Shown: in pieces, positions 1-64,000 of the stretch
How positions within the stretch are numbered: the stretch's first letter is position 1
Layout of the letters: every line of letters begins with the position of its first letter
Assembly (NCBI RefSeq): GCF_900182705.1
Contig: NZ_FXTP01000001.1
Location: 62,001 to 126,000 of the forward strand
Direction of reading: 5' to 3'
Source: Gracilimonas mengyeensis
GTDB lineage: Bacteria; Bacteroidota; Rhodothermia; Balneolales; Balneolaceae
Length of the DNA stretch: 64,000 bases
Position numbers and translations under genes: made by a program
The notes under the pieces: generated by a model
The model's database searches: none
What the model saw: only the letters and a program-made list of their open reading frames with translations
Told to the model about the DNA's origin: nothing

Positions 1-1
1 T

Positions 2-607
2 TTACAAGGATACGGGCTGGCTTTGATTGCAGGCTTAGTAGTTTGGTTGATTGTGACCAACACGCTCGAGAAACGTTTTAATGGAGAACCCCACAAAATT
101 TGGCTACCACTACAATGGATTATCTCAGGTAGCCTTTGGGCCGTATGGGTGATGCAAGATGCTGCTAACATCGCGGTCTATTTGCCCCGTTCGCTCGATT
201 TTACCCAGTTCCTTGGATTCTCTCTTTTCATCTTTTTTGGATTGGGACTGTTGTTTTACTTGAGGGGAGACCGGATTCAGGAAATTGTGACGGAGAAATC
301 AAGGGTCACCGATATTCGATCAGCTACCATAATCGACTTTGTGTATGCCATCCTGCTGGTTTATAAGCTGACCGTTAGTACCGTGCCAATGAGTACCACC
401 TGGGTATTCCTTGGTTTGCTGGCTGGTCGGGAGTTGGGCATGAGTATTATGGATGGCAAGGAGCATGGACGCCCCCTGACCAAAGTGTTTGGAATGGCCT
501 TTAAAGATCTCTCTTATGCGTTAATTGGATTGGCGGTTTCCATCATACTTGCAATCTCAATTAATGATGAAGTACGGGATCAATTACTGCAAATGATTGG
601 CTATTGA
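2..607 (+). CDS. PiT-like multi-pass membrane protein, 5' end cut by window
   Basis: The reading frame is open to the first bases of the window, so the N-terminus is missing; a TTG at 23 is only an internal candidate start. The visible part of about 200 residues has five or six hydrophobic segments. Two short motifs recall the two halves of PiT-family inorganic phosphate transporters: QDAANIAVYLPR (compare GANDVANA) and VPMSTTWVFLGLLAGRE (compare PVSTTHALVGALLG). That likeness is distant, and the His of the usual STTH is a Trp here, so substrate and even transport activity are inference. The gene ends with a hairpin terminator and is convergent with nothing; the HNH gene follows on the same strand after 129 bp. 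Confidence 0.55.
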   Translation, partial: LQGYGLALIAGLVVWLIVTNTLEKRFNGEPHKIWLPLQWIISGSLWAVWVMQDAANIAVYLPRSLDFTQFLGFSLFIFFGLGLLFYLRGDRIQEIVTEKSRVTDIRSATIIDFVYAILLVYKLTVSTVPMSTTWVFLGLLAGRELGMSIMDGKEHGRPLTKVFGMAFKDLSYALIGLAVSIILAISINDEVRDQLLQMIGY

Positions 608-632
608 TATTTAAGATCAAATATCTCATACT

Positions 633-666
633 AAGGCGTACTCGTTCTGCGGGTACGCCTTTTTTT
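633..666 (+). terminator. Rho-independent terminator
   Basis: A 9-bp stem, AAGGCGTAC (633-641) with GTACGCCTT (653-661), encloses an 11-nt loop and runs into a run of Ts. It lies 26 bp after the stop of the PiT-like gene and separates it from the HNH gene. Confidence 0.85.
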
Positions 667-736
667 ATTCATCTGTTGTGTTCTATACTAAGGAAATGAA
701 ATACATATCATCAACAGAAAAACCAATAGATGCACT

Positions 737-1237
737 ATGAACGCTAACGTACTGGTGTTGAATCAGGATTATCAGCCGCTGAGCATTTGTTCCGTTCAGC
801 GTTCTATAAAACTGATTTTTTTAAATAAGGCGGAGCTTCTCCACGACGATCCCAAAAAGGAACTGCGAACTCCCACTGAGTCGTATCAATTTCCTTCTGT
901 AATCCGCTTGCGGAGCTATATTCGTGTGCCGTATAAAAAAATTGTGTTATCTCGCCGTAATGTGATGCGAAGGGACGATTATACCTGCCAGTATTGTGGA
1001 AAGAAATCGGATTTGACCATTGACCACATCATGCCTCGAAGCAGAGGGGGACAAGATACCTGGGAGAACCTGGTTACCGCCTGCGAGAAGTGCAACGTTC
1101 ATAAAGGAAACCGCACCCCCAAAGAGGCCAGGATGCCCCTGAGCCGCAAACCCTATCGTCCGGTTCCCATTACTTTTTTCCGCGATTCCAACGGGGGCGT
1201 ACAAGAACCCTGGAAACCTTATCTGTATATGACCTAG
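737..1237 (+). CDS. HNH endonuclease family protein
   Basis: A 166-residue protein with a C-terminal HNH module (residues about 80-125). A zinc knuckle is made by C84xxC87 and C116xxC119. Between these lie the catalytic D96-H97 pair (TIDHIMPRSRGG), N111 and the closing N120/H122. The N-terminal 70 residues form the conserved lead-in (LNQDYQPLSICSVQRSI) common in the stand-alone HNH proteins found in most Bacteroidota and Cyanobacteria, which are chromosomal housekeeping-type genes of unknown role and not mobile intron or restriction nucleases. The expected activity is metal-dependent DNA nicking or cleavage. No methyltransferase or intron is nearby. The ATG at 737 gives the family's usual start, MNANVLVLNQDYQPL. 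Confidence 0.88.
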   Translation: MNANVLVLNQDYQPLSICSVQRSIKLIFLNKAELLHDDPKKELRTPTESYQFPSVIRLRSYIRVPYKKIVLSRRNVMRRDDYTCQYCGKKSDLTIDHIMPRSRGGQDTWENLVTACEKCNVHKGNRTPKEARMPLSRKPYRPVPITFFRDSNGGVQEPWKPYLYMT

Positions 1238-1320
1238 GAATATTGAATGTTGAACAGTTGAATATCGAATCTTGAAGTCTTTAGTTCGATATTCACTATT
1301 CAATATTCGTTATTCAATAT
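1238..1320. repeat. Imperfect inverted repeat built from GAATATTGAA-like units
   Basis: The whole 84-bp space between two convergent stop codons is filled by a low-complexity element. The left arm (1238-1270) begins GAATATTGAATG; the right arm (1285-1320) is its imperfect reverse complement and ends TTCAATATTC. A loop of about 14 nt separates them. Each arm is itself made of roughly 10-nt repeats of the type TTGAATAT. It could fold into a long bidirectional hairpin and so act as a terminator for both genes. Confidence 0.7.
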
Positions 1321-1321
1321 T

Positions 1322-3685
1322 CTACTCCTCTTCTTCCGGTAAATTAAATTCTACGTTATCCCGGTAATCATCCAGAAGGTGTTCTGCAAAGTAATACCAT
1401 TTCATTCGCTCGAAATAGGGTTGATAGGGACCAAAACCATGCCGGCGTCCGGGTAAAATCATCATATCAAAGCGTTTTCCGGCTTTAATCAATTCATCGG
1501 CCAAGCGGATGGTATTTGCAGGGTGAACGTTATTATCCACATTACCATGAACCAATAATAAGTGCCCTTTCAGGTTGCCGGCAAGGTCGGTATTGCTGTC
1601 CACTCCAGCTTCGTGTGTGATAACCTCTTTTTCCACTTCCACGCTGTCCTCGTTCATCTCAGTAACAGTTTCTCGTTTTTCCTGAACACCGTTATGTACT
1701 TCACTCCACCAGATATTATAAATATTGTTATCGTGATTACCGGCTGAGGATACGGCCACATCATAAAAATCAGGATAGGTGAGGAGGGCGGCCGTACTCA
1801 TAAAGCCCCCGCCGGAATGCCCGAAAATACCAACCCGTTCCTGGTCAATAAATGAATGGCGGGCTGCAAGCTGCTCAATACCATATTTGTTGTCGGCTAA
1901 AGGATAATCACGCAGATTACCATAGCCATAGTTGTGATAATACTTGGAGCGCAACGGACTTCCCCCGCGATTCCCAAATGCAACCACCACAAAACCTAAT
2001 TGTGCAAGGGCCTGATTACGGCCGGTGTATCGATCCAGCTCAAAAGTGGTTGGGAAGGGCTCTACTTGCGGTCCGGGATACACATAGGAAATGATGGGAT
2101 AGGAGCGGGTGGAGTCAAAATCGAAAGGTTTCCACATTACCCCATATAAATCAGTAACACCATCGGCGGCCTTAATCTGGAATTCTTCGGGGGCCTCCCA
2201 GCCTATTTCCTCAGCAGCCTGCATATTCACTTGTTGTAGTTGCAGGGTGATTTCACCGGAAGCATCTCGTATGACAGAAGTAGTGGGCTCATCTACTTTC
2301 GAAAAGTTGTCCAAAAAGTAGTTTCCTTTTTCTGAGGCAGTGATCTCATGATTGGCATCCTCCGGGCTCAGATGGCGAAAGCGTGAGCCATCAAACTTCA
2401 CGGAATACAGGTTTTCGAAATAAGGGTTTTGACCTTCTTCGCGGCCGTAAGCTGAAAAGTAAATGGTTTGGCGGGCCGTGTCTATTTTGGCAATATCGCC
2501 AACTACATAATTTCCACTGGTGATGGTGTTCTTAAGTTGCCCATCACTGTTATAGCGGTATAATTGACCCCAGCCGGTACGTTCGCTCCACCATATATAT
2601 TCTTCGCCTTCATTGATGATGGCAAGCTGGGCAAAGCGCGTATTGAAGTAGGGATTGCTTTCTTCAGAAAAAAGCACTTCAGTATTGCCGGTTTCGGTAT
2701 CGGCTTTCAGTACATCAATTTTATTCCAGCCACGGTTACGGCGCAGGATGTAGAGATAATCTGATTTATCGGTTTCGAAAATACCGCCTTCATTAAAGTA
2801 CGCTCCGCCTAAAGACTGGTCTTCCCACTTGTCGGTATCCAGCGTAACGGAGCTTTGAGCTTCCGGGTCAAACACTTTGATTTCATCAATAAACACATGG
2901 TCTTCGCCGGGCATGGGGTACTTGTAGGTTTCCAGCTCGGGACGGTCGCCCAGGGAATTAATCACCCACAGTTCATCCACTTTGCGTTTATCCTGACGTT
3001 TTACCCAAAATTTTTCCGAATCTTCAAACCAGTTTACATTGGCTTCCAGGCGTTTATTGGAGGTTGTGTCTCCGTCTTCATCCTGGTAACTGAACCAGCG
3101 TTCTCCATCCTCGGTAAGTTGAATTTCGGTACTATCCGGATCATCAGCCCGCATCACATACAAGTTGTGATCCCTCGCAAAAGCAATCCATGTGCTGTCA
3201 GGAGAGAAAGTTTTCCAATCATCCTCTTTTTCTTCCTGTAAAGAATCTCCTTTAATCAGTTCTTTTCCATTCAGGTTGTAGGTGAATTCAATACTGTCGA
3301 CATTAAAAGTGAAGCGTTCCTTGTCGGTATTGTAGTCAAAATCATTGAGCTCCAGTTCTTTGGCGTTAAACGGTTTGCTAAATATCTCAGCCAATTGGGA
3401 GGCCAGCTCATCCCGGTCAAAGAGTAAGCGTTGGGAAGGGCGGGATACATCCACGAAGTACCAATTTCTTCCCTCTTCGTTCTTGAATGAATACCAAAAA
3501 GTATCGGTGTCTTCAATCCAGTTAGGATCGACTTCGGTATCGCCAATCAGCTTTTCCATGCGTTCACCCTTAAAACGCTCAGCGGCTTCGAAATTGGCTT
3601 TTTGTGCATAGGTATTTGTTGTAATGATGATACCCAGCAGGATTAACAGACTGTATTTTTTGGAGGATGGCAAAGTGGTGAACAT
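1322..3685 (-). CDS. Secreted prolyl oligopeptidase family S9B, dipeptidyl peptidase IV
   Basis: A 787-residue serine peptidase expected to release N-terminal X-Pro dipeptides outside the cytoplasm. Residues 1-27 form a signal peptide (hydrophobic LLILLGIIITT, then TYA/Q). Residues about 100-480 match the DPP-IV beta-propeller, and the C-terminal 230 residues are the alpha/beta hydrolase. The catalytic triad can be placed at S624 (GHSGGG), D717 (HGNVDNN) and H749 (GRRHGF). Length is normal for the family. Peptidases of this kind are common in Bacteroidota that feed on proteins. The only Met near the N-terminus is at 3685, so the start is well fixed; that start codon lies inside an inverted repeat (see 3682-3737). 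No partner gene is adjacent. Confidence 0.93.
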   Translation of the reverse strand: MFTTLPSSKKYSLLILLGIIITTNTYAQKANFEAAERFKGERMEKLIGDTEVDPNWIEDTDTFWYSFKNEEGRNWYFVDVSRPSQRLLFDRDELASQLAEIFSKPFNAKELELNDFDYNTDKERFTFNVDSIEFTYNLNGKELIKGDSLQEEKEDDWKTFSPDSTWIAFARDHNLYVMRADDPDSTEIQLTEDGERWFSYQDEDGDTTSNKRLEANVNWFEDSEKFWVKRQDKRKVDELWVINSLGDRPELETYKYPMPGEDHVFIDEIKVFDPEAQSSVTLDTDKWEDQSLGGAYFNEGGIFETDKSDYLYILRRNRGWNKIDVLKADTETGNTEVLFSEESNPYFNTRFAQLAIINEGEEYIWWSERTGWGQLYRYNSDGQLKNTITSGNYVVGDIAKIDTARQTIYFSAYGREEGQNPYFENLYSVKFDGSRFRHLSPEDANHEITASEKGNYFLDNFSKVDEPTTSVIRDASGEITLQLQQVNMQAAEEIGWEAPEEFQIKAADGVTDLYGVMWKPFDFDSTRSYPIISYVYPGPQVEPFPTTFELDRYTGRNQALAQLGFVVVAFGNRGGSPLRSKYYHNYGYGNLRDYPLADNKYGIEQLAARHSFIDQERVGIFGHSGGGFMSTAALLTYPDFYDVAVSSAGNHDNNIYNIWWSEVHNGVQEKRETVTEMNEDSVEVEKEVITHEAGVDSNTDLAGNLKGHLLLVHGNVDNNVHPANTIRLADELIKAGKRFDMMILPGRRHGFGPYQPYFERMKWYYFAEHLLDDYRDNVEFNLPEEEE

Positions 3686-3737
3686 AAATAAGTAGTTGAT
3701 TTCTGGTAATGCGCCAAAAGTAACTACTTATTTATGT
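3682..3737 (-). promoter_or_regulatory. Perfect 16-bp inverted repeat enclosing the DPP-IV start codon
   Basis: ACATAAATAAGTAGTT (3682-3697) and AACTACTTATTTATGT (3722-3737) are exact reverse complements separated by 24 bp. In the peptidase mRNA the 3' arm ends AACTACTTATTTATG, whose last three bases are the start codon, so a folded 5' leader would bury the initiation site. Alternatively the DNA repeat is an operator for a dimeric regulator. Nothing else in the spacer looks like a terminator, since no T-run follows on either strand. Confidence 0.7.
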
Positions 3738-3802
3738 AAAACGCTGGAAAATTCGTGCAAACATCTGAGCTCTGTACATTGCGAAGGGATGGCTTGATAA
3801 AT

Positions 3803-3846
3803 CACCATATCACTAAAACACCATATTACCATATCACCCTATCAAC
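3803..3846. repeat. Periodic CACCATATCAC-type intergenic repeat
   Basis: This 44-bp tract consists of degenerate copies of a roughly 10-nt unit: CACCATATCAC, ACACCATATTACC, ATATCACCC. It abuts the 3' end of the PH/SHOCT gene (stop at 3849). Its layout resembles the elements at 1238 and 48859, but its unit sequence is different. Confidence 0.55.
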
Positions 3847-3848
3847 AC

Positions 3849-4358
3849 TCATTTCTCAAACTTCTGCCGTTCTTTTTCATAGTCTTCTTCGCTCATTAAT
3901 CCTTGTTGCCACAAGCCGGTGAGGTAATCCAGCCGGTCCATAGAACCGGGTTCGTATTCGGTTTCACGTGGCTTGGCCTGTTTTTCAGATTCAATGCGTT
4001 TGAGCTCGGCTTCTACTGCTTTCTCGATAGAGGCGGCAATCCCCTTAGGATTTTCCAGTCCAATAAGTTCAATTTCTCTTCCCTGAGTTTTCAGGGTGAT
4101 GGGCCCCACTCCAAAGCGCAGTTCACCGGGTACGGCCTGACGGATATCAGCCAGATCAATATTCTGTGAATAATTTCCTTCAAGAACGGTTATTTTTCGG
4201 TTGGTGATGGTATATGAAATTCCCTTCTGCTTCTTTCTGGTTCTGAAGAGGATATAGATTCCGATGACGATTGGAATCAAAATCACCCCAAAAAAATAAT
4301 TCCAGAAAAAAGCTTTCCAGGAGGGCTCGAGGGTGATGGACTTTTGGTTGTCAGGCAT
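3849..4358 (-). CDS. Membrane-anchored PH-domain protein with C-terminal SHOCT domain
   Basis: A 169-residue protein. Residues 18-39 are one strong membrane segment (WNYFFGVILIPIVIGIYILF). Residues about 45-120 form a bacterial PH-like (bPH_2) beta domain, with the family's typical ISYTITNRKITVLEG strand pair. The last 30 residues (MDRLDYLTGLWQQGLMSEED and on) are a SHOCT short C-terminal helical hairpin, which usually mediates oligomer contacts. No enzymatic residues are expected; proteins of this build are generally of unknown, possibly membrane-stress or scaffolding, function. It is divergent from ccmC across a 95-bp spacer. Confidence 0.8.
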   Translation of the reverse strand: MPDNQKSITLEPSWKAFFWNYFFGVILIPIVIGIYILFRTRKKQKGISYTITNRKITVLEGNYSQNIDLADIRQAVPGELRFGVGPITLKTQGREIELIGLENPKGIAASIEKAVEAELKRIESEKQAKPRETEYEPGSMDRLDYLTGLWQQGLMSEEDYEKERQKFEK

Positions 4359-4404
4359 AAGACTTTTTACAGTTTAAATACTCAGATTATCGCGGTCAAA
4401 TTTG

Positions 4405-4412
4405 TATATTTG
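4405..4412 (+). promoter_or_regulatory. Candidate -7 box for the ccm operon
   Basis: TATATTTG fits the TAnnTTTG -7 consensus of Bacteroidota-type sigma factors. It stands 41 bp before the ccmC start codon, in the divergent spacer. No convincing TTG -33 element is visible at the expected distance, so this is tentative. Confidence 0.4.
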
Positions 4413-4453
4413 TTGATCAAAACGTAGCCATAGTTAATAAAATTCGCACACTG

Positions 4454-5110
4454 TTGAAAGCCTGGAAATACGTAGTGGCTGTTTGGATGACGATCGTTAT
4501 CACAGCCGGTTTTTTAATCCATATTCCTGAGATTCCTATACTTGAGCAAACGGCACGTAACATTTTCTTCCATGTACCAATGTGGATGACCATGTTTACG
4601 TTGTTCGTTATAAGTTTTTGGTACAGCATAAAATACCTGAACGAGCCCGCTGATATTTTTGATGTGAAAGCATCCTCTGCTGCTGCAGTCGGCGTTACTT
4701 TTGGTGTTTGTGGATTGCTCACAGGTTCGCTTTGGGCACGCTTTACCTGGGGTTCCTGGTGGACCTTTGCCGAGCCCAAGATGAACCTTGCCGCGCTCGC
4801 GCTTATGATTTATGTGGCCTATTTTGTGCTCCGTTCCGCTTTTGACGACCGCCAGAAACGCGCAAAACTCTCGGCTGTTTACAATATTTTTGCCGTTACA
4901 ACCATCCCGTTTTTGTTGTATGTGGTGCCCCGGCAGTTAACCAGCCTGCATCCCGGGGCGGATGGAAATCCCGCTTTTAGCGAAATTACAGCCGATGTTT
5001 TACGCTGGATCCTTTACCCGGCTTTCATTGGATTTATTGCTCTGGGCTACTGGATTTACGAAATCTACGTACGTTACAACAAGGTGAAATTAGAGATAGA
5101 GAATTCGTAA
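4454..5110 (+). CDS. ccmC: Cytochrome c maturation protein CcmC (heme handling)
   Basis: An integral membrane protein of 218 residues with six predicted membrane segments. It belongs to the heme-handling (CcmC/CcmF/CcsA) family and should load heme onto CcmE on the periplasmic side. Candidate heme ligands are H40 (IFFHVPMW) and the His in TSLHPGADG. The tryptophan-rich loop is WGSWWTFAEPKM (99-110), a degenerate form of the WGxxWxWD motif in which the Asp position is Glu or absent. The start used here is a TTG; the frame stays open upstream and no ATG is present, so the true start could be slightly earlier. ccmD follows after 12 bp. Confidence 0.9.
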   Translation: MKAWKYVVAVWMTIVITAGFLIHIPEIPILEQTARNIFFHVPMWMTMFTLFVISFWYSIKYLNEPADIFDVKASSAAAVGVTFGVCGLLTGSLWARFTWGSWWTFAEPKMNLAALALMIYVAYFVLRSAFDDRQKRAKLSAVYNIFAVTTIPFLLYVVPRQLTSLHPGADGNPAFSEITADVLRWILYPAFIGFIALGYWIYEIYVRYNKVKLEIENS

Positions 5111-5122
5111 TTTAAAGGCTGT

Positions 5123-5392
5123 TTGATTGCCAAAAAATTTCAAAAATTAATGCAAGAAGATTCACTCGCCGCCGTTGACACGCTGACCCAAGCTTATTCC
5201 GACCAATGGTCGGGAACAAGCGGGGCAGAAGAGGCCGGTGCATTTGTTCAATTTATGTCCTCAAACGAACTTATATACGTGGTGTTGGGAGTAAGCCTGA
5301 TCATCTGGCTGGTACTCCTGGTTTTTCTTTTTCGTGTAGATAAGAAAGTCGCCAAACTCGAAGATCAAATTAAAACCGACAAAGAAGTATGA
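5123..5392 (+). CDS. ccmD: CcmD-like small membrane protein
   Basis: An 89-residue protein (80 if the ATG at 5150 is used). One membrane segment (about residues 50-69, LIYVVLGVSLIIWLVLLVFL) is followed by a charged cytoplasmic tail, FRVDKKVAKLEDQIK. Sequence alone would not identify it. Its size, topology and position between ccmC and ccmE match CcmD, which in other bacteria helps the CcmABC complex release heme-loaded CcmE. Its stop overlaps the ccmE start by 4 bp (ATGA), so the two are translationally coupled. Confidence 0.75.
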   Translation: MIAKKFQKLMQEDSLAAVDTLTQAYSDQWSGTSGAEEAGAFVQFMSSNELIYVVLGVSLIIWLVLLVFLFRVDKKVAKLEDQIKTDKEV

Positions 5393-5784
5393 AACCCAAA
5401 CTGATAATTGGTATTGTTGCTATTGTAGGCTTTACCTCGCTGTTGATGTATAATTTTGGAGAAAGCATCAGCACGTACACTACATTTGAAGGAGCCCAGG
5501 AAAGAAGTACCGCGCACATCCCAGGCGTTTGGGATGAAGAAAAAGGCGCTGAATTTTCCCTGGAAACCAAACGCTTCACTTTCTACATGAAAGATGAAGA
5601 CGGAGTCTCACGCAAGGTGGTTTATCCAAAACCCAAGCCCAACAATTTTGAAGAGGCTGATCAACTGGTTGTAATCGGTGAGATGCGTGGCGATGTATTT
5701 TATGCCAACGAAATGCTCATGAAATGTCCTTCCAAATACAACGATACAGATCCCGGACAGTTTGTGGACGCCTCCCAGGGTTGA
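5389..5784 (+). CDS. ccmE: Heme chaperone CcmE, CxxxY variant
   Basis: A 131-residue periplasmic heme chaperone with an N-terminal anchor (residues 4-21) and the OB-fold beta domain of CcmE (QLVVIGEMRGDVFYANEML). In classical CcmE the heme binds covalently to the His of an HxxxY motif. Here the same place reads MKCPSKYNDT, so C113 replaces the His and Y117 is kept, giving CxxxY. That variant is known from archaeal and some deltaproteobacterial Ccm systems that lack the classical His. The C-terminal tail after the motif is short. It lies between ccmD (4-bp overlap) and ccmF (121-bp gap). Confidence 0.9.
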   Translation: MKPKLIIGIVAIVGFTSLLMYNFGESISTYTTFEGAQERSTAHIPGVWDEEKGAEFSLETKRFTFYMKDEDGVSRKVVYPKPKPNNFEEADQLVVIGEMRGDVFYANEMLMKCPSKYNDTDPGQFVDASQG

Positions 5785-5813
5785 TGCACTTAATGCATTC
5801 TTATAGATCAACC
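5779..5813 (+). other. Weak stem-loop between ccmE and ccmF
   Basis: GGTTGAT (5779-5785, overlapping the ccmE stop) pairs with ATCAACC (5807-5813) around a 21-nt loop. No T-run follows. It might stabilise or attenuate the ccmCDE message ahead of ccmF, but a 7-bp stem can arise by chance. Confidence 0.25.
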
Positions 5814-5905
5814 ATAGATTTGCTCCGCATTGACGGATAACTTTTGTTTGAAATCACATTCAAACAAGTCTCTATTACCGTAAACATTTTTTTGACCCGC
5901 AGTAC

Positions 5906-8401
5906 ATGTTAGGTATTCTTGGTAAAATTCTGATTTCTGCTTCTTTTGTAACCTCTGTGATTGCCCTTATCTACTACTATCTGGCAAGCAGGAATGATGA
6001 GAATAAACCTCTTCGGGTAGGAAATTGGCTGTTTGCGGCCAAAACGGTGTTCTTGCTGGCCGGTTCCGGAATTTTGGTCTATCTGATTTTTCAGCATCAG
6101 TTCCAGTACTATTATGTGTTTAATTATACCAGCCTGGATCTGACGCCGCGTTACCTGTTTTCTGCCTTCTATGGCGGACAAGAGGGAAGCTTTATGCTGT
6201 GGATCCTGTTTTCGGCTTTTATTGGTTTTGGGTTGATGAAATGGACCCGCCCGCCTTATCGAGGTCCCGTCTTGTTTTTCCTTACGCTCACGCAGGTGTT
6301 TCTGCTTTCCATGATTTTAGGCTGGGATATTTTTGGGACCAAATTAGGGGCTTCTCCATTCCGTACCATAGCGGAAGAAATGCCCAATGCCCCTTTTCTG
6401 CAATCCAATCCGGATTTTGTACCAGCCGATGGCAGCGGTCTCAACGACTTGTTGAAGTCTCCATGGATGATGATTCACCCGCCGGTGTTGTTCATTGGTT
6501 TTGCCATGATGACCATACCGTACTGTTTTGCGATGGCAGCGCTCTGGAAACGTACCTATAACGAATGGGTAAATCCCGCACTACCATGGACACTCGGGGC
6601 TAATGTAGCATTGTTAACCGCTATTTTTCTGGGGGGATATTGGGCCTACGTTACACTTTCTTTTGGCGGTTATTGGGCCTGGGACCCGGTTGAAAATGCC
6701 TCTTTAGTGCCTTGGTTAATCGGAACAGCGGGTATTCATACCATGATCATACAGCGAAAAAGTGCGGTGGCTCAAAAGTCATCGATACTATTTGCTATAC
6801 TGGCTTATGTCTTTATCGTTTATGAAACCTTCCTGACCCGCTCAGGCATCCTTGGGAGCTCGTCCGTGCACAGCTTTGTGGATTTAGGGTTGTACAATCA
6901 ATTACTGGCCTTTATGCTGGTGGTTACACTGGTAGGGCTGGGGCTTTTCTTCTGGAGATATAAAGAGCTGCCTTCTCCAGACAAGGAATCCAGTATTTTA
7001 AGCCGCGAGTTTATGACCGTTACCGGGGCAATGGCACTGCTTATTCTTGGCTTGGTAATTATTTTGGGAACCAGTTCACCCATACTGGGACGCTTATTTG
7101 TAGAAAATCCAACCCCACCGGAAATTAGCTTTTATAACGACTGGAGCATGCCCATCGTGATGATTATGGCCATCCTGACGGTGATTGGTCAATTTCTTTT
7201 TTGGAAAAAGCACGATGCAGAATCACTGGCATCAGCACTGATAAATCCGTTGCTGGTAACCAGTGCATTAACCATTGCTTCCATTATTTGGGGTGATGTA
7301 CGGAACTTGTATTACATGGCCTATTTGTTTTGTGGATGGTTTGCTGTGGTAGGGAATGGCTGGATGATGATAAAACTGGCTATGAAGAAGCCTAAACTGA
7401 TTGGAGGTTCTTTGACACACTTGGGTTTTGGAATGCTTTTGGTTGGAATCCTGGCTTCCTCGGCATACAATGAACCACTGGTAGATCAAAAGACTGCGGA
7501 ATACAATGCGGCCGTAGAGCGTGGAGAAGTCACGGATGAACAAGGCTTCACTGTAACTCAGAAAGAAGAAATGCTGGTCTTAAACCTGAACGAGCCGGTA
7601 CTCATCGATGGCCGCTATATGGTTACCTATGAAGGCTATGACCTGGATAACAGTGTTCGCAGGGGGCAGCAGACTTATAAGCTGAGGTTTGAGCCTGTGA
7701 ACGGAGGCAAGGCTTTTTATATGAAGCCGGAAGTGTACCCTATGTTGACTTCGTCTTCACAAGAAAACATTCAGTGGTCCGTTGATCCCGATGTACGTAC
7801 GGGACTGCTAAGTGATATTTACCTGTATGTGGGCGGTAGTTCCTATGTTGAGGAACAAAATAACCGCGTATCGGAGCGTTCACAAATGATGCAGAACGTA
7901 GCGGAACAGGATACCATGGATGCGGAAGAGCAAATTCAGAATATCAAGTTTGCCTTAGGTGAAACCATTGATGTTGGTAAGTTTAAAATACGTTTTGTGA
8001 ACTATAGCCGGACGGATAGTGCCAGCCTTCCTCCAAATACCAGTATTGGTGTGAGGGCGGAAGTTGAACTTATACATCCGGCCAGCGAACGGGTAATTAC
8101 CGTAGATCCTTTATTTGCGGTATACAGCGAAAACGGCCAAAGTTATATTTATTCGCCGCCTTCTTTCATCCCTGAATTTGATCTGGAATTCCAGTTCACG
8201 CAAATATTTCCCCAGGAAAATAGTATCGAACTTACGGTAACCGGGCTGGAAGAAGAATATGATCCTGAATGGGTCTTGATTGTAGCGGATGAAAAACCCT
8301 TCATATCGGTGGTTTGGGCTGGTACTTTTGTGCTCATGGCTGGATTTAGCCTGTCCATTTTCCGACATTGGGGACGGGAAAGAAAGAAGAACAAGGAATA
8401 A
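5906..8401 (+). CDS. ccmF: Cytochrome c heme lyase subunit CcmF
   Basis: An 831-residue polytopic membrane protein of the heme-handling family. It should transfer heme from CcmE to the CxxCH motifs of apocytochromes. The WWD-type motif is intact, GGYWAWDPVENAS (254-266). Likely heme-ligand or conserved histidines are in MIHPPVLF (H191) and TAGIHTMI (H278). A large soluble periplasmic domain occupies about 525-800, followed by a last membrane helix near the C-terminus, as in long CcmF proteins. The gene follows ccmE with a 121-bp gap. CcmA, CcmB, CcmG and CcmH are not in the window. The final codons (KKNKE) lie in one arm of the repeat at 8389. Confidence 0.95.
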   Translation: MLGILGKILISASFVTSVIALIYYYLASRNDENKPLRVGNWLFAAKTVFLLAGSGILVYLIFQHQFQYYYVFNYTSLDLTPRYLFSAFYGGQEGSFMLWILFSAFIGFGLMKWTRPPYRGPVLFFLTLTQVFLLSMILGWDIFGTKLGASPFRTIAEEMPNAPFLQSNPDFVPADGSGLNDLLKSPWMMIHPPVLFIGFAMMTIPYCFAMAALWKRTYNEWVNPALPWTLGANVALLTAIFLGGYWAYVTLSFGGYWAWDPVENASLVPWLIGTAGIHTMIIQRKSAVAQKSSILFAILAYVFIVYETFLTRSGILGSSSVHSFVDLGLYNQLLAFMLVVTLVGLGLFFWRYKELPSPDKESSILSREFMTVTGAMALLILGLVIILGTSSPILGRLFVENPTPPEISFYNDWSMPIVMIMAILTVIGQFLFWKKHDAESLASALINPLLVTSALTIASIIWGDVRNLYYMAYLFCGWFAVVGNGWMMIKLAMKKPKLIGGSLTHLGFGMLLVGILASSAYNEPLVDQKTAEYNAAVERGEVTDEQGFTVTQKEEMLVLNLNEPVLIDGRYMVTYEGYDLDNSVRRGQQTYKLRFEPVNGGKAFYMKPEVYPMLTSSSQENIQWSVDPDVRTGLLSDIYLYVGGSSYVEEQNNRVSERSQMMQNVAEQDTMDAEEQIQNIKFALGETIDVGKFKIRFVNYSRTDSASLPPNTSIGVRAEVELIHPASERVITVDPLFAVYSENGQSYIYSPPSFIPEFDLEFQFTQIFPQENSIELTVTGLEEEYDPEWVLIVADEKPFISVVWAGTFVLMAGFSLSIFRHWGRERKKNKE

Positions 8402-8501
8402 TGAACATCGAACTTTTAACGTATCAATTATGAAATTTTTGAAGCTTTGTACCAATAAAAGAGGAAAATCTTGGAAGTTCGGAGTTCAATGTTCTTTGTT
8501 C
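8389..8501. repeat. GAAC-type inverted repeat spanning a gene junction
   Basis: The left arm (8389-8413) starts GAACAAGGAATAATGAACAT; the right arm (8477-8501) is GTTCGGAGTTCAATGTTCTT and on. Their reverse complements match at about 20 of 25 positions. The left arm covers the last codons of ccmF, and the right arm encodes part of the signal peptide of the next gene. Both arms are made of roughly 8-nt GAAC/GTTC units, the same style as the other periodic elements here. Confidence 0.6.
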
Positions 8502-9140
8502 GGTGTTCTTTTATTCATGCTTTTAGCGGGACCGCAATTAGCGCAAGCCCAGCAGCAAAAAGATGATAGACCATCACCACGTGGTGCTTTTCTCCGTTCC
8601 TTGGTACTGCCCGGCTGGGGCCACTACTATGCGGATAATGACAATTGGAACCGTGGGAAGTTTCATATGGCAGGAGAGGCGGTACTGATACTGTCGTATA
8701 TTGGTTTGGATGCTCGTGCCAACAATTTGGAAAGCAATTACAGAACAATGGCACAAAGCAAAGCGGGTGCAAATCTATCGGGCAAATCCCGCCAATATGA
8801 AATTGCCATTGGCAACTACGATAATCTTGCCGAATACAATGATGCACAATTAAGGCTTTCCAACTGGACCCAACTTTACCCGGATAATGCTGAGTTTCAA
8901 TGGAGCTGGGAATCCCGGGATTTCAGGGATCAGTACCAGGATACGAGGGAACAGGTAGACCGTAACCGAAGTCAGTTGCCTACTTTGGCAGCTTTGATGG
9001 TTACCAACCGATTGATCAGTGCCATCAGTGCTTTTATTAAAGCACGGGATATAATGGATAATCCGCCTGAGGCTTCGTTCTCATATTTGAATGAGTTTGG
9101 TCAGCCAGGAGTAACGGCTCATCTTCGCTTCGATTTTTGA
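8430..9140 (+). CDS. Secreted or outer-membrane DUF5683-like protein
   Basis: The ATG at 8430 gives 236 residues starting MKFLKLCTNKRGK, with a signal peptide ending near LAQAQ; an upstream ATG at 8289 in the same frame would overlap ccmF and is rejected. The mature start RGAFLRSLVLPGWGHYYADN resembles the opening of DUF5683 proteins of Bacteroidota (pattern RSxxLPGxGQxY), and a second hydrophobic stretch lies near AGEAVLILSYIGLDA. The C-terminal segment ends in an aromatic beta strand (TAHLRFDF), suggesting an envelope location. Part of the signal peptide, WKFGVQCSLFGVLLF, is encoded by a repeat arm. Function unknown. It follows ccmF by 28 bp and may be cotranscribed with it. Confidence 0.7.
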   Translation: MKFLKLCTNKRGKSWKFGVQCSLFGVLLFMLLAGPQLAQAQQQKDDRPSPRGAFLRSLVLPGWGHYYADNDNWNRGKFHMAGEAVLILSYIGLDARANNLESNYRTMAQSKAGANLSGKSRQYEIAIGNYDNLAEYNDAQLRLSNWTQLYPDNAEFQWSWESRDFRDQYQDTREQVDRNRSQLPTLAALMVTNRLISAISAFIKARDIMDNPPEASFSYLNEFGQPGVTAHLRFDF

Positions 9141-9170
9141 TATAGTTTCTTTCCATCATACTTACCGAAT

Positions 9171-9364
9171 AAAATCGTCCATCGCATTTCGGTCCATCGA
9201 TCTATCGCAAATCTGCTTGGAGAAGCTTTTGGTAGAAATAAGAGCAAGTTCGGGAAACAAATTAGTTACTTAGCTCTTCTGCTAGTTCAAAAAAGCTTTG
9301 GTTGCAGATCGCTTTTTCACAAAGAAATGAGAAAGATCGATGGACCGATAGATCGATTTGCGAA
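9171..9364. repeat. Structured repeat, copy 1 (left of four-helix-bundle gene)
   Basis: The 5' part (9171-9236) matches 9898-9963 with three differences in 66 bp. The 3' part (9324-9364) matches 10024-10064 with one difference in 41 bp. The two parts share GGTCCATCGATCT in opposite orientation, so the unit can fold back on itself. Additional inner complementarity exists (ATCTGC with GCAGAT). The central loop region differs from that of copy 2. Confidence 0.8.
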
Positions 9365-9407
9365 ATTTCTTTTCTCAAATTATTGGGAATGAGTATTTAG
9401 CTACTAT

Positions 9408-9776
9408 TTAGGTTTTTCTGTTTTTCTTTTTAGATGCTGTTTGTACGCTCTTCACAAATATGGAGATCAGTTCATTACATTCAGATTTAGCTTGAAGAAT
9501 TATTTGTTCATCATGATAAAGCTCCGCAAAATGAATTACTCGAAGGCAAACATAGGTTTCTCTAAGTTCTTTTAAGATAATCTGCAACTTATGAATAAAA
9601 TCATTTAATAATTCCGCGCTTCTCGACTCACCATAATTTAAAGCAGGCGAAGTTCCAGATCTCACTAATTGATTTGCCAGATGATTCGCAGCTTTATTAG
9701 CTGGTAGATTGTTTATAATCTTAATGATGAGACCAGCAAATCTGATAAGCCGATCTTCTAATTCTGTTTTGTTCAT
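9408..9776 (-). CDS. Four-helix-bundle protein (23S rRNA intervening-sequence family)
   Basis: A 122-residue, almost wholly helical protein that matches the four-helix-bundle family first seen in 23S rRNA intervening sequences. Recognisable parts are NLPANKAANHLANQLVRSGT and SPALNYGESRSAE near residues 23-57, and a helical second half with KLQIILKELRETYVCLRVI. Family members are thought to bind nucleic acid or to oligomerise; a related bundle is the Avd accessory protein of diversity-generating retroelements. No 23S rRNA or reverse transcriptase is near. The gene lies alone, flanked on both sides by copies of the structured repeat, and is more A+T rich than its neighbours, which suggests a small mobile or recently acquired unit. 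Confidence 0.85.
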   Translation of the reverse strand: MNKTELEDRLIRFAGLIIKIINNLPANKAANHLANQLVRSGTSPALNYGESRSAELLNDFIHKLQIILKELRETYVCLRVIHFAELYHDEQIILQAKSECNELISIFVKSVQTASKKKNRKT

Positions 9777-9897
9777 TATCTGAGAGATTATTTGGATTTA
9801 TAAGTAAGAGCTTGCTAAAGACTATTCCTTACACTTTTGCGAAAAATTTCTGGTTTTAGTTGTTAGTGGACAATAAATAAGACAAAGTAATTAGCTG

Positions 9898-10064
9898 AAA
9901 ATCGTCCGTCGCATTTCGGTCCATCGATCTATCGCAAATCTGCTTGGAGAACCTTTAGGTAGATTTATAACTTTGGAATGTTTATCCCATTTAAAGAAAG
10001 TTTGCATGCTGACATTCCTAACAGAAATGCGAAAGATCGATGGACCGATAGATCGATTTGCGAA
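9898..10064. repeat. Structured repeat, copy 2 (right of four-helix-bundle gene)
   Basis: This is the same orientation and arms as copy 1, but 167 bp long instead of 194 because the centre differs. Its own centre contains GGAATG (9975-9980) facing CATTCC (10013-10018). The arms carry GATCGATGGACCGATAGATC and its near reverse complement. It ends 76 bp before the DinB-like gene. Confidence 0.8.
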
Positions 10065-10140
10065 GTTTTATAGAAAAATGGGTTGATAAGAGGTTTCATA
10101 TAGACGTTCTTGGAAAGAAAAGAAGAATAAAATTCACACC

Positions 10141-10632
10141 ATGGAAAACTCAGACGACTTACGAACCAGAAATCAGCTTGCCGATCAACTGGAAGGCGGA
10201 CAGGCTTTTATTCCTGTTGAAGATTTGGTGGAAGAGGTAGAATTTGATGAATTGGGCCTACGTCCGGCCGGACTGCCATACTCTTTTTACGAGCAGTTTT
10301 TTCATCTCCGTGTAGCGCAATTTGATATCCTAGATTTCTGCCGTAATCCTGATTACGAAGCGCCAGCCTGGCCCGAAGAATACTGGCCGGTAGATTTTGC
10401 CCCGGAAACTGAAGAAGACTGGGAAGCCTTAAAGAAAAGCTTTTTTGACGAGCGCCAGGAATTCATCGAATACCTGCTTGATCAATCAAATCCGCTCTAT
10501 AAACCAATTCCCCATGGAGACGGACAAACTTTGCTGCGTGAAGCAATGCTGATTCTGGAACACTCTGCCTACCACATCGGGCAACTGGCAATTATCACTC
10601 GTCTTCTACAACAAGAGGACGACTCTCTGTAA
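10141..10632 (+). CDS. DinB-like metal-binding four-helix protein
   Basis: A 163-residue protein of the DinB/YfiT superfamily. The signature is the C-terminal helix with HSAYHIGQL (two His one turn apart) together with an earlier His in EQFFHLRVAQFDIL; these three His form the metal site in the family. Many members are damage- or stress-induced, and some are thiol-dependent S-transferases using bacillithiol or mycothiol, but the substrate cannot be told here. The central segment is rich in acidic and aromatic residues (YWPVDFAPETEEDWEAL). The ATG at 10141 is the first start that keeps the domain intact; an overlapping ORF from 10058 in another frame is a shadow. Confidence 0.8.
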   Translation: MENSDDLRTRNQLADQLEGGQAFIPVEDLVEEVEFDELGLRPAGLPYSFYEQFFHLRVAQFDILDFCRNPDYEAPAWPEEYWPVDFAPETEEDWEALKKSFFDERQEFIEYLLDQSNPLYKPIPHGDGQTLLREAMLILEHSAYHIGQLAIITRLLQQEDDSL

Positions 10633-10646
10633 AAAGCATAAAGTTG

Positions 10647-10722
10647 CGTAGGACGGATAGATTTATCCGTCCATTAAAAAATTCTTTACTTGCAATGGTC
10701 GGGTAAGTCTACCCGACATACG
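10647..10722. repeat. REP/BIME-like pair of inverted palindromes
   Basis: Unit 1 (10647-10672) is CGTA followed by the hairpin GGACGGATA-GATT-TATCCGTCC. Unit 2 (10697-10722), read on the other strand, is CGTATGTCGGGTAGACTTAC followed by CCGACC. They agree at about 20 of 26 positions, and two of the differences are compensatory base-pair changes in the stem (A-T to T-A, A-T to G-C). An identical copy of unit 1 is at 52034-52059. The leading GTAG-type tetranucleotide and the inverted pairing are the usual look of REP elements. Confidence 0.7.
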
Positions 10723-10799
10723 TTCCTCCATTAAAAACCTGTTATGATCCGATAAACCTGCGTCATCCGTGTTCTATTACAATGTGCTCATCGAAAACA

Positions 10800-11840
10800 T
10801 CACTCAGAAAACATCTCGTTCAGCTGTTCTTGTACACGAATAAAGGTAGTCCGTTTGGTTAGCTCTTTTAGCTTTTTGGCGCCTACATAGGTGCAGGTAG
10901 AACGCACACCTCCCAAAATATCCTGTACCGTTTCTTCCACAGGACCACGATACGGAACTTTTACAGTTTTGCCTTCAGATGCCCTATAATCGGCTACACC
11001 GCCCGCATATTTCTCCATGGCAGTTTCAGAACTCATGCCGTAGAATAGTTTAAACTTTTCGCCATCTTCCTCTACTAATTCTCCGCCGCTTTCCTCGTGA
11101 CCGGAAAACATGCCGCCCAGCATCACAAAATCGGCACCGCCGCCAAAGGCTTTGGCGACATCGCCTGGAGACTTACAGCCGCCATCAGAGATAATTTGTC
11201 CACCAAGACCGTGAGCGGCATCCGCACATTCAATAATGGCAGAGAGTTGAGGAAAGCCAACACCGGTCTTGAGACGGGTAGTACAAACCGAACCCGGTCC
11301 AATGCCTACTTTGATGATATCGGCCCCGGCCAGCAGCAGCTCTTCCACCATCTCGCCGGTTACCACATTACCTGCAATGATAACCTGTGTGGGGTACTTT
11401 TCGCGCACTTTTTTCACGAATCGTACAAAATGCTCTGAGTATCCATTAGCTACATCAATACAGATAAAGCGCAGCTGGGGAAATTCCTGCATCAGTTTGT
11501 CCAGCTTGTTCATGTCCTCTTTGCTGGTGCCCGTACTTACCGCCAAGTGTTCGGTGATTTCATCGCTGGCAGAATCCATGAATGTCTTCCAGTCGTCTAA
11601 AGAGTAGTGCTTGTGGATGGCCGTAAACATTTGATTTTTGGCTAAAGCCTTTGCCATCTCGAAAGTTCCGGTGGTATCCATATTGGCAGCCATAACCGGC
11701 ACACCGGTCCAGTCTTTTTTAGCGTGTAAAAACCTGAAGGTTCGCTCCAGAGACACGTCGGAGCGTGACTTAAGGGTAGAACGCTTTGGACGTATCATTA
11801 CGTTTTTAAAGCCAAGTTTGATGTCTAATTCAATGCGCAT
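10800..11840 (-). CDS. guaC: GMP reductase
   Basis: A 346-residue TIM-barrel enzyme of the IMPDH/GMPR family that converts GMP to IMP with NADPH, returning guanine nucleotides to the adenine branch. The catalytic loop is [17 protein letters not shown] with Cys at residue 186, the same number as in E. coli GuaC. The following TTR, the phosphate-binding DGGCKSPGD, and [19 protein letters not shown] are also as in GMP reductases; IMP dehydrogenases would carry CBS domains and a different loop. There is no CBS insert, and the length is normal. It lies 72 bp downstream of the HAD gene on the same strand and could be its distal cistron, although a purine link to that trio is not evident. Confidence 0.96.
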
Positions 11841-11912
11841 AAATAGTAAAAGTTGAAAACGTTGGGTTGAAAATGTTCACAGTGATTGATTCGGCCATTG
11901 TCTGCATCAGTA

Positions 11913-12770
11913 TTATTTCAAGATAGAATCACAAATGTAATCCGGGATAATGCCCGAAGAATTAATCCAGAGCTCAGCATTGTCGCTGCGGGTGTTACCT
12001 GAAAGCACCAGCATGGTTTTCAGGCCAAATTTGTTCCCGCCCAGAATATCGGTACTCAGTGTATCGCCCACCATCAAAATATCGTCTTTATCATACTGCT
12101 GTTTGTCCCGATTGATGTGCTCGTAGGCATAGTTAAACATCTGGGTATCGGGCTTCCCAAAGTGGATGAACTTTTTGCTCAGCATGCTTTCACAAAGCTT
12201 GGCAATACCACCGGTTGCCACCGATACATCATTTTTGTTCACGGGATAATATTTATCCGAATTGGCTACAATCACCGGTACCGTCTTGCGGCGCAGAAAA
12301 TTTACCGTGGTGTCGATATCGTAGTTCCAGTCAAAGCCCTCATCATCTAAAAAAACGAAGGCACTGATATCTTCAATGTTTTCAAGATCGATATCGCGCA
12401 CGGCAATGTGTTTGAGGCCGGATTGGAGGATATAATCCGCGGAGTTCTCGGTACCCAGGTAGGCAATTTTTCCATCTTTAATTTTATGCGATAAAAATTG
12501 CTTGGCCAACATCCCGGAAGTGATGACTTCTTCCACATCGAGATCCTTGAGTCCAAGCCGGTCAAATACCTCCACCTGCTGTTCCTGGCTTCGTGAGGCA
12601 TCATTGGTAAGTACCCGAAATACGATGCCTTCACCCCGCAAAAAAGAGATGGTCTCAGCTACGCCATCAATCAGGCCTTTGTGGTTTTTAAGTACTCCGT
12701 AAGAATCCAGGAATACTACTTTGAAATTTTTAGCAACAGAACGAAATGAGTCGATGCGTGAGGAGATCAT
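11913..12770 (-). CDS. HAD-superfamily class IIA phosphatase (NagD-like)
   Basis: A 285-residue HAD hydrolase of the NagD/PGP type with a class IIA cap. Motif I is FLDSYGVL (nucleophile D22), motif II LTNDAS, motif III the Lys of IHFGKPDTQMF, and motif IV MVGDTLSTDILGG. Motif I has Tyr24 where most phosphatases have the second Asp (DxD), the residue that usually acts as acid/base; class IIA subfamilies with DxW or DxY are known, so catalysis is still likely but may be altered. Its ATG lies 1 bp after the stop of the kinase gene, so the two are almost certainly co-translated. The substrate is probably a small phosphorylated metabolite made by that kinase. Confidence 0.85.
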   Translation of the reverse strand: MISSRIDSFRSVAKNFKVVFLDSYGVLKNHKGLIDGVAETISFLRGEGIVFRVLTNDASRSQEQQVEVFDRLGLKDLDVEEVITSGMLAKQFLSHKIKDGKIAYLGTENSADYILQSGLKHIAVRDIDLENIEDISAFVFLDDEGFDWNYDIDTTVNFLRRKTVPVIVANSDKYYPVNKNDVSVATGGIAKLCESMLSKKFIHFGKPDTQMFNYAYEHINRDKQQYDKDDILMVGDTLSTDILGGNKFGLKTMLVLSGNTRSDNAELWINSSGIIPDYICDSILK

Positions 12771-12771
12771 G

Positions 12772-13815
12772 TTAGAGATTTAAAGCTTTTAAAAGGGGTT
12801 CAGGGTCAAATTTTTCATCCAGTTCGGGGAGGTACCGGTCAAAAGCCTCTTTCTGAAGTTTGGTGGCAAACAGCTCGTGAAAGAAGTACTTGCCGTATTT
12901 AACTACGTAATTCAGAATAAAAAAGCGATAGGCTTCTTTCAAAAAACGAATTTCATTTTCGGTAAGGGGATATTCTTTGTGATAGGCTTTCAGAAAAACA
13001 ATGAAACGGTCTTCCATCACTGGGTCGATGTCGTAAGAGAATACGGTTCGATCACCAACATTTGAGGATATACGAGCAAAAAAGTAAAAGTCGATAATGC
13101 GTGAACTCATCCGGAACCAGTCATAATCCCAGCGGGAGAACAGTTTTAGCTGCGGAGTCACTGAGAAGTTGCCAATATTCCAGTCCACAAATACCGGGAT
13201 GGTATCCATGTCATCTGCTCCCAGTTTCTCCATGTTTTCAAAAAAGAGATCACTGTGCTTTTTGATGAGATCTTGATGCAAGCGGTACTCATGTTTACCA
13301 TAATCCGTTTCCATAATCTCCAGCAGGTGTTCGATATCAACCTGTAGGGTTTTGGAGGAGGCAGGAAGGGTATTCCGGATAGTGTTGCAGGATTTATGAA
13401 AACGGGCAAATTCCTTTGCCAGTTTTTGAATTTGTTCTTCATCGAGGCGCTTGGGAAGCTTGCGCTTAATTTTGATCGGTCGATAAAACACTACCCAGGC
13501 GTCAATCACTTCATCGGTATGGCGATGAACAAACAGAGAATTCTCTTTAACCAGCGAACGGGCTAGAAAATTTTCAAACGGATCGGGGAGATTGTTTGAC
13601 AGAGAATTAATAATGGTATGATCTTCAACAAAGTGTTCAAACTTTCCGAAATAGGACAGCTTGGCTATGATGATATTTCCATCCTTAAACGTGACACGAT
13701 ACACGTGATTGGTAGAAACCTTGGCACTAATATCGGTAATGGTGATGATGGTCCGGGTAGGATCGTAGGCCTGCCAGGCTTCTTTCACAATCTCATTAAA
13801 ATCAATAAAAGACAT
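12772..13815 (-). CDS. APH/choline-kinase-like small-molecule kinase
   Basis: A 347-residue protein kinase-like fold of the aminoglycoside phosphotransferase / choline kinase group. The ATP-binding Lys is probably K52 (IIIAKLSYF). The catalytic loop reads FVDWNIGNF, with D211 and N216 in the place of HGDxHxxN, and the metal-binding motif is RWDYDW (D230/D232). Such enzymes phosphorylate hydroxyls of amino-alcohols or amino-sugars; a resistance role is unlikely because the gene is locked into a three-gene unit with a glutamine-synthetase-like ligase (19 bp upstream) and a HAD phosphatase (1 bp downstream). The ligand cannot be named from the sequence. Confidence 0.8.
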   Translation of the reverse strand: MSFIDFNEIVKEAWQAYDPTRTIITITDISAKVSTNHVYRVTFKDGNIIIAKLSYFGKFEHFVEDHTIINSLSNNLPDPFENFLARSLVKENSLFVHRHTDEVIDAWVVFYRPIKIKRKLPKRLDEEQIQKLAKEFARFHKSCNTIRNTLPASSKTLQVDIEHLLEIMETDYGKHEYRLHQDLIKKHSDLFFENMEKLGADDMDTIPVFVDWNIGNFSVTPQLKLFSRWDYDWFRMSSRIIDFYFFARISSNVGDRTVFSYDIDPVMEDRFIVFLKAYHKEYPLTENEIRFLKEAYRFFILNYVVKYGKYFFHELFATKLQKEAFDRYLPELDEKFDPEPLLKALNL

Positions 13816-13834
13816 AAAGTTAGGTAGGTGTTGA

Positions 13835-15214
13835 TTAGATTATTTCAAAATAGCGATTTAATTCCCAGTCGGTAACGGCTTTTTGATACTGCCGCAACTC
13901 CCATTCCCTGGTTTTGGCTAAGTGTCGGGTGAATTCCTCCCCGAAAAGTTCAGCTGCGATATCCGAACTTTTCATGAGCTGGATGGCTTCATCCAGGCTT
14001 CTAGGCAGGGGACGGTTGATTCCATTGTCGTATTCATTGCCTGTTGTTTTTTCTGTATCCAGGGATAGCTGATGTTTGATGCCATACAAACCGGATGCAA
14101 GGCTGGCTGCCATGCTCAGGTAGGGATTGGCATCTGCTCCAGGCACGCGGGTTTCAAGCCGCATGGATTCTTCTCCGTGATTGATGACTCTAAGGGCTGT
14201 TGTTCTGTTTTCAATACCCCAGCTGGCAGAGGTAGCTGCCCAGGAACCCGGTACCAGTCGTTTATAGCTGTTAATGACAGGAGCGTACATCGGCATGATG
14301 TGAGGCATACAGTGCAGTTGACCTGCTATATACTGCTCCAATAATTCACTAATCTGATCTGAATTCTTATCCTCAAAAAATAGATTCTTATCAGCGTTTT
14401 CATCCCACAAGCTTTGATGAATGTGTCCGCTGCAACCGGGAAGTTGTTCATTCCATTTGGCCATAAAGCTGGGAATGATCTGGTGCCGGCTGGCAATTTC
14501 CTTAACACCGGTTTTAAATAATACGGCGCGATCTGCTGCTTCCAGAATATCGGAGTAAGTAATGGCTGCTTCATATACGGCATCTCCGGTTTCGGTGTGA
14601 AGACCTTCCAAAGGCACCTCAAACCTTTCAAGCAAGTCGAAGAGGTCATTGAAGTAGTCACTGTTTTGGGAAGCCCTCAGAATGGAATAGCCAAACATGC
14701 CAGGCGTCAAAGGCTGTGGCGATTTGTATTGCTTCTCCTTCAGGCTATCCGGTGTCTCCCTGAAATTAAACCACTCGAATTCATTAGAGAAAAGAGGGGT
14801 GTATCCCATATCCAGGCTTTGCTGGCGTATGGTTTTCAGCAGTGTTCGCGGACAAACTTTGCCGGCATCTTCGGATAGATGAAAATCGGCAAGGAAAAAG
14901 GGGATGTCATTTTCCCAAGGAATTCGCCGAAGCGTACCAAGGTCGATGGTAGCCATTGAATCAGGAAAGCCCGTATGCCAGCCTGTGACGTCATTTTCGT
15001 CATACACGGCATCATTTATATCCCAACCAAATATGACATTGCAAAAGCCAAGATTGCCCTCGGCAGCTTTAGAAAATTTTTTGAATGAGATTATTTTCCC
15101 CCTTAAAACTCCATCAATATCCGTGACGGCCAGTTTAATCTTTTTGGGGGCTGAAGCTTTTAACTGTTCCAGAACCTCTTTTTTTTGTTCCATTATGGTA
15201 GCATAAGTGTGCAA
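13835..15214 (-). CDS. Glutamine-synthetase-like gamma-glutamyl amine ligase
   Basis: A 459-residue GS type I fold protein, distinct from the housekeeping GlnII at 19058. Metal and substrate motifs are visible: FSNEFEWFNF (E145, E147), HTETGDAVYEAAI (E208), GCSGHIHQSL and NRTTALRV. The adenylylation-loop Tyr region of regulated GlnA is not recognisable. GS-like enzymes of this class (PuuA, GlnA3-type) join glutamate to amines such as putrescine or ethanolamine. The two downstream genes encode a small-molecule kinase and a phosphatase, so the ligase probably works on an amino-alcohol or polyamine. M1 (15214) or M8 could be the start; the first is used here. Confidence 0.85.
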   Translation of the reverse strand: MHTYATIMEQKKEVLEQLKASAPKKIKLAVTDIDGVLRGKIISFKKFSKAAEGNLGFCNVIFGWDINDAVYDENDVTGWHTGFPDSMATIDLGTLRRIPWENDIPFFLADFHLSEDAGKVCPRTLLKTIRQQSLDMGYTPLFSNEFEWFNFRETPDSLKEKQYKSPQPLTPGMFGYSILRASQNSDYFNDLFDLLERFEVPLEGLHTETGDAVYEAAITYSDILEAADRAVLFKTGVKEIASRHQIIPSFMAKWNEQLPGCSGHIHQSLWDENADKNLFFEDKNSDQISELLEQYIAGQLHCMPHIMPMYAPVINSYKRLVPGSWAATSASWGIENRTTALRVINHGEESMRLETRVPGADANPYLSMAASLASGLYGIKHQLSLDTEKTTGNEYDNGINRPLPRSLDEAIQLMKSSDIAAELFGEEFTRHLAKTREWELRQYQKAVTDWELNRYFEII

Positions 15215-15319
15215 ATGAGACGCTAAAGCTAACCAAAGCCAGAGACATTTGAGAAGGAAAATTTAACCTGATGAAAAAGCCGGATAGAGGTAGGCAGTAA
15301 CGAAGCTTATGAAGGCTAC

Positions 15320-16807
15320 TTACTTAAATTTTTTAACAAGCTCCCAGCGCTTCACTTTGCCAGTTGCAGTAAGGGGAAATTCCTGTACTATTTTTAATTC
15401 CCGGGGAATTTTAAAATCGACCAGGGTGTCTTTAAGCTGGCTACGGACGTCAGTTAATTGCGGAGTTTCCCCATTTTTGAGGGTGACTACAGCGGTCACT
15501 TTTTGTCCCCATTCCTCATCGGGCAGGCCAATTACAACGGCATCTTTGATAGTACCAATTTTGCGTACCGCTTCTTCTACTTCGGTGGGGTTTACATTTT
15601 CTCCTCCGGTGATAATCAGGTCCGTACGGCGGGATTCAATAAACAATTGTCCAAACCCATTGAGATGCCCGTAATCGCCGGTATTAAACCAGCCCTCATT
15701 ATCAAATCGTCCCTCATTCTGAGAAGGATCAAGGTAGCCGTCAAAAACCTGAGGGCCACGCAGCCATAGCTGTCCGGATTGATTCTTGCCAAGTGCTTTG
15801 CCATCATCATCCCGCACTTGAACAACATTGGGAGGGAAGGGTTTGCCCACGCTTTTCAATGGAGTGTACATGCCGGAAGGGGCCAGCATGGGATTGGCTA
15901 CAATTTGTGCACAAGTTTCGGTCATGCCGTAACTAGCTACAATGGGAATGCCACGTTCTACCGACTTTCGGATCAGGTTTTCTGAACTTGGGCCGCCTCC
16001 TAATAAAATGGATTTGAACTCGTGGTGGGTATTAAATAGCGGATCATCCAGCAAACGCTTTAACATGGTGGGTACCAGTGAAGCAGCCTGGAAACGAGGG
16101 TTTTCACTTAAAAACTCTTTAACCATTTCCTCATCAAATTCTCCCAGGCGATATACGGAAGTTCCGTAAATAAGAGACCTAAGGATGATAGAGATTCCGC
16201 CGATGTGATTTAGCGGCAGGCAAAGCAGCCAAAAGTGGTTTGGGTCCGGACGAAAGTTAAGGGCAGAAGCTTCTGCAGCCGATATCATTTGCCGGCGCTT
16301 CAGCGGTACAATTTTTGGCTTGCTGGTAGTTCCTGAGGTAAAGAAATAACCAAATAGTTGCTCATCGCTTATTTCTTCCGGATCAGGCAGAGTAACGTGA
16401 CGGACATCCTGAGTAAATGCATTGAGGAAAAAATTCTCATCCAGCTTTACCACATTCGGGTAGTCGAGCCGCTGACGGTTTGCAACATCACAAAAAATGA
16501 GTGAAGGGTCGAGACGGTTTAGATATTCTTTAAGCTCGGATTCTTTTGTTTTGGGACTGATGGGGGTAAAAGGGATTCCCAATTTCCAGCAAGCGGCAAT
16601 AGAAAAGAGCAACATATCGCTGGATTCCGAAATGAAGACTACAGGGCGTTCAAAGTTGCCTTCTGTCTTTGTATCTACTAAATCCTTAAAGAAGGCTGTA
16701 AAGCGGTTCAAATCATTGTATGTGTACATACCATGCTGAGAAGAGAGAAAAACATCAGGGCTTTCCTTCTTTTTGAACTCAAACTTATGTAAACGTGATT
16801 TGAACAT
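15320..16807 (-). CDS. menE: o-Succinylbenzoate-CoA ligase
   Basis: A 495-residue ANL-superfamily acyl-CoA synthetase that activates o-succinylbenzoate in menaquinone synthesis. The AMP-binding P-loop is TSGTTSKPK (157-165). Later signatures are SYGMTETCAQ, GWFNTGDYG and the C-terminal TATGKVKRWELVKKF, whose Lys closes the second half-reaction. The family assignment between MenE and other ANL enzymes rests on context: menC starts 5 bp upstream and menA beyond it. MenF, MenD, MenH and MenB are not in the window. Cytoplasmic. Confidence 0.93.
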   Translation of the reverse strand: MFKSRLHKFEFKKKESPDVFLSSQHGMYTYNDLNRFTAFFKDLVDTKTEGNFERPVVFISESSDMLLFSIAACWKLGIPFTPISPKTKESELKEYLNRLDPSLIFCDVANRQRLDYPNVVKLDENFFLNAFTQDVRHVTLPDPEEISDEQLFGYFFTSGTTSKPKIVPLKRRQMISAAEASALNFRPDPNHFWLLCLPLNHIGGISIILRSLIYGTSVYRLGEFDEEMVKEFLSENPRFQAASLVPTMLKRLLDDPLFNTHHEFKSILLGGGPSSENLIRKSVERGIPIVASYGMTETCAQIVANPMLAPSGMYTPLKSVGKPFPPNVVQVRDDDGKALGKNQSGQLWLRGPQVFDGYLDPSQNEGRFDNEGWFNTGDYGHLNGFGQLFIESRRTDLIITGGENVNPTEVEEAVRKIGTIKDAVVIGLPDEEWGQKVTAVVTLKNGETPQLTDVRSQLKDTLVDFKIPRELKIVQEFPLTATGKVKRWELVKKFK

Positions 16808-16812
16808 TTCTC

Positions 16813-17886
16813 TTAAAATTTTTCAAGTCCCTCTGAATGTACGAAAATTCCCAATCCTGGAGCGTCAGGAAACGATATTTTCGGTTGATTTATCCATTTG
16901 GCCAGTGCCGGATCATTTTGCAATAAAGGTCCGGTTAAAAGGCCGTGTGCATGATTTGTACTACCACATCCGCCGGCCAATGCTGCAGTTGCTGCCCGGC
17001 CGATTCCGCTCTCCAACAAGGTGGTAAAAACCATCTTTATATTATGAGTATCGGCATTTTCTTTTGTTACATAAGTTTTTTTATAAGATCCCAACAACAT
17101 GGGCTTGATTATAAAGATGTCAGCGATTTCATTTTCGGCAAAATTGACAACGCTTGAGGCATTTACAATAGACTCATCAGCTGCTATATCAACATCTACT
17201 TTGGATGAAAAATTCAAATGCTCCGGCCATAAGTCAGGAGATAAAGGTTGCTCACAATATTCAATATTGAGCTTTTGTAGCGCATTCAGATTGTCCCGGG
17301 CCTCTTCAGGACTCCAGCTGCCATTGGCGTCAATACGCATTTTGATAGAAGGAAACTGTTCTCTCAGTTTTTGTAGTAATATTCTTTCCCTTTCAAAATC
17401 CTGACCTACTTTCAATTTGAGTGTTTGGAAACCTTCCTTTACAAGCTTTTTTGCCTTTCCTATTGTTTCCGAAGTTTTACCAATAGGCAGTACCGCATTT
17501 ACTTTGGGGTGATGATATTCTTCGTCAAAAAGATAATTTACCAGTGGTTTCCCTTCTCTTTTGGCCTCCAGGTCATGGATCAATGTATCAAAACCAAAGC
17601 TGAGGGAGGGAAGCTGGTGGATTTGATCAAGCATATTCAAAATGTCACGGCCATTTGACTCCATCAAAGCCTGGTTCATGATGTCCCGGTTAAGCTTAAG
17701 AACCTCTTTGACCTGCTGTAGGTTTTCTGAGGAAAAACCGGGCAGAGGAGCAGCCTCACCGTAAGCTTCTATCTCGTTTTCTTCATCCCTAAAAACAAGT
17801 ATAATTCCTTTCCGGTGATGGAGTTCAAGTCCAGCTGTCCTAAAAGGCTTGGTAAAGGGGATTTTGTATGTATAAAATGAAAGCAT
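16813..17886 (-). CDS. menC: o-Succinylbenzoate synthase
   Basis: A 357-residue enolase-superfamily dehydratase that turns SHCHC into o-succinylbenzoate. All the expected residues are visible: the KLK pair with catalytic K159, metal ligands D186 (RIDANGS), E212 (CEQP) and D237 (AADES), and the second Lys K261 (FIIKPML). The N-terminal capping domain (FTKPFRTAGLELHHRKG) is also typical. Dipeptide epimerases share the fold, but the location between menA and menE settles the call. Its start overlaps the last base of menA. Confidence 0.94.
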   Translation of the reverse strand: MLSFYTYKIPFTKPFRTAGLELHHRKGIILVFRDEENEIEAYGEAAPLPGFSSENLQQVKEVLKLNRDIMNQALMESNGRDILNMLDQIHQLPSLSFGFDTLIHDLEAKREGKPLVNYLFDEEYHHPKVNAVLPIGKTSETIGKAKKLVKEGFQTLKLKVGQDFERERILLQKLREQFPSIKMRIDANGSWSPEEARDNLNALQKLNIEYCEQPLSPDLWPEHLNFSSKVDVDIAADESIVNASSVVNFAENEIADIFIIKPMLLGSYKKTYVTKENADTHNIKMVFTTLLESGIGRAATAALAGGCGSTNHAHGLLTGPLLQNDPALAKWINQPKISFPDAPGLGIFVHSEGLEKF

Positions 17887-18773
17887 CAGTTTAACAGGAT
17901 ACCTGCTGAAAATAACACTCCAAACAGAACCATGAATTTAGCGGTGCGTTCAAGCATAGGATTTAGTTGGGTTTTATCTGTTTCCGTCCAGATGCGATAT
18001 ACATAATAAGCTGCCAGGGGAAGGGAAAGAAAGGGCAGCATAATCCATGTTTTATACTGAAGCTGTACAAGAAAATGAGGGGGAATAGCAAAGGCTAGTA
18101 CTACCATGAGTAAATACTCTAACTTCAATGCAGTTTCCCCAAATAAAACCCCCAGAGTTTTTTTACCGGATTTCTTGTCCTGTTCCACATCCCTGAGATT
18201 GTTTACCACCAGAATGTTTACACAAAGTCCACCGATGGCAAGAGAAGCCCAGAATGAGGCCCAAGACCATTCCAAGGCATTGACATAATAGGTGGTCATC
18301 ACAGCTACAATGCCAAAAAAGATAAATACGAACAGATCTCCAAGGCCATTATATCCCAGAGGAAAGGGGCCTCCGGTATAGAGTACGCCGAAGATGAGGG
18401 ATAAAATCCCAATAAGTAAAACAATCCATCCGGCTGCCCAAACAAGATACAATCCCAGAAAAAAAGCCAAAGCCATGGTAATGATGGTCGCATTCAGCAT
18501 TTTTTGGGGAGATACCAAACCGGCTGCGGTTGCCCTCCTGAAACCAATGCGTTCATCGGTATCAGAGCCTTTTACAAAATCAAAGTAATCATTGGCAAAA
18601 TTGGTGCCTATTTGGATCAGTACAGCACATATCAAGGCCACGATGGTATTGGTGAGATTGAAGGCTGAATCATGGAAAGCGAGGGAGGCCCCAACCAGTA
18701 CTGGCACGATCGCGGCAGGTAGGGTTTGCGGTCGCGCGGCTTCAATCCAAAGGGCTGTTTTCGTAGTATTCAA
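17886..18773 (-). CDS. menA: 1,4-Dihydroxy-2-naphthoate polyprenyltransferase
   Basis: A 295-residue UbiA-superfamily membrane enzyme with about eight or nine transmembrane helices. It attaches the polyprenyl tail to 1,4-dihydroxy-2-naphthoate, making demethylmenaquinone. The first Asp-rich motif is NDYFDFVKGSDTDERIG (D62, D65, D71) and the second is NNLRDVEQDKKSGKKTL, both of which bind Mg-diphosphate. The N-terminal ARPQTLPAAIVPVLVGA segment is the MenA signature. It is the first gene of the men unit, and its stop overlaps the menC start by one base. Confidence 0.95.
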   Translation of the reverse strand: MNTTKTALWIEAARPQTLPAAIVPVLVGASLAFHDSAFNLTNTIVALICAVLIQIGTNFANDYFDFVKGSDTDERIGFRRATAAGLVSPQKMLNATIITMALAFFLGLYLVWAAGWIVLLIGILSLIFGVLYTGGPFPLGYNGLGDLFVFIFFGIVAVMTTYYVNALEWSWASFWASLAIGGLCVNILVVNNLRDVEQDKKSGKKTLGVLFGETALKLEYLLMVVLAFAIPPHFLVQLQYKTWIMLPFLSLPLAAYYVYRIWTETDKTQLNPMLERTAKFMVLFGVLFSAGILLN

Positions 18774-19057
18774 AGCTTAATTATGTTGTTAAATCTGCAG
18801 ATGAATTAAAACAAAGATAGCAGTTTTAGCCAAGGCTTAAAAAATGAAGTAGTGGTGAGGATGAGAAAAAATAATTTAAGTTTGAATTGTTATGGAAGCG
18901 GTTGCAATCAAAGTAATTAACGTTTTATCGAAATTTTACTTCATTATTTAAATAGGGATATTAAAATCACTAAATAATTTGTGCATTTCAAAAAAAGTAC
19001 ATTATATTCTGCCTGTCTAACTTTAAAGAACACCAAACTCACTTACTTATTACACCT

Positions 19058-20068
19058 ATGGCTTATTCTAAACTCGAGTATATATGGCTTGATGGTTTTA
19101 AACCAACCCAACTATTAAGAAGTAAAACTAAAGTTGTTCACGATTTCAGTGGCAATCTGGAAGATTGTCCAATGTGGAACTTTGATGGTAGTTCAACAGA
19201 TCAGGCTACCGGAGATTCTTCTGATTGTTTGTTAAAACCAGTAGCTATTTTCCCTGATCCAGATCGCAAAAATGGCTATTTAGTTATGACCGAAGTTCTG
19301 AATGCTGATGGCACACCGCACGAGACCAACGGTCGTGCAGCTATTGATGATGATAGCGATGACTTCTGGTTCGGATTTGAGCAAGAATATTTTCTGCATG
19401 ATCCTGAAACGGGACGACCTCTTGGCTTTCCTGTAAATGGCTATCCTGCACCTCAAGGCCCTTACTATTGCAGCGTAGGCGGACAAAGAGCATACGGACG
19501 TGAAATTATCGACGAGCATTTAGACTTATGCCTGGAAGCTGGCCTCAATGTAGAAGGAATTAACGCAGAGGTAGCCGCAGGACAATGGGAATTCCAGATT
19601 TTTGCCAAAGGTGCACACAGTGCCGGCGATCAGATTTGGGTAGCCCGTTACCTTATTGAAAGAACTGCTGAGAAATATGGATTGGCTATCGACTGGCATC
19701 CAAAACCACTGGGAGACACTGACTGGAATGGTTCTGGTATGCATGCCAACTTCTCTAACGGTAAGATGAGAGACGAAGGCGGCGAAGACTACATGAAAGA
19801 AGTTTGTGAAGCTTTTGGAAACTTCATTCAGGAACACATCGATGTGTACGGTGCGGATAACGATCAGCGATTGACTGGTAAGCACGAAACACAATCGATA
19901 GACAAATTCAGCTATGGTGTTTCTGATCGCGGTGCTTCCATCCGTATTCCTGTAACTACTGTTGAAGATGGCTGGGTAGGACGCCTCGAAGATCGTCGCC
20001 CTGCATCCAACGCAGATCCATATAAAGTTGCCGGACGAATTATTAAGACTGTTAATTCAGTTTCCTAA
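19058..20068 (+). CDS. glnII: Glutamine synthetase type II
   Basis: A 336-residue enzyme that makes glutamine from glutamate and ammonia. It is of the eukaryote-like GSII class: WNFDGSST (40-47) at the beta-grasp domain, FGFEQEYFL (E108, E110), NAEVAAGQWEFQI, WNGSGMHANFS, GKHETQSIDKFSYGV and the C-terminal RRPASNADPY. GSII is decameric and not adenylylated. It is probably the main ammonia-assimilating GS here, because the GS-like protein at 13835 looks like an amine ligase. A strong terminator follows. The upstream 280 bp are A+T rich and hold the promoter, but no box stands out. Confidence 0.96.
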   Translation: MAYSKLEYIWLDGFKPTQLLRSKTKVVHDFSGNLEDCPMWNFDGSSTDQATGDSSDCLLKPVAIFPDPDRKNGYLVMTEVLNADGTPHETNGRAAIDDDSDDFWFGFEQEYFLHDPETGRPLGFPVNGYPAPQGPYYCSVGGQRAYGREIIDEHLDLCLEAGLNVEGINAEVAAGQWEFQIFAKGAHSAGDQIWVARYLIERTAEKYGLAIDWHPKPLGDTDWNGSGMHANFSNGKMRDEGGEDYMKEVCEAFGNFIQEHIDVYGADNDQRLTGKHETQSIDKFSYGVSDRGASIRIPVTTVEDGWVGRLEDRRPASNADPYKVAGRIIKTVNSVS

Positions 20069-20093
20069 TTGAGCGCAATATTTATCAAGCTAA

Positions 20094-20128
20094 AAGCCCC
20101 GTTTTCACTTGAAGGCGGGGTTTTTTTT
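20094..20128 (+). terminator. Rho-independent terminator of glnII
   Basis: A short GC stem, GCCCCG (20096-20101) with CGGGGT (20116-20121), flanked by A-T pairs, has a 14-nt loop and ends in eight Ts. It stands 25 bp after the glnII stop. Confidence 0.88.
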
Positions 20129-20243
20129 ATGCTTAAAAATTTTTTGAGAGATACTTTTTAATACTGCTTGGCTTTGAAATGCTGTTTATATTAGTGGCCA
20201 ATAGAATTAAAAATGAAAAATATAAGTTAAACTCGAACCCATT

Positions 20244-20588
20244 TTGAGTAATAAAGAAATTTCATGGTCCGATTTTGAAAAAATAGACCTGAGAGTTGGA
20301 ACGGTTATAAAAGCTGAGCCATTTCCAGAAGCGCGCAAACCAGCCATAAAACTTACTATCGATTTTGGTGATGAAATTGGAGTCAAAAAGTCATCAGCGC
20401 AGATTACAGATTTGTATACGCCCGAAAGTCTGGAGAATAAACAGGTGATTGCCGTAGTTAACTTTCCACCCAAACAGATTGGTCCTTTTATGTCAGAATG
20501 TTTGGTGACCGGTTTTCCGGATGAAGAGGGAAGAGTGGTACTTGCAGTGCCCGATCAACAAACAGCAAATGGAACCCGATTGTTGTAG
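20244..20588 (+). CDS. csaA: CsaA-like tRNA-binding domain protein
   Basis: A 114-residue single OB-fold protein. The hallmark line is [20 protein letters not shown], followed by [14 protein letters not shown] and [16 protein letters not shown]. CsaA proteins are dimers that bind tRNA-like elbows and have been described as chaperones aiding protein export; the fold equals the C-terminal domain of MetRS and Trbp111. The start is a TTG at 20244 (MSNKEISW). It stands alone. Confidence 0.92.
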
Positions 20589-20661
20589 TTGGCTATATGT
20601 TATAGCAAGCAAACTGATTAAAGCTTGCAGCAACAATTTTATTATTGAATAACGAATATTT

Positions 20662-21120
20662 ATGAGAACTGTATTTTTACTGACATTTTTTATCTCAGTC
20701 CTTTCATTAGATATTTTAGCACAAGAAATATCTTACCCTGATTCTATGAATCAGCAAAAAAAAGCGGAATTTAGTTTGGTCATCTCTGGCATATCCGAAG
20801 TTGAGGGTGAATTAAGAGTGGCTGTTTTTAATTCAGAAGAAGCCTATTCAAAAAAAGAAAATCCTTTACATGCTGTGGTATTAACGGTTGATAATTCTGA
20901 GTTAACCTGGAAACAGGATTTGCCCTATGGGGAATACAGCATTGCCGTATATCACGACAAAAATGAAAATGGTGAACTGGATACCAATTTACTCGGAATT
21001 CCTAAAGAAGCTTATGGATTTTCTAACAACGCCCGGGGACGTTTCGGACCAGCAAAGTGGGATGATGCCATGATTTTGGTAAACCACGAACAAGAAAAGA
21101 CCATCATTTCCTTAAAATAG
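20662..21120 (+). CDS. Secreted DUF2141 protein
   Basis: A 152-residue protein with an N-terminal signal peptide (FLLTFFISVLSLDILAQ). The mature part is a beta-sandwich of the DUF2141 family: GELRVAVFNSEEAY, YGEYSIAVYHDKNENGELDT, and GIPKEAYGFSNNARGRFG, which is the family's most conserved stretch. The DKNENGELD loop looks like a calcium-binding DxNxxGxxD turn. Envelope protein of unknown role, common in Bacteroidota. A terminator follows. Confidence 0.88.
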   Translation: MRTVFLLTFFISVLSLDILAQEISYPDSMNQQKKAEFSLVISGISEVEGELRVAVFNSEEAYSKKENPLHAVVLTVDNSELTWKQDLPYGEYSIAVYHDKNENGELDTNLLGIPKEAYGFSNNARGRFGPAKWDDAMILVNHEQEKTIISLK

Positions 21121-21137
21121 TTCCTGGAGCCGGTAGT

Positions 21138-21166
21138 CTCACATCTTAATGTGAGGTTTCTTTTTT
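21138..21166 (+). terminator. Rho-independent terminator of the DUF2141 gene
   Basis: CTCACAT (21138-21144), a CTTA loop and ATGTGAG (21149-21155) form a 7-bp stem followed by GTTTCTTTTTT. Confidence 0.88.
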
Positions 21167-21217
21167 GTTTAATTGGATACTTTCTTTAGTAAAACAAAAT
21201 TAGAAAACCGGTGAGAT

Positions 21218-21763
21218 ATGAAACGATTAGTTTTGATTTGTTTTGTAGCGGCCTTTCTTCCTGTTACAGCAACATATGCTCAGACTTATTTGCAGGTTCG
21301 TTCTCAGATTGTTCCTCCGGGCGAAGGCTATGACATAAAAGAAGAAATTCGAGAGATGAAGGAGATCTCGGCATTGATTGACCGCTTTATTAAGTATACC
21401 CAAAATGAAGATTGGGGTAAAGCTGAAGAAGTTAAAAGGTCAATATTGGTGCGCATGAGAGATGAGATCCAGCATACTAAAATTAAGCTTCACGATGAAC
21501 AGCGCAAAGCTGAGAGGGGAGAATCTTTGGATGTTTATGTACGTGATGAAGACGGCGGACCTGAAAGGGTAATTAAGAATTATGATTTAAAGCTATTCAA
21601 ACAACGATTACAGGATCAGGAAGATATTTTCAGAAAGTTGGCAGCTTTGCATCTTGATTCCCCTTCCAACAAATGGAAAAAAGCCAAAGAGCACGAACAA
21701 CTCATGCTCTTGTTCGAAGATACCTTAAAGGAAGAAATCCAGCAGCTCAAAAGCTGGCAGTGA
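21218..21763 (+). CDS. Secreted helical protein of unknown function
   Basis: A 181-residue protein with a signal peptide (LVLICFVAAFLPVTATYAQ). The mature part is charged and mostly helical (KEEIREMKEISALIDRFIKY, LKLFKQRLQDQEDIFRKL), probably a periplasmic coiled-coil or helical bundle. I do not recognise the family. A potential SD-like GGTGAG precedes the ATG. Its last 17 bp overlap the 3' end of the convergent membrane gene at 21747. Confidence 0.7.
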   Translation: MKRLVLICFVAAFLPVTATYAQTYLQVRSQIVPPGEGYDIKEEIREMKEISALIDRFIKYTQNEDWGKAEEVKRSILVRMRDEIQHTKIKLHDEQRKAERGESLDVYVRDEDGGPERVIKNYDLKLFKQRLQDQEDIFRKLAALHLDSPSNKWKKAKEHEQLMLLFEDTLKEEIQQLKSWQ

Positions 21764-22073
21764 AGTGTTTGATGATAATGGCAAAGAGAATAGCAGTCAG
21801 TAAAGAGATGAAATTTCCAATCAGGAAATAGTCGTTAGATATTTTGCTGTTTTTTTGAAAGCGGGTGCCGATTTTCAAAGCCCCGAAGGCGATGATGACC
21901 TGGGGGTAGCCATATATCAACCCAACGATGAGTAACAGCCGCTCCAGGATTCCTTTGAAAATTGAAACCCGGCGGTTTTCCTGTGATTTCATTCGTTTGC
22001 TTACCACATGAAATACCCCGTTGATCAATGCTTCCATCAACAGATAAGTAAGAAAAAGCCATAGCGAAATCAT
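21747..22073 (-). CDS. Small membrane protein coupled to SatD-like gene
   Basis: A 108-residue protein with three hydrophobic segments (residues about 4-22, 44-68 and 82-104). The start overlaps the SatD-like stop by 4 bp, so it is translated with it. SatD-like genes in Bacteroidota often sit beside a small membrane protein (for example DUF3307), and this may be the counterpart, but I see no motif that proves it. The 3' end overlaps the opposite-strand gene by 17 bp. Confidence 0.6.
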   Translation of the reverse strand: MISLWLFLTYLLMEALINGVFHVVSKRMKSQENRRVSIFKGILERLLLIVGLIYGYPQVIIAFGALKIGTRFQKNSKISNDYFLIGNFISLLTAILFAIIIKHFTASF

Positions 22074-22714
22074 GATTCTTTGATATAGGTAAACAGGAAT
22101 TCTTTGAGCAGATTATACTCATTTATCATCAATGTTTTTCGGCGTTTCCATATTTGGTCCCGGTTTTTACCGTGCTTCTCGCCTACTTCGGCATTGTTTT
22201 CGTTTTCTATCATATCAAGGATCAGGTCGTAATCGTCTTGCTTCCAGGATAAGATAAGGGAATCCAGCACTTCAAAAAGGCGGGTTATTTGCTGGGATTG
22301 AATGGCATCAGCCAGCGCAAATTGAAACCGTTTGCGGCTGCGTTTTTTACTGCTCAGTAGTTTTCGTGCTTTAGACAGGCCGGGGCCCATCATCTCGTAG
22401 GCAATGTCCGGGTTGATATCTGTTTCAATTTCCCCGTAATGCACTACATAGTGCAGCTTAAAACCGTAGGATTGGCGGAGACACTCTTCTTCGCAGAAAA
22501 ACAAGGTTTCAATGGCGGTTTGCAGGGAGTCAGGAATGCCCTGAAATTCGTCGCCCAATGTAACAGTGTAAGGAGAGAGCAGGCGGTCTTCCAGCGATTC
22601 ATTGCATGACTTGGTAAGGGCCTTCAGGTTCTTTTGCAATGGTTTGGAGTGGTAGTCTGTACTGGAGACTACATCGCCCATCAAAATATATTGCTTATTC
22701 TCTGCTTTAATCAT
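22070..22714 (-). CDS. SatD-family protein
   Basis: A 214-residue protein. The N-terminus has YILMGDVVSSTDY and YTVTLGDEFQGIPDS, the two conserved lines of the SatD family; these recall, without proving, the metal-binding strands of nucleotidyl-cyclase-like folds. The C-terminal 60 residues (AEVGEKHGKNRDQIWKRRKT) look like a winged or helix-turn-helix DNA-binding segment. SatD was named from a streptococcal acid-tolerance locus. Upstream are two palindromic GTTTCAT sites (22753-22801), so it may regulate itself. Cotranscribed with the membrane gene that follows. Function unproven. Confidence 0.78.
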   Translation of the reverse strand: MIKAENKQYILMGDVVSSTDYHSKPLQKNLKALTKSCNESLEDRLLSPYTVTLGDEFQGIPDSLQTAIETLFFCEEECLRQSYGFKLHYVVHYGEIETDINPDIAYEMMGPGLSKARKLLSSKKRSRKRFQFALADAIQSQQITRLFEVLDSLILSWKQDDYDLILDMIENENNAEVGEKHGKNRDQIWKRRKTLMINEYNLLKEFLFTYIKES

Positions 22715-22752
22715 GGTTGCCGGTTTAGTGGAAGATGTACTAAACTACATAA

Positions 22753-22801
22753 GTTTCATTAAAAATGAAACAATATGTAATGTTTCAAAAATAATGAAAC
22801 A
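22753..22801. promoter_or_regulatory. Tandem palindromic operator upstream of satD-like gene
   Basis: Two palindromes with the same half-site stand 39 bp upstream of the SatD-like start: GTTTCATTAAAAATGAAAC (22753-22771) and TGTTTCAAAAATAATGAAAC (22781-22800, with a closing A). A lone GTTTCA half-site follows at 22811-22816. The 28-bp centre-to-centre spacing puts both on nearly one face of the helix. A dimeric HTH regulator is expected. Confidence 0.65.
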
Positions 22802-22890
22802 TAAAACTTTGTTTCAGAATATTTAAAACAAGCTAAAATTCAATCACTTATAATAAGTAAAGGTTTTGAGGGGGAGATTCATCAAAGAAC

Positions 22891-23271
22891 TTACCCAAGA
22901 GCATATTTTGCCAATACTTTCTGTACATCATAGATGTTTACTTTTTTACTGAATTGGCGGGTAATGCTGGGGTGCTGTTCGCTGGAGATCCAGATTTTAA
23001 GCTCGGCTTCCAAATCAAAATGCCCGGAGCTTTCAATACTAAAGCGGGAGATGCTGCCGTAAGAAACAGATAGATATTCTACTTTATTGCCAGTGAGACC
23101 TTGTTTATTGACCAGGATTAGCCGTTTATTGGTGAAGATGAATACATCCCGAACCAGTTTAAAGCCAATTTCAATGTCTTCGGATTCTGTTAGCAGCTGC
23201 TCATATTCTTGCTGTAATTTTTCTGGTTCAACCGTTCCGGCGTTGCCTAATAGTCCAGAGAATAATCCCAT
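22891..23271 (-). CDS. PH-domain protein (bPH/YvbH type)
   Basis: A 126-residue cytosolic protein with a single bacterial PH domain: GFKLVRDVFIFTNKRLILVN is the family's signature strand pair, followed by GNKVEYLSVSYGSISRFSIE and a C-terminal helix, VNIYDVQKVLAKYALG. Proteins of this size and build are widespread and uncharacterised; they form pentameric rings in solved homologues. It stands alone between satD and the E1 gene. Confidence 0.82.
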   Translation of the reverse strand: MGLFSGLLGNAGTVEPEKLQQEYEQLLTESEDIEIGFKLVRDVFIFTNKRLILVNKQGLTGNKVEYLSVSYGSISRFSIESSGHFDLEAELKIWISSEQHPSITRQFSKKVNIYDVQKVLAKYALG

Positions 23272-23358
23272 AGCGTGTAATTTGAGTTATTTGTTAATGG
23301 TTATTAGTATCAGGTCAAGATTAAGATATTGGGTAAACACCGTAAGATTGACAGCACA

Positions 23359-25341
23359 TTAGTATCTAATAAGCCTTTCTATTTTTTCGGATAGCTTCCT
23401 ATCGGCCATAAAACCGGCTTCCAATCCCTTGTCATGGGGGATAGGCATATCAAGAGAAGCGCAGCGCATTACGGGGGCATCCAGCCATTCAAAGCATTCT
23501 TCGGAGATAATGGCTGATATTTCGCTAAGCGGACCTAAAGTTAATGATGGCTCCTGAAGCAGTAACACGCGACCTGTTTTTTGGACGGTGGCTTTGATGG
23601 CTTCCTTATCGAGGGGAAGAAGGGTACGAAGGTCCAGAATTTCAATGGACCTTCCTTTTGATTCAAAAGCTCCGGCGGTTTCCAAAGCCCACTGCACGCC
23701 CATACCGTAGGTGATAATAGTGGCATCTGTTCCTTCCCGCCGTACTTTGGCTTTACCCAGTGGCTCAAAGTTAGCTTTGTCGGGGATTTTCGCTCTAAGA
23801 CTTCGATAGAGTTTTTTATGCTCGAAAAAGAGCACGGGGTTGGGATCATAAAGCGAGCCATAAAGTAGATTCATGGCATCTTCAACGGTTCCTGGTACTA
23901 CAACTTTCAAGCCCGGAACCTGCATAAACCAGCCTTCCACAGATTGTGAATGGAAAGGTCCGGCCCCTACACCACCGCCGTGTGGTGCGCGGATGGTGAT
24001 ATTTAATGACGGAGACCAGCGATACTGAGACTTAGCAATGTTGTTTACAATCTGATTGAATCCACAGGAAATAAAATCCGCAAATTGCATCTCAACCACC
24101 GGTTTAAAGCCTTCGAGCGACAGTCCTAAGGCGGCACCCAAAGCTCCGGATTCAATGATGGGCGTATTGCGAATGCGTTCTTTCCCGAACTGATCCAGAA
24201 ATCCTTCCGTAATCTTGAATACACCACCATATTCGGCGATATCCTGCCCCATGATCAGAAATGAGCTGTCTTCTTCAAAAGCTTGTCTCAGGGAAGCCTG
24301 AATAGCATCTACAAAGCGGTGTTCATAGGTCACTCCATCTTTATGAGCTGGAATTTCTTTTGAGGTAGGAGTATAGACCCGGGCCAGTTCTTTAGATTCT
24401 TCAAACACAGGATCATCAGCATCCAAGGCTTTTTCGAGATCTTGCTTGAAAGACTGATCAATTTCTTTGGTTACTTCTTCAAGCTCAGCCTGGGTAAATA
24501 ATCCTTCTGATTCGATGTAAAGCTCAAATCGGTGGATAGGATCCTTTTCAGCCCAATCTTCAAATAAGTTATCCGGTACATAATGGGTTCCTGAGGCTTC
24601 CTCATGACCGCGCATCCGAAAGGTTTTAGCTTCAATCAGCACCGGTTCGCCTTTTAAGGCAAGCTCCCGTGCCTGTCCAACGGTTTTCATAACCTCAAAA
24701 ATGTTATTTCCGTCAATATGGAATCCGTGCATTCCATAACCTTTGGCACGATCGGAAAGGTGCTCGCAGGCATATTGCTCGGAGGTAGGGGTGGAGAGCC
24801 CATAGCCGTTATTTTCAATAATAAACACCACCGGAAGCTTCCAAACTGCGGCCAGGTTTAACGCTTCGTGGAAATCTCCTTCGCTGGTGGCACCATCTCC
24901 ACAAAATGAAAAAGCCACAGCCTTCTCCTCGCGCAACTTCATAGCCAAAGCGAGCCCGTCTGCTACCGGCATCATAGCGGCAAGATGGGAGATCATCCCA
25001 ATGATTTTATGTTCCGGGATGCCAAAGTGGAAAGAACGATCCCGACCCTGGGTAAAACCGTCGGCTTTACCAAATAACTGGCAAAAAAGAGGGTATAGGG
25101 GCACATTTCGCGCCGTAAAAACTCCCAGGTTACGATGCATGGGCAGAATGTAATCTTCCGGCTCGGAGGAAAGCGCCACGCCAACTCCTACGGCTTCCTG
25201 ACCTATCCCTGAAAACCATTTGCTGATTTTATTTTGACGGAGCAACATCAACATACGTTCCTCAATTCTTCTTGGAAGCAGAAGATTTTTATAGAGGTAA
25301 AGCGCCGTTTCTGCAGATATCTTTTTCTCGGTGATGGCCAC
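23359..25341 (-). CDS. Fused 2-oxoacid dehydrogenase E1 alpha/beta
   Basis: A 660-residue thiamine-diphosphate enzyme with both E1 halves in one chain. The alpha half (1-~320) contains the TPP motif GDG (148-150) ... ENNGYG (176-181). The beta half (~335-660) contains MGQDIAEYGGVF, ESGALGAALGLSLEG, APHGGGVGAGPFHSQS and the C-terminal transketolase domain. Such fusions in Bacteroidota work on branched-chain 2-oxoacids or pyruvate; the acceptor E2 and E3 are elsewhere. It is the last gene of a run with the polyamine genes (25 bp after the DHS homologue), an unusual neighbour for it. Confidence 0.93.
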   Translation of the reverse strand: MAITEKKISAETALYLYKNLLLPRRIEERMLMLLRQNKISKWFSGIGQEAVGVGVALSSEPEDYILPMHRNLGVFTARNVPLYPLFCQLFGKADGFTQGRDRSFHFGIPEHKIIGMISHLAAMMPVADGLALAMKLREEKAVAFSFCGDGATSEGDFHEALNLAAVWKLPVVFIIENNGYGLSTPTSEQYACEHLSDRAKGYGMHGFHIDGNNIFEVMKTVGQARELALKGEPVLIEAKTFRMRGHEEASGTHYVPDNLFEDWAEKDPIHRFELYIESEGLFTQAELEEVTKEIDQSFKQDLEKALDADDPVFEESKELARVYTPTSKEIPAHKDGVTYEHRFVDAIQASLRQAFEEDSSFLIMGQDIAEYGGVFKITEGFLDQFGKERIRNTPIIESGALGAALGLSLEGFKPVVEMQFADFISCGFNQIVNNIAKSQYRWSPSLNITIRAPHGGGVGAGPFHSQSVEGWFMQVPGLKVVVPGTVEDAMNLLYGSLYDPNPVLFFEHKKLYRSLRAKIPDKANFEPLGKAKVRREGTDATIITYGMGVQWALETAGAFESKGRSIEILDLRTLLPLDKEAIKATVQKTGRVLLLQEPSLTLGPLSEISAIISEECFEWLDAPVMRCASLDMPIPHDKGLEAGFMADRKLSEKIERLIRY

Positions 25342-25366
25342 GCTGAAGTCCCAATTTATTCAAAGG

Positions 25367-26341
25367 TTACCAGCCCAACAGATACGCAAAAATTAGCGGA
25401 GCTACAATAGTTGCATCCGATTCTATGATAAATTTAGGAGTATCGATGCCAAGTTTTCCCCAGGTGATTTTCTCATTGGGTACGGCACCGGAGTAAGAGC
25501 CGTAGCTGGTGGTGGAATCACTGATTTGGCAGAAATAAGACCAAAGGGGGGTATCGGTCATCCCGAGATCCTGCTCCATCATCGGCACCACACAAATAGG
25601 AAAATCACCGGCAATACCTCCACCAATCTGGAAAAAGCCAACGCCGTTTTGAGAGTTGTTTTTGTACCAATCGGCCAGAAACATCATGTATTCAATCCCG
25701 GATTTTACAGCTGAAGGTTGTGTCTGTCCTTGTATACAATGTGAGGCAAAGAAATTACCACAGGTTGAATCTTCCCAACCCGGTACAATAATGGGAATGT
25801 TCTTTTCAGCAGCGGCAAGCAACCAGGAATCTTTAGGATCTATTTGATAGTCATCTTCCAAATCACTACTTAAGAGCAGATCATAAAAGTATTCATGGGG
25901 AAAATGTCGTTCGCCTTTTTCTGTAGCTTTGACCCAACGTTTCACCAGGTGATCTTCAATCCGCCGCATGGCTTCTTCTTCAGGGATGCAGGTATCGGTT
26001 ACACGATTAAAATGCTGATCGAGCAGTTCCTGCTCGTCCTCAGGACTCAAATCTCGATAGTTAGGAATGCGTTTGTAATAATCATGCGCTACCAGGTTAA
26101 ACACATCTTCCTCCAGGTTGGCTCCGGTGCAGGTGATAATGTGCACCTTATCCTGCCGAATCATTTCGGCCAGCGACAATCCCAGCTCACCCGAGCTCAT
26201 GGCCCCGGCCAGGGTAATCATCATCTTGGCGCCCGAATTTAGTTGATCTTCATACGCTTTGGCAGCATCCACCAGGGAGGCTGCATTGAAATGACGAAAA
26301 TGATGGGTGATAAAATCAGAAACAGGTCCTTTGTTACTCAT
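25367..26341 (-). CDS. Deoxyhypusine synthase homologue
   Basis: A 324-residue NAD-dependent protein of the deoxyhypusine synthase fold. Core motifs are MITLAGAMSSGELG, CTGANLEED, VPGWEDST, FFQIGGGIAGDFPI and the catalytic-lysine line ITWGKLGID, with K296 at the position of the human active-site K329. Bacteria lack eIF5A, so these homologues are thought to transfer an aminobutyl group between small polyamines (homospermidine or spermidine formation). Context agrees: it overlaps the agmatinase gene by 4 bp and is preceded by arginine decarboxylase, which together supply putrescine. Confidence 0.9.
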   Translation of the reverse strand: MSNKGPVSDFITHHFRHFNAASLVDAAKAYEDQLNSGAKMMITLAGAMSSGELGLSLAEMIRQDKVHIITCTGANLEEDVFNLVAHDYYKRIPNYRDLSPEDEQELLDQHFNRVTDTCIPEEEAMRRIEDHLVKRWVKATEKGERHFPHEYFYDLLLSSDLEDDYQIDPKDSWLLAAAEKNIPIIVPGWEDSTCGNFFASHCIQGQTQPSAVKSGIEYMMFLADWYKNNSQNGVGFFQIGGGIAGDFPICVVPMMEQDLGMTDTPLWSYFCQISDSTTSYGSYSGAVPNEKITWGKLGIDTPKFIIESDATIVAPLIFAYLLGW

Positions 26342-27198
26342 GAATTCGCAAATTTATAGCTTAGCATTTTATAGTAGAGTTTAGCAGCCAAAAACTGGGG
26401 AGCGCTTAGTCCCTCGATGGGAGCCAGTTCAACGATGTCAAAGCCCAGTACATTTTTTTGTTGAAATACTTTTTTGAGGTACCGGGTAACAGTGTACCAA
26501 TCCATTCCACCCGGTTCCGGAGTTCCGGTGGCCGGCATGATGGAGGGATCAAACACGTCCAGGTCTACAGTGATGTACACTTTGTCACTTATCTTAGAAA
26601 GGGAGTCTTCCATCCAGTCGGTTTTGCCATGGATGTCTTCGGCAAAATAGCATTTATCACGATCCAGAAATTCAAGTTCGCTGCTGTCCATGCTGCGGAT
26701 GCCTACTTGCACAAGGTTGGCGTTTTGAGAGGCATCATATACCGCACAGGCGTGATTGTAGGGGGAACCGTGGTACTCGGGACGTAGATCGGTATGTGCA
26801 TCCAGCTGCAGAATGGTGATATCAGGGTGTGCCTCGTAAAACGCTTTAATGATACCAATGCTGATGGAATGTTCACCTCCAAAGAAGGTGAGAAATTTAT
26901 CTGTTTTCAATAATTCCCGGGTATTTTCATATACAGACTCGAAAACAGCTTCCGGGGAAACTTCTTCCAGGATGGGATCTACAATATGAACTCCTTTTTG
27001 ATAAACTTCACTATCGGTTTCGATATCGTAGATTTCCATATTTTCAGCCGCATCCAGGAAAGCTTCAAAGCCTTGATCTGCGCCTTTGCCCCAGGTGCTG
27101 GTGCCGTCGTAGGAGATAGATTGCAGGAGCACATTGGCATTTTTAAACTGATTGTGATCGCCTTCAATGCCGGCAAAAATTGGGTTGGGTTTAGTCAT
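26338..27198 (-). CDS. speB: Agmatinase-type ureohydrolase
   Basis: A 286-residue binuclear manganese enzyme. Metal ligands appear in FFGGEHS (H110), LDAHTDLRP (133-137) and TVDLDVFDPSIMPATGTPEPGG near residue 210. It should hydrolyse agmatine to putrescine and urea. Guanidinobutyrase or arginase are alternatives, but its 8-bp overlap with the arginine decarboxylase gene and 4-bp overlap with the DHS homologue favour agmatine. Confidence 0.92.
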   Translation of the reverse strand: MTKPNPIFAGIEGDHNQFKNANVLLQSISYDGTSTWGKGADQGFEAFLDAAENMEIYDIETDSEVYQKGVHIVDPILEEVSPEAVFESVYENTRELLKTDKFLTFFGGEHSISIGIIKAFYEAHPDITILQLDAHTDLRPEYHGSPYNHACAVYDASQNANLVQVGIRSMDSSELEFLDRDKCYFAEDIHGKTDWMEDSLSKISDKVYITVDLDVFDPSIMPATGTPEPGGMDWYTVTRYLKKVFQQKNVLGFDIVELAPIEGLSAPQFLAAKLYYKMLSYKFANS

Positions 27199-28597
27199 TG
27201 TATCCTAAAATATTTAACATGTTGTCGACGGTCTGTTCTTCGCGATATACAAAATCGAACAAGTTGCCATCTTCGTCTTTATCTACCACAATGTGTTTTG
27301 GAGAAGGGATGAGGCAGTGCTTGATGCCGCCGTATCCGCTTATGGAATCCTGATACGCCCCGGTGTGGAAAAAGCCAATATAGAGAGGTTCCTCATCAGT
27401 ATCTTCATAAACAGGCAATAGAACTTGCTGGTTCAGTTCCTCTGAGTTGTAGTAATCTGAGTGATCGCAGCTGATGCCGCCAATATTGACCCTCTTGTAC
27501 TGATTTTGCCATTTATTGAGCGGCAGAAGGATGAATTTCTCGTTGATGGACCATGCATCAGGGATGGTGTTCATAAGGCTGTTGTCTACCAGGTACCAAA
27601 GCTCTGTATCGTTTTGCTGCTTTTGCTCCAGCACTTGAAAAATAACGGCCCCGCTTTCACCCACCGTGTATTTACCAAATTCGGTGTAGATATCAGGTTC
27701 TTCTACATTGGCATCTGTACAGGCCTCTTTAATGTTGCTTACAATTTCATTGGTGATGTACTCATAATCAAAATCAAAATTGAGGCTGTTCTGTATAGGA
27801 AAACCGCCGCCAATATTCAGGGATTTTACAGAAGGAGCGATTTTCTTGATGTTGGTGAATTGCGAGAGCGCTTTCTTAAATTCATTCCAGTAGTACATGG
27901 TATCGCGTACACCGGAGTCCACAAAAAAGTGGACCATGACCAATTCTACTTTGTCATTGCCGATAATTCTTTCCTGAACAAAATCTAGTATCTCGCGCTT
28001 GTTAATTCCCAGCCTAGAGGTGTAATAAGCCGCCTGAGGATCTTCTTCAATAGAGATACGCAAGCCAATTTTTATGGGCTCATCCGTTTCAAGTTCTTCC
28101 AGCTTATCCAGCTCCCTTGCATTATCCAATACACAAATCGAATTTTTAAATCCCTGCTTAACCAACCGGCCAATTTTTTTGATGTAGTCATCGGTTTTGT
28201 AGCCGTTATGTACAATGGTTTTATCTTGATTAAACACGCCCTTATTGTACAGGTTTTCAATCAGGTCGATATCAAAAGAAGAGGAAGTTTCCAGCGATAC
28301 ATGTTCTTTCAAAGCAGTGCGCACCACATGATTAAAGTGACAGCATTTGGTGCAGTAGCAAAACTCATAGTTCCCTGAATAATTATTTTTAGCAATGGCC
28401 TGGCTAAAATAGGTCCTCGATTTCTGAATTTTCTCTCTGATTTTTGGAAGGTAAGAAAGCTTAAAAGGAGTCCCGTGTTTTTTAATCAGCTGCTGTAGGT
28501 CTACTTGATTAAAATTCAGGGTACCGTTGACCAATTCAAATCCATTTTGTGGAAAATCATAACTCTGGTCAATAAGTTCGTAATAGTTGTTCTTCAT
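27191..28597 (-). CDS. speA: Arginine decarboxylase, short Bacteroidota type
   Basis: A 468-residue PLP enzyme of the alanine-racemase-fold decarboxylases. The PLP lysine is probably K84 in the unusual Cys-rich strand FCYCTKCCHF, where most relatives have YAxKAN. The phosphate-binding LNIGGGFP and the acidic EFGKYTVGESG (PLP pyridine nitrogen contact) follow, with the C-terminal ISCDHSDYYNS as the second active-site loop. It lacks the inserted domains of E. coli SpeA (about 650 residues), as is normal for this branch. First gene of the polyamine unit; product is agmatine. Confidence 0.88.
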   Translation of the reverse strand: MKNNYYELIDQSYDFPQNGFELVNGTLNFNQVDLQQLIKKHGTPFKLSYLPKIREKIQKSRTYFSQAIAKNNYSGNYEFCYCTKCCHFNHVVRTALKEHVSLETSSSFDIDLIENLYNKGVFNQDKTIVHNGYKTDDYIKKIGRLVKQGFKNSICVLDNARELDKLEELETDEPIKIGLRISIEEDPQAAYYTSRLGINKREILDFVQERIIGNDKVELVMVHFFVDSGVRDTMYYWNEFKKALSQFTNIKKIAPSVKSLNIGGGFPIQNSLNFDFDYEYITNEIVSNIKEACTDANVEEPDIYTEFGKYTVGESGAVIFQVLEQKQQNDTELWYLVDNSLMNTIPDAWSINEKFILLPLNKWQNQYKRVNIGGISCDHSDYYNSEELNQQVLLPVYEDTDEEPLYIGFFHTGAYQDSISGYGGIKHCLIPSPKHIVVDKDEDGNLFDFVYREEQTVDNMLNILGYND

Positions 28598-28824
28598 TAA
28601 GCCGGGACAATGAGATGGATTAAAAGTGACTGTTGTTAGCGTAGGATGGAAGAGAACAAATATAAAAGATAATTGGCTATTATTTTAATTCAGTGAGTAA
28701 TTGCCTCATTGACTAAATCACTCAATCAATAATTCAATTCCTCACTTACACCAAAAGGTTTTAGGTGAGTGATGTATTTCTTACCTTCAATGCTTCTTAA
28801 GGACCTGCAATTGAGAATCCGTAT

Positions 28825-29994
28825 ATGAAAATATTGATCTACGCCACCACCTTTGGCGCAGACTTGCTTAGCTTCACTAAATATCTGAAGGATAACACCG
28901 ATACGGAAGTAAAGGTGCTGCTGGAAGATGTGGATAAGTTTAAAGCGGAAGGAATTTTTGATTTTTGGGATTTGGATATCGAACTCCATAATACCAACAA
29001 TATTACGCTATTACGCGGTATAAAAGGCTTTACCCCGGATGTTACCATCATGGATAATAATATTCCGCTGCGGAAGCTTAGTCCCAAAGCGCTTATTCTG
29101 TGGCATGGTTACGGATGGAAAGGCCCCAACGATGAAGAAGAATTCAAGTGGATTCACCGTAACCTGCGGCTTACCTGGGGCAATATGAAGGAGCCCAATG
29201 AGGACATCAAATGGCAGTGTTTTGGCCCCGTTGATTACAAGCATCGCTCGGAAGTAAGCGGATTTCACCCCAAAAACTGTTTGCAGTTAGGTTCTGCCAG
29301 CCATGATTACCTGCAGCAGGAGGTGCCTAAAGAGGATTTACAGCCTTACTATCCTTTTGATGTAGTGAACAAGAAAACCGTTTTGATTGCACCTACCTGG
29401 CATTACGGGGAAATTTTTTCGCATTGGGGAGATGAAGATCAATTGTTCAATAAACTACTCACGGATCTAAAAGAGCGTGATGTAAATGTGATTCTGCGAT
29501 TGCATGATTCATTTCGGTTTGAGCATCACTACCTGGAGTTTCTGCAAAATTTGGAAACCAAGTACGATAACATCCTCCTTAAATTTAAAGATCATCACCC
29601 CGATAATTTTCTGGATTTACAGGTGGCTGATCTGTTGATGACCAACTTCAGCAGTATTGCCAACCTCTTTTATGCTACGGGGAGGCCCACCGTTCATATT
29701 TACCCGGTCAAGAGTAAGGATGAATCCTTTATGTGGCTCAATAAAACCTTGTTTGGAATCAAGAAGAAAAAAGTAGATTCCATTAAATTTATCTGGAAAT
29801 ATCCGCCGGAAGATAATGGAGGAATGCTGGCTCGCAGTTTTGAAGAAATGATGGAACAGGTGAAAACGGGCCTTGAGAACCCGGATTGCTGTAAAGAAGA
29901 AGCCCAGGAGTATCTGGATAAGCACATGATGTCGGCCGATGGCAAGAATTGTGAGCGAATTTGGAATGCCATCAATGAACTTGTAGATAACTAA
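28825..29994 (+). CDS. CDP-glycerol glycerophosphotransferase-like protein
   Basis: A 389-residue GT-B fold protein. The C-terminal half carries the family lines VLIAPTWHYGE, LRLHDSFRFEHHY and, most tellingly, LQVADLLMTNFSSIANLFYATGRPTVHIYP, which resembles the TagF/TagB-type donor-binding segment. In Gram-positives these make teichoic acids; in Gram-negatives they add glycerol-phosphate or similar groups to capsules or LPS. It opens the surface-glycan region and is followed by a GT4 enzyme after 96 bp. Confidence 0.85.
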   Translation: MKILIYATTFGADLLSFTKYLKDNTDTEVKVLLEDVDKFKAEGIFDFWDLDIELHNTNNITLLRGIKGFTPDVTIMDNNIPLRKLSPKALILWHGYGWKGPNDEEEFKWIHRNLRLTWGNMKEPNEDIKWQCFGPVDYKHRSEVSGFHPKNCLQLGSASHDYLQQEVPKEDLQPYYPFDVVNKKTVLIAPTWHYGEIFSHWGDEDQLFNKLLTDLKERDVNVILRLHDSFRFEHHYLEFLQNLETKYDNILLKFKDHHPDNFLDLQVADLLMTNFSSIANLFYATGRPTVHIYPVKSKDESFMWLNKTLFGIKKKKVDSIKFIWKYPPEDNGGMLARSFEEMMEQVKTGLENPDCCKEEAQEYLDKHMMSADGKNCERIWNAINELVDN

Positions 29995-30090
29995 TATAAA
30001 CTTCACATTAGGTTCAAGTTTTATGTTTACTGTGGCTAGTATGCAAAACCAATGATCCCTTAGGATCTGTCAAATCAATACTTTTAGCTA

Positions 30091-31239
30091 TTGGAAATTG
30101 CTTACCTAACAGACCAATTTTTACCACGCACTTCGGCTGATACGGAACAGCTTGTATCCATGGTGTCGGCCCTGAGTTTACGGCCTGAGACTGAGGTAAA
30201 ACTCATAATTCCAGCGTATGTACACAAGCAGCCTCCTTCCCCGAAACATATAAACAATTACTATCACACTTCCGGGGTATTCACATTAAGTCATATTCGG
30301 ATTCCTTCTGTATTCATCAGGGGGATAGAAAAGATTTGGTATGCGGTAAAAGCCGTATCATTGCTGAATGAAGATAAACCAGAGGTAGTTTATACGCGCA
30401 ATATCCCGGTAGTTTTGGCGGTAATCTGTTTTTCTAACCTTCCTCTTTTTTTTGAAACATACCGTCCCTGGCCCGATCAGAATTTTGTGGCGAATAAATT
30501 TTTCAAATGGCTGCAAAAAAAGCGGCAACTGGCGGGCATTATACTTCATTCAAAGTACGCGGCAAACAGTTACCTGTCGGTTGGATATTTGGAAGAGCAA
30601 TTGCTTGTTGCCCATAATGCTGTCAACGTGGAGGATTTCCTAAAGGATAATGCTTCAAAGCAGGTATTGAGAGAACGCTTAGGATTGCCGGAATCAAAAC
30701 AGGTTGTGACGTATACAGGGCATATATCACCCCAAAAAGGGTTGGAGCGAATGCTGAAGCTTGCCCGGCATTTTACCAATGTGTTGTTTCTAATGGTTGG
30801 TTCCGAAAGAGAAGGAGTTATTGAGAAAAAAGCAAAAGCATTGTCCAATGTTAAAGTAATTGGATGGCAGGATAAAATGGCCGTATTTCAATACCTGAGA
30901 GCTTCGGATGTGCTGTACATTCCCACTTCAACAAAGGCGAGAGACCAGGCTGGAAACACAGTGCTTCCCCTTAAAACGTTTTTATACAAGGCCAGCGGAA
31001 CCGCCATATTAGCCCCGGATATGGAAGATTTAAGGGAGGTAATAACGCATGGAGAGACGGGTTTTTTGGTGACGCCCGATGATCTTCAGGAAGAAATAAA
31101 GGGATTAAAATCTCTTCTTTCAGATGCTGAGCTTCGGTCAAAATTAGGTGAAGAAGCTGAAGAGGAAATCAGCGAAAATACATGGGAAGCCAGGGCTGAT
31201 AAAATTTTGGCTTTTATTGAGAGCAGAATAAATGTCTGA
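30091..31239 (+). CDS. Glycosyltransferase family 4
   Basis: A 382-residue retaining GT-B glycosyltransferase. The nucleotide-sugar-binding half has VVTYTGHISPQKGLERML, VIGWQDKMAVFQYLRASDVL and the KASGTAILAPDMEDLREVI / HGETGFLVTPDD segment typical of GT4. The N-terminal acceptor half begins MEIAYLTDQFLPRTSADTEQ. The start is a TTG at 30091. Donor and acceptor unknown. Probably cotranscribed with the glycerophosphotransferase-like gene. Confidence 0.9.
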   Translation: MEIAYLTDQFLPRTSADTEQLVSMVSALSLRPETEVKLIIPAYVHKQPPSPKHINNYYHTSGVFTLSHIRIPSVFIRGIEKIWYAVKAVSLLNEDKPEVVYTRNIPVVLAVICFSNLPLFFETYRPWPDQNFVANKFFKWLQKKRQLAGIILHSKYAANSYLSVGYLEEQLLVAHNAVNVEDFLKDNASKQVLRERLGLPESKQVVTYTGHISPQKGLERMLKLARHFTNVLFLMVGSEREGVIEKKAKALSNVKVIGWQDKMAVFQYLRASDVLYIPTSTKARDQAGNTVLPLKTFLYKASGTAILAPDMEDLREVITHGETGFLVTPDDLQEEIKGLKSLLSDAELRSKLGEEAEEEISENTWEARADKILAFIESRINV

Positions 31240-31375
31240 AATCCATCATTGCGTTCATTTTGAATAGGATGAAGTGGTTTGAGTAAGCGAAGCGGGGTGA
31301 AGGATATTGGCCTCCATATTAATCTAACTAAGGCTTATCTCACTTTCAGCATCATCATTACTGGAATGATTTAGT

Positions 31376-32812
31376 TTACTTATTTATTGCTGCAATGGTA
31401 TCCTTCTCCTTAAACCAAATTACGGTGGCAGCTATACTGAATACAAACACCGAGGCCACGACTACCGCCGTAAGGGTGGTTTCGGGTAACAGATAGTTGA
31501 TACCATAGCGCACGCCATAGGCAAAGATTGCCAGGGGAATAAGCGTGGCAAAGGCCGCAATGCTTTTAATACCAAAAGTCCAAACCGGCGTTTCGGTGAG
31601 TTTGGCACCGAAGTACACAATGACTAAAGAACAAAGGGGATACACGGTTAGCCAAACCATGGCAACGGCCATCATGCTAAATTGGGAAGCGATTAAAAAT
31701 CCTGTTGGCAAAAGAATAGCGTTAGCTGAGGTAAAGTAAAAAATGAACCGGGCTTTGCCTTTGGCGTTAATGAGATGAGGCAGCAGCGTGACCAAGCACT
31801 GAATGATGCCTACAGCCACAAATATACGAAGGTAGGGCACAGCATCCATCCATTTTTCGTAGCCCACCAGCGGTAAAAACCAGTCGATGTACGTACCGAT
31901 GATAACCATCACGGTGCCTACTAAAAGCATGCTGGCACGCGACATCGTAAAAAAGTAGTTGCGTAAACGTTCGGTTTGATGTTGTAATTTAGAGAAAGCC
32001 GGATAAGCAACCCGGTTTATCACGCCGGAAAGCTCCTTCACCGCATCAAACACCAGGCGGTACGCAAAGGAATAGATGCCCACCAACTCCATAGAAAAAA
32101 ACTTCCCGATAATCAGGTAATCGACATTCATATAGAACTTTTGAAAGAAGTTGGAACCCGTGGTATACAAACCAAATTCTAACAATTTCGTCACTTTCTT
32201 ATAGTTGAACTGAAAGCGGGGGAAGTAAGGCTTAAACATCAGGCTAAACGCCATTTGGCCCACTTTGTTGGTAAGTTCTGCCAGCACAATGGCCCATGCT
32301 CCCCAGCCGGTGTGCGCCAGGTAAATCATTAACCCGGCCGAAGCAACCAGTGCCACATTATCACTGATGGCCAGTTTCTTGAACTCCAGGTTGCGCACCA
32401 TCAGCTTGCTGGAAATCATATAAAAACTATAGGAAATGATAGCCAGCATATACACCCGGATCATGGGAGAGAGTACAGGGGTGTCGTAGAAAGCGGCAAT
32501 AAAGGGAGAGCTGAGAAATATGAGAAAATAAACGACCAACGAAAGCAGAAAACTGATCCAAAACAGGGAATCAATTTGGATGCGGCCGATGCGTCTCTCT
32601 TGAACAATAGCGGTACCCAGACCAAGTTCTGTTAAAGCTTTGGTGGTGCTAAAAAAAGCGAGCGCAAGGGCAGCGATTCCAAATTCCTTTTCCGAAATCA
32701 CTTTCAGCGTATAAAAGAGTGCTACAGCGTTTAGAAGTCGGGCCGTAACAGAACTTGCTCCGCTGTACAACACTGAAGCAGCCACCCGGCGGGCAAAAGA
32801 AGTTTCACTCAT
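31376..32812 (-). CDS. Polysaccharide flippase (Wzx-like), copy 1
   Basis: A 478-residue protein with about 12-14 membrane helices of the MATE/MVF-like oligosaccharide flippase superfamily, which moves lipid-linked glycans across the inner membrane. Characteristic lines are FGIAALALAFFSTTKALTEL, GLGTAIVQERRIGRIQID and FGLYTTGSNFFQKFYMN. It aligns without gaps with the protein at 35836: about 67 of 478 positions differ (86% identity by eye). The duplication includes the upstream region (see 32813-33387). Confidence 0.92.
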   Translation of the reverse strand: MSETSFARRVAASVLYSGASSVTARLLNAVALFYTLKVISEKEFGIAALALAFFSTTKALTELGLGTAIVQERRIGRIQIDSLFWISFLLSLVVYFLIFLSSPFIAAFYDTPVLSPMIRVYMLAIISYSFYMISSKLMVRNLEFKKLAISDNVALVASAGLMIYLAHTGWGAWAIVLAELTNKVGQMAFSLMFKPYFPRFQFNYKKVTKLLEFGLYTTGSNFFQKFYMNVDYLIIGKFFSMELVGIYSFAYRLVFDAVKELSGVINRVAYPAFSKLQHQTERLRNYFFTMSRASMLLVGTVMVIIGTYIDWFLPLVGYEKWMDAVPYLRIFVAVGIIQCLVTLLPHLINAKGKARFIFYFTSANAILLPTGFLIASQFSMMAVAMVWLTVYPLCSLVIVYFGAKLTETPVWTFGIKSIAAFATLIPLAIFAYGVRYGINYLLPETTLTAVVVASVFVFSIAATVIWFKEKDTIAAINK

Positions 32813-33387
32813 GGTGGCTGAACGTCATGGTTTAGGAAAATTTGGGTTCTTTTTTAATTGAAACAAATACAAGGGACTCTATGAAGAATTTGGAAGGTTC
32901 CGCCTTTGTTTATCAAATTGTTACAGAATTATAAATTAACAGCTAACATAACTTCTACAAGTTAATTATATTTGCATGGCAATATCTTCATCAAAAAAGT
33001 TACGAATTTCTTTAAAAAGAACTCCAGTAGCTTTAGAGGATAAATGATTGGCATATATAAAAAATAGAAGTAGTTAGGGTTCATATACACTGATGTTGTA
33101 TCTGTAAGTTGGCGGCTTTTTGCTCACTAATCCAAAGGAAGACAACTGATTGGAGCGTTTTTTGTGGATAGAAAACTGCAATAAAGCGTGCTTATTTCTG
33201 GATGTTATAGATCATCTTGAGAACATCGGAACATTGTTTTGAAGCCTTTTAACAGCTAAAGTCTTCTTAAATGTAGGGCTCCAGTAGCAGTTGGACAGGT
33301 TAAAATTCAAAACAAATAGCTGTGTGATACCTGACAAATTTATACGTGTGATCAGAGCCCTCTTGATCTGAAATTAATTTAATTCTA
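32813..33387. other. 575-bp spacer with duplicated promoter and fossil ino1 start
   Basis: The bases just upstream of flippase copy 1 parallel those upstream of copy 2. Both contain TATYAAATTGTTA, then GCTAACATAACTT, then CAAGTTA, a TATNTTTGC promoter box (TATATTTG at 32967-32974), and ATCAACAAAAAGTTTCGAATG-like sequence. In copy 2 the ATG of that last stretch starts ino1; here the equivalent is ATT (33006-33008), and the frame closes after 13 codons. From about 33050 to 33387 I see no gene. The transplanted promoter could now drive the sulfotransferase genes, with a leader of about 400 nt. Confidence 0.55.
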
Positions 33388-34383
33388 TTGAAAGCCGGTA
33401 TTACCCAAAAGGACATTAAGGACACCAAAAACAATATATTTTTCATCGTAGGTACCAGTCGGTCTGGTTCTACCTTACTGAAAAGTATGTTGAGCATGCA
33501 CAGCAATATGGTGGTGCCTCCTGAAACGCATTTCTTCTATTTCAGCCGGGTGATTCAAAACAGATATGAGAAAGCACACGATAAACAGGCTTTCAGTAAA
33601 AAATTGATTGATTTTTGGTACAATCACAAAACGCGGATAAAGGATTTAGGGCTTCCCAAAAAAGTAGTAGTCGATATTGCTTCTAAACTAAAGCTTACCA
33701 ATCCCTATGATCTATTCACTCTTCTTCTCACTTTATATCGGAAAGAAAGAGGTGCAGGGATTGTTGGTGAGAAAACGCCCCGGCACATATTGTATGTCCG
33801 TGAAATATTAAAAACCTACCCGGACGCTAAAATTATATCTCTTTTCAGAGACCCCAGGGCGGCTGCATGGTCAGAAATTAAGGCTCCGTTTGGCTCGCCT
33901 TCAGTGATAGTTACTACCCGAAGATGGCGGAAATATGTGAAAGAACACGAGCAGCTCAAAAAGCTTTTACCGGAGAATCAGTATCTGATGTTGCGCTACT
34001 CAGATTTAATTGCAAATACTGAGGGCGAGCTTCAAAAAATTTGCACTTTTCTTGGGATGAATTTTGAAGAGGCTATGCTGGAATATTATAACAGGGAGGA
34101 AGAAGGATTTGCGGCAAGAGAAAAATCCTGGAAAAATGGCACACTTAAACCCCTGCAGGAAAACAGGAACGAGGAATGGAAATCAGCTCTAACAGCTTGG
34201 CAAATTACTTTGGTTGAACATATTGCCGGAGATTATTTAACCCGTATGGGATATGAGAAAAGTGGATGTGGGCTTCCTTTTCAAAAAAAGTTGTTCTATC
34301 AGTGCGTAGATTTTAGCCGGTCGATATGGGCCACACTTGCCAAAACAAGAGATGAAGGTTATAAGAATCCAAGCGAAATTTAA
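33388..34383 (+). CDS. Sulfotransferase (PAPS-dependent), first of pair
   Basis: A 331-residue sulfotransferase. The 5'-phosphosulfate-binding loop is FIVGTSRSGSTLL (19-31), GEKTPRHIL (127-135) follows, and the 3'-phosphate-binding motif is LFRDPRAAAWSEI (152-164). It should move sulfate from PAPS to a hydroxyl of a glycan or lipid in the cytoplasm. The start is a TTG; ATG choices inside would delete the PAPS loop. The C-terminal 40 residues are basic and hydrophobic and may touch the membrane. A second sulfotransferase follows after 30 bp; the two are not close paralogues. Confidence 0.88.
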   Translation: MKAGITQKDIKDTKNNIFFIVGTSRSGSTLLKSMLSMHSNMVVPPETHFFYFSRVIQNRYEKAHDKQAFSKKLIDFWYNHKTRIKDLGLPKKVVVDIASKLKLTNPYDLFTLLLTLYRKERGAGIVGEKTPRHILYVREILKTYPDAKIISLFRDPRAAAWSEIKAPFGSPSVIVTTRRWRKYVKEHEQLKKLLPENQYLMLRYSDLIANTEGELQKICTFLGMNFEEAMLEYYNREEEGFAAREKSWKNGTLKPLQENRNEEWKSALTAWQITLVEHIAGDYLTRMGYEKSGCGLPFQKKLFYQCVDFSRSIWATLAKTRDEGYKNPSEI

Positions 34384-34413
34384 ACCAAAAAACAAATAGT
34401 TAGGCTAATAAAT

Positions 34414-35316
34414 ATGGCGGTTTTACAGAAAATAGGTGACCAAATTACCGCGCTTTCTGATGCACTTGGTTTTGAACGCCGGGATCTGAAGGCAGATCTC
34501 GGGTTACCCTGGTATTATTTAAAAAGCAGAATCCTGAATTCTCATTTTAAGTGGGATTATGAGGAGATAGAGCGTTACTGTATGTTTATCGGGTATCCAC
34601 GGAGTGGCCATACGCTGGTGGGTTCATTATTAGATGCCCACCCCGATGTGGTAATTTCGCACGAACTGGATGCACTACGCTATCTGCGAGCTGGTTTTAG
34701 CCGTGAGCAGATTTTCAGCCTGATCTTGCACAAAGACAAGGTTTTTACCGGCAAAGGCCGCGAATGGACCGGCTATGATTACGCCCTTGAAGGCCTGTGG
34801 CAGGGACGATATCGCAATCTGAAAGTGATTGGTGATAAAAAGGGCGGAGGTTCTTCCCGACATCTACAAGCCAAGCCGGACATCATCGAAAAACTTCGTG
34901 CAGAAATAAAATTACCTCTTAAACTTATTCATATTGTCCGGCACCCGCTGGATAACATTGCCACGCACAAGCGGAAGTGGGAAGGAGGTCGCCACAGCCT
35001 TCAGGAAGCCATTGACAGTTATTTTGAAAGAGTGGAAGCCAATGCGAAGCTCAAAACCGAAGTGGACGCCGGGGAATGGTGTGAGTTGACCCATGAACAG
35101 TTTATTGAAGATTCAAAAGGCACATTAAGGACATTGGTAGAGTTTCTGGAAGTGGAACCCTACGAGAATTACCTGAATGCGGCAGCCGAAAAAGTGTTTG
35201 ATTCTCCATCCAAAAGCCGCAATAAAATTGAGTGGCCACAGGAAATGATAGATCAGGTAGCCGAACGCAGCCAAAAATACGAGTTCCTGAAGGACTACGA
35301 GTTTACGGTGGGGTGA
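34414..35316 (+). CDS. Sulfotransferase (PAPS-dependent), second of pair
   Basis: A 300-residue protein with PAPS motif CMFIGYPRSGHTLVGSLL (56-73) and 3'-phosphate motif IHIVRHPLDNIATHKRKW (172-189). It has an N-terminal extension of 50 residues before the loop, unlike the first sulfotransferase. Substrate is unknown; the position between two flippases and next to ino1 suggests a surface glycan or inositol-containing lipid. Confidence 0.88.
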   Translation: MAVLQKIGDQITALSDALGFERRDLKADLGLPWYYLKSRILNSHFKWDYEEIERYCMFIGYPRSGHTLVGSLLDAHPDVVISHELDALRYLRAGFSREQIFSLILHKDKVFTGKGREWTGYDYALEGLWQGRYRNLKVIGDKKGGGSSRHLQAKPDIIEKLRAEIKLPLKLIHIVRHPLDNIATHKRKWEGGRHSLQEAIDSYFERVEANAKLKTEVDAGEWCELTHEQFIEDSKGTLRTLVEFLEVEPYENYLNAAAEKVFDSPSKSRNKIEWPQEMIDQVAERSQKYEFLKDYEFTVG

Positions 35317-35835
35317 TGGATGACACGACGCATCATCGAATTGCTAACCGTATTCGTTGCCATGGCCCACACCATCACCCGGCTACGGCACGTTCCTGTT
35401 TGGTTGCCTTGGAAGACTTAGCCGAATGATGGAGTTCTAATCCATACCAAATCCACCATTCGGCATGGCTGGAATAGGAGAAAGCTAGTTCAGTACGCGA
35501 AGGAGGGATGATGGAGGTGATCTTAGGAAACTTTCTTTGATAAGGGGTTTAAGCCTTCATTGGCCAACATTTCTCATCCCGAATACTCTGTTAGACTTGA
35601 GATTGAGAAAAGCGGACAAGTTCTGCTTTTTATAATACCAGCCAACCGGAGACAGGCGAAGGAGAGACTACTCGGTTCGGTATTACAATTACGATACTTA
35701 CCTAAAGCTTTGATGCTGAATTCAGCTTCGGATAGTCCTCCCTTGAGGGAGGTGCCCGGTTTTTGATTTATCAAAAAACGGCGGAGGGTGTACGATGTTG
35801 AATTCAGATACAATGCTAAGGTAAGGTCAATAAAA
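35317..35835. other. 519-bp spacer with three hairpins
   Basis: No gene is supported here. Three structures stand out. First, GCCGAATGATGGA (35421-35433) pairs with TCCACCATTCGGC (35452-35464), 12 of 13 bp. Second, CCTCCC-TTGA-GGGAGG (35737-35752). Third, CCGGTTTTTGA facing TCAAAAAACGG (35756-35781). The last two together form the GAGGGAGGTGCCCGG ... CGGCGGAGGGTG arrangement seen as a recurrent intergenic repeat in Bacteroidota. A 68-residue ORF at 35560-35766 reads through this repeat and is not a real gene. Confidence 0.5.
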
Positions 35836-37272
35836 TCACTTCCACATAGCCGCAATGGCATCTTTTTCCTTAAACCAGATCACTGCAGCTGTAACGCTAA
35901 ATACAAATACAGAAGCTAATACTACAGCGGTAAGCGTTGTTTCCGGGAAGATTTGCGTGATGCCATAGCGAACGCCATAGGCAAAGAAGGCGAGGGGAAT
36001 AAGTGTGGCAAAAGCGGCGATGCTCTTCAGACCAAATTTCCAGACCGGGGTTTTGGTAAGCTTGGCGCCAAAGTATACAATCACCAAAGAAACCAGCGGA
36101 TAGATGGTCAGCCAAACCAGGGCAACAGCCATAAGACTGATCTGGGAAGCAATCACGAAACTTGCCGGCAATAATAAGGCGTTAGTGGCAGTAAAATAGA
36201 AGATAAAACGTGCTTCGCCCTTTGCATTGATTAGCTTCGGTAGCAGGGTGACCAGGCACTGGATGATTCCTACGGCTACAAAGATGCGCATGTAGGGCAC
36301 GGCATCCATCCACTTCTCGTAGCCCACCAGCGGCAAAAACCAGTCGATATACGTACCGATGATGACCATCACGGTTCCAACCAAAAGCATACTGGCGCGC
36401 GACATGGTATAGAAATAGGTTCTTAAACGATCGGTCTCATGCTGCAATTTGGAAAAAGCAGGATACGCAACCCGGTTAATCACATTGGCGAGTTCCTTCA
36501 CCGTATCAAATACCAGCCGGTAGGCGAAGGAGTAAATCCCCACCAGTTCCATAGAAAAGAACTTACCGATGATCAGGTAATCGGCATTCATATAGAATTT
36601 CTGAAAGAAGTTGGATCCGGTGGTAAACAAACCAAATTCAAGCAAGTGCTTTACATCTTTATAGCTGTACTGAAAACGGGGAAAATAAGGCTTAAACATT
36701 AGGCTAAAGGCCATTTGTCCCACTTTATTAGCCAATTCTGCTAAAATGATGGCCCATGCTCCCCAACCGGTGTAGGCCAGGTAAATCATCAACCCTGCAG
36801 AAGCAGCCAGTGCAACATTGTCGCTGATGGCGAGCTTTTTAAACTCAAGGTCACGCATCATCAGCTTGCTGGAGATCATGTAAAAATTGAAAGCCAGTAT
36901 GGCCAGCATGTATACCCTGATCATGGGAGAGAGTACGGGAGTATCGTAAAAAGCCGCTACAAAAGGGGAACCAAAAAAGATAATGGCGTATACAACCACC
37001 GATAGGGAGAAGCTGGTCCAGAACAGCGAATCAATTTGCGTGCGGCCGATGCGGTCTTCTTGCACAATGGCAGTACCCAATCCGAGTTCGGTAAGAGCTT
37101 TGGTGGTACTGAAAAAGGCGAGAGCGAGGGCGGCAATCCCAAATTGCTCTTCAGAAATAACCTTCAGCGTATAGAAGAGGGCAACGGCATTTAATAAACG
37201 GGCAGTAACCGATCCAGCTCCACTGTATAAAACCGATACAGCCACACGGCGCGCAAAAGAGGTTTCACTCAT
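35836..37272 (-). CDS. Polysaccharide flippase (Wzx-like), copy 2
   Basis: 478 residues, paralogous end to end with the flippase at 31376 (about 86% identity, no gaps). Differences concentrate in membrane segments and in a short loop near residue 201-210 (QYSYKDVKHL here, QFNYKKVTKL in copy 1), which could alter substrate preference. Both open with MSETSFARRV. Divergent from ino1; their shared upstream region is the part that was duplicated. This copy has the intact ino1 beside it, so it is likely the original location. Confidence 0.92.
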   Translation of the reverse strand: MSETSFARRVAVSVLYSGAGSVTARLLNAVALFYTLKVISEEQFGIAALALAFFSTTKALTELGLGTAIVQEDRIGRTQIDSLFWTSFSLSVVVYAIIFFGSPFVAAFYDTPVLSPMIRVYMLAILAFNFYMISSKLMMRDLEFKKLAISDNVALAASAGLMIYLAYTGWGAWAIILAELANKVGQMAFSLMFKPYFPRFQYSYKDVKHLLEFGLFTTGSNFFQKFYMNADYLIIGKFFSMELVGIYSFAYRLVFDTVKELANVINRVAYPAFSKLQHETDRLRTYFYTMSRASMLLVGTVMVIIGTYIDWFLPLVGYEKWMDAVPYMRIFVAVGIIQCLVTLLPKLINAKGEARFIFYFTATNALLLPASFVIASQISLMAVALVWLTIYPLVSLVIVYFGAKLTKTPVWKFGLKSIAAFATLIPLAFFAYGVRYGITQIFPETTLTAVVLASVFVFSVTAAVIWFKEKDAIAAMWK

Positions 37273-37430
37273 AAAGGCTGAAAATCATCGGTTTTTGGGG
37301 ATTGGAATTATTTTTTTCGAGCGGATCAAATATAGGGCGAACTGCAAGGAATTGAAAAGGGCATACCATTGTTTTATTAAATTGTTAAAGAAATGCGAAT
37401 TAAATGCTAACATAACTTAGCCAAGTTATT

Positions 37431-37438
37431 TATCTTTG
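37431..37438 (+). promoter_or_regulatory. -7 promoter box of ino1
   Basis: TATCTTTG fits TAnnTTTG and stands 32 bp before the ino1 ATG. The equivalent box TATATTTG is preserved at 32967-32974 in the duplicated segment. No clear TTG -33 box is at the expected spacing. Confidence 0.55.
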
Positions 37439-37470
37439 CGCAGCAAAAATTTATCAACAAAAAGTTTCGA

Positions 37471-38790
37471 ATGTCTACAACAAGTAAAGCCGCCAACTCA
37501 GATGGTAAACTATTAGTACTTACACCCGGAATGGGAGCCGTTGCAACCACTTTTATCGCAGGTGTGGAATCCGTAAGAAAGGGTTTATCGAAGCCTATTG
37601 GCTCATTAACCCAGATGCAAACAATTCGTTTGGGAGCCCGTTCTGAGAACAGAAGTCCGTTAATTAAGGATTTTTTACCGCTGGCAGATCTTGATGATAT
37701 CGTTTTTGGCGGATGGGATGTGAAGCCCGATAACGTGTATGATGCTTGCGTTCACGCACAAGTTTTGAAGTCTCAGGATTTAGATCCCATTGCAGATTTC
37801 CTGAAAACCATTAAACCCATGTCGGCCGCTTTTGAGCAAAAGTATGTGAAGAAGCTGGACGGACCGAACGTAAAGAAATTTGAAACTAAAAAAGATCTCG
37901 CCGACCAGTTGCGCGAAGACATCCGCAAGAAAAAAGAAGAAACCGGTGCAACACGTGCCGTGATGGTATGGTGTGGATCTACAGAGGTGTATCAATCTCC
38001 TTCTGAATGTCACATGTCGATTGAGGCTTTTGAGAAAGGCCTGGAGAATAACGATGAGTCTATTGCTCCTTCTCAGCTTTACGCATATGCTGCCATCAAA
38101 GAAGGCGTGCCTTACGCCAATGGTGCTCCTAACCTTTCTGCTGATTTCCCGGCTTTGATTCAACTGGCAGAGAAAAACGGCGTGCCCATTGCAGGAAAAG
38201 ACTTTAAAACAGGGCAGACCCTGATGAAAACCATTTTAGCACCGGGCTTTAAAACCCGTATGTTGGGTATCCGCGGATGGTTCTCTACCAATATTTTAGG
38301 AAACCGTGACGGCGAAGTACTGGACGATCCCGATAGCTTCAAATCCAAAGAAGTTACCAAAGCTGGCGTGCTTGATACCATTTTGCAGCCTGATTCTTAC
38401 AAAGATCTGTATAAAGATCTGTATCACAAAGTACGCATTAACTATTACCCGCCACGTGGCGATGAGAAGGAAGGGTGGGACAACATCGATATCTTTGGCT
38501 GGTTGGGTTATCCCATGCAGATCAAAGTGGATTTCTTATGCCGTGACTCTATTTTAGCCGCGCCTATTGTTCTCGATTTGGCTCTGTTTCTTGATCTGGC
38601 CAGCCGTCAGGGTAAGTCAGGCATTCAGGAATGGTTGAGTTTCTACTTCAAGAGCCCACAGGTAGAAGACGGCCACGTACAGGAACACGATATTTTCATT
38701 CAACACTTCAGGCTTAAAAACACCCTGCGCGTAATGGGTGGAGAAGAGCCGGTTACTCACTTGTCGGAAAATTACGATTCGTATAAATAA
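37471..38790 (+). CDS. ino1: Inositol-3-phosphate synthase
   Basis: A 439-residue NAD-dependent enzyme converting glucose-6-phosphate to inositol-3-phosphate. Fingerprints are VLTPGMGAVATTFIAGVE (NAD-binding turn), VPYANGAPNLSADFPAL, GKDFKTGQTLMKTILAPGF, LGIRGWFSTNILGNRDGEVL and the late active-site YPMQIKVDFLCRDSILAAP. Length matches the bacterial/archaeal type. A putative cytidylyltransferase starts 25 bp downstream, so the inositol-phosphate is probably activated to CDP-inositol. Promoter at 37431. Confidence 0.95.
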   Translation: MSTTSKAANSDGKLLVLTPGMGAVATTFIAGVESVRKGLSKPIGSLTQMQTIRLGARSENRSPLIKDFLPLADLDDIVFGGWDVKPDNVYDACVHAQVLKSQDLDPIADFLKTIKPMSAAFEQKYVKKLDGPNVKKFETKKDLADQLREDIRKKKEETGATRAVMVWCGSTEVYQSPSECHMSIEAFEKGLENNDESIAPSQLYAYAAIKEGVPYANGAPNLSADFPALIQLAEKNGVPIAGKDFKTGQTLMKTILAPGFKTRMLGIRGWFSTNILGNRDGEVLDDPDSFKSKEVTKAGVLDTILQPDSYKDLYKDLYHKVRINYYPPRGDEKEGWDNIDIFGWLGYPMQIKVDFLCRDSILAAPIVLDLALFLDLASRQGKSGIQEWLSFYFKSPQVEDGHVQEHDIFIQHFRLKNTLRVMGGEEPVTHLSENYDSYK

Positions 38791-38815
38791 TTCTGGGCAA
38801 CTAAATAAATATTTT

Positions 38816-39565
38816 ATGAGTACAGGAGTAATTCTGGCTGCCGGCTTTGGTTCGCGCCTGGCCGGCACAGATTCGGATACCGATTTAAAGCCACTAACAA
38901 CCGTAAATGGTACGCCTTTAATCTACCGAACCATTCGGAGTTTAAAGGTAGCCGGATGCGATAAAGTGGTTATCGTACTCGGTTTCGGTTTTGAAGAAAT
39001 CAAACAGGAAATTCTTGAATCCTATACTGGTGATGTTCCCATTGAATTTGCCCGGAATGATCAGTTTGAGTTGAAAAACGGAGTATCTGTTCTGGCTGCT
39101 AAGCCACGCATTGAAGGCAATTTTATTCTTACCATGGCCGATCACATCCTCTCAGATGAAATGATGGCTATCGCGGGAGAGCATACGCCTCCTGCAAATG
39201 GGGCCACGCTCCTGGTAGACTATAAGCTGGATTCTATATTTGATATGGATGATGCCACCAAGGTTTTATCCAAAAGAGATAAAATTCAGTCAATTGGCAA
39301 GCAGATAGAAAAGTATAACTGCATCGATACGGGCGTGTTTGTTTGTACCACCGGCTTATTGAATGAAATAGAAGCGGTGTATGATGAGCAGGGGGATGCC
39401 TCTCTTTCTGATGGTGTGCAGGCACTTGCACAAACAGGTCGCATGCATACGCTGGACATCGGTAAAGCTTTCTGGCAGGATGTCGACACTCCCGAAATGC
39501 TGGAGTATGCGGAGAAAATGCTCAGCAAAAAGGAAAAGACTACAGTAGCAGAAGTAGAAGCCTGA
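38816..39565 (+). CDS. Inositol-1-phosphate cytidylyltransferase-like NTP transferase
   Basis: A 249-residue nucleotidyltransferase (Rossmann-like). The nucleotide-binding start is MSTGVILAAGFGSRLAGTDS with the family Lys in DLKPLTTVNG; later come FILTMADHILS (metal-binding Asp) and DIGKAFWQDVDTPEMLEYAE. The start chosen is the ATG at 38816; an upstream in-frame ATG lies inside ino1. It resembles the cytidylyltransferase part of archaeal and thermophile IPCT/DIPPS proteins, but without the CDP-alcohol phosphatidyltransferase domain, which is not found in this window. Product inferred: CDP-inositol. Confidence 0.82.
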   Translation: MSTGVILAAGFGSRLAGTDSDTDLKPLTTVNGTPLIYRTIRSLKVAGCDKVVIVLGFGFEEIKQEILESYTGDVPIEFARNDQFELKNGVSVLAAKPRIEGNFILTMADHILSDEMMAIAGEHTPPANGATLLVDYKLDSIFDMDDATKVLSKRDKIQSIGKQIEKYNCIDTGVFVCTTGLLNEIEAVYDEQGDASLSDGVQALAQTGRMHTLDIGKAFWQDVDTPEMLEYAEKMLSKKEKTTVAEVEA

Positions 39566-39567
39566 GC

Positions 39568-39620
39568 CAGACGGCTTTTTTGCCGAGTGCTTCTCGCTCT
39601 GACGGCTCAAAGTCCGTCTG
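39568..39620 (+). terminator. Stem-loop after the cytidylyltransferase gene
   Basis: CAGACGG (39568-39574) can pair with CCGTCTG (39614-39620), and CGGC-TTTTTT-GCCG (39572-39585) makes an inner alternative. A second local hairpin, GACGG (39601) with CCGTC (39614), competes. It most probably ends the ino1 unit, although a clean T-run after the outer stem is lacking. Confidence 0.5.
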
Positions 39621-39812
39621 ACCGTTATTTTAGCGAGTAGTAAAGTTACCCTTCGCCTTAGCTACTAAGACGCTAATCGCAGGAGTAAAGGTATAGAGAG
39701 GTAAATAAGTTGTCAGATCGTTGAGCAAGTTATTACGGAAAGAGGTATAGCAAGATACTCTTAAATCTGCAGTTTGAAATTTGTAATCTGCAATCTTTAA
39801 TCCAATAAAATC

Positions 39813-40868
39813 TCAATCCGCAACCATATAATAGAAATAACCGGGTTGGTTGCCATTGATAGTGACGGTTCCATTCATCTCAAACAGTTCTCCGCCCAAA
39901 GCTTTTTTGGCAAAGAATTTTTTAATTCCCCCGATCTCATCCAAAATGGAGTAAGTATTAAAATATTCATCCACCCGAATATTAAGCATATCGGTTTGGT
40001 AAGGTTTGACCTTAATGTATTCATCCAGTAATTTTTCATCGGGATGACTACTCACTCTTTCGATAGAAGAAGGCGTTATCAGGTAATCCCTGCCTTGCTT
40101 ATAACGAATGCCAAAGCCAATGGGAATATGCGAGTTCCCATCTCTGCTCAAAGTGATATAATGAAAGTACATGCCATTTTGCGCATCACCTGTTTTTACC
40201 CGGTAGCTGCGATCTATCACTTTTGTAGACAAGTTGTTCTGATAAATATGGTCCATATAGGCTGAACCAGTTACATTAAGTGTATCCCCATTGATGGCTA
40301 CAAAACCTTTAACCTTGGCATGAGGAATCAGCAATGCCATACCAATTTCATTATCTCCGGCTTTATATACTCCGTTGCCAATGGTTTTACCCGGCGCGAT
40401 GTCGAACAGGGTAAGGTCAAGGTCGTACTGAACGCCTTTTTTGATGTTATAGAAAAACAAACGGTGTTCGTCGTCAAGCTTTCCTTTGGCCCAATAAGTA
40501 CGGTCGGGATGGGGCCTGATATACATACTGTCGGGCTCATTTATAAAAGTTTCGGGGCCATATTCTTTATTTACCACATAGGTTTTGCCATCCGTCCATG
40601 AAACAGAAAGTTTTACTCCCGTCACACGGCTTTTGAAAGAACCAAAGTCATTAATAGAAAAAGTATAGATAACCTGAACTCCGTTGTCGAGATTGATGTG
40701 GTAGGTCCAGAGTTCATTATAAAAAGCTGACGACAGATTCTTGGCTTTAAAATCCTTAGGTGTGGTATTACGATAAGAACCATCGGGATGCGTGATGCCG
40801 CTTTGTGCGTATACCAAAACGGGTACCATAAATATGATCAAAAGCAGCCAGGCCTTTATTGCTTTCAT
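39813..40868 (-). CDS. Secreted CrtC/Svf1-like lipocalin-fold protein
   Basis: A 351-residue protein with a signal peptide (AWLLLIIFMVPVLVYAQ). The body is beta-rich and shows features of the hydroxyneurosporene-dehydratase / Svf1 two-lipocalin fold: GSAYMDHIYQNN and the paired MYFHYITLSRDGNSHIP. CrtC itself hydrates carotenoids, but no carotenoid genes are near and the match is weak, so a periplasmic lipid- or hydrophobe-binding role is only a guess. It is divergent from the MMPL exporter across 520 bp. Confidence 0.55.
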   Translation of the reverse strand: MKAIKAWLLLIIFMVPVLVYAQSGITHPDGSYRNTTPKDFKAKNLSSAFYNELWTYHINLDNGVQVIYTFSINDFGSFKSRVTGVKLSVSWTDGKTYVVNKEYGPETFINEPDSMYIRPHPDRTYWAKGKLDDEHRLFFYNIKKGVQYDLDLTLFDIAPGKTIGNGVYKAGDNEIGMALLIPHAKVKGFVAINGDTLNVTGSAYMDHIYQNNLSTKVIDRSYRVKTGDAQNGMYFHYITLSRDGNSHIPIGFGIRYKQGRDYLITPSSIERVSSHPDEKLLDEYIKVKPYQTDMLNIRVDEYFNTYSILDEIGGIKKFFAKKALGGELFEMNGTVTINGNQPGYFYYMVAD

Positions 40869-41388
40869 TTAAAACGGGGTTCTAATAGTTGGAATTGGAA
40901 GGGTCGGAAGATTCTCTTTTTAATAATAATTGCTTGTAATACGTTGGCAGTTAATACGATAGAAGTATAAAACTTTTGTAGCCTAAAGTTTAATTATGCA
41001 ATAGTTAATTTTTATGCTCTTCTTAGTGATGTAATAATTTCAAGCTTCATAACCTTTTTAGTGCTGTAATGTTGCGCACAATTTTTTAAAGAGTTTATCC
41101 TATTAAAAGTTCCAAACAACTCAAACTTCCCCTTGGTTCGTCAATAGTTAAATATTAACGAGATTTTATTCTGTGTTTAGCTAAAATAAGTTAGTTGTAA
41201 AAGAGTTATTTTTGATGCTTATAGGACTGATAAATACTTTTTTTATGTTAAAGAACTACAATAAACCGGTTAATTATTATTTAAAACCAAAATCACTCGC
41301 ATCTGTGATGCACCAATTATTATTTCAACTACAGGCCTGAAATAACATTTTTACAGATTTAGTAATTACTTAAGCACGTATTCTATTC
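40869..41388. other. 520-bp A+T-rich divergent spacer
   Basis: No gene seen. It holds a near-perfect 13-bp direct repeat, TTAGTGATGTAAT (41023-41035) and TTAGTGCTGTAAT (41058-41070), 35 bp apart, which might be a regulator site. A possible -7 box TATTTTTG is at 41207-41214, far upstream of the MMPL gene. A small hairpin, GCATC-TGT-GATGC, lies near 41300. Confidence 0.4.
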
Positions 41389-43884
41389 ATGAAGCAACTT
41401 CTCAGGCTGTTTAAGCCCGTTCTGAACTATAATTATTCTCATCCTTTCTGGGTTGTACTCATAAGCATCGGTTTAGCAGTATTTAGCGGCTATTATGCCC
41501 TGCAATTAAGGGTTGATACAGACATTGCCAATTTACTTCCGGAAGATCATCCCAACGTGGTAGCACTTGACCGCCTGAATGAAACCGTTGGCGGTGAAAC
41601 AGATATGGAAGTGGTGATTAGTTCTCCCAGTTTTGAGGCAAACAAAGCTTTTGCCGAAGACCTGATTGATGAAACTCTGAGACTATACTACCCACGCTAC
41701 GACGACAACTACTTTGAACGGGCTGAATTCAGGCGGGAAACCGAATTCACTGAAAATAACGCCTTATATCTTGCCAGCGAAAGTGAGCTTAATGAGATTA
41801 TTGATTGGCTGCAGGATGAGATCCAACAAGCCAAAGAAGAAGCCAATCCCTTTTATTTTGATCTTGGGGATGATGAAAGTGAAGAGGATGCACGGCCTGA
41901 AGATTTTGAGGAAAGTTACAAAACGCTGGTACCGTCTGAATATCCCATCAGTGAGGATAGCACTATTATGGTGCTTAAGTTTTATCCTACCGGCTCCAAG
42001 AGCGATATCCGGTATTTGGAAGACATGTTTGCTGCTTATGATTCTCTGTTAACCGCCATGAATCCGGCGGCATATCATCCCGAAATGGAAGTCCGGTTCG
42101 GTGGCCGGCTGAAGCGTCACCTTGAAGAACTTACCTCCATCATGGACGATGTGATGGGTAGCTTTGCCACCGGTTTCAGCAGTGTGGTGTTTTTAGTAAT
42201 GATGTATTTCTTCATCAAGAAATACTTGCACTACCGCAGGGGCACCAGAGGGAAGGGCAAGTATACCATTTGGTCTCATATCATCCGTATGCCGGTGCCC
42301 ATCTTAGTGATTGGTATACCGCTTATGATCAGCCTGGTGCTCACTTTTGGTATTACTTATTTCTATTTGGGCATGCTAAACACCATGACCTCTGTGCTAT
42401 TTGTGATTCTTTTTGGGCTGGGTATCGACTACGGTATTCACTTCTATGCACGGTATATTGAATTGCGTTCCAGTGGCTATAACGTGCACGATGCCATCAT
42501 GAAAACAAACGAGAAAACCGGGGAAGCTATCCTGGTATCGGCCTTTACCACAGCGGCTGCACTGTATATTTTAATGTTTGCGGATTTCCGCGGTTTCTCT
42601 GAATTCGGGTTTATTTCGGGTACAGGCATTTTGTTAGCCTTGTTGGGTATGTTGTACATTCTTCCTGCTTTACTAGTCATCCTTGATGAGCGGCTCAACT
42701 GGATTTTGATCAGTGAAAAACATGAAGATGAAAATACTGAAGGTCACCGTTATCCCTTTTCTAGAACCATTGTTACGGTTGGCTTGGTAGCCTCGGTAGT
42801 AGTATTGGCCTTTAGTCCCAATCTCAGTTTTCAATACGATTTTGGAGAGTTAGAACCCAAGTTTCCCGAATACGAAGAATTCCGTTCTTTTTCCAAACAG
42901 GTAAGCAGTTCAGACAAACGAAACCCTGCCTATATTGTAGCGGAAACCACAGAACAGGTGGAACAGATTGCTGCCATATTGAAAGAACGGGCTCGTCAGG
43001 ATACTACTTCTCCCACTATCGAAAGCGTGGAAACCCTGCAGGAGCGTTATCCAACTACAGAAGCTGAAGAGCAGGAAAAACTACAGAAAATAGCCCGGGT
43101 TCGGGAGTTACTTCAGGATCCCTTTTTGGTAGACCGTGATGATGAGGACCTGGAAAAACTCCGGAAGGCCGCTCAAACCAGAGAGCCGTTTTCTATCGAA
43201 CAGATTCCCGATTATTTGAAATCCCGTTTTATCACCAAGGATGGTGAAGTAGGGCGTTTTGTGATCGTGTATCCTTCTGTGGGTTTATCTGATGGCCGGC
43301 AATCCATTGCCTTTAAGAACGATGTAGGCGTAGTAAGGCTGGATAGCGGAGAGGAATTCTATGCCGCCAGCACCACTATTGTGGCAGCCTCTATGCTTGA
43401 CTTAATGCGGACGGAAAGTCCGTACATGGTGGGGGCTACGTTCATATTCATTTATTTCTTCATGCTGTTTTCATTCCGTTCATTCAGGTGGTCTATCATT
43501 GCCATGTTGCCATTATTGGTTGGTTTGTTGTGGCTGTTTGGGTTGATGCTCATCTTTGGCTTACAGTTTAATTTCTATAACCTGGTTGTTCTTCCGGCTA
43601 TTTTGGGCATTGGAGAAGACAGCGGCGTACATCTGGCTCACCGATATCGTGAAGAAGGTAAAAACAGTATGTGGCAGGTGCTTTCCAGTACGGGACAGCA
43701 TATAACCATGGGCTCACTTACCACCATGTTAGGTTTCGCCGGATTGTTATTTACCAATCACCCCGGCCTGCAATCTATCGGTGTGATGGCGGTACTCGGT
43801 ATTGGGATGACCTTGCTGGCCTCCATTACTTTTATGCCGGCATTGATTCAGTTTCTGGAAGATAAAGACTGGATTCGATTCTGA
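41389..43884 (+). CDS. MMPL/RND-family exporter (hydrophobe efflux type)
   Basis: An 831-residue protein with two repeats, each with an N-terminal membrane helix, a large periplasmic domain and five membrane helices of the SSD/MMPL type: residues about 255-440 and 690-825. The opening is FSGYYALQLRVDTDIANLLPEDHPN, normal for bacterial HpnN/MMPL exporters, and the second half has FYNLVVLPAILGIGEDSGVHLAHRY with acidic residues likely in proton relay. Related proteins move hopanoids, lipids or sterols to the outer membrane. No membrane-fusion protein or TolC gene adjoins it. Inner membrane. Confidence 0.88.
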   Translation: MKQLLRLFKPVLNYNYSHPFWVVLISIGLAVFSGYYALQLRVDTDIANLLPEDHPNVVALDRLNETVGGETDMEVVISSPSFEANKAFAEDLIDETLRLYYPRYDDNYFERAEFRRETEFTENNALYLASESELNEIIDWLQDEIQQAKEEANPFYFDLGDDESEEDARPEDFEESYKTLVPSEYPISEDSTIMVLKFYPTGSKSDIRYLEDMFAAYDSLLTAMNPAAYHPEMEVRFGGRLKRHLEELTSIMDDVMGSFATGFSSVVFLVMMYFFIKKYLHYRRGTRGKGKYTIWSHIIRMPVPILVIGIPLMISLVLTFGITYFYLGMLNTMTSVLFVILFGLGIDYGIHFYARYIELRSSGYNVHDAIMKTNEKTGEAILVSAFTTAAALYILMFADFRGFSEFGFISGTGILLALLGMLYILPALLVILDERLNWILISEKHEDENTEGHRYPFSRTIVTVGLVASVVVLAFSPNLSFQYDFGELEPKFPEYEEFRSFSKQVSSSDKRNPAYIVAETTEQVEQIAAILKERARQDTTSPTIESVETLQERYPTTEAEEQEKLQKIARVRELLQDPFLVDRDDEDLEKLRKAAQTREPFSIEQIPDYLKSRFITKDGEVGRFVIVYPSVGLSDGRQSIAFKNDVGVVRLDSGEEFYAASTTIVAASMLDLMRTESPYMVGATFIFIYFFMLFSFRSFRWSIIAMLPLLVGLLWLFGLMLIFGLQFNFYNLVVLPAILGIGEDSGVHLAHRYREEGKNSMWQVLSSTGQHITMGSLTTMLGFAGLLFTNHPGLQSIGVMAVLGIGMTLLASITFMPALIQFLEDKDWIRF

Positions 43885-44047
43885 TCTGATCCTGGCTTTT
43901 AATGTGATAGGATGAATAGAACTTTCGGTCCTATTTGCAGTGGTATAAGGGAGTAAAATTTTAGCTCAGTTTTCTAACGGCTTTTGCGAAGAATTAAGTA
44001 AGTTCAGGCCGTTGGAAATCTCTCATTCACTTTAACAAAATGTACTT

Positions 44048-46033
44048 ATGCTGAGAAAAACCGGGATACTGCTTCTTTTAATTTTTGGGTTTCAAACATT
44101 CGTAAATGCCCAGGTAAAACTCCCCAAACTGATCAATGACCATATGGTCCTGCAAAGGGATACAGAACTCACCTTATGGGGCTGGGCCTCACCTGGGGAA
44201 GAAGTACAAGTGGAATTTGCGGGATTCAAAAGAACAACTACAACCCAACCCGACAGTACCTGGCAAGTACAATTTCCTCCGCAAGAAGCTGGTGGTCCAT
44301 ATGAGGTTACCATTTCTGGCAGTAACACCATCACCCTAAAAAACATAATGCTTGGTGATGTATGGGTAGCTTCGGGCCAATCCAATATGGAATTGCCGAT
44401 GTACCGGGTAGCCCCGTTGTATGAAGAGGAAATGCGTCAGGCAGATTATCCCCGGATTCGCTATTTCAATGTGCCTCAGCGATATAATTTTGACAAGGAG
44501 CAACAAGATTTGGCAGAAGGTAGCTGGCAGATTATTCACCCTGATGTGATTCGCCAGGTATCAGCCTTAGCATACTTTTTTGCCCGGCGCCTGCATGAGG
44601 AGTACGAAGTTCCTGTAGGGATTATCAACTCAAGCCTGGGTGGGTCACCGGTAGAGGCGTGGATGAGTGAGGAAGCGCTCAAAGAATTTCCAAGGCATTA
44701 CCATGAAGCCTTGCGCTATAAGAATGATGAGATGATTACCAATATTCAAGCCGCCGATCAAAGCCGGATGAACACGTGGTTTCATGTTTCAAATACGCTG
44801 GATAAGGGTTATGATGGAATCAAATGGTCAAGCCCGGAACTGGATGACAGCAAGTGGGGCACGGTAGAATTGCCCGGTTTTTGGGATGAAGCTGTATTTC
44901 GTAATTCTAAGGGAAAAGAACTCAAGCCCGGTAACGAGAACGGGACGGTTCATCTAAAAGGAAAAAACGGCGTAGTTTGGTATCGCAAAACGATTGAAGT
45001 GCCTGAATCTATGACAGGCATGCCGGTTGAGCTGGAACTGGGACGTATTGTAGATGCCGATTCTACTTTTATAAATGGCGTGTTTGTTGGAAACACTACC
45101 TATCAATATCCGCCGCGCTGGTATACTGTTCCTGCCGGTATTTTGAAAGCGGACGAAAATGTAATTGCCGTTCGGGTGGTCAACCAGCAAGGGGCCGGGG
45201 GATTCTTTCACGATAAACCTTATGAGCTTCGAACCGATACAGATACGCTGAATCTGGAAGGCCGCTGGAAATATAAGCTTGGGATTGAGATGCCGCCGCT
45301 TGCCAGCCAGACTTTTATACGCTGGAAACCGCTGGGACTTTTTAATGGGATGATTGCCCCGCTGTTAAATTTCGAGATTAAAGGCGTGATTTGGTACCAG
45401 GGAGAATCCAATGTGGGCGATGAGGAAGAATATGCTAAATCATTCCCTGCCATGATCAGCAATTGGAGAAATCGTTGGGAGTTGCCTGAACTGCCATTTT
45501 TATATGTGCAACTGGCCAATTTTATGAAAGCCTATGACAAACCTACTGACAGTGAATGGGCACGGCTACGGGAGGCTCAGGCAAAAGCACTGGAAATGCC
45601 ATATACCGGTATGGCCGTAGCCATTGATGTAGGGGAGTGGAACGATATCCATCCCTTAAACAAAAAATCGGTAGGCGAACGACTGGCTCAAGCAGCCAGA
45701 CATGTGGCTTATGGTGAGCAGGACGTTGTACCAATGGGGCCTGTGTACGCCGGAATGGAGAAAAAAGGCTCACGCATTGAAATCTCCTTTAAAAACACCG
45801 GTAGCGGATTAATAATAAAGGGAGAGTCACTAAAAGAAATAGCCATTGCCGGTCCTTCCGGAGAGTTTGAATGGGCAAGGGCAGATGTACAAGGTGACAA
45901 GTTGATTGTTTGGCATCCGGCGATTGAAAATCCGGTTGCAGTACGCTACGCCTGGGCGGATAATCCCGACGATGCCAATTTGTATAATCAGGAAGGATTG
46001 CCCGCAGCACCATTTAGAACCGATAGCTGGTAA
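44048..46033 (+). CDS. Secreted sialate O-acetylesterase family protein
   Basis: A 661-residue secreted enzyme. The signal peptide ends TFVNAQ (about residue 22). Block I of the SGNH esterase is VASGQSNMELPM with nucleophile S112, and a later signature is WYQGESNVGDEEEYAKSFP. The Asp-His pair is in NDIHPLNK near residue 540. Between the two halves (about 235-415) sits a galactose-binding/jelly-roll insert as in glycoside hydrolase family 2 (VWYRKTIEVPESM, ADSTFINGVFVG), typical for this family. It removes acetyl groups from sialic acids or xylan-type glycans; the real substrate is unclear. A terminator follows. Confidence 0.92.
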   Translation: MLRKTGILLLLIFGFQTFVNAQVKLPKLINDHMVLQRDTELTLWGWASPGEEVQVEFAGFKRTTTTQPDSTWQVQFPPQEAGGPYEVTISGSNTITLKNIMLGDVWVASGQSNMELPMYRVAPLYEEEMRQADYPRIRYFNVPQRYNFDKEQQDLAEGSWQIIHPDVIRQVSALAYFFARRLHEEYEVPVGIINSSLGGSPVEAWMSEEALKEFPRHYHEALRYKNDEMITNIQAADQSRMNTWFHVSNTLDKGYDGIKWSSPELDDSKWGTVELPGFWDEAVFRNSKGKELKPGNENGTVHLKGKNGVVWYRKTIEVPESMTGMPVELELGRIVDADSTFINGVFVGNTTYQYPPRWYTVPAGILKADENVIAVRVVNQQGAGGFFHDKPYELRTDTDTLNLEGRWKYKLGIEMPPLASQTFIRWKPLGLFNGMIAPLLNFEIKGVIWYQGESNVGDEEEYAKSFPAMISNWRNRWELPELPFLYVQLANFMKAYDKPTDSEWARLREAQAKALEMPYTGMAVAIDVGEWNDIHPLNKKSVGERLAQAARHVAYGEQDVVPMGPVYAGMEKKGSRIEISFKNTGSGLIIKGESLKEIAIAGPSGEFEWARADVQGDKLIVWHPAIENPVAVRYAWADNPDDANLYNQEGLPAAPFRTDSW

Positions 46034-46063
46034 ATGTATAGTGTTTTTTTGAGCTGAAACTAC

Positions 46064-46090
46064 AAGCGGTCTAAAACAGGCCGCTTTTTT
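46064..46090 (+). terminator. Rho-independent terminator of the esterase gene
   Basis: AAGCGG (46064-46069) pairs with CCGCTT (46081-46086) around an 11-nt loop and is followed by Ts. Confidence 0.75.
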
Positions 46091-46118
46091 TATTGGTCCC
46101 AGCCGAAGGTTAAAAACC

Positions 46119-46395
46119 CTGCACTTTTAGTGCAGCACTTTAATATTCCGAAAAAATCTAATGGCTAAGATCATGGGGTCATTCAGAAGCTACCGCTGAT
46201 GAACCTTAGCCAAGAAATGATTGCCAACCAACCAGTGGCAATAGCGCATGAGCCGCTGGAAATATAGTTCAGGAAATTGGTTGAAGATGCTCCGCAAAAT
46301 GCAAGGTCCATCGGGGGTACCCTCTGGATGACCGGGATGATGTGGAGACCGGGACTTTCAGTCCCCAACCAAACCCCTGCACTTTCAGTGCAGGG
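46119..46395. repeat. Cluster of three ACTTTCAGT-core hairpins in a 720-bp spacer
   Basis: The spacer 46034-46753 holds three stem-loops sharing the core ACTTTYAGT: CTGCACT-TTT-AGTGCAG (46119-46135), GGGACT-TTC-AGTCCC (46351-46365) and CCCTGCACT-TTC-AGTGCAGGG (46375-46395). The outer two share the CTGCACT stem, and the middle one has another stem on the same core. Between them (46136-46350) are 215 bp without a credible gene. The part 46396-46753 is A+T rich and shows nothing definite beyond the promoter of the next gene. Confidence 0.55.
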
Positions 46396-46765
46396 TGGTT
46401 TAGTGCGAAATCATTCATATCAACAATTAAGCTGATCGATAAGGCGAAAGAGCATGTAATAAGTATTAGTATTTCAATTCTAACTAATTGAATATCAATT
46501 AGCTATACTATTTTGAAGCTTTTGTTTTTATGTTTTGATAACAAACACAGCTGAGAACCTTCCCTATATTTCTTTTGTTAAGAGTAAAGACTACGAAAGT
46601 CCATCTCAGTCGAAGCCATTGAGATTTCAATTTCGGTTGGCAGGATTTTTAGAAAAACTGACAACTTTGTTGCACTACTAAAAGAAGGCAAGGTTTTTGT
46701 AGTAGTATCTACAATAGTTGAAGATTATTAAATAAAAACGGCAAGAACACTATTTGGTAACGCGT

Positions 46766-47374
46766 ATGAATGAAGAAAAAAAATTAACCATAGCTATTGC
46801 AGGAACGGGAGAAGGTATAAAAAGCGGCATAGCTGACAGGCTGGCTACTACAAATGTAAAACTGTTACTCTGTGACGAAACCGATATCAAAAAAGCTGAA
46901 CATCTCGGGGATGAAATTGTCCAAAAAAATGCCTCAGCGGATGTTGAGGTGATGGACTGCCTGAAGAAAACCACAAGAGCTGCTGATATTATTATTCTGG
47001 CTATGCCACATAAGCGGCAGAGAGCGGTAGCTGAGATTATTCGTGAGGCTGCACGCAACAAAATTGTGATTTCTCTGAGTATGCCCAAATTGCCTTCTTT
47101 TCAGGGAGTGCTGCAAAACATGAACAGCGGCGTGGCCCTTCAAATGCAGGAATTGTTGCCGGAATCAAGGATAGTGGCTGCGTTAAATAGTTCGGCTTCC
47201 GATGTAATTGGAAAACAAATTAACCGTCCTGTAGAAATATTTTTAGCTGGAAATGATGGCGAAGCCGTGGAAAGCGTGTCCGATTTGATCAAAAAAGCGG
47301 GTTTGATTCCTGTAAAAACCGGCCGACTTAGCCCGTTGTCAATTTTCAACGAAGACAAATTTCACAAAGCGTAA
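46766..47374 (+). CDS. NADPH-dependent F420-reductase-like protein
   Basis: A 202-residue Rossmann protein starting at ATG 46766 (MNEEKKLTIAIAGTGEGI); an upstream TTG is possible. The glycine-rich turn AIAGTGEGIKSGIADRLA and ADIIILAMPHKRQRAVAEII match the NADP oxidoreductase, coenzyme-F420-dependent family (Npd/FNO fold), with the later conserved SRIVAALNSSASDVIG. Bacteroidota lack F420, so it likely uses flavin or another substrate; true role unknown. The QorB-like gene follows after 34 bp and both handle NADPH. Confidence 0.75.
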   Translation: MNEEKKLTIAIAGTGEGIKSGIADRLATTNVKLLLCDETDIKKAEHLGDEIVQKNASADVEVMDCLKKTTRAADIIILAMPHKRQRAVAEIIREAARNKIVISLSMPKLPSFQGVLQNMNSGVALQMQELLPESRIVAALNSSASDVIGKQINRPVEIFLAGNDGEAVESVSDLIKKAGLIPVKTGRLSPLSIFNEDKFHKA

Positions 47375-47408
47375 TTGATATAATTATAAAATAACAACCA
47401 ATATACCT

Positions 47409-48266
47409 ATGATACTTATTACCGGAGCAAATGGAAATTTAGGATCTTTAACCATCGATCATCTCCTCGAAAAACATCCCAATCAAAAAGTTGCCGGATT
47501 GGTTCGAAGTGAAGAAAAAGGCGAGGAACTGAAAGAAAAAGGCGTAGAGATTAGGATTGGAGACTATTACAAACCTGATACCTTGGCGGCTGCCATGGAA
47601 GATGTTGACACAGTACTGTTGATTTCATCCAGCTCCATGGAAGATCGCATCGGTCAACACAAAAATGTGATCGACGCTGCCAGGGAGCAGGGCGTGAACC
47701 AGATTTTCTACACCAGCATTGTACAAGCAGACAAGTTGCTAAGCCCTATGGCCACGGATCACTTTGAGACGGAAAAACTGATCAAAGCATCCGGATTGAA
47801 GTACACTATATACCGGAATACGTTTTACACTGAATTCTTCCCAATGTTTTTGGGGGATGCCTTGGAATCAGGCGAATGGTATATGCCTTCGAATGGACAA
47901 AAAGTAAATTTTGCTTATCGTTCTGAGATGGCGGAAGCCTTGGCTAATGGATTAGCAACGGCATCAGAACATGAAAACAACATTTACGAAATAACTTCAG
48001 GTGAAGCTCATACGCTGGTAGAATACGCTCAAATTCTTTCTAAAGAAGCTGACACAGAAATTAACTACCATGACGTGTCCGTGGAGGATTTTGAAGCCCA
48101 GCTGAAAGAAGCCGGATTGCCGGATGATGTGGTCGGCTTAAGCGTGATGTCTGCCAAGACATTTGCTAATGGCGCATTGGATTATACCGAAGACCATTTG
48201 GAGCAATTATTGGGACGTGAGCCCAAAACCACCAAGCAGTTTATTAAGGAATTCACCAGTTCCTGA
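47409..48266 (+). CDS. NAD(P)H:quinone oxidoreductase QorB-like (atypical SDR)
   Basis: A 285-residue NmrA/QorB-type atypical short-chain dehydrogenase. The nucleotide-binding motif is ITGANGNLGSLTID, with DVDTVLLISSSSMEDRIGQH, YTSIVQADKL and the ETEKLIKASGLKYTIYRNTFY line that defines the QOR2 group. Such enzymes reduce quinones or sense NADPH. Located 34 bp after the F420-reductase-like gene and ended by a terminator. Confidence 0.88.
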   Translation: MILITGANGNLGSLTIDHLLEKHPNQKVAGLVRSEEKGEELKEKGVEIRIGDYYKPDTLAAAMEDVDTVLLISSSSMEDRIGQHKNVIDAAREQGVNQIFYTSIVQADKLLSPMATDHFETEKLIKASGLKYTIYRNTFYTEFFPMFLGDALESGEWYMPSNGQKVNFAYRSEMAEALANGLATASEHENNIYEITSGEAHTLVEYAQILSKEADTEINYHDVSVEDFEAQLKEAGLPDDVVGLSVMSAKTFANGALDYTEDHLEQLLGREPKTTKQFIKEFTSS

Positions 48267-48299
48267 GACTATCTAACTAATTAACTAATCTTTGTTAGG

Positions 48300-48336
48300 C
48301 TCCAGTGAGATTAAAGCTTGCTGGAGTTTTCTTTTT
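48300..48336 (+). terminator. Rho-independent terminator of the QorB-like gene
   Basis: CTCCAG (48300-48305) with CTGGAG (48321-48326), 15-nt loop, then TTTTCTTTTT. It lies immediately before the VOC start at 48353, which argues against the longer VOC reading frame beginning at 48305. Confidence 0.75.
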
Positions 48337-48352
48337 AAAAATCCTTCTTATT

Positions 48353-48844
48353 ATGTCTAAATCCTATCAAATTCCTGCTCAAACCCGCATTGGCCATGTT
48401 CACCTTAAGGTTTCCGATTTAGACCGTTCGCTTTCCTTTTATTGTGATGTGCTTGGCTTTGAGCTGATTACAAAATATGGCCGACAAGCTGCGTTCATTT
48501 CTGCCGGTGGCTATCATCACCATATTGGTTTGAATACCTGGCATAGCGAGGGCGCTCCACCTGCCCCCAAAAACCAGCCGGGATTATTTCACACAGCTAT
48601 TCTATATCCCACCCGAAAAGATTTGGCAGAAATAGTGAAACGGCTATTTGATGAAGGATATCCCATAAGCGGTGCCAGTGATCATGGGGTATCGGAGGCC
48701 ATTTATTTAGATGATCCGGATGGAAATGGGGTAGAGCTGTATCGTGATCGTCCCCGCGATGAATGGCCTGAGGATGATGACGGTAATATTAAAATGGTTA
48801 CCGAACCGCTGGATATTCAAGATTTGCTCTCCGAATTGGGGTAG
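48353..48844 (+). CDS. VOC-family metalloenzyme (glyoxalase/dioxygenase fold)
   Basis: A 163-residue protein from ATG 48353. The two beta-alpha-beta-beta-beta modules are visible: TRIGHVHLKVSDLDRSLSFY, CDVLGFELITKYG, GGYHHHIGLNTW and AIYLDDPDGNGVELYRDRP. The likely metal ligands are the His of GHVHLKV, the His of FHTAIL and the Glu of NGVELY. It resembles CatE-type catechol-2,3-dioxygenase-like proteins of Firmicutes, but the substrate cannot be told. The upstream hairpin excludes the earlier start. Confidence 0.86.
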   Translation: MSKSYQIPAQTRIGHVHLKVSDLDRSLSFYCDVLGFELITKYGRQAAFISAGGYHHHIGLNTWHSEGAPPAPKNQPGLFHTAILYPTRKDLAEIVKRLFDEGYPISGASDHGVSEAIYLDDPDGNGVELYRDRPRDEWPEDDDGNIKMVTEPLDIQDLLSELG

Positions 48845-48858
48845 GAGATATTATATTA

Positions 48859-48955
48859 AAGATTGAAGATCAAAAGATGGAAGATTAAAAGATGGAAGAT
48901 TGGAGTAAATTTGCAATCTGCAATTTTCTATTTTTAAATCTTCTATTTCTTTTCT
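48859..48955. repeat. Periodic AAGATGGAAGATT intergenic element
   Basis: AAAAGATGGAAGATT occurs twice in tandem (48872-48886 and 48887-48901), preceded by a degenerate copy. It faces an imperfect reverse complement TTTTTAAATCTTCTATTTC near 48931-48950. The centre is the palindrome TTGCA-ATC-TGCAA (48911-48923). A cognate fragment, TTTGTAATCTGCAATCTTTA, is at 39780. The style is as at 1238, the units differ. Confidence 0.6.
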
Positions 48956-49130
48956 TGCAAGCGCTTTTCTCCGCTTTATAAATTATTCACAAACCTTTTG
49001 CATACTTAAAGCACCGATTTCCTCGTCTGTGGTTGTAATGTTACTACGAGGTCAATGACCGGCATATAAAGATGCCATCGGATGAAGAGACCGGAACTCC
49101 ATTAAATATCAATTAAACAGAGGTTCTGTC

Positions 49131-51821
49131 ATGGCTTATCCAGAAAAATATGTATATCGGTTTGGGAAGTTGCATACCGATGGAGACAAATCAATGAAAA
49201 TGCTGCTGGGGGGTAAAGGTGCAAACCTGGCAGAAATGAGTACCATAGGTATTCCTGTGCCACCAGGCTTTACGATTTCTACGGAAGCCTGCCAAAAAAC
49301 GGTCAATAACCAAATGAGTTGGCCGGAGACCTTAGACAAACAAATTGAAGATGGTGTGCGCCACATTGAAAAAGAGATGGGGCTGAAGTTAGGCGACCGA
49401 AAAGATCCATTGCTGATTTCCGTACGATCCGGTGCGGCTGTATCTATGCCCGGTATGATGGACACCATTCTGAACCTGGGGATTAATGACCGCGTTGTTG
49501 AGGCATTGATTGCCAAAACCGGTAACGAGCGTTTCGCCTACGATAGTTACCGTCGTTTTATTGACATGTTTGGAGATGTGGTGATGGGCGTGAGCCACGA
49601 ATATTTTGAAGAAGCGATCGAAAAACTGAAAAAAGAAGTGGGGGTTGAGCAGGATATCGATTTGACTGCCGAACAACTTCGGGAACTGACCGATCGCTAC
49701 AAGGCAATTTATCGTAAAGTTACCGGCCACATGTTCCCGGATGATCCCATGGAGCAATTGAAGTTTGCGGTGAATGCCGTATTCAATTCCTGGAATAGTG
49801 CCCGTGCTATTAAATATCGCCAAATCAGTAATATTCATGGTTTGATTGGTACAGCTGTAAACGTACAGGCGATGGTATTTGGCAATATGGGTGAAAAAAG
49901 CGGAACGGGTGTTTGTTTCACTCGCAACCCAGCTACAGGAGAACACAAATTATATGGTGAGTTTCTGCTGAACGCCCAGGGTGAAGATGTGGTGGCGGGT
50001 ATCCGTACCCCAAGCGATATTGATGAGCTCGAAAGATTAAATCCTGATATTTTCAATGAGCTGTTAGGCTATACCCATAAGCTGGAAGCCCATTATAAAA
50101 ACATGCAGGACATTGAGTTCACCATTCAGGAAGGAACCTTGTACATCCTGCAAACCCGTAACGGTAAACGCACCGGAACTGCCGCGCTGAAAATTGCGGT
50201 TAATATGGTTGATGAAGGATTGTTACCCAAAGAAGAAGCAATTCGTGACTTGGTTGAACCCGGCCACATCGAGCAGTTGCTGCACCCTCAGTTTAAAGAG
50301 GATGCACTGAATGGCAGCACTATTTTGGGTAAAGGACTTCCGGCCTCACCCGGTGCAGCCGTCGGAAAAGTGGTGTTTGATTCCAAGCGCGCCGAAGAGG
50401 CAGAAGAAAAAGGCGATCCTGTGATCCTGGTTCGTATTGAAACAAGCCCGGAAGATGTGGGGGGAATGTCCTCTGCAGAAGGTATTTTGACCTCCCGAGG
50501 AGGAATGACCAGCCATGCTGCTGTAGTAGCTCGCGGTTGGGGTAAACCTTGTGTAGCCGGGTGTAGTGATATCGTCATTAACTACAAAGCCCGGTCTTTC
50601 ACAAATGGTGATGTAACCATCAAAGAAGGCGACTGGATTTCGCTGAATGGTAACACCGGTGAAGTACTGAAAGGTAAAAAAGAACTCACCAATCCTGAGT
50701 TTGGCAAAGAATATCGCCGATTTATGAACTGGGTAGGTGAAATCGAAGATATGCAGGTGCGTGCGAATGCTGAAACCCCTGAGGATGCCGAAACAGCTCG
50801 CTCATACGGAGCCAAAGGTATCGGCCTGGCACGCACAGAGCACATGTTCTTTAAGCCCGGACGTGTGAAATTCATGCGTAAGATGATCATCGCCAATAAC
50901 GAAGTTGAACGCAGAGCTGCACTGGCCAAATTGCTTCCATTCCAGAAACAGGATTTCATTGAAATCTTTGAAGTGATGGAAGGCCTGCCAGTGACCATTC
51001 GTCTGTTAGATCCGCCATTGCATGAATTCCTACCACAGGAAGAAGATGAAATCAAAGAAGTAGCTGAGGAACTGGAAGTCAGTACCGAAGTGCTGAAGGA
51101 TAAAATCAACCTGCTAAAAGAATTCAACCCAATGCTTGGGCATCGCGGATGTCGCCTGGGTATTACCTATCCTGAAATTACCGAGATGCAAACACGCGCC
51201 ATTATTGAAGCCGTGATTGAACTCAAGAAATCAGGAAAAACAGCGTTGCCTGAAATCATGATTCCACTGGTAAGCAGCATGGAAGAATTCAGAAATCAGC
51301 GCAAAGTGGTGGATGACACCGCAAAAGCTGTACTCAAGGAATTCGGAGAAACGGCCGATTACAAAATCGGAACCATGATTGAGATTCCAAGAGCGGCTAT
51401 CCTGGCTGATCAAATTGCTGAAGAAGCTGATTTCTTCTCCTTTGGAACTAACGATCTAACCCAACTCACTTTCGGCTTTAGCCGTGATGACGCTGTTAAA
51501 TTCCTGCCAATCTATATGGCAAAAGGCATTATCAAGCAGGATCCGTTCCAGGTGCTTGATGAAGAGGGGGTAGGGCAGTTCGTACAAGCCGGTACCCGGT
51601 TGGGCCGAATGACGAATCCGAACCTGAAGATTGGTATATGCGGTGAGCACGGCGGAGATCCCGACAGTGTGAACTTTGCCTATCAAACAGGACTCAATTA
51701 CGTATCCTGTTCACCGTTCAGAGTTCCGGTGGCTCACCTGGCATCTGCCCAGGCCGTACTTAGAAAGCGAAGATCTGAAAGCCCGAATGAACAAGAGTTA
51801 AGCACTCCGTTCACCGGTTGA
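49131..51821 (+). CDS. ppdK: Pyruvate, phosphate dikinase
   Basis: An 896-residue, three-domain enzyme interconverting pyruvate + ATP + Pi and PEP + AMP + PPi. The N-terminal ATP-grasp domain has GGKGANLAEMSTIGIPVPPG and RSGAAVSMPGMMDTILNLG. The swivelling phosphohistidine domain has LTSRGGMTSHAAVVARGWG with H462 as phosphate carrier. The C-terminal PEP/pyruvate TIM barrel has GIGLARTEHMFF, FGTNDLTQLTFGFSRDD and the catalytic Cys region IGICGEHGGD. Length is typical. Presumably used for gluconeogenesis or PPi metabolism; it stands alone with two hairpin terminators behind it. Confidence 0.97.
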   Translation: MAYPEKYVYRFGKLHTDGDKSMKMLLGGKGANLAEMSTIGIPVPPGFTISTEACQKTVNNQMSWPETLDKQIEDGVRHIEKEMGLKLGDRKDPLLISVRSGAAVSMPGMMDTILNLGINDRVVEALIAKTGNERFAYDSYRRFIDMFGDVVMGVSHEYFEEAIEKLKKEVGVEQDIDLTAEQLRELTDRYKAIYRKVTGHMFPDDPMEQLKFAVNAVFNSWNSARAIKYRQISNIHGLIGTAVNVQAMVFGNMGEKSGTGVCFTRNPATGEHKLYGEFLLNAQGEDVVAGIRTPSDIDELERLNPDIFNELLGYTHKLEAHYKNMQDIEFTIQEGTLYILQTRNGKRTGTAALKIAVNMVDEGLLPKEEAIRDLVEPGHIEQLLHPQFKEDALNGSTILGKGLPASPGAAVGKVVFDSKRAEEAEEKGDPVILVRIETSPEDVGGMSSAEGILTSRGGMTSHAAVVARGWGKPCVAGCSDIVINYKARSFTNGDVTIKEGDWISLNGNTGEVLKGKKELTNPEFGKEYRRFMNWVGEIEDMQVRANAETPEDAETARSYGAKGIGLARTEHMFFKPGRVKFMRKMIIANNEVERRAALAKLLPFQKQDFIEIFEVMEGLPVTIRLLDPPLHEFLPQEEDEIKEVAEELEVSTEVLKDKINLLKEFNPMLGHRGCRLGITYPEITEMQTRAIIEAVIELKKSGKTALPEIMIPLVSSMEEFRNQRKVVDDTAKAVLKEFGETADYKIGTMIEIPRAAILADQIAEEADFFSFGTNDLTQLTFGFSRDDAVKFLPIYMAKGIIKQDPFQVLDEEGVGQFVQAGTRLGRMTNPNLKIGICGEHGGDPDSVNFAYQTGLNYVSCSPFRVPVAHLASAQAVLRKRRSESPNEQELSTPFTG

Positions 51822-51858
51822 ACAAGTTGATGAAAGCGGAATGGATGCAGCCATGCTA

Positions 51859-51889
51859 CAGACGGGGTTTTACTGAAAAGCCCCGTCTG
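51859..51889 (+). terminator. First hairpin after ppdK
   Basis: CAGACGGGG (51859-51867) pairs perfectly with CCCCGTCTG (51881-51889), with a TTTT/AAAA extension in the loop. Only a weak T-run follows, so it may be an RNA-stabilising stem more than the main terminator. Confidence 0.65.
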
Positions 51890-51976
51890 TCCGCTTTACT
51901 GCGTCCTTATTCCGCTTTTATTTTAACAGTGGGGAATTGTATGTACCCACTGCAAGATTTATGAGAGGTCTTTTCT

Positions 51977-52016
51977 AAATCGGATTATCTGGCTGGCCAG
52001 GTAGTCCGATTTTTTT
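51977..52016 (+). terminator. Strong rho-independent terminator after ppdK
   Basis: A 17-bp stem (51977-51993 with 51996-52012) with two G-T wobbles and a 2-nt TG loop is followed by seven Ts. AAATCGGATTATCTGGC faces GCCAGGTAGTCCGATTT. Confidence 0.88.
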
Positions 52017-52033
52017 GTTTGCATAAATAATAT

Positions 52034-52059
52034 CGTAGGACGGATAGATTTATCCGTCC
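52034..52059 (+). repeat. REP-like palindrome, identical to 10647-10672
   Basis: CGTAGGACGGATAGATTTAT followed by CCGTCC, the same 26 bases as the first unit of the pair at 10647, 41 kb away. Here it stands singly. Confidence 0.75.
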
Positions 52060-52210
52060 CTGTGGGGGAAAGGAAAAGTGGATGGAGAACAGTTTTAACT
52101 GTGATAGTTGTGATCATGTTGATGTACTGTGATAATCTTAAAAAACCATCAGAGCCCATCCTATAAATCATTGATATCAAGGTTTGAGTGATGCAGTCAT
52201 TGCGATAATC

Positions 52211-52236
52211 CGTTCCAACGCGGAGCGTGTGGAACG
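52211..52236 (+). repeat. REP-like hairpin CGTTCCAACGC...GTGTGGAACG
   Basis: CGTTCCA (52211-52217) pairs with TGGAACG (52230-52236), with an inner ACGC/GCGT pairing (52218-52221 with 52225-52228) and one bulged G. It has the form of the widespread CGTTCC...GGAACG REP-like hairpins and lies in a spacer (51822-52309) that otherwise holds the two terminators and the 52034 palindrome but no gene. Confidence 0.5.
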
Positions 52237-52309
52237 AGGGGGCGGGAGATTCAGGCGTTTAAATTGAAGATTAGAATGCCAAGAAACTTCAATCATCAAT
52301 CAAAAGTCA

Positions 52310-53329
52310 TCAATCCTTATACCCATTGGGGTTTTGTGACTGCCAGCGCCAGGTATCTTCGCACATTTCATCAATTCCACGGGTAGCTTTCCAGCCCAAT
52401 TCTTTTTCTGCTTTGGAGGGATCGGCGTAGCATGCGGCTATATCGCCTGGGCGACGATCGGTGATTTTGTAAGGCACTTTTTTGCCGGAAGCTTTTTCAA
52501 AGGCTTTAACCATATCGAGTACACTACTGCCTTTTCCGGTACCCAGGTTATATACCACCAACCCCGGTTTTGATTCCAGCTTTTCAAGCGCTTTAAGGTG
52601 TCCCAATGCTAAATCAACCACATGAATGTAATCACGAACGCCCGTGCCGTCATGGGTAGGATAATCATCCCCAAAAACAGCGAGTTTCTCGAGCTTACCC
52701 ACGGCAACTTGTGATATGTAAGGCATGAGGTTATTGGGAGTATCATTAGGATCTTCGCCAATTTTACCGCTTTTATGAGCACCTACCGGATTGAAGTACC
52801 TCAAGAGAGCAATATTCAAGGAATCATCGGCAGTATATAAGTCTTTTAAAATCTCCTCGATGAAAAGTTTTGTACGTCCGTAAGGGTTAGTGGCGGAGAG
52901 GGGGAAATCTTCGGTGATGGGAACTTCATGAGGATCGCCATAAACGGTAGCCGAAGAGGAAAATACAATATTCTTAACGCCATGCTTCTTCATGGCTTCG
53001 CAGAGATACAAAGTGCTGCCCAGGTTGTTATCATAATACATCAGGGGCTTGGCCACGGATTCTCCCACGGCTTTGTAACCTGCAAAATGGATTACAGAAT
53101 CTATGTCATGTTGCTCAAATATGGATTCAACTGCGTCTTTATTTAGTAAATCTTCTTTAAAAAAAGTGAGCTGTTCTCCCTTGCCTGTGATGTCTTTTAC
53201 CCGGTTCAGAGCCTCCTCACTGCTGTTTGAAAGGTTATCAATTACTATTACGTGATGACCTTCGTTCAGAAGTTCTAATACGGTGTGGCTTCCAATATAG
53301 CCTGCACCACCGGTTACAAGTACGTTCAT
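52310..53329 (-). CDS. galE: UDP-glucose 4-epimerase
   Basis: A 339-residue extended SDR enzyme. The NAD turn is [20 protein letters not shown], the catalytic Tyr-Lys pair is NPYGRTK (Y150, K154) with the Ser/Thr of [11 protein letters not shown], and the substrate-binding lines are [34 protein letters not shown] and [21 protein letters not shown]. It interconverts UDP-glucose and UDP-galactose and serves sugar-nucleotide supply. The HPt gene ends 39 bp upstream on the same strand. Confidence 0.96.
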
Positions 53330-53368
53330 GGAGAGGTTTGTTTTTAGATGTGTGTGACTGCTTGTGAG

Positions 53369-53716
53369 CTATGTTTTTTCTTCTAATTCTGCTATGATGC
53401 GGGTACATAGTTCCTGCATCTTTTGGGCTGAAGCTTTAAGGTCTTCTTCTGGCTTTTCTTCCCAAATCAGGGTTTTGGCATGTTCATATTCATCTACCAC
53501 CTGATCAACCCCGAGCATCATTGCAACGGGCTTAATTTTGTGCCCGGCTTTCCGAAAATTTTCCTCGTCTCTGATCAAAAGATATTTCCGGTAGTTTTCC
53601 CGAAATTCAGTAAAAGAGGAAACGGCGGCGGTTGAGAACTCGCTTATAAAGTTCTCGTCGCCATAGAGCATTTCAGAGATGCCTGAAAAGTTTATAAGCG
53701 GTTCATTGTTACTCAA
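53369..53716 (-). CDS. Orphan histidine phosphotransfer (HPt) protein
   Basis: A 115-residue helical protein; the start is taken at the TTG at 53716 (MSNNEPLINF), 7 bp after the thioesterase stop, because the longer frame would run into that gene. The HPt signature is ENFRKAGHKIKPVAMMLG with phospho-acceptor H59, followed by a helical half with VDEYEHAKTLIWEE. It should relay phosphate between response-regulator receivers. No kinase or regulator is adjacent, so its partners are elsewhere. Confidence 0.8.
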   Translation of the reverse strand: MSNNEPLINFSGISEMLYGDENFISEFSTAAVSSFTEFRENYRKYLLIRDEENFRKAGHKIKPVAMMLGVDQVVDEYEHAKTLIWEEKPEEDLKASAQKMQELCTRIIAELEEKT

Positions 53717-53723
53717 AATAAAA

Positions 53724-54095
53724 CTATTCGTTAACGGGCTCTGTGATATTGTGGGGAGTTGGTTTCCCAAACTCGTCCAGGTGAACAAATACAATTCGGT
53801 CGATGCTAATAATGGTATCCTTTGAAAACTTATTCCTGACCAAACATTTCACTGTGATTGAGGTTCGACCGAATTTAACAGTTTCCATGCCAATCTCAAT
53901 AACCTCACCGAGTTTAGCCGAATTCACAAAGTTAATCTCGGACATAAACTTGGTAACGATGTTGCCTTTACCAAGCTGGCATAAAACATAAATTGCGGCT
54001 TCCTCATCTACCCAGCTTAAAACTGCACCTCCAAAGAGGGTACCATGTGCGTTTAAATCCTGGGGTTTGATCAGTTTTCTACTAAAAAATCTCAT
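53724..54095 (-). CDS. Acyl-CoA thioesterase, hot-dog fold (YciA-like)
   Basis: A 123-residue hot-dog protein: RKLIKPQDLNAHGTLFGGAV with the active-site region NAHGTLFGG, WVDEEAAIYV and FGRTSITVKCLVRNK. It hydrolyses acyl-CoA thioesters and is probably a small hexamer. Seven base pairs separate it from the HPt gene, so they form one unit of unclear logic. Divergent from parA across 170 bp. Confidence 0.9.
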   Translation of the reverse strand: MRFFSRKLIKPQDLNAHGTLFGGAVLSWVDEEAAIYVLCQLGKGNIVTKFMSEINFVNSAKLGEVIEIGMETVKFGRTSITVKCLVRNKFSKDTIISIDRIVFVHLDEFGKPTPHNITEPVNE

Positions 54096-54265
54096 ATCTG
54101 TGAATTGGTTTTTTGCTTTGCAAAGATAAGCCTAATTCATCAAACACTATAGCCACAATTCTTTTTCTAATCAAAGGAAAGATGATGTTTCTAAAAAATT
54201 TAATGTAACACTAAAGCCCTTAATTACTCTATATACTAAAGAGAATTTAAAGAGGTGATTTTGTG

Positions 54266-55024
54266 ATGAAAACAATAGCATTAACCAACCAGAAGGGCGG
54301 GGTAGGCAAAACCACAACAACTATAAATCTTGGGGCAGGCCTGGCTAAATTAGGCAAACGGGTGTTGCTTATTGATTTGGACCCTCAGGCAAATTTAACG
54401 TATTCTTTGCGTTCCTATTCGCATAGGCTGGAGCATACGATTTATCACGCTTTGAAAGGCTCGGCAGATCTGAACGGGCTCATCGCTTCTCATAACGGCT
54501 TTGATTTTATTCCCTCTTCGCTTGATCTATCGGGAGCGGAGTTGGAACTGGCCAGCGAACCTGCTCGTGAAAGTCTATTGAAGGGAGTGCTTAAGCAATT
54601 TGCCAATGATGAGGAATACGATTACGTGTTGATTGACTGTCCGCCCAATCTCGGACTATTAACCCTGAATGCTTTCACGGCGGTGGATGATATTTTTATC
54701 GTGCTGCAATCGGAATACCTGGCCCTGCACGGTTTGTCCAAGTTGCTTGATTTGGTGAAAGTGGTACAGCAGCGACTCAATGATCGACTGAGAGTGGGAG
54801 GAATCATTTGCACGCTGTATGATGGTCGTAAAAATCTGAACAAAGAAGTGGTAGGCCACATCAAAGATTATTTTGGGCCTAAAGTTTTCAAAACCATTAT
54901 TCGTGATAATGTAGCCCTGGCTGAAGCTCCCAGTCATCACAAAACTATTTTTGAGTACGATGAAAAAAGTATGGGAGCGGAGGATTATTTCGCCTTGGCA
55001 AAGGAAATTAAAAATGGCCATTAA
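54266..55024 (+). CDS. parA: ParA-family partition ATPase
   Basis: A 252-residue P-loop ATPase. The deviant Walker A is NQKGGVGKTTTTINLGAGLA (K11-T18 region), Walker A' LLIDLDPQANL and Walker B DYVLIDCPPNLGLLT. An ATG at 54266 is preceded by GAGGTG at a good distance (a GTG at 54263 is the alternative); such a clear ribosome-binding site is rare in this window. ParA binds DNA non-specifically when ATP-bound and moves cargo. The gene runs 3 bp into an RHH gene and then into recC-recB-recD, so it is not next to parB or gidA/gidB, the chromosomal par context. Confidence 0.93.
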   Translation: MKTIALTNQKGGVGKTTTTINLGAGLAKLGKRVLLIDLDPQANLTYSLRSYSHRLEHTIYHALKGSADLNGLIASHNGFDFIPSSLDLSGAELELASEPARESLLKGVLKQFANDEEYDYVLIDCPPNLGLLTLNAFTAVDDIFIVLQSEYLALHGLSKLLDLVKVVQQRLNDRLRVGGIICTLYDGRKNLNKEVVGHIKDYFGPKVFKTIIRDNVALAEAPSHHKTIFEYDEKSMGAEDYFALAKEIKNGH

Positions 55025-55027
55025 GCT

Positions 55028-55285
55028 ATGAGTAAAAAGAAAAGTCTTGGTCATAATCCATTGTCGCAGAGAGGGGTACGATATGCTACCTTTGATTTCA
55101 TCAAACCCCTGGAGACAGAAGAGGATGATCATCCCAGGAAAAAACGAAAGATAAACAAGACGACCGCTTCCTATTATCTGGAGGAACCTGTGGTTAATAA
55201 AGTCAGGCGTTTAGCCAAGAAAAAAGGGACTTCCTATTCCGCCCTGGTAAATGAAATGCTGAAATATTCGCTGGCAGAAATTTAG
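55028..55285 (+). CDS. Ribbon-helix-helix-like partner of ParA
   Basis: An 85-residue protein. The basic N-terminus (SLGHNPLSQRGVRYATFDFI) is followed by RKKRKINKTTASYYLEEPVV and a C-terminal RHH segment VNKVRRLAKKKGTSYSALVNEMLKYSL. This is the pattern of small centromere-binding or CopG-type proteins that pair with orphan ParA. It starts 3 bp after parA and ends 59 bp before recC. Confidence 0.75.
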   Translation: MSKKKSLGHNPLSQRGVRYATFDFIKPLETEEDDHPRKKRKINKTTASYYLEEPVVNKVRRLAKKKGTSYSALVNEMLKYSLAEI

Positions 55286-55344
55286 GCTGAGTTTTTCGTC
55301 AATTTCACTGCTTTTCTTATACTGTGGAACATCAAAAAACGGCT

Positions 55345-58300
55345 ATGTTCCATCTCTATCAATCACATTCTTTAGAATCACTCGCTCAACATTTTTTCGA
55401 AGTCATGGGGGAGAGTCTTCCTGACAACCCTTTAGAGCAACCCTGGATTATTGTTCAAAACAATGAAATCAAAGAATGGTTGTCCTTAAAATGTGCAGAG
55501 CAGCAAGGCATTGCCGGTAATTTTCGCTTCATATTTCCTTCTGAGTTTTTGTGGGTGCTATACCGATTGAAAAAGCCTGAAATCCCCCGACAGCTTCCCG
55601 CTGACCTGAATGCCATGCAGTGGGCATTGTTTGAGATGTTTTCTGAAGAACCAAGTCTTTTAAAGAAGATCCCGCTTTATAACATCGACTCCGATACGGT
55701 TCAAAAAAGATTTCATTTTTGTGCCCGTATTGCAGACAATTTTGATCAGTACCAGATGTACCGTCCCGCTATGATGGAGCGCTGGCTACAAGGAAAAACA
55801 TCAACCCAAAGCCGACATGAAGGCTGGCAGTTGATGGTATGGCGGCGACTAAATGAGCGATGGAAATCGTCAGATATCACCAAAGATATTCCGCGTCGTT
55901 CAGCGGCATTCAGGGAGCTTTCAACGTGGTTGAAGACAGACGAAGAGTTTCTGAAAGTCCTGCCAGATTTCATTTATATTTTTGGTTTATCCCATGCACC
56001 CAAACCATTTATAGAAATTAGTTCATTGATGGGTGATGCAAAAAAAGTTCATTATTTTCTACGGTATCAGCCCAAAGAAGAGGACTCAAGTTTACCTGAG
56101 GAGTTAAGACAAAAATGGAATAAACCGCTGCGGGAGCAACATGATTTGGTAACCGCTATCAACGAACAATTACAGATTCCTTTTGAGCAAAAGGTGATAG
56201 CTTCGGAATCTTTTTCTTCCATAAAACCGAACGTTCATGCCTGTCATAACAAACGGCGGGAAGTGGAGGTTTTGAAAGATGAGGTTTTATCATTTTTAGA
56301 TGAGCATCCAGATTTTTCGGTAGATGATATCCTGATTATGGTACCTGATGCCCAGGAGTACGCCGGTATATTGGAGGCGATTTTCTCCAACAGTGAGCAA
56401 CAGCCGTCTCTTCCCATCGCCCGACTGCTGGGCGGGGACCGGGATTCAGTTCCTCATGCCATGTCAAATTTTCTTGAGTTGTTACTGTCCGACTTTAAAG
56501 CCAGTGAGGTGCTACAGTTTTTGCAGCTTGAACCGGTGCGTAAGCATTTTGATTTCTCGGAGTCTGAGCTGGATGTGCTGGAGGAATGGGCTGTTGAGAA
56601 TAAAGTTTTCTGGGGTCTTGGTGAGGATTTTAATGAACTCTACAGCTGGAAGAAGGGGATAAGTCAGTTGATGGCGGGTTACAGCCTTGAGCTGCCTAAG
56701 CATTTGGTTTATGAAGGTGTGGTCCCTTTTGAGGGAGTTGGTTCTTCCGAAGGCATTAATCTCTCCGCTCGTTTTTCTTCTTTCATTCAGTTATTGAAAG
56801 AAAGCGACGAAGAGGCAAAGTCGTCCAGAACGGCAAATGAATGGATGGATCTGTGCCATAAATGGGCGGAGCGTTTTCTAAGTAACGGGGCGGATGAGCG
56901 GCAGTTTACTCAGTTGCTGACATTTTTAGCAAAATTAGAGGCTCACATTGAACTGGCTGAAACAAGGCAGAAGGTTTCTTTTGGAGTGATCAGAAATTGG
57001 CTGCAGGCTCAACTCAATGCACAAGACTCCGGTACGGCCCGTTATGGGCAGGGAATACGGGTGAGTTCGTATGTGCCATATCGTTCGGTGCCTTTTGCTT
57101 TCATTGGCGTTTTGGGGATGAATGAAGAGGTATTTCCCCGGAAAGCCGTTCGCCCTGAATTTGATTTAATTTATGATGACCCCAAGCCCGGTGACCGGAT
57201 TTTAAAAGAAGATGATGCTTGTTTGTTTCTGGAAATCCTGGAGTCGGCCCGGAAACATCTGCACATCTGTTACCAGGCTTTTATGGCTCGCAGTGATTCT
57301 CAGAAGCTTCCGTCCATGTTGGTGCAGCAGCTACTGGAAAGCCAGAGTAAGGAGCCCGACAAAGTTGTGAAACGTCACTATTTACATGCCTTCAACAGCC
57401 GGTATTTTGAGCAGGGAAAAGCAGATACTTATTCGGGCTTGAGTCATCATCTTGCTAAAACTCTGAAATTAAAGCAGCATGAGCCGGCCCCCTTTTTGGA
57501 AGAATCATTCAAAGAAATAAATCTGTTTCAGGATGAAGAAATTACGGTACAGGATCTTATTTACTTTTTCACTCATCCCTCTAAATACTTTGTACAAAAT
57601 TATTTACAATTATTTGACTACGACAATTTTAATGACATTACCGACCGTGAGCTTTTCAAAGTAGGAGGGTTAGAACGCTATCAGTTAAGGACCTTTTTGG
57701 CTGAAGGATTGGTGGAGGATCTTGAAGAAGAACAATTGTTGGAATACGCCCAGCGCTATCCGCTGATACCCGAAGCCATGCAGGGTGAAAAAATCTTTAA
57801 CCTGAGGAAACAGGAAGTATCCGGATTTGTGGAGGAAGTGCAAAAATACACGGCCGGAGAGGAGCTGAAGCGAGGCATCGATCTGGAAATTGCGGGTAAG
57901 AGAATCTCAGGAACCTTGGGGAGTGTATATGGTGATAGCCTGGTGCATTACCGTCCGGCCGAGCGTAAGGCCAAAAATGAAATAAGCTGGTGGATAGAAG
58001 CTCTTTTATGGCTGAATGCAGGTGTGGCTTTGCAAAATATCGTTTTTATCTCCTTGAAGAATGAAAAGCCGGAAGTCCTGGAGATTCCAGCCTCACACAT
58101 TGCACAACAAGCGCTTGAGAAGCTTATAAATCTATTGCTACGCGACGATCCCTGGCTGCACAAGCTTTGCTTCTTTCCGGATACTTCAAAGGCGTATGCG
58201 GAAGAATTTAAGAAAACCGGCGAGTACGATTCTGCGATGAAGAAGGCCCGGAAGTCGTGGCTGGGTGGAAGGTTCAGCCCCAATCCGGATTCTGCCGATT

Positions 58301-58413
58301 TCTACAATCACCTGATCTGGAAAGATCATGATTTCATTGCCAGTGAGTTTTTCAATAGGAATGCACTGGAGATCTGGGAGCCATTTTTGATGGCTAAAGA
58401 GGAGGCGGGTTAA
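55345..58413 (+). CDS. recC: Exodeoxyribonuclease V gamma subunit
   Basis: A 1022-residue protein from ATG 55345; the MFHLYQSHSLESLAQ start aligns with E. coli RecC (MLRVYHSNRLDVLE), so the upstream GTG at 55324 is less likely. N-terminal lines PWIIVQNNEIKEWLSLKCAE and IAGNFRFIFPSEFLWVLYRL match RecC. It is an inactive helicase that holds the DNA and scans for Chi in the RecBCD machine. Other RecC signatures are VNVHACHNKRREVEVL-like (SIKPNVHACHNKRREVEVLK) and GVLGMNEEVFPRK. The stop overlaps the recB start (TAATG). Confidence 0.94.
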   Translation: MFHLYQSHSLESLAQHFFEVMGESLPDNPLEQPWIIVQNNEIKEWLSLKCAEQQGIAGNFRFIFPSEFLWVLYRLKKPEIPRQLPADLNAMQWALFEMFSEEPSLLKKIPLYNIDSDTVQKRFHFCARIADNFDQYQMYRPAMMERWLQGKTSTQSRHEGWQLMVWRRLNERWKSSDITKDIPRRSAAFRELSTWLKTDEEFLKVLPDFIYIFGLSHAPKPFIEISSLMGDAKKVHYFLRYQPKEEDSSLPEELRQKWNKPLREQHDLVTAINEQLQIPFEQKVIASESFSSIKPNVHACHNKRREVEVLKDEVLSFLDEHPDFSVDDILIMVPDAQEYAGILEAIFSNSEQQPSLPIARLLGGDRDSVPHAMSNFLELLLSDFKASEVLQFLQLEPVRKHFDFSESELDVLEEWAVENKVFWGLGEDFNELYSWKKGISQLMAGYSLELPKHLVYEGVVPFEGVGSSEGINLSARFSSFIQLLKESDEEAKSSRTANEWMDLCHKWAERFLSNGADERQFTQLLTFLAKLEAHIELAETRQKVSFGVIRNWLQAQLNAQDSGTARYGQGIRVSSYVPYRSVPFAFIGVLGMNEEVFPRKAVRPEFDLIYDDPKPGDRILKEDDACLFLEILESARKHLHICYQAFMARSDSQKLPSMLVQQLLESQSKEPDKVVKRHYLHAFNSRYFEQGKADTYSGLSHHLAKTLKLKQHEPAPFLEESFKEINLFQDEEITVQDLIYFFTHPSKYFVQNYLQLFDYDNFNDITDRELFKVGGLERYQLRTFLAEGLVEDLEEEQLLEYAQRYPLIPEAMQGEKIFNLRKQEVSGFVEEVQKYTAGEELKRGIDLEIAGKRISGTLGSVYGDSLVHYRPAERKAKNEISWWIEALLWLNAGVALQNIVFISLKNEKPEVLEIPASHIAQQALEKLINLLLRDDPWLHKLCFFPDTSKAYAEEFKKTGEYDSAMKKARKSWLGGRFSPNPDSADFYNHLIWKDHDFIASEFFNRNALEIWEPFLMAKEEAG

Positions 58414-61400
58414 TGGAATCACTAAACAGATTGGATGTATTCGAGGCACCGCTTCAGGGCATTAGTTTGGTTGAGGCTAGTGCGGGAACCGGGAAAACCC
58501 ATAATATCACTTCCCTGTACGTGCGGGCTATCATCGAGCGAAATTTAACTCCCTCTCAGATTTTGGTCATGACTTTTACCGAGGCGGCAACAGCTGAATT
58601 GAAGCAGCGCCTCAGGCGGCGAATGCGGGAAAGCCTTGCAGCGGTAGAAGGCGGGTATGACGGAGACGATGATTTTTTGCTTACGCTAACCGAGAAAGAA
58701 TATCCCAATGCGAAGCAACAACTCAAAGAAGCTATTGACAGCTTTGACGAAGCTGCTGTTTTCACCATTCATGGATTTTGTAACCGGGTACTGGCGGAGT
58801 ACAGCTTGCAATTTGATGTGCCGGCAGAGTTTCAGCTCCTAACAGATGAATCAGAGTTGATTCAGGATCAAGTGGATGCCTACTGGCGATCTTTTATCCG
58901 GAAAGATTTGCAGACGCGTGAGGATTATCAATTACTGGATTTTTTAACCGACGAAGGCTTTGGTCCGGATGAATTAATGGTGGGCGTGCAGGCTGTGATG
59001 GGGCAATCCTATGCCATCCTCGAGCCGTCTTCGCCGGACCTCAGGTCTCTCTTAGATTTGTTGACGCAATTAAATGAAACGCATGAGCAAGCGAAAAAAC
59101 GATGGGGAAAGGAGAAGGCGGAGTTCAGAGAAGTATTGCTAAGTGGAGATTTAAATGGGAATAAATTCAGAAAGAATTACCTGGAGCATGATCTGAATAT
59201 GTTGCAGGAATGGATGGCTACAGACCCTGTTAAAATTAGCATACCTAACCGGTTAGATAAGTATGGCGAGTATTTCATAGACGGAGCGGGGACCAAGAAA
59301 TACGATCCTCCGCATTTTAAATTCATGGATCACATCCAGGATTTCCTGGTATTAAGCGCGCAATTGCAGCAGCTGAAGCCGGCCTTTGTGATCGCGTCAA
59401 TTTCACGCATACTGGAAGATGTTGAACGTTTTAAGAAGAGTCATAACCTGCTTTCGTACAATGATTTAATTGAGTCAGTTGATAAAGGTTTGAAAAGGGA
59501 TGCTTCCGGGAGTCTGGCAAAAAAATTAAGCCAAAAGTATCCTTTGGCGCTGGTTGATGAGTTCCAGGATACGGATCCTGTTCAGTACAGCATATTCCGG
59601 CAAATGTATCATCAGCGAGGTGGTACGGGCCTGTTTATGATTGGAGATCCCAAGCAAGCTATTTATGGATTCCGGGGCGGGGATATTTATACTTACCTGG
59701 AAGCCCGGAGCGATGCAGATGCCGGGCAGGCCTATTCATTGCAGGATAATTACCGGTCTAATCCCCATATGATTTCTGCTGTGAATGCTGTGTTCTCTCT
59801 TTCAGATCATCCTTTTAAACTTGACGATTTAATCTTCAACCCGGCAGGACATCCAAAAGGAAAAGATTCGGATTCATATTTGATAGATATATCAGGTGAT
59901 GAAATTAATCCATTGCAGTGTATTACTTTATCGGATAAAGAAACCAATAAAAGTGATCTGTCTGAAAAGATTATTCTTGCGGTTTGTGATGAAATACAGA
60001 ATGTACTGAAGGGCGATTTTAGTTTGAAGGATACCACCGGAGCAGTCCGCCCGGTGAAGGAAAAGGACATTGCCATTTTGGTACGGGAAGCACGGCATGG
60101 TGATCTCTTGCAAAATGAGCTTCGGTCGCGGGGAATAAGCAGCGTGCTTAAATCAAAAACCAGTGTGTTTAAAACGTTGCAGGCCGATGAACTTTTGCGG
60201 GTGCTGAAAGCCATCCAAAAACCAGGATATGAACCGGGTATCAGGGCGGCGCTGAGTACAAGCATGCTTGGCTATCAGGCATCAGATCTCATCAACTTGC
60301 TGGAAGACGAAACGGTTTGGGCTGATATCATTGAAGGATTTCTTTCTCTGAAAGATACCTGGCAGCACCGGGGCATTGAGGCTTTGTGCAACCGGTTGTT
60401 CAATGAATATGGGGTCTTGGAAAACCTGGCAAATTATCCGGATGCTGAGCGCCGCATTACGAATCTCTATCACCTAAGTGATTTGCTGTCCGCGGCCGAA
60501 AAGGAACAGAAGTTGAGTGGAAAAACATTGCTCAAATGGTTCTTTACAAAACGGCAGGAGGAAAGTGGTGGCTCGGAAGAAGAACAGCTCCGGCTGGAAA
60601 GTGATGAAGACCTGGTTCAGATATCTACCATGCACTCGGCCAAAGGGTTGCAATTTCCCATAGTGTTTTGTCCGTTTCTGTGGATTCCGCCGCGGGAGGC
60701 CAGTAAAAGCAACAGCCCCATCCGTTTTCATAAAGCCGGTGAAAATTGTCTTGAACTGATGCCCAAGGTAGAACATGCCCAAAGTGAGCAATTTCATCGA
60801 TTGCATTATCAGCAAACTCAGGCAGAAGACGTTCGTCTGGCCTATGTTTCCCTCACACGGTCTATCTCGGCTTGCTACATGGTAGTACCCAATTTCAACA
60901 AGATAGGCGATTCAGCCCTGGCTACGCTCGTCAAAGGAAATTCAGAAACAAGCGTGGATTACGATGCCATTATCCGGTCACTTCAGGAATGCGATAAAGT
61001 TGAATGCCGGCCTCCGATAGAGCCTGATGAAAAAGCACTGGATCAAACAGAGGAACAGGTTAAGGAACTTGCGCCCGCCCGTAAATTCAGCAGGGAAGAT
61101 GTATTTGACTATCCCAGGATGCTAAGTTATTCATCTCTATATGGGCATCAAGATCAGGGGGCACCATCTGAAGAACACGATTATGATGCTGGTGAAGAAC
61201 ATTTGCAGGAACCACCAAATACCATGGATCCATTTGGATTTCCACGGGGTGCACAGGCAGGAACTTGTTTGCATAAGATTTTTGAGGACGTGGTGTTTTC
61301 GGATTCAAGTACAGTGAAGGAAGCCGTTGAAGACAATCTCGAGTATCATGGTTTTTCTGAGAAATGGATTCCTCCGGTACTGAAATGGATTCGGAATAGT

Positions 61401-61925
61401 TTGGATCATCCTCTAAATACACAGGGAATACGCCTGGCTGATTTGAATGAACCTTCTGTTTTAAAAGAGATGGAGTTTTACTTCCCGGTAAACAATCTGC
61501 AACCCAGTGAACTCTGGAAAATTATTCGGGGAACAGCACCTGGTTTTAGTGATATAGAAACTGTCTCGGGTTTTATGAAAGGTTTTGTGGATTTGATCTT
61601 TGAAGCCGGCGGCAAATACTATATCCTGGACTATAAATCCAATCATCTGGGAAACACTTATTCCGATTATTCAGCAGAACACATTCAAGAAGAAATGCAA
61701 TCGGCGGGTTATGATCTGCAATATCATATTTATACGCTGGCTGTGCATCGCTTTCTTTCAGCCCGCAAAAAAAATTACAATTATGAAAAGCATTTTGGCG
61801 GGGTAATGTACTTATTCTTAAGAGGAATTGAACCCGGCAAGGAAGGCTCCGGAGTATATTTTGACAAACCGGATACCTCACTGGTTACTGCTATGAACGA
61901 ATACCTTGAGCAAGGAGTGAAGTGA
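58413..61925 (+). CDS. recB: Exodeoxyribonuclease V beta subunit
   Basis: An 1170-residue SF1A helicase-nuclease. Walker A is EASAGTGKT (21-29), motif Ia MTFTEAATAELKQRLR, motif II LALVDEFQDTDPVQY, motif III GDPKQAIYGFRGGD, motif V STMHSAKGLQFPIVF and motif VI VRLAYVSLTRS. The C-terminal RecB nuclease domain has AGTCLHKIFEDVVF, then D1060 (GFVDLIFEAG) and D1073/K1075 (LDYKSN), the full D-DxK active site. It degrades linear DNA and loads RecA after Chi. Start and stop overlap recC and recD. Confidence 0.96.
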   Translation: MESLNRLDVFEAPLQGISLVEASAGTGKTHNITSLYVRAIIERNLTPSQILVMTFTEAATAELKQRLRRRMRESLAAVEGGYDGDDDFLLTLTEKEYPNAKQQLKEAIDSFDEAAVFTIHGFCNRVLAEYSLQFDVPAEFQLLTDESELIQDQVDAYWRSFIRKDLQTREDYQLLDFLTDEGFGPDELMVGVQAVMGQSYAILEPSSPDLRSLLDLLTQLNETHEQAKKRWGKEKAEFREVLLSGDLNGNKFRKNYLEHDLNMLQEWMATDPVKISIPNRLDKYGEYFIDGAGTKKYDPPHFKFMDHIQDFLVLSAQLQQLKPAFVIASISRILEDVERFKKSHNLLSYNDLIESVDKGLKRDASGSLAKKLSQKYPLALVDEFQDTDPVQYSIFRQMYHQRGGTGLFMIGDPKQAIYGFRGGDIYTYLEARSDADAGQAYSLQDNYRSNPHMISAVNAVFSLSDHPFKLDDLIFNPAGHPKGKDSDSYLIDISGDEINPLQCITLSDKETNKSDLSEKIILAVCDEIQNVLKGDFSLKDTTGAVRPVKEKDIAILVREARHGDLLQNELRSRGISSVLKSKTSVFKTLQADELLRVLKAIQKPGYEPGIRAALSTSMLGYQASDLINLLEDETVWADIIEGFLSLKDTWQHRGIEALCNRLFNEYGVLENLANYPDAERRITNLYHLSDLLSAAEKEQKLSGKTLLKWFFTKRQEESGGSEEEQLRLESDEDLVQISTMHSAKGLQFPIVFCPFLWIPPREASKSNSPIRFHKAGENCLELMPKVEHAQSEQFHRLHYQQTQAEDVRLAYVSLTRSISACYMVVPNFNKIGDSALATLVKGNSETSVDYDAIIRSLQECDKVECRPPIEPDEKALDQTEEQVKELAPARKFSREDVFDYPRMLSYSSLYGHQDQGAPSEEHDYDAGEEHLQEPPNTMDPFGFPRGAQAGTCLHKIFEDVVFSDSSTVKEAVEDNLEYHGFSEKWIPPVLKWIRNSLDHPLNTQGIRLADLNEPSVLKEMEFYFPVNNLQPSELWKIIRGTAPGFSDIETVSGFMKGFVDLIFEAGGKYYILDYKSNHLGNTYSDYSAEHIQEEMQSAGYDLQYHIYTLAVHRFLSARKKNYNYEKHFGGVMYLFLRGIEPGKEGSGVYFDKPDTSLVTAMNEYLEQGVK

Positions 61926-63733
61926 TGGAGAGCAAGGTAATACAAGCACTGGAACAGCTGGCAGAACAGGAAATTATTTTCGGGGCCGAAACGGAATTTG
62001 TCCGGTTTCTGCTGAACTTGTATCCCGAAACCCCGGAAGCCGTGCAGTGGGCGGCTGCGGCTTGCCTGAATGCCCAGCAAAAGGGTCATGTGTGCCTGGA
62101 CATCAGCAAACTATCGGGATTTGTTTTTGGTGATCCTTCTTCCGGCATGGAAATATCTGACCAGCTAAAAAAAGAATGGCTGCATCAGCTGGAAAAATGT
62201 GAATGGGTGAGTGACGGGGTAGAAGTGAGTCCACTTGTTTTAGAAGACAGCCGTTTATATTTACACCGGTTTTGGAAGTATGAAGAAGAACTTGCCAGGT
62301 GGTTAACCGAAAAAGCACATCAAACCAATACCATTACTGCCGATCAGGAGCGGATTATCCGGAAACTGGCAGCACCCGCAGCTGATTTATTTGAGGTGAA
62401 CTGGCAACAGGTGGCACTGTGTCTAAGTTTCTTAAAAGACATGGTGGTTATTTCTGGAGGGCCCGGAACTGGAAAAACCTATACGGTATTGAATATCATT
62501 GCAGCCCAGGCCATGGCCGCTTCGGATGACAAGTTTCGTATTGCTCTGGCAGCGCCTACCGGTAAGGCTGCCCGACGCTTGATTGAATCAATTGAAGCAG
62601 GAAAGGCACAATTGCCAGAACCAGTTCAAGAGGAGATTGAAATACCAGAGACAGCTCTGACCGTTCATAAACTGTTGGGAGCCGGGTACCGGCAAAATCA
62701 GTTCAGGTATCACACCAAAAATAAGCTTCCGTATGATTTGGTGGTAGTAGACGAAGCCTCTATGCTGGATATTACCATGTGGGTTCGGTTGGTGCAGGCT
62801 TTGGACGAAGACACCAAATTGGTGGTATTGGGTGATAAAGATCAGCTGGCTTCGGTAGAATCGGGTTCTATTTTGGGTGATATCTGTGCCGGTGACAATA
62901 GCTTTTCTGTTCCTGTCACTCAGCAGATTGCACGGATTACCGGTATGCAGATAGACTCTGTTGATGAACATCCGGTTATCAATGATTGTGTAGTATTTCT
63001 TACCAAGAGCTATCGATTTGGGGAAGAAAGCGGCATTGGGAAATTTGCAAATGCTGTGAACCGCTCGGATACGGAAGAGGCTCTGAAGCTCTTAAAAAGT
63101 GATCGGTATGATGACTTGAACTGGCAGGGTTTGTCGAACAAGAATATGAAAGCTTTGATTGACACTTATGCCGTGCAGCATTTTGAGAACTATTCCGGTC
63201 ATGCCGAAAACGAACAGCTTGCGCAATCAAACCAAAGAAAAATACTATGTGCATTACGGCGCGGACCTTTTGGAGTGGAGCAAATTAACCGGGAGGCGGA
63301 ACGAAAAATCCGACACAGAAAAGGACTCTTACAAAGTCAGGAGTGGTATGCCGGGCGTATTGTAATGAGTACTCGAAACGATAGTGTTCTAAAAGTTAAA
63401 AACGGTGAGCTTGGAATATGTCAGGGTGAGGAAACTCCACGGATCAGTTTTGAAGGTGAAAAAGCACTAAAGGTAGCACCTGCCCGTTTGATGAATTACG
63501 AGCCGGCTTACGCCATTACGATTCATAAAAGCCAGGGCTCAGAGTTCAATGAAATTGCAATAATTCTCCCGGATAAAATGAACCCTGTTTTATCAAAAGA
63601 GATTATCTATACTGCAGTGACACGTGCACGGAAAGACACCCTCATTTTAGCCGAAGAAGAAGTGCTCCGAAAAGCCATCGAAAATTCAGTTGAACGGCAC
63701 AGCGGATTAAAGAAAAAACTTTGGAACAATTGA
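61925..63733 (+). CDS. recD: Exodeoxyribonuclease V alpha subunit
   Basis: A 602-residue SF1B 5'-3' helicase. Walker A is ISGGPGTGKTYTVL (about residue 177), motif II LVVVDEASMLDI, motif III LVVLGDKDQLASVESG, and the late motifs YAITIHKSQGSEFNEI and EIIYTAVTRARKDTLIL. The N-terminal 150 residues form the RecC-contacting domain. ATG 61925 overlaps the recB stop (TGATG); a GTG one codon upstream is possible. The order recC-recB-recD ends with a terminator. Confidence 0.95.
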   Translation: MESKVIQALEQLAEQEIIFGAETEFVRFLLNLYPETPEAVQWAAAACLNAQQKGHVCLDISKLSGFVFGDPSSGMEISDQLKKEWLHQLEKCEWVSDGVEVSPLVLEDSRLYLHRFWKYEEELARWLTEKAHQTNTITADQERIIRKLAAPAADLFEVNWQQVALCLSFLKDMVVISGGPGTGKTYTVLNIIAAQAMAASDDKFRIALAAPTGKAARRLIESIEAGKAQLPEPVQEEIEIPETALTVHKLLGAGYRQNQFRYHTKNKLPYDLVVVDEASMLDITMWVRLVQALDEDTKLVVLGDKDQLASVESGSILGDICAGDNSFSVPVTQQIARITGMQIDSVDEHPVINDCVVFLTKSYRFGEESGIGKFANAVNRSDTEEALKLLKSDRYDDLNWQGLSNKNMKALIDTYAVQHFENYSGHAENEQLAQSNQRKILCALRRGPFGVEQINREAERKIRHRKGLLQSQEWYAGRIVMSTRNDSVLKVKNGELGICQGEETPRISFEGEKALKVAPARLMNYEPAYAITIHKSQGSEFNEIAIILPDKMNPVLSKEIIYTAVTRARKDTLILAEEEVLRKAIENSVERHSGLKKKLWNN

Positions 63734-63805
63734 AATAAAAAAAGCTACAATGCCGTGAAGCATCATAGCTTAATAAATATTGTACCCCAAAAGCCAACGT
63801 ATCAG

Positions 63806-63845
63806 GGGAGGCGGGTTGAGAGCCAGCCTCCCTTTACTTTTTCTA
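63806..63845 (+). terminator. Rho-independent terminator of the parA-recD unit
   Basis: GGGAGGC (63806-63812) pairs with GCCTCCC (63826-63832), 13-nt loop, followed by TTTACTTTTT. After it, up to 64000, no gene is visible. Confidence 0.8.
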
Positions 63846-64000
63846 AACTCGCCTTTCTACGATTAAAATGTGCTTAGATGTTTTTAATCTGTGTTAGATA
63901 ATTTTTAAATCCAATAAATATTCACGGTTAACTATAGCTAATATGTTAATTAACGGGAGTTCGGGATGAGAAATAAATTGCTCCGGCCTTCAGGGCGGTG

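Follow-up and report, generated by a model that had tools for sequence, protein, structure and literature searches.

The window analysed here is a stretch of 64,000 nucleotides from Gracilimonas mengyeensis, in which the listing of open reading frames holds three co-directional genes on the minus strand, at 11913-15214, for a GS-like ligase, a kinase and a HAD protein. The ligase ORF (13835-15214, minus strand, 459 aa) opens at a TTG. Since its relatives mostly align from residue 6-13 onward only and two proteins of the same genus are 452 aa each, the start is probably the internal ATG at 15193 rather than the TTG at 15214, and the likely gene of this candidate gamma-glutamylamine or amino-alcohol ligase would span 13835-15193 (minus strand, 452 aa). 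The kinase gene, of an unclassified family with a predicted APH fold, lies at 12772-13815 (minus strand, 347 aa, ATG), and the gene of the HAD-IIA family protein at 11913-12770 (minus strand, 285 aa, ATG). The intergenic gaps are 19 bp and 1 bp, and the coordinates bear out an earlier note on this DNA, which had described three closely spaced genes with these gaps. The cell's own glutamine synthetase, GSII, is found 3.8 kb from the trio (19058-20068, plus strand) and is the sole other PF00120 match in the genome.

The ligase matched PF00120 in Pfam with 302 bits. Its scores fell under the cut-offs of all four matched NCBIfam equivalogs for glutamine synthetase or gamma-glutamylputrescine synthetase, including GlnA (196.3 bits, cut-off 429.15), type III glutamine synthetase (205.4 bits, cut-off 469.6) and gamma-glutamylputrescine synthetase (181.8 bits, cut-off 650). 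Eight residues (E145, E147, E208, E215, H264, R319, E354 and R356) were kept in 61/61 ligase sequences, and by alignment they would be the metal, glutamate and ATP residues of the glutamine synthetase catalytic fold. Sequences with less than 90% query coverage, with a stop or identical to another were dropped from these counts, and one G139 gene is present twice in the set (L014 and L115). Position 325 in the 459-aa numbering (codon at 14240-14242, minus strand) aligns with the Glu in the PGYEAP motif of two solved glutamine synthetases, 8s59 and 8tfb, the place of the GS "E327 flap" Glu, and was Trp in 60 of the 61 sequences and Phe in the other. Asp72 stands opposite GS D50 in the pairwise alignment and was Asp in 41/61, with the loop there rebuilt. 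Because the catalytic residues are kept while the ammonium-handling Glu is Trp, the sequence supports a ligase of the gamma-glutamylamine type, not the cell's glutamine synthetase. The earlier note had proposed such a ligase, and Trp325 at the ammonium site, scores under the GS equivalog cut-offs and the separate GSII are all consistent with it. Trp or Phe at the E327 place is reported for PauA7, GlnA3 and GlnA4 in the available parts of PMC5403932 and PMC6529630. The gamma-glutamylpolyamine and monoamine synthetases GlnA3 and PauA7 share the Trp of the window ligase (PMC5403932, as available), whereas GlnA4 of Streptomyces coelicolor, likewise a GS-like ligase without the Glu, has Phe (PMC6529630, as available).

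Neither Pfam (E 0.01), PF01636 included, nor NCBIfam (E 0.1) gave a match for the kinase, and the PF01636 profile was touched by one of 45 relatives at E 0.055. Its predicted structure (pLDDT 90.6) is of the APH fold, so that the label "APH-like" given earlier is right by fold (Z 20), without a Pfam match by sequence. The model aligned with amicoumacin kinase 6sum (Z 20.4, rmsd 3.7, 311 aligned), YihE 1zyl (Z 20.2, among the top fold matches), aminopropanol kinase 6ef6 (Z 19.4) and choline kinase LicA 4r78 (Z 18.3). Kinases of this APH/choline-kinase fold (amicoumacin, N-acetylhexosamine 1-, homoserine and aminopropanol kinases, LicA) resemble the model with Z 18-20 and share the invariant Lys, Asp, Asn and Asp set, but are 11-14% identical to the window kinase, and phmmer and profile searches of solved structures gave chance matches only. 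K52, D211, N216, D230 and D232 were invariant across 45 kinase sequences. The catalytic-loop motif D211-W-N-I-G-N216 (13168-13185, minus strand), also invariant, presumably takes the place of the APH HGDxxxxN motif without its His; where APH kinases have HGD, the window kinase has FVD. A homoserine-kinase assignment was rejected, as the weak model matches in 14/45 sequences (best E 0.0014) were no better than spurious ones alongside. No kinase match was found on plasmids at E 1e-3.

The HAD protein, like the ligase, had a strong Pfam match and passed the HAD-IIA model TIGR01460 (134.6 bits, cut-off 100.15), and its nearest solved structure was 2hx1 (E 6.9e-94), a close relative with Phe at the +2 place that is named as a predicted phosphatase only. 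In motif I (D22-S-Y24-G, 12696-12707, minus strand) the nucleophile D22 was kept in 91/91 sequences, while the +2 residue was Tyr in 61/91, Phe in 30/91 and Asp in none, so that the DxD pair of nucleophile and general acid/base was absent throughout. The motif II-IV residues T55, K206, D236 and D241 were found in 91/91. The 91 sequences had passed the same filter for coverage, stops and identity as the ligase set. The protein thus resembles the HAD-IIA phosphatases chronophin and NagD in subfamily and in motifs II-IV and differs from them in the change of the +2 Asp to Tyr or Phe. An ordinary HAD-type phosphoethanolamine phosphatase is expected to keep the +2 Asp. The earlier assignment as a HAD-IIA phosphatase held for subfamily and motifs II-IV, but the aromatic +2 residue puts an ordinary phosphatase role in doubt. 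A +2 residue other than Asp has a precedent in LHPP, which has Ser there and acts on phospholysine, phosphohistidine and pyrophosphate, according to the available part of PMC11277029.

The gene set is conserved beyond this genome. Among the best 80 of 350 kinase loci, kinase and HAD genes were close together on the same strand in 80/80, which is more than chance; in the first, phylum sample, 27 of 198 genomes carried the kinase, and exactly these carried the HAD. The ligase gene adjoined the pair in 33 of these best 80 loci, some of which were too short to show it. Co-conservation of the trio in relatives, the check named in the earlier note, thus stood for the inseparable kinase-HAD pair but only in part for the ligase, which often was not adjacent, although most genomes tested encode a ligase of one of two types elsewhere. 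With all ligase matches of E 1e-40 or below counted, and uncorrected for kinship, a ligase of one of two types was present in 27/27 kinase genomes vs 11/171 without kinase in the first sample, and in 36/41 vs 13/158 in the second. The five second-sample kinase genomes without a ligase match are 80-90% complete, and in five of the 11 kinase-free ligase genomes of the first sample the matches reached no more than 142-180 bits, so that other glutamine synthetases may be behind them. Since 11 and 13 genomes carry a ligase but no kinase, the ligase does not need the kinase. Ligase, kinase and HAD were jointly absent from five members of the window's family.

Two ligase types, close and distant, 32-36% identical to each other, were found in kinase genomes, and no kinase genome held both (0/63 rows, 60 distinct genomes, E 1e-40). 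Within genus g8 the trio ligase occurs in G108, the distant one in G119 and G171. Second-sample fragments in G400 and G417 (53% and 41% identity) and in G373 (two pieces) were counted as close (G400, G373) or distant (G417). In a hand-chosen, non-random set of unlinked ligases, 12 of the 13 close ligases examined away from a kinase, in genomes with or without one, sat beside an ethanolamine-type permease. Four kinase-free genomes showed the order permease, close ligase, Fe alcohol dehydrogenase, gamma-glutamyl hydrolase-like gene and aldehyde dehydrogenase, and the two permeases tested from these scored 436.7 and 448.5 bits, above the cut-off of 381.75 of the curated model for ethanolamine permeases. 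In the tree, such close unlinked ligases fell within the group of trio ligases (fork 82/85). In kinase genomes, 14 of the 20 examined unlinked ligases (of 31) adjoined the permease and four had no neighbours of the ethanolamine-operon kind. The distant-type operon of these genomes comprises ligase, SDR, aldehyde dehydrogenase, amidotransferase and permease, the same gene content as the Streptomyces glnA4 cluster in the available text of PMC6529630.

Use of ethanolamine through gamma-glutamylation is described for S. coelicolor in the accessible parts of PMC6529630 and PMC9397018, with a permease unlike EutH and Eat (PMC6529630). The close unlinked relatives of the window ligase recall this GlnA4 pathway, as they lie mostly in operons with ethanolamine permease, dehydrogenases and amidotransferase. 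The trio differs from it in having no adjacent oxidation genes and, instead, a kinase and a HAD protein, which the available text of PMC6529630 does not mention. No GlnA4-type operon was found in the window, and permease, Fe alcohol dehydrogenase, aldehyde dehydrogenase and hydrolase genes were near the kinase in 0/80 loci (best 80 of 350, up to 8 kb on each side); the ethanolamine link therefore rests on relatives and co-occurrence. Elsewhere in this genome the best ethanolamine permease match scored 141.1 bits, under the cut-off of 381.75, and the closest match to the distant-operon amidotransferase was 29% identical (37.4 bits). The best Peptidase_C26 match, rejected as a gamma-glutamyl hydrolase, overlaps a gene that we take to be an amidoligase.

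We tentatively favour, short of thinking it probable, a reading of the unit as an amino-alcohol gamma-glutamylation module, in which kinase and HAD are accessory to metabolism of the gamma-glutamylethanolamide type. Homology supports the ligase-amine step, and we infer the substrates and reactions of the unit. In an ATP-consuming first step the ligase would couple a small amino alcohol, ethanolamine being the likeliest, through its amine to the gamma-carboxyl of glutamate. The kinase may then phosphorylate the hydroxyl that is left free, most likely on the gamma-glutamylated compound, because it occurs almost only in genomes with such a ligase. In the least certain step, the paired HAD might hydrolyse the phosphorylated compound or, given its unusual active site, break it in another way. 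As this genome showed neither a permease above the cut-off nor a close gamma-glutamyl hydrolase, the ethanolamine might, speculatively, come from inside the cell, for instance from lipid head groups. A more specific idea is conceivable but doubtful: the pair, with a kinase of a new family and an aromatic-+2 HAD whose chemistry is other than that of an ordinary ester phosphatase, would form and process an undescribed metabolite, a gamma-glutamyl amino alcohol in phosphorylated form, for example gamma-glutamyl-phosphoethanolamine.

Kinase and HAD might instead interconvert free ethanolamine and phosphoethanolamine in head-group salvage and release, with the ligase as a competing, nitrogen-assimilating outlet of the same pool. 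LicA and the aminopropanol kinase among the fold matches and the linkage of the ligase family to an ethanolamine permease fit this account, which we regard as possible though rather unlikely: it leaves the near-confinement of the kinase to ligase genomes (27/27 and 36/41) unexplained, as head-group salvage needs no ligase, and the HAD protein lacks the +2 Asp. The pair could also be regulatory, an APH-fold protein kinase and an opposing HAD that tune nitrogen flow with the ligase or glutamine synthetases as their targets. YihE, which we take to be a protein kinase, ranked near the top of the fold comparison, 16 of the best 80 of 350 kinase loci had a GSII gene nearby, and in the 76 of these loci of at least 6 kb, genes labelled by eye included GSIII-like (6) and ammonium-transporter-like (5) ones. 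Such regulation seems improbable to us, since the neighbouring synthetase varies and is missing at most kinase loci, and the replacement of one ligase type by another at 32-36% identity is easier to reconcile with a common metabolite than with a common protein surface.

That the ligase scavenges amines on its own and is adjacent by chance to a kinase and HAD of unrelated role agrees with its adjacency in only 33 of the best 80 of 350 loci (some too short) and with relatives standing alone or in other operons. The coupling across genomes even when the ligase is unlinked, and the joint absence of all three genes in five family members, make this quite improbable. Least of all do we expect a plain glutamine synthetase or a unit serving polyamine metabolism. 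The PF00120 match, the Trp that gamma-glutamylpolyamine ligases likewise carry at the E327 place, and the spermidine/putrescine ABC transporter genes, so annotated, in the vicinity of two of six annotated plasmid relatives would suit it, but the separate GSII and scores far under the GS and putrescine-ligase cut-offs stand against it. The earlier note had placed a polyamine operon 8 kb away; the ORF at that distance (23359-25341) looks by eye like a 2-oxoacid dehydrogenase E1, and the nearest polyamine-type gene, at 25367, is about 10 kb from the trio. Polyamine genes were near the kinase in 0/80 loci (best 80 of 350), in which the kinase loci differ from GlnA3/PauA7. Polyamine decarboxylase was enriched in the phylum sample (15/27 kinase genomes vs 43/171 others; odds ratio 3.7, p 0.0025), which may be kinship, and not in the second sample (33/41 vs 127/158; odds ratio 1.0, p 1.0), where it served as a control for the coupling of kinase and ligase. 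The neighbourhoods and the second sample disfavour a polyamine role, and the phylum-sample enrichment remains. Of the amino-alcohol or polyamine pathway suggested earlier, the first half gains support from the ethanolamine-type operons of relatives, while the second has little.

Under the favoured reading, the tie of kinase and HAD to the ligases suggests that amino-alcohol metabolism includes a phosphorylation step so far undescribed. In a literature search in which subscription journals were mostly outside, neither trio nor kinase-HAD pair was described in any title or abstract start found. A Pfam-unmatched kinase family and a HAD whose active site is altered are thereby tied to ligases of the gamma-glutamylating type in Bacteroidota and Balneolota; the tie suggests that an intermediate is phosphorylated, and it provides a definite class of substrates, cheap to test, for two families that are uncharacterised. 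If a phosphorylated gamma-glutamyl amino alcohol is indeed formed, ethanolamine nitrogen metabolism would have a new branch in these phyla. In the class of G190 the kinase occurred in 2/149 genomes, both known before, and the kinase-HAD pair is therefore sparsely spread there.

The three genes lie on the minus strand, with open reading frames at 13835-15214 for the ligase, 12772-13815 for the kinase and 11913-12770 for the HAD protein, and the co-directional arrangement described in the earlier note was confirmed, the genes being 19 and 1 bp apart. The start listed for the ligase is TTG. Since its relatives mostly align only from residue 6-13 and two ligases from the same genus are 452 aa long, the ATG at 15193 is the likelier start. 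Genes resembling menE, menC and menA are located upstream of the trio on the same strand, and a GSII glutamine synthetase, the genome's one further PF00120 match, starts at 19058 on the plus strand. In four other loci (L031, L032, L035 and L163), menE-menC-menA is divergent from GSII-(ligase)-kinase-HAD, while in the window, at 11913-20068, the trio is on the opposite side, behind menE, a local rearrangement that leaves the neighbours the same.

The ligase scored 302 bits against PF00120; against the curated models of gamma-glutamylputrescine synthetase and of glutamine synthetases it fell far under the cut-off. The alignment comprised 61 sequences, namely that of the window and 60 more with one gene counted twice, and the eight residues aligned to metal, glutamate and nucleotide residues were unchanged in all 61. 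The Glu position of the GS "E327 flap" is occupied by Trp in 60 of them and by Phe in one, and 50/61 have Met at the counterpart of Tyr179 in the same alignment, where the place of D50 is ambiguous. In excerpts of the work on PauA7, GlnA3 and GlnA4, the E327 place likewise holds Trp or Phe, and the ammonium-using acidic residues are described as not conserved (PMC5403932, PMC6529630).

The kinase had no match in Pfam or NCBIfam, scans with 45 sequences yielded only weak, scattered hits, and sequence searches found no relatives among solved structures. The "APH-like" designation was supported by the predicted fold of a confident AlphaFold model (pLDDT 90.6), which matched amicoumacin kinase (Z 20.4), YihE (20.2), N-acetylhexosamine kinase (20.0), homoserine kinase (19.8) and aminopropanol kinase (19.4). 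These matches are tied, and therefore the fold names no substrate. Residues K52, D211, N216, D230 and D232 were unchanged across the 45 sequences.

The HAD protein scored over the TIGR01460 cut-off, and 2hx1, an entry described as a predicted sugar phosphatase, is the closest of the solved structures. The nucleophile D22 and motifs II-IV were unchanged in 91 sequences. In ordinary HAD phosphatases, an Asp at +2 is the general acid/base; here the +2 residue is Tyr (61/91) or Phe (30/91). LHPP, in an excerpt on that enzyme, has Ser at +2, with phospholysine, phosphohistidine and pyrophosphate as its substrates (PMC11277029). Hence the name "HAD phosphatase" is unsafe in that form.

The kinase was found in 27 of the 198 genomes of the phylum-level sample and HAD in the same 27. 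Across the kinase loci of named genomes, limited to the best 80 of 350, HAD was on the kinase's strand in 80/80, about 0.9 kb away in two (L055 and L098). The ligase adjoined the kinase in 33/80, always on the same strand, several loci being too short to show it. Co-conservation of the trio thus held for kinase and HAD and only in part for ligase adjacency. All three genes were absent from five members of the window's family. GSII was nearby in 16 of the best 80 loci (Balneolaceae 10, Chitinophagaceae 6), and in the kinase tree the Balneolota sequences form one clade (100/99) among those of Bacteroidota. Two kinase loci are labelled outside Bacteroidota, L101 (Rickettsiales MAG) and L104 (Gemmatimonadetes MAG). 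L101 shares its gene order with Marinoscillum, whose kinase is closely related, and therefore the bin label of L101 is probably wrong.

Counting ligase matches at E 1e-40 or better and ignoring kinship, the ligase was present in 27/27 kinase genomes of the phylum-level sample versus 11/171 others. Twenty-two carried the close type (at least 53% identity), in 21 cases no more than 0.7 kb from the kinase on the same strand, and five carried a ligase 32-35% identical elsewhere in the genome. A second sample comprised 199 genomes from another family and shared three kinase genomes with the first. In it the kinase occurred in 41 genomes of 24 genera, and a ligase in 36 of these versus 13 of the 158 without kinase, kinship again ignored. 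The five kinase genomes without a ligase match (G444, G445, G474, G479 and G489) are 80-90% complete. The close type was present in 13 of the 36, adjoining the kinase in 9, and the distant type in 23, and none of the 36 had both. Both types also occur within single genera: in g8 the trio ligase is carried by G108 and the distant one by G119 and G171, and in g265 the distant type is that of G407 and the trio type that of G496. The dependence is one-way, the kinase implying the ligase and not the reverse, which suggests that the kinase acts on the ligase product.

Four genomes without kinase (G091, G033, G150 and G162) carry a ligase 57-59% identical, in an operon with a permease, an iron alcohol dehydrogenase, a gamma-glutamyl hydrolase-like gene and an aldehyde dehydrogenase. 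Both permeases tested from kinase-free ligase operons passed the ethanolamine permease model, and a permease of this type adjoined the ligase in 10 of the 12 kinase-free genomes whose surroundings were read. In the tree, the ligases of the kinase-free genomes fall within the trio ligases with moderate support. An unlinked ligase occurs in 31 kinase genomes, and its surroundings were read in 20: the permease adjoined it in 14, dehydrogenases and an amidotransferase in 2 more, and neither in 4. In gene content, the distant-type operon equals the glnA4 cluster of Streptomyces as a figure legend lists it (PMC6529630). Of the best 80 of 350 kinase loci, 0 had the permease, the hydrolase or the iron alcohol and aldehyde dehydrogenases of the ethanolamine operon nearby. 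In the window's genome no ethanolamine permease exceeded the cut-off, nor was a close gamma-glutamyl hydrolase found. At L155:6234-8028 (contig C3 of the same genome), a probable amidoligase gene overlaps a class-I amidotransferase gene, a second candidate ligase-hydrolase pair and apparently an unrelated one.

Since the two ligase types exchange and share ethanolamine-type operons, a gamma-glutamyl amino alcohol is suggested as the ligase product, and the amino-alcohol idea of the earlier note is strengthened by these operons together with the kinase-ligase dependence. By homology, the ligase would glutamylate an amino alcohol, and the kinase may then phosphorylate the product. Action of HAD on the phosphorylated compound would be the weakest step, because its motif I is altered.

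The polyamine role also proposed for the unit gained little. The window's polyamine decarboxylase, used as control, showed some association with the kinase in the first sample (15/27 with versus 43/171 without) and none in the second (33/41 versus 127/158), and the polyamine-type genes of 25367-28597 were near the kinase in none of 80 other loci (best 80 of 350). On plasmids, seven regions carried ligase relatives 39-47% identical, one unannotated; of the six annotated, five had an aldehyde dehydrogenase nearby, four a class-I amidotransferase or gamma-glutamyl hydrolase, and two were close to genes annotated as spermidine/putrescine transporters. Within 25367-28597, deoxyhypusine-synthase-like, agmatinase-like and PLP decarboxylase-like genes (labels assigned by eye) are consecutive. 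Many full-length matches to the decarboxylase gene (27191-28597) in other genomes show exactly one internal stop (TAA, TAG or TGA), although their open frame is at least as long as the match; the stop may sit at the match's very end.
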